DNA from: Aurantimonas aggregata
Lineage (GTDB): Bacteria; Pseudomonadota; Alphaproteobacteria; Rhizobiales; Rhizobiaceae
Assembly (NCBI RefSeq): GCF_010500835.1
Contig: NZ_JAAAMJ010000027.1
Location: forward strand, 1-34,424
Direction of reading: 5' to 3'
DNA length: 34,424 nucleotides
Shown one piece after another: positions 1 through 34,424 of this stretch (the stretch's first letter is position 1; each line of letters begins with the position of its first letter). Below the pieces are notes generated by a model. That model searched no databases and was not told the DNA's origin. It worked only from the letters and a program-made list of their open reading frames with translations. A program made the translations under genes and the position numbers.

Positions 1-62
1 CCCGTCTCGTGCTCCCGCAGAACCGCAATGATCTGCTCGTCCGTGACCCGCTTCCGCTTCAT
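1..62 (-). CDS. IS3-family transposase OrfA, first 20 codons (partial, runs off the edge)
   Basis: The ATG is at 60-62 on the minus strand and the frame reads MKRKRVTDEQIIAVLREHET to the edge of the window. This is the start of the helix-turn-helix OrfA protein that binds the IS ends in IS3-family elements and is normally joined to the DDE OrfB by frameshifting. Only the first part of the DNA-binding region is present. The identical partial gene occurs at 34363-34424 on the plus strand. Confidence 0.8.
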   Translation of the reverse strand, partial: MKRKRVTDEQIIAVLREHET

Positions 63-127
63 CTGTCCGTCCTTCAATCAAGGCCGGACTCTAACTCCAG
101 GTGGAGGAAAAACTCAGTGGCAGGTCA
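1..127 (-). mobile_element. IS3-family insertion sequence, left-hand copy, inner (orfA-side) end only
   Basis: These 127 bases are the exact reverse complement of 34298-34424. Homology between the two copies stops sharply after TGACCTGCCACTGAG read outward, and that TG-starting sequence is therefore the probable terminal inverted repeat. The orfA start lies 65 bases inside the tip, and the rest of the element runs off the left edge. The orfA N-terminus (MKRKRVTDEQII) is typical of the IS407-like group of IS3 elements; the subgroup is from memory of the family. The target duplication cannot be checked because the other end is outside the window. Confidence 0.85.
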
Positions 128-303
128 CGCGAAGTGGAGCGCCAATCTGGCCACAAGCCCGACGCTGGGGCGCGGGTGCTGGAGCCGTAGCGGCGCTAAT
201 CAAAACGCCCCGCCACCTTTCGATGACAGGGCGCTTGCGGGGCAACCGACGAGGATCACCTATTCTAGCATTTCCGCCGGCCGCCGACGGGGGAGCGAAT
301 GTG

Positions 304-612
304 GCCGAAGGTCGAGCCGTAGAGGATCAGCACGATGCTCGGCGGAACAGCGGCGGTCAGGGCGCCGGCGAAGCCGCGCGGATAGCTTTCCTTCTCTATG
401 GCCGGGATGAGGACAGGCCCCATGGCCGCGACGTCGGCAAAGGCCGAACCGGGGATCGAGGCGAACATCCGGCTGAACGAGATGTTGACCTGCGCCAATC
501 CGGATCGGAAATGCCCGACCAGACACCGGGCGAAATCCATCAGCCGGTCGGTTAGACCGCAGCGCGACATGATTTCGCCGGCTAGGAGGAAGAGCGAGAG
601 CATCACCGCCGA
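304..612 (-). pseudogene. Fragment of a TRAP transporter large permease (DctM)
   Basis: The minus strand encodes about 103 residues matching the middle of DctM: FLLAGEIMSRCGLTDRL, then FARCLVGHFRSGLAQV, then ADVAAMGPVLIP and YPRGFAGALTAA. These line up with the intact DctM at 24805 (FFLAGELMSAGGVTERI, FARALVGHLRGGLAQV, YPAGFSAALMGSA). The usual SAT/SSTIGPI-type segment before PPSIP is missing, so GALTAA runs straight into VPPSIV, an internal deletion of about seven codons. Both the N-terminal and C-terminal parts of the roughly 430-residue protein are absent, and no start codon or DctP/DctQ partner is next to it. It is a decayed copy of a transporter gene, different in sequence from the three intact DctM genes here. 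Confidence 0.75.
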
Positions 613-817
613 TTTCGCAATCGTGCGGCATCGAACGCGCGGGGCGACCGTGTGCGCCGAATCGAGGGAGGAAGCCTCGCGCTCGCTTTCGGACAAATCC
701 GCAAATGCTCGCACAAATGGACCCGGCCGGCACATTTCGGAGCAAGGCCCGCTAATACCGGCTAGGCCCCATGGCTAGCGCGACCGAAATCAACCGATTG
801 CCGCAATCGCGGTAATT

Positions 818-830
818 CTATATCCTATAG
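818..830. promoter_or_regulatory. AT-rich inverted repeat upstream of the GntR gene
   Basis: CTATA-TCC-TATAG is a perfect 5-base inverted repeat with a 3-base spacer, 24 bases before the GntR start codon. It sits in an AT-rich patch (811-840) unlike the GC-rich surroundings. An autoregulatory operator or promoter element is plausible. It is only loosely similar to the TGATATATGATAT-like sites elsewhere in the cluster, so I keep it separate from them. Confidence 0.35.
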
Positions 831-854
831 TAAATTAATTCTTCCCGGTGTCCG

Positions 855-1670
855 ATGTCGCACAATGCCAATGAGCCATTTCCCTTCGCGCGCTTGATGG
901 AGCTGAACGAGCATCGCCCGTTGTACCCGCGGTCGCTCGTCGAGATGGCGTATGAGCAGCTGCTGTCGATGCTCGTCACGATGAAGATCCCGCCCGGCGC
1001 GCATATCGGCATCGAGGCACTGGCACGGCAGCTGAAGATATCCCAGACGCCGATCCGCGAGGCCCTGACGCTGCTCGAGGCGCAGAAACTCGCCTACAAG
1101 ATCCCCAATGTCGGTTTCCGGGCGGCGAACCTGCTGACGCCGGAAGACATTGACGCGCTCTTCGAGATCCGCCTGATGATCGAACCGGCCATGGCTGCCC
1201 TGGCCGCAAAGCGCGCCAGCGAGGAGATGCTGCAGACGCTTGTCTCGCTGTCGCACGCGATGGCGGAGGCGGCGGACGGGAACGACGTCGCCTACGCCCA
1301 GTTCGCCGAAGGCGATGCCCGGCTGCATCACCTCGTCGCCACCGCCAGCGGCAACCGGTTCATCGCGGAGGCGATCGAAGGACTGCACGTCCACCTCCAT
1401 ATCTTTCGCTTCCTCGTCAACACCAACGCGACCCGGAAGGCCCTTTCGGAACATCAGGTGCTGATCGATGCGCTGTTGGCGCGCGACGCGGCGGCGGCAG
1501 AGGCTGCAATGCGCGCCCACCTCCATGCCTCGCGGCAGCGCATGGACAGCGTCATGACGGCTGGCGGCGAGCGGGAGGTGCCGACCGAGGCTGTCGAGAC
1601 GGCAAAGCCCTCCATCGGGCGTGGCCGGCCCCGCAGGAAGGTCGCGGCGGCGACGGCTCCCGCCGATTGA
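855..1670 (+). CDS. GntR-family transcriptional regulator, FCD (FadR/VanR) subfamily
   Basis: The 271-residue protein has an N-terminal winged helix (about 25-92, with IGIEALARQLKISQTPIREA as the recognition region) followed by an all-helical FCD ligand domain (about 97-228). The metal/ligand residues expected in FCD domains are visible: Asp154, His158, His200 and His222. FCD regulators usually repress catabolic genes and are released by a small organic acid. The C-terminus continues for about 40 residues beyond the FCD fold and contains GRGRPRRK (255-262), which resembles an AT-hook. The gene stands alone at the head of the catabolic cluster, so it is the natural local regulator; the ligand is unknown. 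There is no clear Shine-Dalgarno sequence before 855, and a later start at Met15 (897) is possible but would leave little sequence before the winged helix. Confidence 0.9.
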   Translation: MSHNANEPFPFARLMELNEHRPLYPRSLVEMAYEQLLSMLVTMKIPPGAHIGIEALARQLKISQTPIREALTLLEAQKLAYKIPNVGFRAANLLTPEDIDALFEIRLMIEPAMAALAAKRASEEMLQTLVSLSHAMAEAADGNDVAYAQFAEGDARLHHLVATASGNRFIAEAIEGLHVHLHIFRFLVNTNATRKALSEHQVLIDALLARDAAAAEAAMRAHLHASRQRMDSVMTAGGEREVPTEAVETAKPSIGRGRPRRKVAAATAPAD

Positions 1671-1686
1671 CAGGCGATCAGCGATG

Positions 1687-1701
1687 GTACATCATATATA
1701 A
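1687..1701 (-). promoter_or_regulatory. Candidate regulator binding site A (before the CoA-transferase operon)
   Basis: Read on the minus strand this is TTATATATGATGTAC, matching 12 of 15 bases of site B (TGATATATGATATAA at 18420-18434). It lies 107 bases before the CoA-transferase start, within a 20-base run of almost pure A/T in otherwise GC-rich DNA. I infer an operator for the local GntR/FCD regulator because related sites precede three other transcription units of the same cluster. Confidence 0.45.
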
Positions 1702-1760
1702 TATATTTTAGGGGGCGCGACAGTCGTCGTTCCGACGGCCCTGACTGCCCCTTCGCATCA

Positions 1761-1780
1761 GCAGATCCGGTTCGATCTGC
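1761..1780 (+). other. Stem-loop in the leader of the CoA-transferase gene
   Basis: GCAGATC-CGGTTC-GATCTGC forms a perfect 7-base stem with a 6-base loop ending 28 bases before the start codon, just before the purine-rich ribosome binding site (GGGAGGGGGAG, about 1794-1804). It could influence translation or mRNA stability. There is no T-run, so it is not a classical terminator. Confidence 0.35.
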
Positions 1781-1808
1781 CTCGACGATCCCAGGGAGGG
1801 GGAGCGGT

Positions 1809-2993
1809 ATGAAGCAGCCACTCGACGGCATCAGGGTACTCGACATTTCGCAGGTCATGGCGGGGCCGTTCTGCTGCATGTTGCTGGGTGACATGGGCGC
1901 GGATGTCATCAAGGTCGAGCCGCCGGAGACAGGCGACTCGACCCGCCACTCGATGGGCTTCCGCCTGAAGGGCAGCGATAGTCCCGGCTTCCTGGCGCTG
2001 AACCGCAACAAGCGCAGCATCACGCTGGACCTGAAATCCGAGGAGGGCCGCGAGACCCTCTACGCGCTGGTCAAGACCGCCGACGTGCTGGTCGAGAACG
2101 CCCGGCCCGGCGTCTCCGGGCGGCTCGGCATGGACTACGAGACGCTGCGGGCGATCAATCCCCGGCTGGTCTACGCCAGCATTTCCGGTTTCGGGCAGAC
2201 CGGCCCGTGGGCGCAGCGGCCGGGCTTTGACCTGATCGCCCAGGCGGTCTCCGGTGTCCTGAGCTCCAACGGTTTCCCTGGTATGGAACCGGCCAAGAAT
2301 TCGATCGCTGTTGCCGATCTCGGCGCCGCGATGTTTGCCAGCTATGCGATCCTCAGTGCGATTATCGGACGCCAGACCTCCGGCGAAGGCCAGTATATCG
2401 ACGCTTCCCTTTTCGAGGCGGCACTGGCGCTGTCGATCTGGGAGACCACGGAATTGTGGGGCACGGGCCGGTCGCCGGTGCCGATCGGTTCGGCCAACCG
2501 CATGTCGGCCCCCTACCAGGCCGTCGCAGCATCGGACGGCTGGTTCGTCATCGGCTCGGCGAACCAGGGACTGTGGCTGAAACTCATCAAGGTGCTGGGC
2601 GTGGAGCATCTGCAGGACGACGAGCGCTACGCGACCAATGCCGCGCGGGTCGTCAACCGGGTAGCGCTGATCGACGATCTGGCGCCGACCTTCGCGACAC
2701 GGACCCGGGAGGAGTGGATCGAGGCCCTCCTGGCTGCCGGCGTCCCGGCCGCCCCGATCCTCGACTATGGTCAGGCGGTGGAGAGCGAGCAGGCCGTCGC
2801 GCGCGACATGGTCCAGATGGTGCCGCATCCGATCGAGGGCGAGTTCCGCTCCCTCGGCTTCCCGGTCAAGCTCAGCGGCACGCCGCAGCAGGTGCGCAGG
2901 CCGCCGCCGCTCCTCAACGAGCACGAGGACGAGATCCTCAAGGAACTGGCCGAGAAGGGCCTCCTCAACCCGGCGCGCAGGGCCGCCGAATGA
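1809..2993 (+). CDS. Class III CoA-transferase (CaiB/BaiF family)
   Basis: The 394-residue protein shows the family hallmarks: the N-terminal GIRVLDISQVMAGPF segment, GDMGADVIKVEPP (28-39), LNRNKRSITLDLKS (64-77) and SGFGQTGPWAQRPGFD (126-141). Asp170 in VADLGAAM fits the catalytic aspartate position of formyl-CoA transferase. These enzymes move CoA between carboxylic acids through aspartyl-CoA anhydride intermediates. The length is normal for the family. A strong ribosome binding site (GGGAGGGGGAG) precedes the ATG. The gene overlaps the next one by four bases (ATGA), so the two are translationally coupled. In context it probably activates the pathway acid, or a product, for the crotonase-fold partner. 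The exact substrates cannot be read from sequence. Confidence 0.9.
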   Translation: MKQPLDGIRVLDISQVMAGPFCCMLLGDMGADVIKVEPPETGDSTRHSMGFRLKGSDSPGFLALNRNKRSITLDLKSEEGRETLYALVKTADVLVENARPGVSGRLGMDYETLRAINPRLVYASISGFGQTGPWAQRPGFDLIAQAVSGVLSSNGFPGMEPAKNSIAVADLGAAMFASYAILSAIIGRQTSGEGQYIDASLFEAALALSIWETTELWGTGRSPVPIGSANRMSAPYQAVAASDGWFVIGSANQGLWLKLIKVLGVEHLQDDERYATNAARVVNRVALIDDLAPTFATRTREEWIEALLAAGVPAAPILDYGQAVESEQAVARDMVQMVPHPIEGEFRSLGFPVKLSGTPQQVRRPPPLLNEHEDEILKELAEKGLLNPARRAAE

Positions 2994-3772
2994 GCGAGCC
3001 CCGCATCCATTTCGACAAGGTCGGCAGCGTCGCGCATATCCGCTTCGACAACCCGCAGGCCTTCAATGCCCTGACCGGCCAGATGTGGCTCGACATGCGG
3101 GATGCCGCCCGCGCCGCGGCGGCCGATCCGGACATTCGCGTCGTCACCTTCCGCGGCGTCGGCGGCAAGGCGTTCGTTTCGGGTACTGACATTTCGGGGT
3201 TCACGAAATTTACCAGCGGCGCCGACGGTATCGCCTATGAAGAGAGGATCGACGAGTGCATGCGCGCGCTCGACGAGATCCCCGCTACCACCATCGCCAT
3301 CGTCGACGGCTGGGCCGTCGGCGGCGGGCTGAACATCGCCGCCGCCTGCGATTTCCGCATCGCGACGCCCGATGCCCGCTTCGGCTCGCCGATCGGGCGC
3401 ACGCTGGGCAACTGCCTGTCTCCCCTCACCCTCGCCCGCATCGGCGGCGCGATCGGCGTCTCGATCGCCAAGCGGATGGTGCTGCTCGGCGAGATCATCC
3501 ATGCCCCGGAACTGCTGGCGAACGGCTTCCTCTTGAAGGTGGCGGAGCGAGACGCGCTCGACGGCGAGGTCGAGGCGATCTGCGCCAGGGCGGCCGAGAA
3601 CGCGCCACTAACAACACGGGCGGTCAAGGAGATGCTGCGCCGCATGACCCTGGAGAACCTGCCGGAGGCCGACGAGATCGTAAGCGAGGTCTACGGCAGC
3701 GAGGATTTCAAGCGCGGGGTCGAGGCGTTCATGGCGCGCACCAAGATCGTTCCCGAGTGGCGCGGGCGTTGA
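2990..3772 (+). CDS. Enoyl-CoA hydratase/isomerase (crotonase) family protein lacking both hydratase glutamates
   Basis: The 260-residue protein has the crotonase fold: HIRFDNPQAFNALTGQM near the N-terminus, the first oxyanion-hole loop GKAFVSGTDISGF (59-71) and the second at VDGWAVGGGLNIAAACDFRI (105-124). At the positions of the two catalytic glutamates of classical enoyl-CoA hydratase (GGGCEL and FGQPEI in the rat enzyme) this protein has GGGLNI (Asn115) and FGSPIG (Ile135). The oxyanion hole is therefore kept, but ordinary hydratase chemistry looks unlikely. Other crotonase reactions (dehydration, isomerisation, hydrolysis, C-C cleavage) remain open. The start at 2990 overlaps the CoA-transferase stop, supporting a paired CoA-ester function. 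Confidence 0.85.
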   Translation: MSEPRIHFDKVGSVAHIRFDNPQAFNALTGQMWLDMRDAARAAAADPDIRVVTFRGVGGKAFVSGTDISGFTKFTSGADGIAYEERIDECMRALDEIPATTIAIVDGWAVGGGLNIAAACDFRIATPDARFGSPIGRTLGNCLSPLTLARIGGAIGVSIAKRMVLLGEIIHAPELLANGFLLKVAERDALDGEVEAICARAAENAPLTTRAVKEMLRRMTLENLPEADEIVSEVYGSEDFKRGVEAFMARTKIVPEWRGR

Positions 3773-3795
3773 CGTAGCCGGCGCCACCGGGACTG

Positions 3796-3844
3796 GCTCC
3801 GTCGCCTTGCTGGGAGGCGCGCGACGGGGCGGCGGGTTCGCCGC
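3796..3844 (+). other. Two GC-rich stem-loops after the crotonase gene
   Basis: CCGTCGC (3799-3805) pairs with GCGACGG (3821-3827), and GCGGCG-GGTT-CGCCGC (3829-3844) forms a second compact hairpin. Both lie in the 115-base gap between the crotonase and the next gene. No T-run follows, so attenuation, Rho-assisted termination or mRNA stabilisation are all possible. Confidence 0.35.
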
Positions 3845-3887
3845 GCCGGTGGGATGACGGATGATTGGCTTCAGGGAGGAGTGGGCT

Positions 3888-4796
3888 GTGGATCAGAACG
3901 GCAAGCAACGGATAGGCTTCATCGGCATCGGCCTGATGGGGGAGGCGATGGCGCGTCATCTCCTCGATCTCGGCTACTCGGTGACGGTGTGGAACCTCGA
4001 GCCGGAACGGCTGGAGACCGTGGTCCCGCATGGCGCGATCGCGGCCGAGTCGCCGGCGGCCGTCGCCCGCGACAGCGACATCGTGATGCTCTGCGTCCTC
4101 AACATGGCGGCCGTCGAGCGCTGCATCTTCGCCGATGACGGCGTCGCCGCTGCCGGAACGGGTCCCGCCGTCATCGTCGACTTCTCAACGGCCGATCCCG
4201 AGGGAACGCGCGATGCGGCTCAGAAGCTCAAGGCCCTCACCGGCGCCGGCTGGGTCGACGCGCCGGTATCCGGCGGGCCGCAGCTCGCGCGCACTGGCCA
4301 GATGACCGTCATGGCCGGCGGGTCGCAGGAAGATTTCGACACGGTGAAGCCCCTCGTCGAGCAGATGTCGGGCAACCTGACGCTCATGGGCCCGGTCGGC
4401 GCCGGCCAAACCACCAAGATCCTCAACCAGGCGATCGTCGGCACCGGCTACGTCCTGATGGCCGAGGCGCTGGTGCTGGCGGAGGCCGCCGGCGTCGACG
4501 CCGCCCGCCTGCCGCAGTGCCTCGCCGGCGGGCACGCCGACAGCAGCCTGCTGCAGCGGCTCTACCCGCAGATGCAGCAGCGCGCCTTCGATCCTCCCTC
4601 GAGCTATGCGCGACAGCTGCTCAAGGACCTGAAGGCCGTGTCCGAGTTCTCCCGCGGGCTGGGCCTCGACCTGAAGGTGATCGAACAGGGCGTGCAGCGC
4701 TACAAGGAATACGTCGCGCTCGGCCACGAGATGACCGACTCCGCCGCCGTGGTGAAGCTCTACGAACACGACGCCGCCGAACGCAAGTCTCCATAG
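3888..4796 (+). CDS. NAD(P)-dependent beta-hydroxyacid dehydrogenase (3-hydroxyisobutyrate dehydrogenase family)
   Basis: From the GTG at 3888 the product has 302 residues. The start is chosen because AGGGAGGAG (3873-3881) sits six bases upstream; an in-frame ATG at 3861 would add nine residues without a better site. The Rossmann motif GFIGIGLMG (10-18), the substrate-binding DAPVSGGP (about 124-131) and the catalytic lysine in GAGQTTKILNQ (Lys177) are all present, as expected for this family, which oxidises beta-hydroxyacids such as 3-hydroxyisobutyrate, glycerate or tartronate semialdehyde. The substrate here is not determined. It follows the CoA-transferase/crotonase pair and precedes a transporter operon, consistent with oxidation of a hydroxyacid intermediate. 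Confidence 0.88.
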   Translation: MDQNGKQRIGFIGIGLMGEAMARHLLDLGYSVTVWNLEPERLETVVPHGAIAAESPAAVARDSDIVMLCVLNMAAVERCIFADDGVAAAGTGPAVIVDFSTADPEGTRDAAQKLKALTGAGWVDAPVSGGPQLARTGQMTVMAGGSQEDFDTVKPLVEQMSGNLTLMGPVGAGQTTKILNQAIVGTGYVLMAEALVLAEAAGVDAARLPQCLAGGHADSSLLQRLYPQMQQRAFDPPSSYARQLLKDLKAVSEFSRGLGLDLKVIEQGVQRYKEYVALGHEMTDSAAVVKLYEHDAAERKSP

Positions 4797-4808
4797 GCTT
4801 TGCGGCAG

Positions 4809-4830
4809 CGGACGCACAAAGGTGCGTCCG
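4809..4830 (+). terminator. Strong stem-loop between the dehydrogenase and tctC
   Basis: CGGACGCAC-AAAG-GTGCGTCCG is a perfect 9-base stem with a four-base loop, 13 bases after the dehydrogenase stop codon. There is no following T-run. It may be a partial terminator or a 3' stabiliser that sets the transporter genes apart from the upstream enzymes. Confidence 0.5.
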
Positions 4831-4911
4831 GGGATGCGACGCATCGATGATCGTCTCCGCTTCAGCGGTCGGCGGCGAGCACCTGAGCCAGTAAAAGAGG
4901 AAGACCTGATA

Positions 4912-5877
4912 ATGAACGTGTCAAAACGACTGATGCTGCTCGCCACGGCGGCGGGGGTTGCACTGATGGGTGGAGCGGCAAGCGCCGAGGACTACCCGAG
5001 CCGCCCGATCACGCTGATCGTGCCGTATCCGGCAGGCGGCGGCACGGACATCGTCGCCCGGACACTCGCCGCAGAACTTGAGAAGGAACTCGGCGTCACG
5101 ATCAACGTCACCAATCGCGCCGGCGGCGGCGGCATCGTGGGAACGACAGCCATCTCGCAGGCTCGCCCGGATGGCTACACCATCGGCGTCATCGCCAGCG
5201 ACATCAGCCTCTACAAGCCGCAGGGGCTTGCCGATCTGTCGCTGGAGAACCTGACGCCGATCGGCCAGACAAACGAGTTGCCCGGCGGCATCACGGTCAA
5301 GGCTGATGCTCCCTACGCCAACATTGCGGAACTCATCGGGGCCATCGAGGCAAATCCCGGCACCCTGAAGGCGACCGGCGCCCCGCCCAATGCAAACTGG
5401 CATGTCGGCTATCTCGGCTTCACGCTTGCCGCCGACGTGGATCCCCAGAACGTCATCTGGGTTCCCACCCAGGGCGGAGCGGCCGGACACCTCGACGTGG
5501 CCGCCGGCAACTCGACCTTCTCGACGGCCTCCCTGGTCGAGGCAAAGGCGCTCATCGAGGCAGGCCAGCTGAGGCCCCTCGCCATCTCGGCGGATGAGCG
5601 TTCCAGTGCCTTCCCGGAAATTCCCACCCTGAAGGAATCCGGGATCGAATGGTCCTACGGGCTGTGGCACGGCGTGGTGGGGCCGCAGGATCTGCCGGAC
5701 GAAGAGCGCAGGGTGCTTCTTGCCGCCGTGGAAAACGCCGCCAACAGCGAAGGCTTCCGCAACACGCTCGTGGATCGTGGCTTCACCCATGTCTGGCGAG
5801 GCGGCGACGATTTCCGCGCCTTCATGGCGAGCGACATGGAAGCAATGGCCGAAATCTTCTCGCGTCTGAAGAAGTAG
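4912..5877 (+). CDS. tctC: Tripartite tricarboxylate transporter substrate-binding protein (TctC/Bug family)
   Basis: The 321-residue protein begins with a signal peptide (MNVSKRLMLL, hydrophobic core, likely cleavage after ASA at about 26) and continues with the Bug-family start YPSRPITLIVPYPAGGGTDIVAR. Later family features include GGGGIVGT, the PDGYTIG turn and PTQGGAAGH. It is the periplasmic binding protein of a TTT transporter and is directly followed by tctB and tctA. TctC proteins bind carboxylates such as citrate, terephthalate or other di- and tricarboxylates; the ligand here is not evident. The ATG at 4912 follows an AAAGAGGAAG ribosome binding site. An upstream in-frame ATG at 4822 is rejected because it would bury the signal peptide. 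Confidence 0.92.
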   Translation: MNVSKRLMLLATAAGVALMGGAASAEDYPSRPITLIVPYPAGGGTDIVARTLAAELEKELGVTINVTNRAGGGGIVGTTAISQARPDGYTIGVIASDISLYKPQGLADLSLENLTPIGQTNELPGGITVKADAPYANIAELIGAIEANPGTLKATGAPPNANWHVGYLGFTLAADVDPQNVIWVPTQGGAAGHLDVAAGNSTFSTASLVEAKALIEAGQLRPLAISADERSSAFPEIPTLKESGIEWSYGLWHGVVGPQDLPDEERRVLLAAVENAANSEGFRNTLVDRGFTHVWRGGDDFRAFMASDMEAMAEIFSRLKK

Positions 5878-5888
5878 GAGCAGCCACG

Positions 5889-6359
5889 ATGCGCATCGGT
5901 GACGGTCTGGCCGGCATGTTCGTCGCCCTGCTCGGCTTGGCCGTTCTCCTGAACCTGCGCAGCTTTCCCGAACAGGCTGGGTATTTCGGACCCAGCCTGT
6001 TCCCGGGCTTCATTGCCGCAGGCCTGCTTCTTTGCGGCAGTCTCCTTCTCCTGCGCGCGATCCGGATGCACGCCGGAGCCGGGTTTGCGATCCGCTTCGA
6101 CGAGACCTTCCGTGGTGGGGCGGCCGCCACGGCCGCATTCCTGATGATCGCTTCGATCCTGTCCTTCGCCTTTCTCGGCGACATCGTCGGCTTCCAGATC
6201 ATCACGTTCCTGACGGTGCTCGTCCTGGCGCTGTGGCTGCAGAAGCGGCTGGTCTTCTCGATCACCATGGCGACGACAATGACCATCGTGCTCGACCTGC
6301 TTTTTGCGAAACTGTTGCGCGTGCCGCTCCCTGCCGGGCTGCTGGAAGGGTTGATCTGA
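5889..6359 (+). CDS. tctB: Tripartite tricarboxylate transporter small membrane subunit TctB
   Basis: This 156-residue membrane protein has four predicted hydrophobic segments (about 5-22, 37-58, 78-100 and 110-145). The YFGPSLFPGFIAAGLLL segment is characteristic of TctB, in which a Pro-containing motif starts the second helix. It lies 11 bases after tctC and two bases before tctA. In TTT systems TctB is the small subunit that works with TctA in the inner membrane. It is typically poorly conserved, so the call rests on topology, motif and position. Confidence 0.88.
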   Translation: MRIGDGLAGMFVALLGLAVLLNLRSFPEQAGYFGPSLFPGFIAAGLLLCGSLLLLRAIRMHAGAGFAIRFDETFRGGAAATAAFLMIASILSFAFLGDIVGFQIITFLTVLVLALWLQKRLVFSITMATTMTIVLDLLFAKLLRVPLPAGLLEGLI

Positions 6360-6361
6360 TC

Positions 6362-7882
6362 ATGCTCGACAACCTCGTTGCAGCCTTCTGGCTGGTCGCC
6401 GAGCCGAGCACCCTGCTGAGCATCGTCGCGGCTTCGATGTTCGGCTTCGTGGTCGGCGCGCTGCCGGGGCTGACGGCGACCATGGCTGTGGCGCTGATGG
6501 TGCCGATCACCTTCCTTCTCAGCCCCATCGCGGCCATCGCATCGATCGTGGCTGCGGCGGCCATGTGCATCGCGGCCGGCGACATACCTGGTGCCTTGCT
6601 GCGCATGCCGGGCACCCCTGCCTCCGCAGCCTATGTGGAAGAGGCCCATGCCCTCAGCCGCAAGGGCGACGCCGGCTTCGTCCTGGGCACCAGCGCGTTC
6701 TTTTCGATGGTGGGCGGCGTCGTCGGGACGCTCGTGCTCATCCTGGCATCCCCGCTCCTGGCGAATTTCGCGCTGCGCTTCAGCGGCTTCGAGTTCTTCT
6801 GGCTCGGCTGCCTGGGCCTGAGCTGTGCGGTGTTCGTCGCCACCGACGACGTTCTGAAGGGCATGGCGTCGCTGATGATCGGCCTTCTCATCGCGACGGT
6901 CGGCATGGATTTCGGAACCGGCTACCCGCGCTTCACCATGGGCACCTACGTGCTCATGGACGGCGTGTCCTTCATCCCCGCCCTCATCGGCATGTTCGCG
7001 CTTCCCGAAATCCTGAGATCGCTCGTCGCACCGGCGGAGACCCACCGCGTGGCGCAGACCAGTTTCCGCGAAGCCTGGGGCAAGGTGTTCGGCGCGGCGA
7101 GGCGCTACTGGTTCGTGGCGTTGCGGGGCAGCGGCCTCGGCACCGTGCTCGGCGCGTTGCCGGGAGCAGGAGCAGATATTGCCTCATGGATCTCGTTCGC
7201 CCTCGCGAAACGGTTCTCCAAGGAGCCGGAGAAATGGGGCAAGGGTCACATCGAGGGCATCGTCGCCGGCAGCTCCAGCAACAACGCCGCCCTCGCCGGC
7301 GCCTGGATCCCCGCTCTCGTCTTTGCGATCCCCGGCGATACGATCACTGCGATCGCGATCGGCGTGCTCTACCTGAAGGGGCTGAACCCCGGGCCGACGG
7401 TGTTCATCAACAACGCCGACCTGATCTACGCGGTGTTTCTCGTCTTCCTGATCGCCAACCTGCTTCTCCTGCCCTTCGGAATGCTGTCGATGAAGATCGC
7501 GAGCCTGGTGCTGCGCATGCCGCGAAACCTCATCATGCCGGCGCTTCTGGTGCTCGCTGCCACCGGCGCCTTCGCAATCGACAATCACGCGAGCGGCATC
7601 CTCATCATGCTGGCGCTCGGCGTGCTGGCCTTCGGCATGGAGTCCGCCGGGTTGCCGCTCGCGCCCGCGGTACTGGGCATCGTGCTGGGCAAGATCGTCG
7701 AGCAGAACCTAATACAGTCGCTGATCAGTTCGCAGGGGAACCTGCTGGCCTTCTTCGAACGGCCGATCGCTGGCGTACTGGGCGTGGTGACCATCATCGT
7801 CTGGACGCTGCCCCTCTTCCGTCTGCTGCGGAACAGGTTGCGTCCGGCTCGGGCCGAAACTCATGACGGAGCCCATCGATGA
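6362..7882 (+). CDS. tctA: Tripartite tricarboxylate transporter large permease TctA
   Basis: The 506-residue, roughly 12-helix protein has the TctA signatures: GALPGLTATMAVALMVPITF (about 29-48), a second related glycine/proline motif GTVLGALPGAGADIASWISF and SSNNAALAGAWIPAL. The length is normal for the family. It is the substrate-conducting subunit and uses an ion gradient. It starts two bases after the tctB stop. The last residues (RPARAETHDGAHR) are hydrophilic. The next gene begins about 64 bases further on, probably in the same transcript. Confidence 0.92.
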   Translation: MLDNLVAAFWLVAEPSTLLSIVAASMFGFVVGALPGLTATMAVALMVPITFLLSPIAAIASIVAAAAMCIAAGDIPGALLRMPGTPASAAYVEEAHALSRKGDAGFVLGTSAFFSMVGGVVGTLVLILASPLLANFALRFSGFEFFWLGCLGLSCAVFVATDDVLKGMASLMIGLLIATVGMDFGTGYPRFTMGTYVLMDGVSFIPALIGMFALPEILRSLVAPAETHRVAQTSFREAWGKVFGAARRYWFVALRGSGLGTVLGALPGAGADIASWISFALAKRFSKEPEKWGKGHIEGIVAGSSSNNAALAGAWIPALVFAIPGDTITAIAIGVLYLKGLNPGPTVFINNADLIYAVFLVFLIANLLLLPFGMLSMKIASLVLRMPRNLIMPALLVLAATGAFAIDNHASGILIMLALGVLAFGMESAGLPLAPAVLGIVLGKIVEQNLIQSLISSQGNLLAFFERPIAGVLGVVTIIVWTLPLFRLLRNRLRPARAETHDGAHR

Positions 7883-7946
7883 ACGATGTTTTGGGTCTGC
7901 CAAGCGCGGTCCGACTGTCTGCACGCGGCATCTGGAAGGTGCGCCC

Positions 7947-8867
7947 ATGAGCGACCGCACGCCCCGTCCCGCCGCGGTCATCGACGCCCATCATCATGTC
8001 TGGGACCTGCGGAACGACCTGCCGTGGCTCAAGGACGAGCGGATCCCGTTCCGCTACGGCGACTACTCGTCGATCTGCCGGGACTACATGCCGGCAGACT
8101 ACCGGGCGGACACGGCGGGCTGGCCGGTCGTCGGCTCGGTCTATGTCGAGGCTGAGTGGAACCGCCGGAAGGCGGGCGAGGAAAGCCGCTGGGTCGGCGA
8201 GGTGGCGGCAAGGACGGGCGTGCCCACCGTCATGGTCGCCTGGTGCGATTTCGCCACGCCCGAGGCGGAAGCGCTCCTGGCGGCGCACGCCGACATCCCG
8301 ATCGTCCGCGGCGTCCGGCAGAAGCCGGCAGCGGCGCCCTCACCGGACGCCGCGCGGCGCGGCGCGGCGGGCTCCATGGACGACGAGACATGGCGGCGGG
8401 GCTACGCGCTGCTGGAGCGCCATGGCTGGTCCTACGACCTGCAGACGCCCTGGTGGCATCTCGATGCCGCGGCGGATCTCGCCCGCGATTTCCCGCAGAT
8501 CCCGCTGATCGTCAACCACACGGGGCTGCCCTCGGACCGCAGCCCGGAGGGCCTGGCCGGTTGGCACAAGGCGCTGGAAGACGTCGCGTCGCTGCCGAAC
8601 GTCTTCATCAAGATCTCGGGGATCGGCCTTCCCGGCCTGCCGTGGACCGTCGAGGCGAACGGCCCGGTCATCAGGGACGCCATCGCGATCTTCGGCGTCG
8701 AGCGGGCGATGTTCGCCAGCAATTTCCCGGTCGACTCGCTCGTCGGCGATTTCGATACGATATTTTCAGGCTTCGTGGCCGCGACGGCCGATCTCGAGGA
8801 GGGAGATCGGGCGAAGCTGTTCCACGACAACGCGGCGCGTGTGTACCGGTTGCCGCACGCGCTCTGA
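7947..8867 (+). CDS. Amidohydrolase-family TIM-barrel hydrolase (lactonase-like, COG3618 type)
   Basis: The 306-residue protein starts with VIDAHHHVWDL, whose HxH pair (His15, His17) is the first metal-binding element of the amidohydrolase superfamily. It continues with LPWLKDERIPFRYGDYSSIC, VYVEAEWN, LIVNHTGLPSD and MFASNFPVDSL, all typical of COG3618 hydrolases. That group includes sugar-acid lactonases (fucono-/rhamnonolactonase) and pyrone dicarboxylate lactonase. The SNFPVD variant at the C-terminal metal site is common in this group. I chose the ATG at 7947 because GGAAGG lies 8-13 bases upstream; the frame is open to 7863 but that region overlaps tctA. It probably opens a lactone or a similar ester in the pathway. 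Confidence 0.85.
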   Translation: MSDRTPRPAAVIDAHHHVWDLRNDLPWLKDERIPFRYGDYSSICRDYMPADYRADTAGWPVVGSVYVEAEWNRRKAGEESRWVGEVAARTGVPTVMVAWCDFATPEAEALLAAHADIPIVRGVRQKPAAAPSPDAARRGAAGSMDDETWRRGYALLERHGWSYDLQTPWWHLDAAADLARDFPQIPLIVNHTGLPSDRSPEGLAGWHKALEDVASLPNVFIKISGIGLPGLPWTVEANGPVIRDAIAIFGVERAMFASNFPVDSLVGDFDTIFSGFVAATADLEEGDRAKLFHDNAARVYRLPHAL

Positions 8868-8902
8868 CGGCACCACGGCAACCGCAACGGGAGGAGAAAG
8901 AC

Positions 8903-9901
8903 ATGAACCGCAGAGTGACACTGAAGACGATGGTCGCGGCGATGGCGCTGACGCTGGGGCTGGCCACGTCCGCCAGCGCGCAGACCACCATCCGCTATGC
9001 CCATGTCGGGTCTGAAGGCGACATCCAGTACTGGTACGCCGAAGAGTTCGCCAAGCGCGTCGAGGAACGCACCGAAGGACGGGTGAACGTCGACGTTTTC
9101 CCGAACTCGCAGCTCGGCGGCGCACAGGAAACCGTCGACGGCGTGCGCAGCGGTGCCATTCCCCTCGCCCACCACGAGTTCGGCTCGCTGGCGACCCTCT
9201 ATCCCGACATCGCGGCCTTCGCGGCGCCGTTCGCCTACCGCGACGGCCGGCACGCCATGGCCGCGACCGACCCCGCATCCTCGGAGGTCATGCAGGACCT
9301 CGCCGGGAAGATGGTCGAGCAGGCGAACGTCCGCATCATCGGACGGCTCTACCGCGGTGCCCGGCAGATGACGGCGAACAAGGCCGTCTACGGCCCCGAG
9401 GATCTGGCCGGAGAACGGTTCCGCGGCGTGCCGCTGCAGCTCTGGACGACCATGATCAACGGCATGGGCGCCATCCCGACACCGGTCGAGGTCGCCGAAC
9501 TGCCGACCGCGCTGATGACCGGCATGGTGATCGGCCAGGAAAACCCCCTGACCATGATCAACGCCAACAAGCTCTACGAAGTCCAGACCCACGTCATGCT
9601 GACCGGGCACATGCAGAACGTGCTGCCGGTCTTCATCAACGAGGATGTCTGGCAGTCCATCCCCGAAGCGGACCGGGCGATCATGTCCGAGGTCGCCGCG
9701 GAAGTCGGCGAAGAGACGCTGGAGCTCGGCCTCAAGGCCGAGACCGACCTGATCGACGAGCTCACCGGAAAGGGCATGACCTTCATCACCGAGGCGGACG
9801 GCCTGCAGGTCGGGGCGTTCCGGACGTCGGTCGGCGAGCAGGTCGCGGCCGACTATCCCGACTGGGCGCCGCTGATCGAGCGGATCCAGGCCATCCAGTA
9901 G
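8903..9901 (+). CDS. dctP: TRAP transporter substrate-binding protein DctP (TRAP system 1)
   Basis: The 332-residue protein has a signal peptide (about 1-26, ending SASAQ). The DctP-fold pattern follows: TTIRYAHVGSEGDIQYWYAEEFAKRV, FPNSQLGG, GARQMTAN, then LAGERFRGVP and MVIGQENPLTMI. The Arg in the RFRGVP region corresponds to the conserved residue that salt-bridges the ligand carboxylate in most TRAP binding proteins. An excellent ribosome binding site (GGGAGGAGAAAG) precedes the ATG. It is the periplasmic receptor for the DctQM genes at 9985-11876. The ligand should be an organic acid, but its identity is not visible. Confidence 0.92.
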   Translation: MNRRVTLKTMVAAMALTLGLATSASAQTTIRYAHVGSEGDIQYWYAEEFAKRVEERTEGRVNVDVFPNSQLGGAQETVDGVRSGAIPLAHHEFGSLATLYPDIAAFAAPFAYRDGRHAMAATDPASSEVMQDLAGKMVEQANVRIIGRLYRGARQMTANKAVYGPEDLAGERFRGVPLQLWTTMINGMGAIPTPVEVAELPTALMTGMVIGQENPLTMINANKLYEVQTHVMLTGHMQNVLPVFINEDVWQSIPEADRAIMSEVAAEVGEETLELGLKAETDLIDELTGKGMTFITEADGLQVGAFRTSVGEQVAADYPDWAPLIERIQAIQ

Positions 9902-9909
9902 GACAGGGC

Positions 9910-9942
9910 GGGACCGGGGCCAGCTTCCCTGGCTCCGGTCCC
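9910..9942 (+). other. Long intercistronic hairpin between dctP and dctQ (system 1)
   Basis: Bases 9910-9923 pair with 9929-9942 to give a 14-base stem with one G-U pair and a 5-base loop (CTTCC). It starts eight bases after the dctP stop. Such hairpins can protect the upstream mRNA and lower downstream expression, which would fit a binding protein needed in excess over its permease. There is no T-run. Confidence 0.6.
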
Positions 9943-9984
9943 CCGCCGTCGACAACGATCATCCTCCTGCCTGAGAGGCACCAG

Positions 9985-10596
9985 GTGCAGAACGCCAACA
10001 CGGCTCCGGATGTCCCGCGCATCCTGGCGACGGCTGACAGTCGCCATTACGCCATCGACCGTCTTCTCGAACCGGTCCGGTGGGTCTTCCGGATCACGAG
10101 CCTCACGGTGCTCGCCGTGATGGTCTCGCTCCCGTTCATCCAGGTCGTGCTTCGCGAGATCTTCGCCCGCCCCGTCGTCGGCGTGGAGGAACTGACGCGC
10201 TTCATGCTGATCTGCTCGGTGTTCCTCGCGCTGCCCTACGTGGTTGCCGCCGGCGCCAACATCCGCATGGAAGAACTCGTCGCGATCCTGCCCGAACGCG
10301 CGCTGCGCATGCTCAAGGTGCTGACGGCGGCCACCGCGGCCACGACCTTCGCGGTGATGGCGGTGGCAAGCCTCATCGCCATCCGCAGCAATCTCGACAA
10401 CGCCACGCCGACGCTCGGCATCCCCTACTGGATCTTTCTCGGGGCGGCGCTCGCCAGCTTTACCATGACCGCGGTCGAATGCGCCGTCCAGCTTCTGAAG
10501 GTGCTGCAGAACCGGCCGCTCTACATCACCTTTCCCATGGAGGAGGAGCCGCCGGCCGACTTCGATCTCCTAGCCGAACAGCGCAGCAGGGAGTAG
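9985..10596 (+). CDS. dctQ: TRAP transporter small permease DctQ (system 1)
   Basis: The 203-residue protein has four hydrophobic segments (about 38-60, 73-92, 110-130 and 145-168), the DctQ layout. The EELTRFMLICSVFLALPYV segment carries the motif (E-E-hydrophobic-x-R near the start of helix 2) typical of the family. The N-terminus has a hydrophilic extension of about 30 residues. The gene begins with GTG at 9985 and ends five bases before the dctM start. Its role is a scaffold for the large permease in the inner membrane. Confidence 0.88.
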   Translation: MQNANTAPDVPRILATADSRHYAIDRLLEPVRWVFRITSLTVLAVMVSLPFIQVVLREIFARPVVGVEELTRFMLICSVFLALPYVVAAGANIRMEELVAILPERALRMLKVLTAATAATTFAVMAVASLIAIRSNLDNATPTLGIPYWIFLGAALASFTMTAVECAVQLLKVLQNRPLYITFPMEEEPPADFDLLAEQRSRE

Positions 10597-10601
10597 CGGT
10601 C

Positions 10602-11876
10602 GTGGCGATCATCATCATCCTTGCCTTCATGGCCCTCTTCATCCTGGGCTTTCCCGTTGTCGTGGCGATCGCGGTGCCGGCGCTGATCTACGTCATCATG
10701 CAGGGCTTCCCCCTGGAACTGATGGCCCAGCGCATGACCTATGCGCTCGACTCGTTCCCGCTGGTCGCGGTTCCGGTCTTCATCTTCGTCGGCAGCCTGA
10801 TGAACCAGTCGGGCATCACCGGGCACATCTACCGCTTCGCCCAGACCCTCGGCGGCCGCGTTCCCGGCGGCCTTGCCCAGGTCAACGTCATCGGCTCGCT
10901 GGTCTTCTCCGGCACGTCCGGCGCGGCACTGGCGGATATCAGCGGGCTCGGCCGCATCCAGATCAAGGCGATGACCGAGGCGGGCTTCACGCGCTCCTAC
11001 TCGGCCGCCGTCACCGGCGCTTCGGCCGTCGTCGGCCCGATCTTCCCGCCCTCCATCCCGCTCGTGATCTACGGCTCGGTCACCAGCGTCTCGGTCGTGC
11101 AGTTGCTCGTCGCGGGTATCCTGCCCGCGATCTTCTACACCGTCCTGCTGATGCTGACGGTCGCGTTCCTGTCCTTCCGCTACAACCATCCGCGCTCCCG
11201 CCGCTGGCCCACCGCACGGGAGGTCTGGACGACGTTCGTCAAGGCGGCGCCCGCCCTGTTCGCGCCGGTGCTGCTGGTCGGCGGCATGCTCAACGGGATG
11301 TTCACCCCGACGGAGGCGGCCTCGGTGACCGTCGCCTACGTCCTCTTCATCGCCCTGTTCGTCTATCGCGGCCTGACCTGGCGGCGCTTCCGGTTCGCGC
11401 TGTTCGAGACGATCAAGACGACCTCTGCGGTGCTGATCATCGTGTCGGCCGCCGCCCTGTTCGGCTGGGTGATGGCCGTCGAACAGCTGCCGCAGATGTT
11501 CACCCTCGCCCTGCTCACCATCTCGACCGATCCGCTGATCCTGCTGCTCGTGGTCAACGTCCTCCTGCTCATCGTCGGCATGTTCCTCGACAGCACGACG
11601 GCCACGTTGCTGGTCGCACCGCTGGTCGCCGCCCCGCTCGTCATGGCCGGCGTCGACCCCGTCCATCTCGGCATCATCTTCGTGTTCAACCTGATGATCG
11701 GCCTGCTGACACCACCGCTCGGGCTGGCCCTGTTCACGCTGTCCGACGTCGCGAAGATATCGATGTGGTCGATCCTGAGGGCTGTCCTGCCCTTCTACGT
11801 CCCGCTCGTCGTGGCACTGCTTGTCATGACGCTCTGGCCGGACCTGACGCTCTGGCTCCCCCGAATGCTGCAATAG
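10602..11876 (+). CDS. dctM: TRAP transporter large permease DctM (system 1)
   Basis: The 424-residue protein starts at GTG 10602 and has the multi-helix DctM layout. The signatures are FPLVAVPVFIFVGSLMNQSG, PGGLAQVNVIGSLVFSGTSG, VVGPIFPPSIPLVIYG and FNLMIGLLTPPLGLALF, in the usual order and spacing. It is the sodium-coupled transport subunit. The length is normal for the family. It lies five bases after dctQ and 18 bases before the PdxA-family gene, so the transport genes and that enzyme are probably co-transcribed. Confidence 0.92.
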   Translation: MAIIIILAFMALFILGFPVVVAIAVPALIYVIMQGFPLELMAQRMTYALDSFPLVAVPVFIFVGSLMNQSGITGHIYRFAQTLGGRVPGGLAQVNVIGSLVFSGTSGAALADISGLGRIQIKAMTEAGFTRSYSAAVTGASAVVGPIFPPSIPLVIYGSVTSVSVVQLLVAGILPAIFYTVLLMLTVAFLSFRYNHPRSRRWPTAREVWTTFVKAAPALFAPVLLVGGMLNGMFTPTEAASVTVAYVLFIALFVYRGLTWRRFRFALFETIKTTSAVLIIVSAAALFGWVMAVEQLPQMFTLALLTISTDPLILLLVVNVLLLIVGMFLDSTTATLLVAPLVAAPLVMAGVDPVHLGIIFVFNLMIGLLTPPLGLALFTLSDVAKISMWSILRAVLPFYVPLVVALLVMTLWPDLTLWLPRMLQ

Positions 11877-11894
11877 GCCTTCCTCGAACAAGTA

Positions 11895-12938
11895 ATGGAA
11901 CCGCAGATGATGACAAATCCTTCCACCAACGCCCGCCCGACCATTGCCCTCGCCATGGGCGACCCCGCCGGCATCAGTCCCGAACTCACGGCGAAGCTTC
12001 TGGTCTCGCAGACGGTCCGCGACAACGCGGCGATCATCGTCTTGGGCGACCGGCGCGTGCTGGAACAGGGCGCGGAAATCGCCGGGGTCTCGCTTGATCT
12101 CGCCGTCGTGGCAGACGAGGATGCGGCTCTTGCCGCCGGCACGGACCGGCACGTTCTGGTGGATCTCGGCCATCTCGACCCGAAGGACGTCACCCCGGCA
12201 AAGGCGACGGCCGTCGGCGGCGCGTTCGCCAGCGAGAACTTCCGGCGCGCCTTGCTGTTCGCCGCGGCCGGCAAGGCCGATGCCGTCTGCTTCACGCCGT
12301 TCAACAAGCAGGCGATGCGCTACGTCAATCCGGACTATGACGACGAGAACCGCTTCGTCTGCCGGGTGCTGGAATGGACGGGCGCCGCGCGCGAGTTCAA
12401 CGTCCTGCCGGACATCTGGAATGCCCGCGTGACGTCGCATATCCCGCTGTCGCAGGTGGCGGCCGCGATCACCGAGGACGGCATCCTGCGCGAGCTGCGG
12501 CTGACCTGCGAGACCATGCGGCTGGCGGGCGTCGCCGAGCCACGCATCGCCGTTGCGGCGCTCAACCCGCATGCCGGCGACGGCGGCAATTTCGGAACCG
12601 AGGAGATCGCCATTCTCGAGCCAGCCGTGCGCCGCGCAATCGCCGAGGGCCTGCCCGTCGACGGGCCGTGGCCGTCCGACACCGTGTTCCTGCGGTCGAA
12701 GAAGGGGCTCTGCAACGCGGTGCTGACGATGTACCACGACCAGGGCCAGATCGCGATGAAGCTGATGGGCTTCGACCTCGGCGTCACCCTGATGGGCGGC
12801 TTCCCCTTCCCCATCTGCACCCCGGCGCACGGCACCGCCTACGACATCGCCGGACAGGGCATCGCCAATATCGGCGCGAGCGTCGAGGCGCTGCTTCTGG
12901 CGTGCCGCATCGCCGCGCGCCGGAAGGCCGCCGCCTGA
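11895..12938 (+). CDS. PdxA-family NAD-dependent dehydrogenase (4-hydroxythreonine-4-phosphate dehydrogenase-like, catabolic context)
   Basis: The 347-residue protein has the PdxA start ALAMGDPAGISPEL. His182 (TSHIPL), His226 (NPHAGD) and His281 (MYHDQG) match the three divalent-metal ligands of E. coli PdxA in sequence context and spacing, and HGTAYDIAG follows at 312-320. Housekeeping PdxA makes the vitamin B6 precursor. PdxA2-type paralogues act in degradation of four-carbon acids together with a DUF1537 kinase, and TphB oxidises a terephthalate diol. No kinase gene is present here, so the substrate may be unphosphorylated or supplied from elsewhere. Met5 or Met6 (11907, 11910) are alternative starts, with GGAA just upstream. 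The gene ends the + strand arm of the cluster. Confidence 0.85.
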   Translation: MEPQMMTNPSTNARPTIALAMGDPAGISPELTAKLLVSQTVRDNAAIIVLGDRRVLEQGAEIAGVSLDLAVVADEDAALAAGTDRHVLVDLGHLDPKDVTPAKATAVGGAFASENFRRALLFAAAGKADAVCFTPFNKQAMRYVNPDYDDENRFVCRVLEWTGAAREFNVLPDIWNARVTSHIPLSQVAAAITEDGILRELRLTCETMRLAGVAEPRIAVAALNPHAGDGGNFGTEEIAILEPAVRRAIAEGLPVDGPWPSDTVFLRSKKGLCNAVLTMYHDQGQIAMKLMGFDLGVTLMGGFPFPICTPAHGTAYDIAGQGIANIGASVEALLLACRIAARRKAAA

Positions 12939-12983
12939 TCGATCCGGCCAGGGCCTGTCGCCCCTGACCCGGTGCCAGGCCAA

Positions 12984-13013
12984 GGACCGGCAGGGTGGGC
13001 GCCCTGCCGGTCC
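12984..13013. terminator. Bidirectional hairpin terminator between the converging arms
   Basis: GGACCGGCAGGG-TGGGCG-CCCTGCCGGTCC is a perfect 12-base stem with a 6-base loop. It lies between the PdxA-family stop (12938) and the stop of the convergent gene (13044). Position and symmetry suit termination of both transcripts. It lacks a T-run, as is common in GC-rich alphaproteobacteria. Confidence 0.7.
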
Positions 13014-13043
13014 GTCGGGCTTCGAGCGCCCGATCGTCGCCCT

Positions 13044-14426
13044 TCAGCCGAAGAAATGCGCGTCCTGCATCTGGCGGAGCGCGAACATGTCCGATCCCGC
13101 ATCGACCGCGATGTCGGCCAGCAGGATGGTCTGCCCGCGCGAGACCGGACGGACCAGCGTCCGGTTCGCCGCCAGGTAGAACGGAACCGGAGCGTCGGGC
13201 GCGAGTCGCTGCGCCGGCACGACGCGGCCCGACACCCCTTCGATCCGGTGATGGTGTCCGCTTGCGGTGAGCAGCGTCCCGGCCGGCAGGTCGACATCGG
13301 CGCGGGCGACGAGGTCGACGCGATGCGTCGGTTCGACCATGCCCTGGGATACGCCGTGGATCGCCGCCGCCAGTACGCTGGTGGCCGCTTCCAGTCCCAG
13401 CAGGTGACGCGGATTGTAGATCATCGCGGTCGCGCCGTTTCGGCTCACGACGTGCCCCTTCTCCGCCAGCATGTCCCAGGTGGCCTCGTCCTCGCAGCGC
13501 ACCACGACGAACACGCCGCCGGCGAAGCTGATCTCGTCGGGCGACCGCAGGCAATGGAAGACGTCGAGACTTCCGCTCGTGTCGAGCAGACCGCCATCCG
13601 CCTTCATCGAGAGGAAGGTGGGCACTTCGTCGATGCGGGCGATCGGCGCATGAAAATCCTTCCGATCGAAAGTCAGGCCGGTGGCGTTGGCAACGAGGCT
13701 CATCTCGCAGAGATCGGGGACGAGGTGCTGGTCGAATTCTGCCGCCGCTTGCGACCGGGCCTTCGCCCGTGCCGCGGCGTCGGCGTCTCCGAGCCGGTCG
13801 AGACCGGCGAACGCGCCCGCGTCGATCGTGACGCCGTTGCTGGTGAGGGTTCCCGCGGCCGCGTCGTAGACGAAATCGTACTCGCTGGACTTTCCTGCCG
13901 CGATGATCTCGAACCCCAGAAGCTCCGCCCATGTCACGAGGGAGATCAGCAGGCTCGGCTGGTCGCCGTCCACCGGCGTGACGACGACGCCCTTCTGCCG
14001 GGCGAGCAGCGCCAGCCCGGGCCCGACGACGCTGTCAGCCTCCTTGGTGACCATCACGACATGCTTGCCAGCCTCGATCGCCAGGCGTGCATGACGCGCA
14101 CCGGCCTCGGGATGGCCGGTCGCTTCCAGCAGGACCGCGAACGGCAGGCCGATCACGACCGCGATATCGCCGGCAGCAACGTGCTTTCCGGCCGACCAGG
14201 CGGCTTCCGCCTCGTCCGGCGTCCGGCAGATCGCGATCGCGTCCCGAGCCACGCCCGCCGACTGAATGGCCTGCGCGGCGCTCTCGGCGTCGACGTCGAC
14301 GGCAATCCGCGCGTTCATCAGCGGGACGCGCAGACCCTGGACGAGAAAGCTGCGCCCGAAGCCACCCGTCCCCACGATGCAGGTCTCGACGACCGCCGCT
14401 CCCGCGAAATAGGTGTGAAAGTTCAT
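13044..14426 (-). CDS. SAF-domain homoserine-dehydrogenase-like NAD(P)-dependent oxidoreductase (COG4091 type)
   Basis: The 460-residue protein begins with a Rossmann region (VVETCIVGTGGFGRSFLVQG) resembling the NAD-binding domain of homoserine dehydrogenase. A middle catalytic-like region (KHVVMVTKEADSVVGPGLA, VTPVDGDQPSLL) follows, and then a C-terminal SAF domain (about residue 370 onward, RVDLVARADVDLPAGTLL). This fused architecture is known in COG4091 proteins, which are not true homoserine dehydrogenases and are found in carbohydrate or carboxylate catabolic clusters. The substrate is unknown. The ATG is preceded by GGAGGATACG. It is the last gene of the - strand arm, after the SDR gene. 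Confidence 0.82.
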   Translation of the reverse strand: MNFHTYFAGAAVVETCIVGTGGFGRSFLVQGLRVPLMNARIAVDVDAESAAQAIQSAGVARDAIAICRTPDEAEAAWSAGKHVAAGDIAVVIGLPFAVLLEATGHPEAGARHARLAIEAGKHVVMVTKEADSVVGPGLALLARQKGVVVTPVDGDQPSLLISLVTWAELLGFEIIAAGKSSEYDFVYDAAAGTLTSNGVTIDAGAFAGLDRLGDADAAARAKARSQAAAEFDQHLVPDLCEMSLVANATGLTFDRKDFHAPIARIDEVPTFLSMKADGGLLDTSGSLDVFHCLRSPDEISFAGGVFVVVRCEDEATWDMLAEKGHVVSRNGATAMIYNPRHLLGLEAATSVLAAAIHGVSQGMVEPTHRVDLVARADVDLPAGTLLTASGHHHRIEGVSGRVVPAQRLAPDAPVPFYLAANRTLVRPVSRGQTILLADIAVDAGSDMFALRQMQDAHFFG

Positions 14427-14450
14427 CGTATCCTCCGCCCGCCCTGCCTG

Positions 14451-14483
14451 GCGCAGCCGGTCGCTCCCCGCGACCGGCTGCGC
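14451..14483 (-). other. Perfect 14-base stem-loop between the SDR and SAF-oxidoreductase genes
   Basis: GCGCAGCCGGTCGC-TCCCC-GCGACCGGCTGCGC is a perfect 14-base stem with a 5-base loop. It fills most of the 78-base gap downstream of the SDR gene (- strand) and upstream of the SAF-oxidoreductase gene. It has no T-run and is probably an attenuator or mRNA-processing and stability element inside an operon. Confidence 0.6.
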
Positions 14484-14504
14484 GTCCTGGTGTTGCGCCG
14501 AGTG

Positions 14505-15278
14505 TCAGGTGACGAAGCGGCCGCCGTCGACCATGATGACCGATGCCGTCATGTAGGACGCCTCGTCCGAGGCCAGCCAGAGCACCGGATAGGCCATCTC
14601 CATCGGATCGGCCCAGCGACCCATCAGGCAGCCGCCCTGCGCCTCCGCGTCGATGTCCTCCTGGGTGCGTCCGGCCGCCTCGGCGCGCTTGCGGTGGAAC
14701 GGCGTGAAGGTCAGGCCGGGACAGACGGCATTGGCGCGAAGCCCGTGCTTTGCCTCCTCGAAGGCGAGCGTCTTCGTCATCGAGACGATACCCGCCTTGG
14801 TTACGTCGTACTGTCCCATGCCCGCCCGCGGGTTGACCGCATGGGTCGAGGAGACGTTGATCACGCTGCCCCGGCCCGAAGCGCGCAGATCCCCGATCGC
14901 CGCCTGCGTCAGCCAGGCGTAGCTGAGAAGATTGACCGCAAGGATCCGCTCCCAGGTTTCCGTCTTCGCGTCGGCGAGCGGCCCGTAGGAGCGCATGCCG
15001 GCGCAGTTGACCAGCGTGTCGATCGGTCCGAGCGCATCGCGGGCCTTGGCCACGATCTGCCCGGCACTCGCCTCCTGTCCGACGTCTGCCACCAGCGTTG
15101 CCAGCCGTACGTCCCCCTGCCCGGCGCGGATGTCCACGGCGACTTCCTCGAGCGCAGTTGCATCGGCATCGACGAGCAGGACGCCGGCGCCCTCCTGGCA
15201 CAGCACCCTGCCGATCGCGGAACCAATTCCCCCCGCGCCGCCGGTGACGATCGCCACCCTGCCTTGAACACGACCCAT
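14505..15278 (-). CDS. Short-chain dehydrogenase/reductase (SDR family)
   Basis: The 257-residue protein is a classical SDR: TGGAGGIG cofactor motif (12-19), NCAG (91-94), catalytic Ser144 in NVSST and the YDVTK pair (Tyr157, Lys161). Asp36/Asp38 in LLVDADA, at the end of the second beta-strand, suggest NAD rather than NADP preference. The C-terminus MVDGGRFVT is typical. It would oxidise a secondary alcohol of the pathway substrate. I use the start at 15278 (GGGAGAAATATC just upstream); the frame is open further upstream but that part overlaps dctQ. It lies 14 bases after dctQ in a transporter-enzyme operon. Confidence 0.9.
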   Translation of the reverse strand: MGRVQGRVAIVTGGAGGIGSAIGRVLCQEGAGVLLVDADATALEEVAVDIRAGQGDVRLATLVADVGQEASAGQIVAKARDALGPIDTLVNCAGMRSYGPLADAKTETWERILAVNLLSYAWLTQAAIGDLRASGRGSVINVSSTHAVNPRAGMGQYDVTKAGIVSMTKTLAFEEAKHGLRANAVCPGLTFTPFHRKRAEAAGRTQEDIDAEAQGGCLMGRWADPMEMAYPVLWLASDEASYMTASVIMVDGGRFVT

Positions 15279-15292
15279 GATATTTCTCCCGA

Positions 15293-15802
15293 TTACCCGA
15301 TCAGATTGTTGTTCTGGTCCAGCGTCTCTCGTTGCCAGATCACCCGCCACAGCCAGACGACGCTGTAGATCGACATCAGAACGCCGCCCACCGGCAGGGC
15401 GGCGTGCCAATACACCTTGTTGATCCGGAGAAACGGTGCCGTCTCCCCCGCGCTGACGGCGAAGAGCCAGCCGTAATAGACGAGGATCAGGGCGAGGCCG
15501 AGCATTGCCAGATTAGTGACCACGGCAAGGACCACCTGGCCCCGCAACGGCAGCATCGTCTCGAACAGCGTGACCCGGTACAGCACGCCTTCGCGCCAGA
15601 GCGCCACCGTCGTCAGCACGATCAGCCAGATGAACAGGAACTCCACCACCTCGTCATAGCCGCTGATCGTGAACAGCGGCACGAGCCGCAGGATGATCGA
15701 CAGTCCGAGCAGGAAGAACAGCACCAACAGCAAGGCGATGCTGCCATATTTGCAGAACAGGCCGATCGCCCGGTCGAGGCTTTGCAGCACGCGCATCATC
15801 AC
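15293..15802 (-). CDS. dctQ: TRAP transporter small permease DctQ (system 2)
   Basis: The 169-residue membrane protein has four hydrophobic segments (about 20-42, 52-72, 88-112 and 128-150). The GYDEVVEFLFIWLIVLTTVAL stretch fits the DctQ helix-2 motif, with acidic residues preceding the helix. It overlaps the end of dctM by four bases (ATGA) and comes after dctM in transcription order, reversing the usual Q-then-M order seen in the other two TRAP operons here. Confidence 0.87.
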   Translation of the reverse strand: MMMRVLQSLDRAIGLFCKYGSIALLLVLFFLLGLSIILRLVPLFTISGYDEVVEFLFIWLIVLTTVALWREGVLYRVTLFETMLPLRGQVVLAVVTNLAMLGLALILVYYGWLFAVSAGETAPFLRINKVYWHAALPVGGVLMSIYSVVWLWRVIWQRETLDQNNNLIG

Positions 15803-17094
15803 TGGAGACCATAGCCGAAGTAATTAGGCAGCCAGAGCGAGATCGCTGGCACGAAGGTGATCAGGAGCAGGCTCGCGATCAGCCCCAGCAGATATGGCCA
15901 GATCTCCCTCGTGATCTCGGCGATCGGAACCTTCGCGACGCCGGCGACCACGTAGAGGCAGAGCCCGACCGGCGGCGTCACGAGGCCGATCATCAGGTTC
16001 AGCACCAGGATCACGCCGAAATGGATGGGATCGATGCCGAGGCTGAGCACCACCGGCATCAGCACCGGGTAGGCGATGATCATCAGGGCGATCCCCTCGA
16101 TGAACATGCCGAGGATCAGCAGCACGACGTTGATGATCAGGAGCACGACCCAGGCTTCGCTCGAGATGCCGAGCAGTGCCTGCAGGATCGCGTTGGGGAT
16201 CTGCTGCTGGATCAGCACCCAGCTGAACGGCGCCGACAGGGCGATGATGAACATCACCTGCGCCGTCTGGCGCGCGCTCTCCCAGAAGACGTTGGCGACA
16301 TCCGCATAGGTGAGTTCGCGGTAGACCCACCGGCCCAGCCCGAAGGCGATCGCGGCCGCGACCACGGCGGCCTCGGTGGGAGTGGCTATGCCGGTGAAGA
16401 TGACGATGAGGATCATCGGCGGCAGCATCAGCGCCGGCAGCGCCACCAGCACCGTGCGTGCCGCGACGGCGAAAGGGGGAAGGCGCTCGCCACGCGGCAG
16501 GTTCAGATACGACGCCGAGACCGTGATGATGATCATCAGCGAGAGGGCCATGACGAGCCCCGGCAGGATGCCGGCGAGAAACAGGGCCCCGACCGAGATG
16601 TTGGCGAGGCTGCCGTAGATCACGAACGGAATGGAGGGCGGAACGATCGGGCCGATGGTCGAGGAAACGGCCGTGATGGTCGCCGCGTAGCGGGCCTTGA
16701 AGCCGGCGTTTTCCATGGCCCGCTGCTGGATGACGCCGAGCCCTGCCGCGTCGGCCACGGCCGAACCGGACATGCCGGCGAAGATCAGGCTGCCCAGCAC
16801 GTTCACATAGGCCAGCCCGCCACGGATACGCCCGATCAGCAGCTGCGCGACGGCGAAGATGCGTTCCGTCGTCCCCCCGATATTCATCAAATTGCCGGCA
16901 AGGACGAAGAACGGGATGGCCAGGAGCGGGAACGAGGTCGTTCCGGCGTAGGTGCGCTGGATGAAGATGAACAGGAGGTCCGGGCCGACGGTCACGACCA
17001 TGGTGACCGCCGCCACGAGCCCGAGCGCGACCGCGATCGGGATGCCGCCAAGGATGACGATGCAGATCGCCAGTAGAATCGCCACCGTGAACAT
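15799..17094 (-). CDS. dctM: TRAP transporter large permease DctM (system 2)
   Basis: From the ATG at 17094 the protein has 431 residues; GTGGGGA upstream serves as ribosome binding site, and a GTG at 17109 would add five residues. DctM signatures are in order: SFPLLAIPFFVLAGNLMNIG, RGGLAYVNVLGSLIFAGMSG, AVSSTIGPIVPPSIPFVIYG and LNLMIGLVTPPVGLCLYVV. It is the transport subunit for the DctP at 17169-18176 and precedes dctQ with a 4-base overlap. Confidence 0.92.
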   Translation of the reverse strand: MFTVAILLAICIVILGGIPIAVALGLVAAVTMVVTVGPDLLFIFIQRTYAGTTSFPLLAIPFFVLAGNLMNIGGTTERIFAVAQLLIGRIRGGLAYVNVLGSLIFAGMSGSAVADAAGLGVIQQRAMENAGFKARYAATITAVSSTIGPIVPPSIPFVIYGSLANISVGALFLAGILPGLVMALSLMIIITVSASYLNLPRGERLPPFAVAARTVLVALPALMLPPMILIVIFTGIATPTEAAVVAAAIAFGLGRWVYRELTYADVANVFWESARQTAQVMFIIALSAPFSWVLIQQQIPNAILQALLGISSEAWVVLLIINVVLLILGMFIEGIALMIIAYPVLMPVVLSLGIDPIHFGVILVLNLMIGLVTPPVGLCLYVVAGVAKVPIAEITREIWPYLLGLIASLLLITFVPAISLWLPNYFGYGLQ

Positions 17095-17119
17095 TGCTGC
17101 GGTCCCCACTCAGCATGGC

Positions 17120-17148
17120 GGGATCGGATGTCGCCGACACCCGATCCC
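17120..17148 (-). other. Intercistronic hairpin between dctP and dctM (system 2)
   Basis: GGGATCGG (17120-17127) pairs with CCGATCCC (17141-17148). After a one-base A/C mismatch, TGTC pairs with GACA around a GCC loop, giving a near-continuous 12-base stem. It lies directly after dctP on the - strand, the same place as the hairpin in system 1. It probably favours dctP mRNA over the permease message. No T-run is present. Confidence 0.55.
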
Positions 17149-17168
17149 CTGGTCGCTCGAAGCCCGGA

Positions 17169-18176
17169 TCAGGCCTTGCCGGCTTCGACCAGCTCGGCCC
17201 AGGTGGTCCAGGTCTCCTCTCCCAGCGCCGCGCGCAGCTGCGCGTAGGCCGGCTCCATGCGGGCCCGGAACGGCTCGACCTCGGGACGCGTCACGGCGAC
17301 GCCCAGCCCCTCCATCTGCGTGATGTAGTCCTCTTCGCTGCTCTGCACCGCCTCGCGGGCAGCGGCACCGGCGGTCGCGGCCTCCTCGCTGATGATGGCG
17401 CGCTGCTCCTCGGTCAGCCCGTTCCAGACCCGCGGATTGGCGCACATCATGATGGTTGCGTAGATGTGCTTGGTCAGCGCCAGATGGTCCTGCGCCTCGT
17501 AGAACTTGGCCGCGAAGGTGGTCGAGACCGGGTTGTCCTGGCCGTCGACCAGCCCGTTAGCGAGGGCGAGATAGACCTCCTGGAAAGCCACCGTCTGGGT
17601 CGATGCGCCGAGTGCCTCGAAGGCGGCCTTGATGGCTAGCTCCGGCGGAACGCGGATCTTCAGCCCGGTGACGTCCTCCGGCGTGTTGACCGGCCGGCGG
17701 CTGTTGGACAGGGCGCGAAAGCCCCACTCAAAGTTGGCGATCCAGGCGAACCCGGCGTCCATCAGCTGCGCTTCGATCCAGTCGCGCGCGGTCACGTCGA
17801 GCACGCGATGGGCATGCGCGTAGTCGTCGAACTGGTATGGGATGTTGATCGCCCCAATGCTGTTCGACAGCGCCTCGATGTTGGCCGGGTTCATCAGGAT
17901 GAAGTCGATGGCGCCGAGACGGGTCTGCTGGGCGGTGTCGGTCGGCGACCCCAGCGCGTTGGAGGGGAAGATCGAGATGGTGATCTCCCCGCCGGTGCGC
18001 TCGGCGATCCGGGCCGCCATCGCCTCGGCGGCCGAGTGGATCGGGTGCGAGGTGTCGGCGGGATGGGTCAGCCGCAGCTCGGTCGCTGCGAAGGCAAAGG
18101 GCGAGCGCAGCACGAAGGGGGCGGCGAGGCCGCCTGCAAGAACAGCTCGACGGTTCAAGCGAAAGATCTGTGACAT
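17169..18176 (-). CDS. dctP: TRAP transporter substrate-binding protein DctP (system 2)
   Basis: The 335-residue protein starts MSQIFRLNRRAVLAGGLAAP, a signal sequence with an Arg-Arg pair before the hydrophobic core that loosely recalls a Tat signal. Export may be by Sec or Tat. The mature part begins about residue 31 (ATELRLTHPADTSHPIHSAA) and has FPSNALGSPTD, FRALSNSRRPVNTPEDVTGLKIRVP and GLVDGQDNP, the conserved DctP pattern with the ligand-binding Arg in KIRVP. It is first in its operon (P-M-Q-SDR-SAF oxidoreductase). Candidate site B lies about 245 bases upstream. Confidence 0.92.
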   Translation of the reverse strand: MSQIFRLNRRAVLAGGLAAPFVLRSPFAFAATELRLTHPADTSHPIHSAAEAMAARIAERTGGEITISIFPSNALGSPTDTAQQTRLGAIDFILMNPANIEALSNSIGAINIPYQFDDYAHAHRVLDVTARDWIEAQLMDAGFAWIANFEWGFRALSNSRRPVNTPEDVTGLKIRVPPELAIKAAFEALGASTQTVAFQEVYLALANGLVDGQDNPVSTTFAAKFYEAQDHLALTKHIYATIMMCANPRVWNGLTEEQRAIISEEAATAGAAAREAVQSSEEDYITQMEGLGVAVTRPEVEPFRARMEPAYAQLRAALGEETWTTWAELVEAGKA

Positions 18177-18508
18177 GGTTCCTCCCGTGGGTCACACCCG
18201 TTCGGTCACCGCGGGAAGCTGCCCCCCGACGACCGGCAAATGTCAGGCTGCCATCGCTTGGCTGCCCGACAAGCATCGCCCTCCAAGGGGCCCATGCCTT
18301 CTCCCGCCCGGCCAAGGTCCAACCGTCACGCCGGACAAGGTCCGGATCACGGCCGGTCGGGCTCCTCTCCCGACCCCGACAGGGCTTTCGGCCACGATCG
18401 CGAAGCCTGATATCGTGGATGATATATGATATAAGAACTTGGTCAAGCGGTGCCGGCCGTCCGCGCTCCAACTTCCGATCTCCTGCCTGCGCCGTTAGGC
18501 AGTTCCGG
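18177..18508. other. Intergenic region between the cyclase gene and dctP (system 2)
   Basis: This 332-base gap holds no convincing gene on either strand. It contains the dctP ribosome binding site (GGGAGGAAC just before the start), the AT-rich candidate operator at 18420-18434 and otherwise GC-rich leader sequence. The promoter of the dctP operon probably lies here, giving a leader of perhaps 200 bases. I see no convincing riboswitch fold by eye. Confidence 0.5.
18420..18434 (+). promoter_or_regulatory. Candidate regulator binding site B
   Basis: TGATAT-ATG-ATATAA is a near-palindrome with a 3-base spacer. Extended to GGATGATATATGATATAA (18417-18434) it matches site C, read on the minus strand, at 17 of 18 bases, although the two lie more than 4.6 kb apart and precede different operons. 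It is AT-rich in a GC-rich background. It is probably the operator for the dctP system 2 operon and bound by the GntR/FCD regulator (inference). Confidence 0.6.
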
Positions 18509-19183
18509 TCAGCCGTCCAGCAGCCCCTCGATCGCGTAGACCCGGCTCGGCGATCCGTCCGCGTCCGGCAGCTTCAGGGGCGCTGCGCTGAGAAAGCAGT
18601 ACGGTCCGGCAAGGCTCGCGGTGTTGACGAGATACTCGATCAGGGTGATGCCGCGCCGCAGGCAGACATCGTGCGTCACATGCTCCTCGGTCGGGGCCAT
18701 TACCCCGTCGAGCAGCAGGCGGATCGAGTAATCCTGCGGGAAATCGAAGGCGATCGCGCTCGGCGCCTTCGCGGCAAGCCACTCCGCCGAGTCGCGGGTC
18801 AGGTAGGGTGCATCGGTCCAGAATTCGCGCGTGCGATAGTCCCGCTGGCCGTCCCAGCCGCTCGAGAGCAGCAGGATCTCGCCCTCCGGCCCGCCCGGAT
18901 CGGCCGCCGCGAGCCGACCGGCGTCGATCGCCTCGTTCGGCTCGACGTCGCGCAGGTCGAGGATGCGGCAGCGCCCGACGACGCGTTCGAGCGGCGTCGC
19001 CTCGATCGTCGGCGCGCCGGCGATGAAATGCGCCTGCGCATCGACATGGGTGAAGCCATGGCAGGTCGTCGAAAGGCGCGACACGCGGAACTGCGACCCC
19101 GCAGCGATGTCGCCGGTGACGTCCACCGTCACGGGCCATCGCAGATGCGGCTCCATGGTCATGGTGAGGTCGACGATCCTCAT
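18509..19183 (-). CDS. Cyclase-family (kynurenine-formamidase-like) metal-dependent hydrolase
   Basis: The 224-residue protein starts MRIVDLTMTMEPHLRWP, as in the cyclase/KynB family. It carries CHGFTHVDAQAHF with His42, His46 and Asp48 in the H-x3-H-x-D arrangement of the metal site, followed by His52. The usual HxGTHxDxPxH proline is replaced by Gln50. Other family pieces are SSGWD, AIAFDFPQDYSI and THDVCLRRGITLIEYL. Family members hydrolyse formamides, lactams or cyclic esters. In this cluster, hydrolysis of a lactone or amide of the carboxylate substrate is plausible. It is separated from the aldehyde dehydrogenase by 159 bases that include a hairpin. Confidence 0.82.
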   Translation of the reverse strand: MRIVDLTMTMEPHLRWPVTVDVTGDIAAGSQFRVSRLSTTCHGFTHVDAQAHFIAGAPTIEATPLERVVGRCRILDLRDVEPNEAIDAGRLAAADPGGPEGEILLLSSGWDGQRDYRTREFWTDAPYLTRDSAEWLAAKAPSAIAFDFPQDYSIRLLLDGVMAPTEEHVTHDVCLRRGITLIEYLVNTASLAGPYCFLSAAPLKLPDADGSPSRVYAIEGLLDG

Positions 19184-19301
19184 CGCACGGCCCGGCTTTT
19201 CACGTTGATATTCACGACGTTCTCCCCAACGAACACGGTGCGGCGGCTGGCGACAGCGGTCTTCCCGACGGACGCCGCGAAGACCCGGCCGAGTGATTTC
19301 G

Positions 19302-19337
19302 GCAGGAGCGGCGGACGATGCCGTCCGCGCTCCCTGC
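19302..19337 (-). other. Imperfect GC-rich stem-loop after the aldehyde dehydrogenase gene
   Basis: GCGGAC-GATGCC-GTCCGC forms the inner stem, extended by AGGAGC-like pairing with GCTCC and then GC/GC with small bulges. It begins six bases after the aldehyde dehydrogenase stop on the - strand and lies before the cyclase gene. It is a possible terminator or attenuator; no T-run is present. Confidence 0.45.
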
Positions 19338-19342
19338 AGCGG

Positions 19343-20806
19343 TCAGAACTCGACCGCGTAATATTTGGCTTCCATGAACTCCAGGATGCCGGTGACGCCG
19401 CCTTCGCGACCCAGCCCGCTCTGCTTGACGCCACCGAAGGGCGCGGCGGGATCGGACATCAGTCCCCGGTTGATTCCCAGCATGCCGGCTTCGATGCCCT
19501 TGCCGACCCGCAAGGCGCGCTTCAGATCACCGGAATAGATGTAGGCGGCAAGGCCGTATTCCGTGACGTTGGCAAGGCGGATCGCCTCTTCTTCCGTCTC
19601 GAACCGGTAAACCGGCGCGACCGGGCCGAAGATTTCCTCATGCGCGAGCGCCGCGTCCGTCGGCACGTTCTCGAGGACGGTCGGCGGGTAGAAATAGCCG
19701 CTCCCCTCCAGCGGCGCGCCGCCGGTGGTGGCCCTCGCGCCGCGGGCCACGGCGTCCGAGACGAGCTGGTCGATCTTCTGCACGGCCTTCTGCGTGATCA
19801 TCGGGCCGCATTGCGTATCGGCGTCGGTGCCCGCGCCGATCCTGAGCGCTGCCATGCGCGCGGTGAGCCCCTGCACGAACGCGTCGTGAATGCCGGCCTG
19901 GACGTAGAAGCGGTTGGCAGCGGTGCAGGCCTCGCCGGCATTGCGCATCTTGGCGACCATGGCGCCATCCAGCGCCGCATCGAGATCGGCGTCGTCGAAG
20001 ACGACGAAGGGTGCGTTGCCGCCGAGTTCCATCGAGCAGTTGACGACCGACTTCGCCGCCTCCGCCAGCAGCACCCGGCCGACGCCGGTCGAGCCGGTGA
20101 AGGAGAGCTTGCGCACGCGCGGATCGGCCAGCATCGCCGCCGTCACCGGGCCGGGGTCGCGCGTCGTGATGACGTTCACGACACCGGCCGGAACGCCCGC
20201 TTCCTCGCCAAGCCGCGCCATCGCATAGGCGGTCAGCGGGGTTTCGGAGGCGGGCTTCAGGATCACCGTGCAGCCGGCGGCAAGCGCCGGACCGATCTTG
20301 CGCGTCGCCATCGCCGCAGGAAAATTCCACGGGGTGATGAGGACGCAGATGCCGATCGGCTCGTGATCCACGAGAATGTTGTGCGAGCCCGACGGCGTGT
20401 GGCGGAACTCACCCGGGATCCGCGTCGCTTCCTCGGCGTACCAGCGGAAGAAATCCGACGCATAGGCCATCTCGCCGCGCGCATCGGGCAGCGCCTTGCC
20501 GTTTTCCAGCGAGATCAGCCGGGCGAGATCCTCTGCATGCTCGCTCATCAGATGGAACCAGCGGCGCAGGATCTCCGAACGCTGCCGGGGCGGCGTGGCG
20601 CGCCAGCCGGCAGCAGCCGCCTCGGCCGCCTCGACCGCCCGCATCGCGTCCTCGACCGAGGCATTGGCGACTTCGGCGAGCTCGGCGCCGGTAGACGGAT
20701 CGAGCACCTTGATACCTCCGCCGGCTTCCCAGCGGCCGCCGATATAGAGGCCTTGTGCGTGGAGTGCGGGATCGGCGTAGCCGGCGATGCTGGTGTGCAA
20801 ATTCAT
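19343..20806 (-). CDS. NAD(P)-dependent aldehyde dehydrogenase (succinate-semialdehyde dehydrogenase-like)
   Basis: The 487-residue protein has the complete aldehyde dehydrogenase set: Asn161 in TPWNFP, Lys184 in LKPASETP, FTGSTGVGR (237-244 region), general base Glu260 in MELGGNAP and nucleophile Cys294 in GEACTAANR. The length and GYFYPPTVLENV, EEIFGPVAPV and FGGVKQSGLGREGG segments resemble GabD-type enzymes. The substrate could be a semialdehyde, glycolaldehyde or another short aldehyde. It lies 17 bases after the iron alcohol dehydrogenase gene, and the two would oxidise an alcohol to an acid in sequence. Confidence 0.92.
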   Translation of the reverse strand: MNLHTSIAGYADPALHAQGLYIGGRWEAGGGIKVLDPSTGAELAEVANASVEDAMRAVEAAEAAAAGWRATPPRQRSEILRRWFHLMSEHAEDLARLISLENGKALPDARGEMAYASDFFRWYAEEATRIPGEFRHTPSGSHNILVDHEPIGICVLITPWNFPAAMATRKIGPALAAGCTVILKPASETPLTAYAMARLGEEAGVPAGVVNVITTRDPGPVTAAMLADPRVRKLSFTGSTGVGRVLLAEAAKSVVNCSMELGGNAPFVVFDDADLDAALDGAMVAKMRNAGEACTAANRFYVQAGIHDAFVQGLTARMAALRIGAGTDADTQCGPMITQKAVQKIDQLVSDAVARGARATTGGAPLEGSGYFYPPTVLENVPTDAALAHEEIFGPVAPVYRFETEEEAIRLANVTEYGLAAYIYSGDLKRALRVGKGIEAGMLGINRGLMSDPAAPFGGVKQSGLGREGGVTGILEFMEAKYYAVEF

Positions 20807-20823
20807 GCGGAAATCCTTCGAGA

Positions 20824-22023
20824 TCAGATGAGCGCCGCGCGGTCGCCGCCGAAGGCGGCAGCGACGAGTCGGCTCATGTCGGACGCAGGCAGCGGGCGGG
20901 GATTGTTCTGGATGAGGCGGGCGATGCCGCAGCTCTGCTCGGCCACCCAGCCGAGCCGGTCCTCGGCAAGGCCGAGCTCTGCCAGCGTCGCCGGTATGCC
21001 GATGCGCGCGAAGAGATCGGCGACGGCGGGAATGACGGCGTCAGCGTCGGCCAGCCCCATGACCGAAGCCATCTCGGCCAGTTCCGGGCCTATCGTCGGG
21101 GCATTCCACTGCATGACATAAGGCATGAGGCAGGCGACGCCGGCGCCGTGCGCGGTATGGGTCAGGGCGCCGACCGGATACTGGATGGCATGCGCCGCCG
21201 CCGTGCCCGCGACACCGAAGGCGAGGCCGGCGAGCGTCGCGCCCATCATCACCTTTTCCCGTGCCTGCTGATCCCCGCCATCATGGCACGCCCGCTCGAG
21301 TCCTTCCCAGAGGAGCGCGATGGCGCGCAGCGCGAAATGGTCGGAGAAGCCGTTCTTGCCGACGAACACGCGGTCCTGCGCGATCTCCGGCACCGGATCG
21401 CGGCGGATCGCCGTGAAGGCCTCGATCGCATGGGTGAGCGCGTCCGCCCCGGCGATCGCCGTGAGGCCGGCCGGACAGCTGGCGGTCAGGTCAGGATCGC
21501 AGATCGCGGCGGTGGGCACGAGATAGGGGCTGGAAATGCCGACCTTCAGCGTCCGTTCATCGTCCGAGAGCACGGCGACGGGCGTCACCTCGGAGCCGGT
21601 ACCGGCGGTGGTCGGGATGGCGAGGAGCGGCATGACGGGACCGGGCACCAGGTGCTCGCCGTAATAGTCCTGCGGCCGCCCGCCATGGGTGAGAAGAACC
21701 GCGACGCATTTGGCCATGTCGAGGCAGGAGCCGCCGCCGACGGCGATCACCAGATCGGGCACGAAATCGCGGGCGGCCTCGGCGCTTGTCACCGCCGAGG
21801 CGACGGGCACGTCCGGCAGGGTCGAGGAGTCGATCCTGACGGCAATCCCGGCCGCCTCGAGCTGGACGGTCATGGCACGGAAGTCGGCGTCTCCGGCCAG
21901 CCGTTCATCCGTCACCACGAGGGCGCGACTTCCGAGCTTGGCGGCCATGCGGCCGAGCGAACGGCGCTGGCCGGAACCGAAGACGAGTTCCCGCGGCGCC
22001 CTGATCGTGCCGAACAAGTTCAT
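20824..22023 (-). CDS. Iron-containing (group III) alcohol dehydrogenase
   Basis: The 399-residue protein has the nucleotide-binding VIAVGGGSCLDMAK and PTTAGTGSEVTPVAVL motifs. It also has the metal-ligand set: Asp in CDPDLTASCPAGLTAIAG, His in GADALTHAIEAF and two further His in AAHAIQYPVGALTHTAHGAG. The length is typical. It would oxidise a primary alcohol or hydroxyacid with NAD, or run in reverse. It is the middle gene of an operon: malate/lactate-dehydrogenase-family gene, this gene, aldehyde dehydrogenase, with gaps of 22 and 17 bases. Confidence 0.9.
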   Translation of the reverse strand: MNLFGTIRAPRELVFGSGQRRSLGRMAAKLGSRALVVTDERLAGDADFRAMTVQLEAAGIAVRIDSSTLPDVPVASAVTSAEAARDFVPDLVIAVGGGSCLDMAKCVAVLLTHGGRPQDYYGEHLVPGPVMPLLAIPTTAGTGSEVTPVAVLSDDERTLKVGISSPYLVPTAAICDPDLTASCPAGLTAIAGADALTHAIEAFTAIRRDPVPEIAQDRVFVGKNGFSDHFALRAIALLWEGLERACHDGGDQQAREKVMMGATLAGLAFGVAGTAAAHAIQYPVGALTHTAHGAGVACLMPYVMQWNAPTIGPELAEMASVMGLADADAVIPAVADLFARIGIPATLAELGLAEDRLGWVAEQSCGIARLIQNNPRPLPASDMSRLVAAAFGGDRAALI

Positions 22024-22045
22024 TTGTCATTTCCTTCCGATGGTC

Positions 22046-23047
22046 TCAGGCAGCTTCCAGCGCCTTCAAGTCGTCGTAGAGCGCGTCAGGCAGCTCGATG
22101 CCGGCCGCCATCGCGGCGGCGCGTCGCGCGCGGGCGCCGTCGCCGGGCACGGCCACCGGCCGCGCCGGATCGAGCGGGCGCGAGTCCCGGATTCTGTTGA
22201 GATAGGCGGCCAGCGCGCCGCCGTTCCCGGCGCCCGCCGAGGGATCGATCATCACGACGACGTCGCCCTTGTTGGCGGCGTGCGTATCGTCCAGCGTCCC
22301 CCGCACCTCGGGCGCGAAGGCTGAGCCGGCGAGTGCCGCGACCAGAAGCTCCACCGCGAGGCCGAGACCGTAACCCTTGGCATCGCCGAACGGGGCGATG
22401 GCGCCGGCCTTAGCCGCCTCCGCGACGGTGGTCGGCTGGCCAGCCGCATCGACCGCCCAGCTCTCGGGGATCGCCTCGCCGCGCAGCGCATGACTGTGGA
22501 TCTTGCCCATCGAGACGAGGCTGGTCGCCAGGTCGAGGACGAAGGGTTCCCGCTCGGTGGGGATACCGATCGCGATCGGGTTGGTACCCAGCATCGCCTG
22601 CGTGCCGCCGTAGGGATGAACGAGCGCTTCGCTGGTCGACAGCACGATCCCGATGAAGCCCGATGCCGCTATGGCTTCCGCGTAATAGGCAAGCATGCCG
22701 ATATGGTTGGCGTTGCGGATGCCGCCTGCGGCCATGCCGTTACGCGATGCCGCGCTCGACATCTCGCCGATCGCCGCCATCATCACGACCGGACCCAGAC
22801 CGCGCTGCCCGTCGACGCTCAAGAACGAGCGATCCCAGCGCATTGTCCCCTCGGCCTCGGGATCCGCAAGCCCCTGTCGGATGCGCGACAGCAGGCGAGG
22901 CAACCGCTGCAGTCCGTGTGACGGCAGGCCCCGCAGCTCCGCTTCTATCAGGAGATCGGACTGCAGCTGCGCATGGCGCTGCGGCACGCCGTGCCGTTCC
23001 AGCAAGACGACCGCCAGGCCGAGCAGCTCCTGGGGCGGCACCCTCAT
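22046..23047 (-). CDS. Malate/L-lactate dehydrogenase-family (LDH2/YlbC type) NAD(P)-dependent oxidoreductase
   Basis: From the ATG at 23047 the product has 333 residues, normal for the family. Family features: LIEAELRGLPSHGLQRLPRLL near the N-terminus with the active-site His in SHG, NANHIGMLAYYAE, TNPIAIGIPT, DLATSLVSMGK and GYGLGLAVELLVAAL. These enzymes interconvert 2-hydroxyacids and 2-oxoacids (malate, sulfolactate, ureidoglycolate, diketogulonate). I prefer 23047 because AGGA lies upstream and the MRVPPQEL start matches relatives. An ATG at 23071 would add eight residues and sits 12 bases from candidate site C. It is the first gene of its operon. Confidence 0.85.
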   Translation of the reverse strand: MRVPPQELLGLAVVLLERHGVPQRHAQLQSDLLIEAELRGLPSHGLQRLPRLLSRIRQGLADPEAEGTMRWDRSFLSVDGQRGLGPVVMMAAIGEMSSAASRNGMAAGGIRNANHIGMLAYYAEAIAASGFIGIVLSTSEALVHPYGGTQAMLGTNPIAIGIPTEREPFVLDLATSLVSMGKIHSHALRGEAIPESWAVDAAGQPTTVAEAAKAGAIAPFGDAKGYGLGLAVELLVAALAGSAFAPEVRGTLDDTHAANKGDVVVMIDPSAGAGNGGALAAYLNRIRDSRPLDPARPVAVPGDGARARRAAAMAAGIELPDALYDDLKALEAA

Positions 23048-23082
23048 ATCCCGTGATCCTGTCGCATCCATTACCGTATATT

Positions 23083-23097
23083 TGATATCATATATCA
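23083..23097 (-). promoter_or_regulatory. Candidate regulator binding site C
   Basis: TGATAT-CAT-ATATCA is a perfect 6-base inverted repeat with a 3-base spacer, 12 bases before the alternative ATG at 23071 and 36 before the preferred start. Read on the minus strand and extended (23083-23100), it matches 17 of 18 bases of site B. It lies in the divergent region that also contains site D, so the regulator could control both directions. Confidence 0.6.
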
Positions 23098-23321
23098 TCC
23101 GAGCCATGCACGGCGTTGTCAAGCACGAGACGAGCTCCTCATTCACCCCGCCCACCTGACGATGCCAGCGTGTCCCTGGCGGCCAGCGTGCGCCTCGGCT
23201 CGCATCGTGCATCGCCCAGGCTCGCGACATCAAGGCAGAGCAGGACGGTGGACGGCGACGCCGCTTCGCCGGCTAGAAGCTCGCCCGAACCTAGGGCAAC
23301 CGGTTGTACATAAATCCTATT

Positions 23322-23336
23322 TGATATATGAAAAAA
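23322..23336 (+). promoter_or_regulatory. Candidate regulator binding site D
   Basis: TGATATATGAAAAAA matches 13 of 15 bases of site B. It ends 30 bases before the dctP start of TRAP system 3, where a repressor would overlap the promoter or early transcript. The second half-site is degraded to an A-run, so binding may be weaker than at site B or C. Confidence 0.45.
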
Positions 23337-23365
23337 GCGGACGTAACCGAAAAGGGAGGTTTTCG

Positions 23366-24334
23366 ATGCGCCGCATTCCGATCATTGCCATTGCCCTGCT
23401 CTGTGGAATTGCTTCGGCAAACGCCCAGACCAACCTGCGCTTTGCCCATACCCAACCGCCGAGCGACACCCATCACGCGGCAGCCGAGCACTTCGCGGAG
23501 CGGGTGTCCGAACTGACCGGCGGAGAAATCACGGTGACGGTGCATCCGGCGGGAGAACTCGGCAGCGACCCGTCGATCCTCGAGGGCGTGCGGCTGGGCA
23601 CGATCGACATCGCCCAGACCGGAAATCCGTTCTACACCCGCTTCGAGCCGAAGCTGAACGTCCTCGACCTGCCGTATTTGTTCAATGACTACGCGCACGC
23701 CTATAGCGTCGTCGACGGCGAGATCGGCGATCAACTGCTCGGCGAACTCGAGAAGCACCGGATGAAAGGGCTCGCCTTCTGGGAGATCGGCTTTCGAAAG
23801 GTCACGAATTCGGTCAGGGCCGTGCAGACCGTCGACGACCTGAAGGGCCTGAAGATCCGCACCACGCCCAATCCGGCGCACATCCAGGCGTTCGAAAAAT
23901 GGGGGGCAATCCCGACGCCGATGGCTTTCACGGAAGTCTATCTGGCGCTGGAGACCGGGGCAGTGGACGGCCAGGAGAACCCGCTCAACATTACCCGCTC
24001 GAACCGTTTCCAGGAGGTGCAGAAGCATCTTTCCTACACCGACCACGCCTACACGGCGTCGGTGGTCTCGATGAACCTGGCGAAGTTCAACGGCCTGAGC
24101 GAAGAACACCAGAAGGCCCTCCTCACGGCCGCCAAGGAGGCCGCAGACTTCCAGCGTCAGCGCAACCGGGAGTCGGAGGCGGCGGATCTGGCCGCCATCG
24201 AGGAGGCCGGCGTCCAGGTCGTCCAGGACCTCGACCTCGCGCCGTTCAAGGACGCGGTCGTCGAGGCCGGGATCGAGAGCTTCGCGGCAGAGCAAGGCCG
24301 CGAGATCGTCGACGCTATCATCGCCGCGCAATAG
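23366..24334 (+). CDS. dctP: TRAP transporter substrate-binding protein DctP (system 3)
   Basis: The 322-residue protein has a short signal peptide (about 1-20, ending ANAQ). Then come NLRFAHTQPPSDTHHAAAEHFAERV, ELGSDPSILEGVRLGTIDIA, FRKVTNSVRAVQTVDDLKGL, KIRTT and GAVDGQENP. The KIRTT arginine is the conserved ligand-binding position. GGGAGG six bases upstream fixes the ATG at 23366. dctQ follows three bases after the stop and, unlike systems 1 and 2, no hairpin lies between them. The three DctP proteins differ clearly, so they probably bind different but related acids. Confidence 0.93.
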   Translation: MRRIPIIAIALLCGIASANAQTNLRFAHTQPPSDTHHAAAEHFAERVSELTGGEITVTVHPAGELGSDPSILEGVRLGTIDIAQTGNPFYTRFEPKLNVLDLPYLFNDYAHAYSVVDGEIGDQLLGELEKHRMKGLAFWEIGFRKVTNSVRAVQTVDDLKGLKIRTTPNPAHIQAFEKWGAIPTPMAFTEVYLALETGAVDGQENPLNITRSNRFQEVQKHLSYTDHAYTASVVSMNLAKFNGLSEEHQKALLTAAKEAADFQRQRNRESEAADLAAIEEAGVQVVQDLDLAPFKDAVVEAGIESFAAEQGREIVDAIIAAQ

Positions 24335-24337
24335 GCC

Positions 24338-24808
24338 ATGCGCTCCACCCTCGCACTCGTCCGCCGCGTTCTCGACGCGGCGGCCGCAGTCCTCCTGGTG
24401 ATCGTCCTCGCCCTCACGTGCTCGCAGGTCGTCTTCCGCTACGTCCTCGGCATCTCGATGCCGTGGACGGAAGAGCTGACGCGCCTGCTCTTCGTATGGC
24501 TCGTCCTCATCGGGGCTTCGCGGACCAGTCACATGGCCATTGACCTCGTGCCGATGTCGATGCGCGCCGGCCCTGCGCGCAGGACGCTCGAGCTCGGCGC
24601 TACAGGCGTGGGCATCCTCACGCTTCTGGTGCTCATCCGCTACACTGTCGACCTCCTCGAGATCGTCGCCTACGACAGGTTCACCGCGCTCGGTATCTCG
24701 GTTCAATATCTGTACTGGTCGGTGATCGTCGGCGGCGGATTGTGGATCGCGATGAGTCTCGCCGAGCTCTTCGTCCGCCGCCCCCCCGAACCGCCGACCA
24801 CCGCATGA
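24338..24808 (+). CDS. dctQ: TRAP transporter small permease DctQ (system 3)
   Basis: The 156-residue protein has four hydrophobic segments and the family motif FRYVLGISMPWTEELTRLLFVW (about 31-52) with EELTR before helix 2. The length is typical. It starts three bases after dctP and overlaps dctM by four bases (ATGA). It is the small scaffold subunit of the TRAP permease in the inner membrane. Confidence 0.9.
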   Translation: MRSTLALVRRVLDAAAAVLLVIVLALTCSQVVFRYVLGISMPWTEELTRLLFVWLVLIGASRTSHMAIDLVPMSMRAGPARRTLELGATGVGILTLLVLIRYTVDLLEIVAYDRFTALGISVQYLYWSVIVGGGLWIAMSLAELFVRRPPEPPTTA

Positions 24809-26091
24809 GCCTGCTCCTTTTGACCGGGCTGATGATCGGCCTCGCCGTCCTCGGCGTTCCGCTTGTATTCGCGCTGCTCGCCTCCTCGATCGCCACCCTG
24901 GTGATCACGCGGCCGGAATTGCCGCTGGCGGTCGTCCCGCAGCTCTTCACGCAGGGAATCGACAGCTTTGCGCTGATCGCGATCGTTCTCTTCTTCCTGG
25001 CGGGGGAACTTATGAGTGCCGGCGGCGTCACCGAACGCATCCTTGCCTTCGCCCGCGCCCTGGTCGGCCATCTGCGCGGCGGTCTCGCTCAGGTCGGGAT
25101 CTTCGGCTCCGTCATCATGTCCGGCATTTCCGGCTCGGCCGTTGCCGATGCGGCCGCGATCGGTCCGCTTCTCATCCGCTCGATGAAAGGCGCCGGGTAT
25201 CCGGCCGGGTTCTCGGCTGCGCTGATGGGCTCGGCGTCGATCCTCGCGCCCATCCTGCCGCCGTCGATCCCGATGATCATCTACGCGGTCATCTCCGGTT
25301 CCTCGGTGGGCGCGATGTTCCTCGCGGGCGTGGTTCCGGGCTTCCTGATAGCGGTGTCGCTCAGCGTCATCGCCTATTTCCGCGCCGGGCAGCTGGACCT
25401 GCCGCGGGAACCGCGGGCGACAGGGAGGGAGATCCGCACCGCCTTGGGGCGCGCCATCTTCGCGCTTCTGGCACCGGTGATGATCGTCGTCGGCATTCGC
25501 GGCGGGATATTCACCGTCACCGAAGCCGCGGCCGTCATCGTCCTCTACGTCCTGGCAATCAGCATCTTCGTCTTTCGCGGGCTGAAGCTCTCGGACATCG
25601 CTCAGGCGCTGGTCCGGGCGGCACATGGCACGGCCTCGATCATGGTGATCTTGGGCGCCTCGTCGATCTTTGCCTGGATCATCGCGGATCAGGGCGCGGG
25701 ACGCGCTTTTGCGGGCTACTTCCAGATGCTGGGAGCGCCCGACTGGGGCATGCTCCTGCTCATCAACCTGCTCTTCCTCATCGTCGGGATGTTTCTTGAC
25801 CCGCTCGCGGCGCTGATCATCCTCGTGCCGATCTTCCTGCCTCTCGCCATCGAACTGGGCGTGGATTCCGTTCAGTTCGGGGTGATGATCGTGCTGAACC
25901 TGATGATTGGCTTGATGACGCCGCCCGTAGGGTTCCTGATCTTTATGACAGCCTCGATGGGTGAGGTTTCTCCCGGCGCGGTTATTAAGCAGTCCCTGCC
26001 GTTCATCGTAGCGCTGCTCGTGGTACTGGCGATCGTGACGTTCATACCAGCGGCCACGCTTTGGCTTCCAGCGCTCTTCTCCGGCAATTAA
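24805..26091 (+). CDS. dctM: TRAP transporter large permease DctM (system 3)
   Basis: The 428-residue protein has the full DctM pattern: FALIAIVLFFLAGELMSAG, RGGLAQVGIFGSVIMSGISG, ILAPILPPSIPMIIYA, GMFLDPLAALIILVPIF and LNLMIGLMTPPVGFLIF. Its SAS replaces the SST/SAT usually seen before the GP-PPSIP loop, and AP replaces GP. It is the last gene of the catabolic cluster. The DNA after its stop is a mobile-element graveyard. Confidence 0.92.
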   Translation: MSLLLLTGLMIGLAVLGVPLVFALLASSIATLVITRPELPLAVVPQLFTQGIDSFALIAIVLFFLAGELMSAGGVTERILAFARALVGHLRGGLAQVGIFGSVIMSGISGSAVADAAAIGPLLIRSMKGAGYPAGFSAALMGSASILAPILPPSIPMIIYAVISGSSVGAMFLAGVVPGFLIAVSLSVIAYFRAGQLDLPREPRATGREIRTALGRAIFALLAPVMIVVGIRGGIFTVTEAAAVIVLYVLAISIFVFRGLKLSDIAQALVRAAHGTASIMVILGASSIFAWIIADQGAGRAFAGYFQMLGAPDWGMLLLINLLFLIVGMFLDPLAALIILVPIFLPLAIELGVDSVQFGVMIVLNLMIGLMTPPVGFLIFMTASMGEVSPGAVIKQSLPFIVALLVVLAIVTFIPAATLWLPALFSGN

Positions 26092-26318
26092 CAGCGGGTT
26101 CGTAGCTGACGGCCGACATGGAAAGACGCTTCGCCGGGATTCAAGAGCACACCCGCAAGGCGTAACCTAGCGCGCTACGTTGATCGTTTCCCGAACGAGC
26201 TCTGACCGGTCTGAAACGGCTCGCGGAGACAACTGCAGCTATCGGCGGCGAGGCCGTCACCCTCTTCACTTGACCTTTAAAATCATAAAGCTGGTTGGCG
26301 ACGGATAGCGCGACTGAT
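26092..26318. other. Intergenic region after the third TRAP operon
   Basis: These 227 bases hold no recognisable gene. A short palindrome (TAGCGCGCTA, 26168-26177) and a weak TCGTT/AACGA stem (26184-26198) are present. Neither is a convincing terminator. The region marks the change from orderly operons to insertion-sequence debris. Confidence 0.4.
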
Positions 26319-26590
26319 TCAAGACTCCCGCATGACCTTCGATGTCGCGGCCCGCTTCAAGATCTCGCGTTCCTGCCGCAGAATCTCGTTCTCCCGCCGC
26401 AGCCGCTTCAACTCCGCCGCCAGATCTTCCTGCCGATCGGGTGGTGGCGCATCCAGATCGCGCTCACGGCGTTTGTCGAGCCAGCGACGCAACGTCGAAA
26501 ATCCAATGCCGAGATCCTCCGCGATCTCACGCTTCGGTCATCCGCTCGCCTCGACCAGATGCACGGCCCCGCTTCGAATTCCTGATCATG
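26319..26590 (-). pseudogene. Decayed IS3-family transposase OrfA
   Basis: After repair the minus strand reads EFEAG, AVHLVEASG, then REIAEDLGIGFSTLRRWLDK, then the leucine-zipper-like part AAELKRLRRENEILRQEREI. This is the helix-turn-helix plus coiled-coil plan of IS3-type OrfA. An in-frame TGA at 26538-26540 and at least one frameshift (about 26555-26575) break it. The frame ends at TCA 26319-26321. No orfB follows on the same strand. It differs in sequence from the orfA at the window ends. Confidence 0.75.
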
Positions 26591-26886
26591 TGCCGAGGCG
26601 TGGTGTAGCTACGGTTTGGCAACGGGTTTTCTGACAGGGTCGAACTGATTAGCTTGCCGTTGCTGACCGTTCCGCTAGATGCGGTGTGCGCCGCCGAATG
26701 GCGGTCTGCCGCCCACGCGCCGCCATTCCCTTGCATCCTCGCATGCCATATCAGCACTTTCACAGAGCAGCTACCACCCGCGTATGGCGTGTGTCTGTCA
26801 GGCGGCAGGCCACGGGCGACGGGGGGGAGAGGGGGCGTGGCTTGCGGCGACCCGGCCCCACCCCCTACCCTGAGTGCCGCCGCTTC

Positions 26887-27215
26887 CTATTCCGCCAGCG
26901 GCCGCAGCAAGGCCGGGATCATGGGCAACGTGACGGTCGTGATATCCACCGTGTTCTGCGCCGGGCGGTCCGAGGCGCCAACCAGCCCCGCCAGGTGCGC
27001 ATCGTCGACGACGCGGCCGTGTCGGCCCTTCAGTTCGCCGTGCACCGCCACCTCCCGGCCGCCATGGTCAACACGCACGATCGTATTGCCAACGGTGATG
27101 CGGAGTTGCTCGCGATCAGCCGCAACGGCACCGAATAGGCGTTGCCGTCGATCGCGACGGCACAATCAGCGCCGACCCGCCGCATCAGGTCGCGGGCTGT
27201 CGTGAAGGGCCGCGT
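26887..27215 (-). pseudogene. Fragment of an IS21-family transposase IstA, C-terminal part
   Basis: One minus-strand frame gives TRPFTTARDLMRRVGADCAV and IDGNAYSVPLRLI. After a frameshift near 27115 another frame gives ITVGNTIVRVDHGGREVAVH, GRHGRVVDDAHLAGLVG and finally LLRPLAE. This is the C-terminal beta-rich region of IstA-type transposases, beyond the DDE core. The N-terminal DNA-binding and catalytic parts and IstB are missing. The fragment abuts another transposase fragment on the opposite strand at about 27220. Confidence 0.7.
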
Positions 27216-27228
27216 ACCGGTCAACCGA

Positions 27229-27285
27229 GACGTCGTGCGCAGCCTGTTCGTTCTCGATGCCTGCGACCGCGAGATCATCGCCTAA
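27229..27285 (+). pseudogene. Short fragment of an IS3-type OrfB (DDE) transposase
   Basis: The plus strand reads DVVRSLFVLDACDREIIA then stop. This resembles the segment of IS3-family OrfB around the first catalytic-domain strands (…VVRVAFALDxxDREVIxW…). Only about 18 codons remain, so the assignment is tentative. It joins the IstA fragment directly. Confidence 0.4.
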
Positions 27286-27979
27286 CCGGCGACTCTTCTA
27301 ATTTGCCGCCGTCTACCTTGCGCTCTCCTCTTCCGTGCGATGTGCTAATCGCTTAGATTCCGCGAAGGTCAGCACAGGGTGAATCTCGTCCCGTGCGAGA
27401 CAGATCGCCACCGCCTTGCCGTCGATAGTGCCGCATAAGCAGCGCAAGATCAGCGGCACCCGATGTGGAAGAATGAGGAAGGACGTGGGGATGCCCACTC
27501 GCCTCAACGGACACATTTTAACAAAAAAACTTAGAATTGATTGAATTGCGAGGGAAGCAGTCTCTTTGGTCCGCTTAATTTGGCTTTTATAGATCAAGAG
27601 CTGAAGGAGAGTATGGAAGCACAAGACAATCTGCTTTTGATTTTAAATGTGGAGTCGATCTAATTACCCTTATCTGCATTAGATAAATGAACTTCTAGTA
27701 TCCATTTCTGCATTTTTCATAGGAAATTCCCTGTATTCAGCACCTCTCGGCCTGGTTTGGCAAAGGATGATCGGCGCTTGATACTTGACGCCGCATTCGG
27801 TCCCACCGACATTGCCGGCAACCCCTAGAGGCATATCGACAAGCGCTCCGGCGCGGGAGCGGCAGCGTCTAGAGGCGACTTCAATCAACCACGCATTTGC
27901 GGGGCGGGATGAGGGTTGCCGACTCGTCGCTGCAAGCCTCTTTCCCGTCTCCTTGCTGGCTCAGCAAGAAAGACGTTTC
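27286..27979. other. AT-rich spacer with no recognisable gene
   Basis: This stretch is clearly richer in A/T (especially 27510-27720) than the rest of the window. A 103-codon minus-strand frame (27313-27624) ends in DGKAVAICLARDEIHPVLTF and looks protein-like in its last third, but I do not recognise it. A 16-codon frame (27613-27663, MEAQDNLLLILNVESI) follows a good AAGGAGAG site and could be a peptide or a gene start now cut off. I make no functional claim for either. Confidence 0.4.
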
Positions 27980-28240
27980 ATGTTCAAAACAAATGCTGCA
28001 CCGAGCCCAGCCGCTCTGCGCAATGAGCTTGCGCCGATCGACCAGCGGCTAATGCCGATCGAGTATCGTCCGATCGACGACCTCACGGCCTACAAAAACA
28101 ATCCTCGCAAGCATCCTGAGAAGCAGCTGGTCAAATTGGCTGCCTCGATCACGCAGTTTGGCTTCGCAATCCCTGTTTTGATTGACGAAGCGGGTGTCAT
28201 CATAGCGGGCGAGGCCCGGGTGGCTGCTGCAAGGCGTGAG
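27980..28240 (+). pseudogene. ParB-like nuclease domain protein, 3' truncated
   Basis: The frame from ATG 27980 encodes about 87 residues of a ParB/Srx-type N-terminal domain: IEYRPIDDLTAYKNNPRKHP, EKQLVKLAASITQFGF, PVLIDEAGVIIAG and GEARVAAARRE, the last matching the conserved box II (GExRxxAA). Related domains head DNA-modification methylases and phage or plasmid partition proteins. At about 28235-28240 the similarity stops and the frame continues only as antisense of the next gene. The catalytic or methylase C-terminal part is therefore lost. Confidence 0.75.
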
Positions 28241-28780
28241 CGCGGCCGGCATCATCCTCTGCAGGCGCTCGAAATCCTCGGCCACGGCGGGGCCGCCGCC
28301 GTCCTCTTCGTCGACGAGCGCACCAATGACGATGTCGTCGATCCGACCGTACGCTTTGGCCGCCTCGAGGGTCGCAACCGTCGTCGCGCCGACCAGCCAC
28401 TCGTAGCCGAGCACGACGGGTGCCGCCGTCGGCTTGAGCATGAAGTTCCCGATCTCGGGGGCGATCTCGTAGATGCCCGAGGAAATGCCGAGATGCGGCA
28501 CGCCCCGCGCCAATGCGAACTGTAGTCCGGCGAGGCGATCGTCCGAATAGAAGACCGCGACGGCGCCAACCGGGCGCTCGCCGAGGCCGAGATCGTCGGC
28601 GGACGGGTCGAGAACCACGCCCTCCGCCTTACCCAGTTCGGCAGCCGCTTCCCGGCCCTTGGCGAGATCGCGCCCGCCGATCAGCAGCGGGAGATCGGGG
28701 TAGCGGGACCGCAACTCTCGTGCGGCCAAGCGACCGATCGCGCCGTAGCCTCCCATCAGGAGGATTGGATTCAACGACAT
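28235..28780 (-). pseudogene. Saccharopine-dehydrogenase-like NAD(P)-dependent oxidoreductase, 3' truncated
   Basis: The minus strand encodes an intact N-terminal part of about 182 residues. Rossmann motif GGYGAIGRLAARELRSRYP (10-28), LLIGGRD, LGISSGIYEIAPEI, VVLGYEWLVGATTVATLEAA and EDFERLQRMMPAALT are typical of the saccharopine-dehydrogenase-like family found beside TetR regulators. After ALT the frame leaves the family and runs into antisense of the ParB-like fragment, so roughly the last half of a protein of about 350 residues is missing. The start codon and promoter side are intact and face two operator-like repeats shared with the divergent TetR gene. Confidence 0.78.
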
Positions 28781-28805
28781 GGCAATTTTCCTTTCCCGAC
28801 CTATA

Positions 28806-28822
28806 ACCTACGAAAGGTAGGT
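28806..28822. promoter_or_regulatory. TetR-type operator 1
   Basis: ACCTAC-GAAAG-GTAGGT is a perfect 6-base inverted repeat with a 5-base spacer, 26 bases before the oxidoreductase start and between the divergent genes. The same half-sites recur at 28835-28851. It is very probably bound by the adjacent TetR-family regulator. Confidence 0.7.
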
Positions 28823-28834
28823 ATGAATTGCATA

Positions 28835-28851
28835 ACCTACTTTTAGTAGCT
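28835..28851. promoter_or_regulatory. TetR-type operator 2
   Basis: ACCTAC-TTTTA-GTAGCT repeats the half-site and spacing of operator 1, with one mismatch in the right arm. The two centres are 29 bases apart, close to three helical turns. It ends at or just before the first possible TetR start codon, so binding would block TetR transcription (autorepression). Confidence 0.65.
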
Positions 28852-29525
28852 TGTGCAAATTGGGGCGACCGTATGCGGGCTGCGATCGAGAAGGCGACAG
28901 GAGAAAGGGTACTCGCAGGCTGTCGAAAGAGGTGCGTCGACGCCAGCTACTCGATACGGCGCTCCGCATCGTCCGAACGGAGGGGGCGGATCGACTGACG
29001 CTCGGTCATCTCGCCGCGTCCGCGGGCGTCTCGAAGCCGGTCGCCTACGATCACTTCGGCACCCGTTCGGGCCTGCTCATCGAACTTTACCGTTGGATCG
29101 ACACGGAACGGGTGAATGCGTTCCGCGACGCCATGGCGACGGGGAACCGGAGTTTCGCGGAAACGGCCGACATGCTCGCCTCCGCCTACATCGACTGTGC
29201 CGCCGACATGACCGACGAGTTCCACGCCGTCGGCGCTGCCCTCGCCGGCAGCGAGGAAAAGGCGGCGGTGTTCCAGGAATTGCTGGACTACTCCGTCCAG
29301 ATGTTCGTGTCCGTCCTGACGCCGTTCGGCGCTCTATCATCTGAGGAGTTGGAGCGGCGTTGCATCGGCCTCGTCGGCGCGGGCGAAGCGCTGTCGGCGG
29401 CTGTGGTGCGCGGCAAACTCGACAGAACCGAAGCCGCCGGGGTCTTTGCATCGTTGATCAAGGGCAGTCTGGATGAGCGTCCGCATGACACCGGCAACGC
29501 CAAGGGGCCAGGCTTCTCAATCTGA
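28851..29525 (+). CDS. TetR-family transcriptional regulator
   Basis: The frame gives up to 224 residues. The helix-turn-helix lies at RRRQLLDTALRIVRTEGADR and LTLGHLAASAGVSKPVAYDH, followed by FGTRSGLLIELYR, an archetypal TetR N-terminus. The C-terminal ligand domain is unassigned. The start is uncertain: TTG 28851 overlaps operator 2, TTG 28860 is next, and GACAGGAGAAAGG at 28895-28907 looks like a ribosome binding site pointing to a start near codon 24 (CTG 28920). It is divergent from the truncated oxidoreductase, which was probably its target. The regulator therefore survives while its target is broken. Confidence 0.85.
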   Translation: MCKLGRPYAGCDREGDRRKGTRRLSKEVRRRQLLDTALRIVRTEGADRLTLGHLAASAGVSKPVAYDHFGTRSGLLIELYRWIDTERVNAFRDAMATGNRSFAETADMLASAYIDCAADMTDEFHAVGAALAGSEEKAAVFQELLDYSVQMFVSVLTPFGALSSEELERRCIGLVGAGEALSAAVVRGKLDRTEAAGVFASLIKGSLDERPHDTGNAKGPGFSI

Positions 29526-29893
29526 TGCCGACAGGGATCGAACACCTCAGCGAGGTCGGCACGGTGTCCGCTATGGCTCGGCATGCCCCAACCCTGACCA
29601 ACGGATTTTTGCCGGAATCCGAACTGCCGTGATGGGCCGAGAGCAGACCGTCCGCTTCCGAGCCGGCAGACGGCAAAAGCCGCCGTTTGCCGATTGACTC
29701 TTCCCCGAGGGCGAGCAGTTGCACGATGCCTCTCGGAAAGGAACGGCACATGCTGACCCCCGCTCGTTAAAAAGATTCTGGAGAGGTCGGAGACGAGCTC
29801 TGCTGGGCTTCCGACAGAACTGACTGGAATCCTGAAGACAAGGCAGCCGCCATAGAATTTATGGCAACACGTTCGGGCAGAGTATTCGCCTGC
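29526..29893. other. Convergent intergenic region with an interspersed repeat
   Basis: This 368-base region lies between the converging TetR and DUF2182 genes. Apart from the repeat at 29632-29663 I see no gene. The short open frames crossing it have no family resemblance and overlap the repeat. Confidence 0.5.
29632..29663 (+). repeat. Intergenic repeat, copy 1
   Basis: ATGGGCCGAGAGCAGACCGT continuing to 29663 matches 27 of 32 bases of 33721-33752 in direct orientation, with the shared block GTCCGCTTCCG. Both copies lie in gaps between convergent genes. GTCCGCTT(T/C)CGG-type intergenic repeats occur in several alphaproteobacteria (recollection, not checked). Confidence 0.55.
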
Positions 29894-30730
29894 TCAGACG
29901 GTCCTCATTGCGATCCAAGCCCCCGCCGCCACGAACATCATTCCGAACGCCAGCGCGAATCTGTCTCCGCGAGGCAGCAGCTTCTCGAGCAGGACGACGA
30001 TAGCCAGCCCGGCGATCCAGTAGACATTCATGATGCCGCCTACGAACAGCAGCGCCATCAGAGCCCAGCAGCAGCCGAGGCAGTAGGCACCGTGTTCCAC
30101 GCCCATGCGGAACGCCCCGAAGCGGCCTTTCTGCCAGTGCCGCGACAGGAATTCGGCAGGCGAGCGGCAGTGTTCCAGGCACACTTGCTTGAATGGAGAC
30201 AACTGGTAGAGGCCGGCGGCGACGAGCAACGCCGCCGTCAGCCACACACTCACCGACCACATCATCGGCTGGGACAGAAGACCGAGCTGTTCGCATGCGA
30301 ACTGAAGAGTGGTGGCGACGAGCGAAAAGGCGAGCCAGACGAGGAGATAACCGCCGAGAAAAAAGCCGGATGGGATCGCGCCGGCGGCGATCTGTCCCCT
30401 ACTCTGTGCATGGCGACTGACGCGGGCGTGGAGCAGCACCATCGGGGCAACGCTTGGGATCATCATGGCGATCATCATGATCCACCACATGCCGACAATG
30501 ACGAACCAGGTCGCGGCGGACCACGCCGCCGCCGGCATCGTCATCCCTGCCTCCCCGCCCGGAAAGATCGCTGGACGACTCATCATCCAGATGTTCATGC
30601 CGGTGCCGGCCCCGACGAGCAGCCACGCCCAGGCCAGCATGGCGAGCGCCACAAGGCCGGTCAGCATGACCAGGCGGTCGCGCCGGATGATTAGCTCCAC
30701 CGCCGATGTCTGCGGGGTCACGTCGGCCAT
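29894..30730 (-). CDS. DUF2182 integral membrane protein (predicted metal-binding)
   Basis: The 278-residue protein has about six or seven hydrophobic helices. The hallmark MWWIMMIAMMIPSVAPMVLL lies at 81-100 and is Met-rich. LSPFKQVCLEHCRSP (177-191, Cys184 and Cys188) and YCLGCCWALM (216-225, Cys217, Cys220, Cys221) are the conserved Cys motifs of DUF2182. Met and Cys clusters in membrane helices suggest soft-metal binding such as copper, but no function is established to my knowledge. It starts one base after the second DUF1326 gene and is the last gene of the three-gene operon. Confidence 0.88.
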   Translation of the reverse strand: MADVTPQTSAVELIIRRDRLVMLTGLVALAMLAWAWLLVGAGTGMNIWMMSRPAIFPGGEAGMTMPAAAWSAATWFVIVGMWWIMMIAMMIPSVAPMVLLHARVSRHAQSRGQIAAGAIPSGFFLGGYLLVWLAFSLVATTLQFACEQLGLLSQPMMWSVSVWLTAALLVAAGLYQLSPFKQVCLEHCRSPAEFLSRHWQKGRFGAFRMGVEHGAYCLGCCWALMALLFVGGIMNVYWIAGLAIVVLLEKLLPRGDRFALAFGMMFVAAGAWIAMRTV

Positions 30731-30731
30731 G

Positions 30732-31364
30732 TCAGACCCTGATCGGCCCCTGGCCGCTCAGATGCAGGCGGGCGAACTGGCCGTAGGAGTTCTCGAGATC
30801 GAAAGCGATCGGCCCCCGCGTCTTTGAGGAGGCGCTGCCGACTTCCGCAAGCGTGTACTCGAACCCGTCGGGCAGGTCGATCCGGGCCCGATGCTCCAGT
30901 CCAGTCACGACATTGCGGATGGGCTCGCCCACCGTGTCGATGAAGCCGTCGATATGGATATTGCCGCGGCGCGCATCGACATCGACGTCCATGTCGATCT
31001 TGCGGAAGGCGGGCTCGAAGAACTCGCTCACCGTCGACGCGAAAACGTTGAACATCGTCCTGCCGGGCTCGGAATCCTCCCCGGACATGATCTTCAGAAG
31101 CGCCTGACGCTGGTCATCGTCGGCGCGCTCGTCGACGATGGGCTGGCACTTGCCGCCACCTTCGTGGATGGCGCCAGGCCACTGGAAGATGAACGCTATG
31201 CGCATCCCGTCGAGACTGACCCTCCCATGGTGCCCCCGCCGGATGTCGATCGCACCGTTCGCCTGGCAGTGTCCGTGCGTCGGCAGGGCATTGAACTGGC
31301 AGGGGCATCCATAGGCGCAGTTGCAATTGACCAGCTCGACCCCTTCGATTTCCCATGGCGTCAT
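30732..31364 (-). CDS. DUF1326 family protein, paralogue 2
   Basis: The 210-residue soluble protein has the Cys-rich start NCNCAYGCPCQF (Cys14, 16, 20, 22) plus Cys33. It continues with FIFQWPGAIHEGGGKCQPIVDE, TMFNVFASTVSEFFEPAF, PIRNVVTGLEHRARIDLPDG and a C-terminal YGQFARLHLSGQGP. There is no signal peptide, so it is probably cytoplasmic. The C-x-C-x3-C-x-C motif could hold a metal or act in thiol chemistry. It is 29 bases after paralogue 1 and one base before the DUF2182 gene. The two paralogues are diverged, roughly one third identical by eye in conserved blocks, so they may form a heterodimer. Confidence 0.88.
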   Translation of the reverse strand: MTPWEIEGVELVNCNCAYGCPCQFNALPTHGHCQANGAIDIRRGHHGRVSLDGMRIAFIFQWPGAIHEGGGKCQPIVDERADDDQRQALLKIMSGEDSEPGRTMFNVFASTVSEFFEPAFRKIDMDVDVDARRGNIHIDGFIDTVGEPIRNVVTGLEHRARIDLPDGFEYTLAEVGSASSKTRGPIAFDLENSYGQFARLHLSGQGPIRV

Positions 31365-31393
31365 GACATTATCCTTTCGGGTTCGGTCAAGCC

Positions 31394-32029
31394 TTAAGGG
31401 TCGATGATGCCGTGTGGCCCGTACGCGGCATTCCAGAGCGCGCCGTAGCGGCTCTGCCTATGCATGCGGATCTCGCCACCGCTAGTGAACGTACCGCTTG
31501 CGACCTCAGCTTCACGAAATTCGAAGCCCTCGGGCAGCACGATGCGAGCCCGGTGGGCTAGTCCCGTCACGGGATTGCGAATGGGTTCCAGTTCGAGAGC
31601 GAGCTGATCCTCGATCCGAAACCAGCCGGTTCGCTCCTCGATGTCGCTGCCGAAATCGATCGGAGCGAAGACCGGCGGCAATTCCTCGGCGATCGTCGAG
31701 CCATAGATGTTGAAGACGGTGGTCGGCTCCTGCTCGCCGCCACCGAGGATGATGCTCAGCGCCTCGACCTGGGTGGGGGTGGCGTCGCAGTCGATGAAGC
31801 CTTGAACGACGCCGCCGCCTTCGTGCACCGGGCCGGGCCAGCGATAGGCCGCCGCGACCTTGAGGCCGTCCAGCCGCAGATCACCGAACCAGCCATCATC
31901 GATCCGCATGCATTCGAGCCCCTCGCAGAGGCCTTCCGTCGGCTTGCCGTTGAATTCGCAGGGACATCCGTAGTCGCAGCTACACGCTGCAATCTTAGGT
32001 CCCTTTATTGCCCAGTCGACGTAGGGCAT
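31394..32029 (-). CDS. DUF1326 family protein, paralogue 1
   Basis: The 211-residue protein starts at ATG 32029 (GGAG seven bases upstream; a GTG directly before it is an alternative). Its Cys motif is CSCDYGCPCEF, with two more cysteines about 10 and 15 residues further on (LCEGLECM). Shared blocks with paralogue 2 are RWPGPVHEGGGVVQGFID, TVFNIYGSTIAEELPPVF, PIRNPVTGLAHRARIVLPEG and a C-terminal YGALWNAAYGPHG. It lacks a signal peptide. It is the first gene of the DUF1326-DUF1326-DUF2182 operon; the promoter should lie in 32030-32300. Confidence 0.88.
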   Translation of the reverse strand: MPYVDWAIKGPKIAACSCDYGCPCEFNGKPTEGLCEGLECMRIDDGWFGDLRLDGLKVAAAYRWPGPVHEGGGVVQGFIDCDATPTQVEALSIILGGGEQEPTTVFNIYGSTIAEELPPVFAPIDFGSDIEERTGWFRIEDQLALELEPIRNPVTGLAHRARIVLPEGFEFREAEVASGTFTSGGEIRMHRQSRYGALWNAAYGPHGIIDP

Positions 32030-32308
32030 CACAGTTCTCCGAGAGAAACTGAACTTTAACAGTATCGGACGCGGAGGGAAAGGCGCGGATCGGCCGCCCC
32101 GGGCCGTGAGCCGCTGTCAGTTTTAGATGAGCGACTGGGAGAGGGCTCCCCTTTAGGCTTCGATGTCCAAATCCCTCAGCGTGACGTTGGAGACTGCTGC
32201 AACCGAGATGCGTTTCCGCGGGAGTGCCCGCGGTGCAAGCGCTAACTGGACCGGGGCGCCATCCCCACCTGCCGCTGATCGTGGCACTTCCTCACAAGGC
32301 GAAAAGGT

Positions 32309-33628
32309 ATGCACGTGAATTTCTTGACAGCGACGGCCACCGAGATTGCACATGCGGTCGCAAGGAGGGATACGACCGCGGAGAAAGTCGCAAGGGCCTT
32401 CATCGCCCGGGTTGAGGAGCTCGAACCGTACGTCCATGCTTTCTCTTGGTACGATCCGCAGGACATCCTCCGCCAGGCCGACGAGATAGACCGCGGAGAG
32501 AGAGGTGGTCCCCTCGCCGGCGTGCCGCTGGGTGTCAAAGATGTGTTCGACACGAGGGACATCCCGACTGAGTTCTTTTCTCCGATCTACGCGGGCAACA
32601 AGCCGTCGCGGGATGCCGCAGTGGTCGCCCGGCTGAGGGCGATGGGCGCTATCGTGATGGGCAAGACTGCGACGACCGAGTTCGCCTTCATGCACACCGG
32701 GCCGACCCGCAACCCGCACGATCTCGATCGCACGCCCGGCAGTTCCAGCGCCGGCTCGGCAGCGGGAGTCGCAGCCGGCTTTTTCCCTCTGGCGTTAGGG
32801 ACGCAAACGGCAGGCTCATTGCTGAAGCCGGCCTCCTTCTGCGGGGCGTTCGCTTACAAGCCGAGCTTCGGCCTCGTCTCAATGGAGGGCATCAAGCCGC
32901 TGGCTCCCGCCTTCGACACGGTCGGCTGGTTCGGCCGCAGCGTTGAAGATCTGGCGCGGGTCGGTCGAGCTTTGATTGCCAACTTGCCTTCGCTGCCTTC
33001 GTTGCCCCGGTTGCGTCTTGCCCTCGTGCGGTCCCGGCGTTCGGAGACGAGCGACGGTGCCCTACGCAGCTACCTGGAGGCTGTCTGCGGCCAGCTCAGG
33101 GCGGCAGGTCATATTGTTGACGATCTGGAGGAACCAGTCGGGTTCGGGTCATCCTATGAGGATCACCGGATCGTCAACGATGCCCAGGGTGCGCGCTCTC
33201 TGGCTTTCGAGCGGGAACTGGACATCGAGCTGCTGAGCGAGGAAGCCAAGGCCATGATAGCTCATGCCGACGAGGTATCATGGGAAGCGGAGCGTGCAGC
33301 GCAGCAGCGTCTGTCAGGGCTGCGGAATGCCATCGAGCCTGTTGTGGCGGCTTATGATGGAGTGCTGGACCTCAGCACCGCGAGTGTTGCTCCTGTCGGC
33401 CTGATTTCCACTGGCCCCTCAGATCTGATCAAGGTTTGGTCTGGCTTCGGCTTTCCCCAGGTCAACCTTCCAGTCCAGGCAGGCCCCGGCGAGCTGCCAT
33501 TTGGCCTCCAGCTCTTTGCGGCGCGATATGACGACGCGAGGCTTCTGGCCTCTGCGTCTTCCGTTGCCCGGTGCATCGGCGCGGCCCGTGTTCCGCCTCT
33601 GCCGATCTCTCCACCGCTACGCACTTGA
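32309..33628 (+). CDS. Amidase signature family enzyme
   Basis: The 439-residue protein shows the Ser-cisSer-Lys triad context: Lys77 in LGVKDVFDT, the Ser cluster PGSSSAGSAAGVAAG (143-157) and nucleophile Ser170 in LGTQTAGSLLKPASFCG. The canonical GSSGGS is SSSAGS here, and GGSxRxPA is AGSLLKPA. YKPSFGLVSMEGIKPLAPAFDTVGWFGRS follows as in many amidases. The length is normal. It hydrolyses an amide of unknown identity in the cytoplasm. The ATG at 32309 is preceded by a weak AAGGCG site. The gene stands alone, divergent from the DUF1326 operon and convergent with the broken AraC gene, and is not obviously part of the large catabolic cluster. Confidence 0.88.
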   Translation: MHVNFLTATATEIAHAVARRDTTAEKVARAFIARVEELEPYVHAFSWYDPQDILRQADEIDRGERGGPLAGVPLGVKDVFDTRDIPTEFFSPIYAGNKPSRDAAVVARLRAMGAIVMGKTATTEFAFMHTGPTRNPHDLDRTPGSSSAGSAAGVAAGFFPLALGTQTAGSLLKPASFCGAFAYKPSFGLVSMEGIKPLAPAFDTVGWFGRSVEDLARVGRALIANLPSLPSLPRLRLALVRSRRSETSDGALRSYLEAVCGQLRAAGHIVDDLEEPVGFGSSYEDHRIVNDAQGARSLAFERELDIELLSEEAKAMIAHADEVSWEAERAAQQRLSGLRNAIEPVVAAYDGVLDLSTASVAPVGLISTGPSDLIKVWSGFGFPQVNLPVQAGPGELPFGLQLFAARYDDARLLASASSVARCIGAARVPPLPISPPLRT

Positions 33629-33720
33629 GTGGCAAGATTTGTATCGGCGCATAGGAAGCGCTTCAGCATCTCAGGTTCAGAACGTCGGCTCACAGAGCTA
33701 AGCCCGACTGTCAGGCGGCC

Positions 33721-33752
33721 ATGGGCCGATAGCGGCCTGTCCGCTTCCGGGC
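33721..33752 (+). repeat. Intergenic repeat, copy 2
   Basis: ATGGGCCGATAGCGGCCTGT continuing to 33752 matches 27 of 32 bases of copy 1 (29632-29663). It lies in the 135-base gap between the converging amidase and AraC-type genes. Confidence 0.55.
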
Positions 33753-33763
33753 GATCTACGCAG

Positions 33764-34297
33764 TCAGCTGCCGTCCTCTGGCTCATGAGCAGCAGCCCGC
33801 CACGTCCGTGGCGACACGCCTTTCCAGCTGACGAATGCTCGGCTGAAGTGCGCTGCATCCGCATATCCCAGTTCGTATGCCGCTTGTGATATCGAGCATC
33901 CGAGGTCAGCCAGGAGGTTCTCGGCTTCGCGCTCGAGCACCATCCTCAGTACCATCTCGAAGGTCGAGCCGCGCTCGGACAGGCGACGCTGAAACGAACG
34001 CCGCGACATGCCCAGGCGCGCTGCAACCCAGTCTACCGACGGGCGGCTCTCCAGCAATCTCAGCGCAATCAGGTGCTCCACGCAATCGACGAGATCATCG
34101 ACGATCGGCTCCTGCGGACCTTCTCCAGCAGAACAGGTCGATCGCTTCGGATTGGCAGCGGCAAGTTCCTCTGCCGGAAAGACGAGCCCGGCGACGGCTC
34201 CGAGCGACAGATCCGTCGAGAGTACCGCTTCGACCTGCGTCCTAGATTGCAGCACGGAGCCTGACAGGATCGCCCGGCGCGGTACCCATGTCCTGCC
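33764..34297 (-). pseudogene. AraC-family transcriptional regulator, 5' end removed by an IS
   Basis: The minus strand encodes a complete C-terminal AraC DNA-binding domain with both helix-turn-helix units (VDWVAARLGMSRRSFQRRL and SISQAAYELGYADAAHFSRA, then GVSPRTWR). Ahead of it is the end of an N-terminal sensor domain (VLSTDLSLGAVAGLVFPAEEL). AraC proteins of this AraC_binding type are about 320-350 residues; only about 177 remain because the IS tip begins at 34298. A frame starting inside the IS (ATG 34324) reads through into the fragment, so a short hybrid protein with an intact DNA-binding domain could still be made. Confidence 0.8.
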
Positions 34298-34424
34298 TGA
34301 CCTGCCACTGAGTTTTTCCTCCACCTGGAGTTAGAGTCCGGCCTTGATTGAAGGACGGACAGATGAAGCGGAAGCGGGTCACGGACGAGCAGATCATTGC
34401 GGTTCTGCGGGAGCACGAGACGGG
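34298..34424 (+). mobile_element. IS3-family insertion sequence, right-hand copy, inner (orfA-side) end only
   Basis: This is the exact inverted counterpart of 1-127. It begins with the probable terminal repeat TGACCTGCCACTGAG, then a 65-base leader and the orfA start at 34363. The element continues beyond the window. It interrupts the AraC-type gene, proving that it is an insertion there and not an ancestral neighbour. Confidence 0.85.
34363..34424 (+). CDS. IS3-family transposase OrfA, first 20 codons (partial, runs off the edge)
   Basis: ATG at 34363 opens MKRKRVTDEQIIAVLREHET, identical to the minus-strand copy at 1-62. It is the start of the helix-turn-helix OrfA. No good ribosome binding site precedes it beyond AAGGACGGAC about 3-12 bases upstream, which is acceptable. 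Confidence 0.8.
   Translation, partial: MKRKRVTDEQIIAVLREHET

Follow-up and report, generated by a model that had tools for sequence, protein, structure and literature searches.

Three closely packed genes in the window (the whole 34,424-nt stretch of Aurantimonas aggregata DNA that was analysed) probably encode a Cu(I) trafficking module of two components, the soluble one being present in duplicate, in which the membrane protein PpoB2 would pass Cu(I) to cytosolic DUF1326 proteins and these would pass it to cytosolic cuproenzymes; a probability of roughly 0.55 is assigned to this reading. The computed support for the module consists of gene linkage, conservation and predicted topology, and we infer Cu(I) binding by DUF1326, docking of DUF1326 on PpoB2 and an inward direction of flow.

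All three genes lie on the minus strand: DUF1326 copy A (gene 1; 31394..32029, 211 aa from its ATG; PF07040, 2.9e-47), DUF1326 copy B (gene 2; 30732..31364, 210 aa; PF07040, 9.7e-52) and the polytopic membrane protein PpoB2/DUF2182 (gene 3; 29894..30730, 278 aa; PF09948, 2.4e-66). The gaps between the open reading frames (ORFs) are 29 nt (A to B) and 1 base (B to PpoB2), confirming the ORFs, coordinates and tight packing described in the initial annotation, with Pfam scores far above the cut-offs. A GTG at 32032 is an alternative start for copy A that would add one residue, and GGAG is found shortly 5' of the copy A start. The intergenic region 5' of copy A (32030..32308, minus strand), towards a divergent amidase gene, is the presumed promoter region; it is alignable among Aurantimonas relatives, best near the start codon, and no sigma-70-like site was found within it. 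The flanking plus-strand genes, encoding a TetR-family regulator (28851..29525; PF00440, 3e-9) and the amidase (32309..33628; PF01425, 2.4e-61), do not appear to belong to the module.

Both soluble proteins belong clearly to DUF1326 (PF07040, COG5588), scoring 176.1 and 161.5 bits against a curated cut-off of 25. The C-x-C-x3-C-x-C motif reported for both paralogues is present at C16/C18/C22/C24 in copy A and C14/C16/C20/C22 in copy B, and a fifth conserved Cys (C35 and C33, respectively) can be added to it. Each of the five Cys is kept in 118-120 of 121 aligned rows (ORFs of loci L033-L151 that exceed 100 bits and 150 aa, with duplicates collapsed), and the pattern is therefore more than chance. 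Copies A and B are 40% identical to each other; copy A clusters with a Sinorhizobium meliloti pSymA homologue, away from copy B, and copy B shares 95% identity with its Aurantimonas manganoxydans homologue. The second copy is an old separate lineage that retains all five Cys, which favours the heteromer originally proposed from the two paralogues. Nevertheless, that proposal is weak, as most loci are single-copy: tandem copies occur in 4/67, 0/12, 3/40 and 0/51 loci of four surveys, and the window thus differs from most of the surveyed loci in having two copies before one PpoB2. Copy A is predicted to be cytosolic. The AlphaFold2 model of copy B (mean pLDDT 94.0) is beta-rich; the protein has no PDB match by sequence at E <= 1, and Foldseek against the PDB gave a weak resemblance to acetoacetate decarboxylase 3c8w (E 3.4e-4, TM 0.41, rmsd 12.5).

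The initial annotation regarded both families as lacking an assigned function. This still holds for DUF1326, which no publication in the literature searched was found to name, but not for DUF2182, because Pfam now names PF09948 (the old DUF2182, COG5486) "PpoB2, Copper chaperone". The source of the name is Marinomonas mediterranea PpoB2, the one experimental case encountered, which is described in PMC2855505 as being involved in copper transfer to tyrosinase, and as specific for the tyrosinase PpoB1 rather than the laccase PpoA. Copper is the best-supported ligand among the soft metals originally envisaged, on the evidence of the family name and of the account of the Marinomonas protein (PMC2855505). 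The window PpoB2 scores 223.7 bits against a gathering cut-off of 28.7, covering profile positions 1-188 of 188. The motifs singled out at the outset were located at 81-90 (MWWIMMIAMM), 184-188 (CLEHC; C184-x3-C188) and 217-221 (CLGCC; C217-x2-C220-C221), and are accompanied by M225 and M234. M81, M85, M89, M90, C184, C188, C217, C220, C221, M225 and M234 are each found in 98-102 of 102 PpoB2 rows (ORFs above 90 bits and 170 aa from these same loci, again with duplicates collapsed; the divergent PpoB2 that occur without DUF1326 in later loci are not included), and all are present in the window protein. Conservation of these eleven positions and of the five DUF1326 Cys ranges from 96 to 100% of the rows, so that the Cys picked out in both families, and most of the helix Met, have proved to be conserved.

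The AlphaFold2 model of PpoB2 (mean pLDDT 85.8) is nearly all helical, with approximately seven predicted membrane helices. Across PpoB2 proteins the predicted outer loops carry means of 3.6 and 1.8 Met and almost no Cys, predicted inner loop 4 carries a mean of 2.0 Cys, and the inner loops are richer in K+R, a topology that would place Met on the outer side of the membrane and Cys on the inner side. PpoB2 has no sequence match in the PDB at E <= 1, and Foldseek returned nothing at E <= 0.001. The PpoB2 linked to CO dehydrogenase (L244) lacks the CLxxC and CxxCC Cys and that linked to SBP56 (L252) lacks CLxxC; these Cys are therefore not required everywhere.

DUF1326 is the usual partner of PpoB2, and the recurrent pairing anticipated from the window alone is borne out by genome surveys. 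Among 398 Pseudomonadota genomes, 44 have DUF1326 and every one of these also has PpoB2; among 120 relatives the figure is 38 of 39. The two genes are adjacent on the same strand in 63/67, 8/12 and 37/40 DUF1326 loci and in 44/51 PpoB2 loci (four surveys), the last figure covering 51 of 66 PpoB2 match rows; the other 15 were the window's own row, places already covered by the survey of relatives, second copies or near kin of rows included, and weak or split matches in G130, G306 and G451. DUF1326 lacks an adjoining PpoB2 in 11 of 119 loci (L037, L079, L087, L099, L101, L105, L108, L111, L117, L124 and L145), and L099 is truncated by a contig end. Genes outside annotated records were called with our own codon model, and some of their starts are too long.

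In the proposed mechanism, Cu(I) would enter PpoB2 from the periplasmic side, which is rich in Met, and would move along the Met-lined second helix (M81-M85-M89/M90) to reach the cytosolic Cys pair of CLEHC and the membrane CLGCC site. The cytosolic five-Cys protein DUF1326 would then take Cu(I), and either supply a cytosolic copper enzyme or act as a buffer. Several findings given in this text weigh against the mechanism: general copper genes are no commoner near the module than in a control, immediate neighbours are mostly unrelated, most DUF1326-free PpoB2 loci have no recognised copper enzyme alongside, L244 and L252 do without some of the Cys, the L190 oxidase looks exported, copper supply to CO dehydrogenase has been assigned to CoxF, and DUF1326 sometimes stands apart from PpoB2. 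Little is known about how copper crosses the inner membrane to reach enzymes that acquire it within the bacterial cell. A broader and less probable suggestion is that the module represents a route of Cu(I) import and delivery that is widespread in prokaryotes and serves cytosol-maturing enzymes, a counterpart of Ctr1 and its soluble chaperone, of which the window version might have two specialised soluble acceptors. The enzymes served would be tyrosinase, signal-peptide-free methanethiol oxidase and Mo-Cu CO dehydrogenase, and the route would employ two folds that no solved structure closely resembles.

Copper-enzyme genes adjoin 5 of the 19 DUF1326-free PpoB2 loci: tyrosinase in three (directly upstream in L225, L226 and L243), SBP56 in one and form I CO dehydrogenase in one (L244, where the cluster carries AYRCSFR). 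The order in Paracoccus seriniphilus is SBP56 - 2Fe2S protein - DUF2182. No recognised copper enzyme lies alongside the remaining 14, five of which have DUF899 upstream, a family for which we know of no copper role. SBP56 lies approximately 1 and 4 kb away from the DUF1326-PpoB2 pairs of L093 and L102, and in L190 the pair immediately precedes a multicopper oxidase ORF; this oxidase looks exported, and cytosolic targets are thus not a rule. DUF1326 occurs in 17/26 SBP56 genomes compared with 22/94 others (Fisher 1e-4, uncorrected for kinship), and four SBP56 proteins near DUF1326/PpoB2 genes have, by eye, no obvious signal peptide. The CO dehydrogenase linkage rests on one locus, L244. Its PpoB2, used as a query against 385 Alphaproteobacteria, gave weak matches in four genomes at five short loci with no CoxG match; since DUF1326 is present at three of these and the PpoB2 of all five has an ordinary score, they are not of L244's own kind. 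A second link, at L072, was rejected, as the CoxL-like protein has AYRGAGR and not the copper-binding AYRCSFR. In O. carboxidovorans, PMC4240915 assigns the copper supply of CO dehydrogenase to CoxF.

Within the window genome (G000), tyrosinase and SBP56 methanethiol oxidase were ruled out as targets, as neither was detected; the PF00264 model that gave no match there does detect tyrosinase in G224 and G309. A single conserved target gene nearby was also ruled out, as the flanks vary even among Aurantimonas relatives. The immediate neighbours at non-redundant loci (134 of 161 scanned; loci with at least 75% identity dropped) fall into 193 Pfam families, each in at most six proteins, and are mostly unrelated; the 25 commonest families include CsoR-type (2) and tyrosinase (2).

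Copper flow in the opposite direction, with DUF1326 scavenging cytosolic Cu(I) and PpoB2 exporting it or retaining it at the membrane as protection against excess, is considered unlikely. Individual loci do point this way: the A. manganoxydans triad lies about 2 kb from a run of outer-membrane channel, multicopper oxidase, cupredoxin, CusF, DUF305 and cytochrome c genes, a Mycobacterium gallinarum plasmid carries CopC-DUF1326-CsoR, a Sulfitobacter plasmid carries P-type ATPase-CueR-...-DUF2182, a CsoR relative follows PpoB2 in L144 at a distance of about 250 nt, and CusF-like genes follow PpoB2 in several Burkholderia loci. However, the similar channel-oxidase-cupredoxin-CusF run of the window genome is on another contig, and the role ascribed to Marinomonas PpoB2 is to supply an enzyme (PMC2855505). 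Moreover, E. coli CopA/CueO/CusF-type export genes are not enriched near the module, occurring at 4/56 non-redundant loci (5/91 of all loci) compared with 3/60 in a coarse control of arbitrary, hand-picked places in largely the same genomes; other queries gave 1 vs 1 (CusA), 1 vs 0 (CusB) and 2 vs 8 (CusR). This comparison rules out a general copper-resistance island as the rule, and it weighs against the delivery reading as well; the metal-resistance neighbourhood that the initial annotation proposed to look for is not enriched. Overall, the interpretation in that annotation is partly upheld: co-occurrence, conservation and copper stand, the functionless DUF2182 does not, and the heteromer is weak.

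It is improbable that another soft metal or metalloid (mercury, silver, zinc or arsenic) is the ligand in the DUF1326-PpoB2 clades, with copper confined to the tyrosinase clade. A GDCCVxC protein adjoins the pair on Cupriavidus necator pHG1, loci of SAR116 and Jiella have an ArsP-like permease family near it (from the scan of one representative) and TerC lies behind DUF1326-free PpoB2 in L240 and L241, but each of these neighbours occurs in few lineages. In addition, helices with MxxxMxxxMM are typically found at Cu(I)/Ag(I) sites, and zinc and arsenic are only poorly bound by methionine; both points count against this alternative. A sulfur or thiol relay, with the Cys carrying sulfane sulfur (persulfide) or a disulfide, is also improbable: YeeE/YedE, rhodanese, MBL and TauE in Microvirga, DUF302/TauE/MBL in M. 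gallinarum, DMSP demethylase in two roseobacters and the sulfane sulfur that Rhodobacteraceae methanethiol oxidases are described as yielding (PMC10936201) are in its favour, but it leaves the near-invariant Met of PpoB2 without an evident role, and linkage to tyrosinase and Mo-Cu CO dehydrogenase fits copper.

Trafficking of Cu(I) from PpoB2 to DUF1326 would give DUF1326 a concrete and testable role, as part of a recurrent two-gene unit of which one half has an experimental precedent. The module offers candidates for the copper supply of methanethiol oxidase, an enzyme of the sulfur cycle, and, from one locus, of CO dehydrogenase, a CO sink. Even if the proposed direction is wrong, DUF1326 would still belong to copper biology.

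The eukaryotic Ctr1-Atx1 copper route combines an MxxxM membrane helix, Met outside and Cys inside with a soluble Cys-rich acceptor, and the module would work alike if the copper-delivery reading is right. The Ctr fold has three helices per chain; PpoB2 differs in its approximately seven predicted membrane helices and in the absence of a PDB fold match at the threshold given above, and DUF1326 differs from the soluble acceptor as a 210-aa beta-rich protein. The window PpoB2 resembles that of M. mediterranea in belonging to the same Pfam family, both being polytopic membrane proteins, but differs in having DUF1326 partners and no tyrosinase match in its genome. The Marinomonas layout, with ppoB2 and tyrosinase in one operon, recurs here only in the three tyrosinase loci, which have low-scoring, DUF1326-free PpoB2, and tyrosinase linkage is a trait of this layout and not of the whole PpoB2 family. 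SCO1/SenC is the presumed copper donor beside the methanethiol oxidase gene mtoX, as described in PMC5739008, and both it and PpoB2/DUF1326 are thus found near the same enzyme family; however, SCO1 accompanies an oxidase with a signal peptide (PMC5739008), whereas PpoB2/DUF1326 lie near SBP56 proteins without an obvious one.

Three minus-strand genes make up the module: DUF1326 copy A (31394-32029; Pfam PF07040, 2.9e-47), DUF1326 copy B (30732-31364; PF07040, 9.7e-52) and PpoB2, of the family formerly called DUF2182 (29894-30730; PF09948, 2.4e-66). These coordinates, the spacings of 29 and 1 bases and the Pfam matches confirm the DUF1326-DUF1326-DUF2182 triad of the initial annotation. In an NCBIfam search, none of the three proteins had a match at E <= 0.001. 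On the opposite strand, the triad is flanked by one gene for a TetR regulator and one for an amidase. A Pfam profile search of the window genome found two DUF1326 and one PpoB2, all within the triad. Among named organisms, the closest relative found is Aurantimonas manganoxydans SI85-9A1, whose DUF1326 copy B is 95% identical to the one here.

The two families were expected to recur together, and they do: among 398 Pseudomonadota genomes DUF1326 is present in 44 and PpoB2 in 52, and every one of the 44 DUF1326 genomes carries PpoB2. Similarly, 120 relatives include 39 with DUF1326, 46 with PpoB2 and 38 with both. With a partner defined as PpoB2 lying <=300 nt from DUF1326, or overlapping it, on the same strand, DUF1326 has its partner at 63/67 loci from a protein search in named genomes, 37/40 loci from relatives and 8/12 plasmid loci. 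From the PpoB2 viewpoint, the phylum survey placed DUF1326 alongside at 44 of the 51 places fetched (66 match rows in all). The four surveys have organisms in common, with many Burkholderia and Paraburkholderia among them, and are not independent samples. Either gene order occurs, and annotated pairs are also known in haloarchaea and Actinomycetota.

The cysteines noted initially are conserved in both families. In DUF1326, those of the CxCx3CxC motif and a fifth, C33 (copy B numbering), are each kept in 118-120 of 121 rows. In PpoB2, 98-102 of 102 rows retain each of M81, M85, M89, M90, C184, C188, C217, C220, C221, M225 and M234, and 80 retain M86; smaller alignments agree for both families. 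AlphaFold2 models are confident and beta-rich for DUF1326 copy B (mean pLDDT 94.0) and almost entirely helical for PpoB2 (mean pLDDT 85.8). Loop charges suggest that the PpoB2 N-terminus and loops 2 and 4 lie inside, on a loop assignment of our own and with an N-terminal charge count inflated by overlong ORFs. The mean methionine content is 3.6 and 1.8 in the outer loops and 5.5 in helix 2, and the cysteines fall in inner loop 4 and helix 5. Neither DUF1326 copy begins with an obvious signal peptide, as judged by eye. Such a chain, from outer methionines through helix methionines and inner cysteines to the soluble cysteines of DUF1326, would fit an inward Cu(I) path.

Copies A and B are 40% identical. 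In a quick tree of 77 rows, built without bootstrap, copy A falls apart from copy B and clusters (SH-aLRT 98) with its counterparts in other Aurantimonadaceae, with a Hyphomicrobiales MAG and with a solo DUF1326 on Sinorhizobium meliloti pSymA; the two copies therefore probably diverged long ago and not through a recent duplication. The pSymA gene (locus L101, 6833-7621) is 80% identical to window copy A, and no PpoB2 was found near it within the fetched pSymA stretch. A second, weaker A-B-PpoB2 set occurs in a congener (G003; L149, 7997-9933), its PpoB2 match spanning profile positions 2-131 only. Most loci have a single DUF1326 copy; a heteromer or a division of labour between the copies is possible.

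Several loci link the pair to candidate copper enzymes. SBP56, the selenium-binding protein family, is encoded near DUF1326-PpoB2 pairs in L093 and L102; in L117 it lies near a DUF1326 gene whose genome carries PpoB2 at another place. In L190 PpoB2 is directly followed by an exported-looking multicopper oxidase, and in Caballeronia grimmiae the opposite strand carries a tyrosinase ~2.3 kb away from the pair. Among the 120 relatives, 17 have SBP56 and DUF1326, 9 SBP56 alone, 22 DUF1326 alone and 72 neither (Fisher 1e-4, uncorrected for kinship). SBP56 and tyrosinase queries, taken from loci of the present study, matched 1/91 and 2/91 case loci versus 0/60 arbitrary stretches from largely the same genomes, too few for a test. 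In two roseobacters, DMSP demethylase genes adjoin DUF2182-DUF1326 (L102, 5155-11848; L253, 4767-8319); SBP56 is present in one of these clusters, and the depositor of the L102 record labelled DUF2182-DUF1326 'involved in DMSP breakdown'.

PpoB2 occurs without DUF1326 at 19 loci (L195, L198-L200, L224-L226, L238-L246, L252, L255 and the short fragment L262), and in five a copper-enzyme gene adjoins it (L225, L226, L243, L244, L252). In L225, L226 and L243 a tyrosinase with DUF7868 directly precedes PpoB2, with gaps of 10 nt in L225 and 9 nt in L226. Five divergent PpoB2 (L198, L199, L200, L224, L239) have directly upstream a gene for DUF899, a thioredoxin-like family. PpoB2 is followed in L195, L238 and L242 by a conserved phosphatidyltransferase-like protein of 245-250 aa, with a marginal CDP-alcohol phosphatidyltransferase match, and in L240 and L241 by a TerC protein in its place. 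L255 also holds a heavy-metal P-type ATPase and CueR; the remaining loci have no telling neighbour. On a Paracoccus seriniphilus plasmid (L252, 4154-6729), in a stretch in which no DUF1326 was found, SBP56 is followed by a 2Fe2S protein and DUF2182, the latter two genes overlapping by 4 nt; SBP56 is the copper-dependent methanethiol oxidase family (PMC5739008). In L244 (871-8066), a form I CO dehydrogenase cluster with coxS, coxL, a CoxD-like AAA protein, CoxE and XdhC/CoxI, PpoB2 follows coxG after 12 nt. CoxL here carries AYRCSFR, a motif with a copper-binding role (PMC4240915), and this PpoB2-family protein is possibly a copper-insertion helper, in a layout found in one genome only. Cysteines are lost in two of the five copper-enzyme-linked PpoB2 (CLxxC and CxxCC in L244, CLxxC in L252), and the tyrosinase-linked proteins also diverge at these motifs.

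The metal-resistance neighbourhood envisaged initially is not enriched over a control. Escherichia coli CopA, CueO and CusF, chosen as neutral queries, matched at 4/56 non-redundant module loci (5/91 of all) versus 3/60 control stretches, and the control had more CusR relatives than the module loci (8 versus 2). Among the immediate neighbours scanned (134/161), the commonest family is a zinc-type alcohol dehydrogenase with 6 members; CsoR-type regulators and tyrosinases contribute 2 each to the top 25 families listed. In A. manganoxydans an outer-membrane channel - multicopper oxidase - cupredoxin - CusF - DUF305 - cytochrome c run lies ~2 kb from the triad, separated by two opposite-strand genes; the window genome has a similar channel - oxidase - cupredoxin - CusF run, but on a different contig from the triad. 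The flanks differ again in A. coralicida and one further congener. Given the lack of copper-gene excess over the control, the diverse neighbours and the differing Aurantimonas flanks, the module is largely free-standing. Tyrosinase and SBP56 searches of the window genome suggest that its target there is neither, or that it serves the copper pool generally.

Overall, the soft-metal ligand guessed in the initial annotation is probably right, and Cu(I) is the likely ligand of the DUF1326-PpoB2 pair, with a probability of roughly three in four. The full route, in which PpoB2 would take up Cu(I) outside and pass it inward to cytosolic DUF1326 and on to a cytosolic copper enzyme, is only slightly favoured. 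A search of the accessible literature by name, also inside words, found no paper on DUF1326 or DUF2182. The view of DUF2182 as a family without function is out of date, because Pfam now names PF09948 PpoB2, 'Copper chaperone', and a role has been described for Marinomonas PpoB2. According to a review, PpoB2 is encoded in the tyrosinase operon of Marinomonas mediterranea, resembles COG5486 transmembrane proteins, was the first of them given a physiological role, and is involved in transferring copper specifically to the tyrosinase PpoB1 but not the laccase PpoA (PMC2855505). PpoB2 is the half already known; new, as far as the searches reach, are its close pairing with DUF1326, a pattern of conservation common to the two, and the connections with methanethiol oxidase and with a single CO dehydrogenase cluster.
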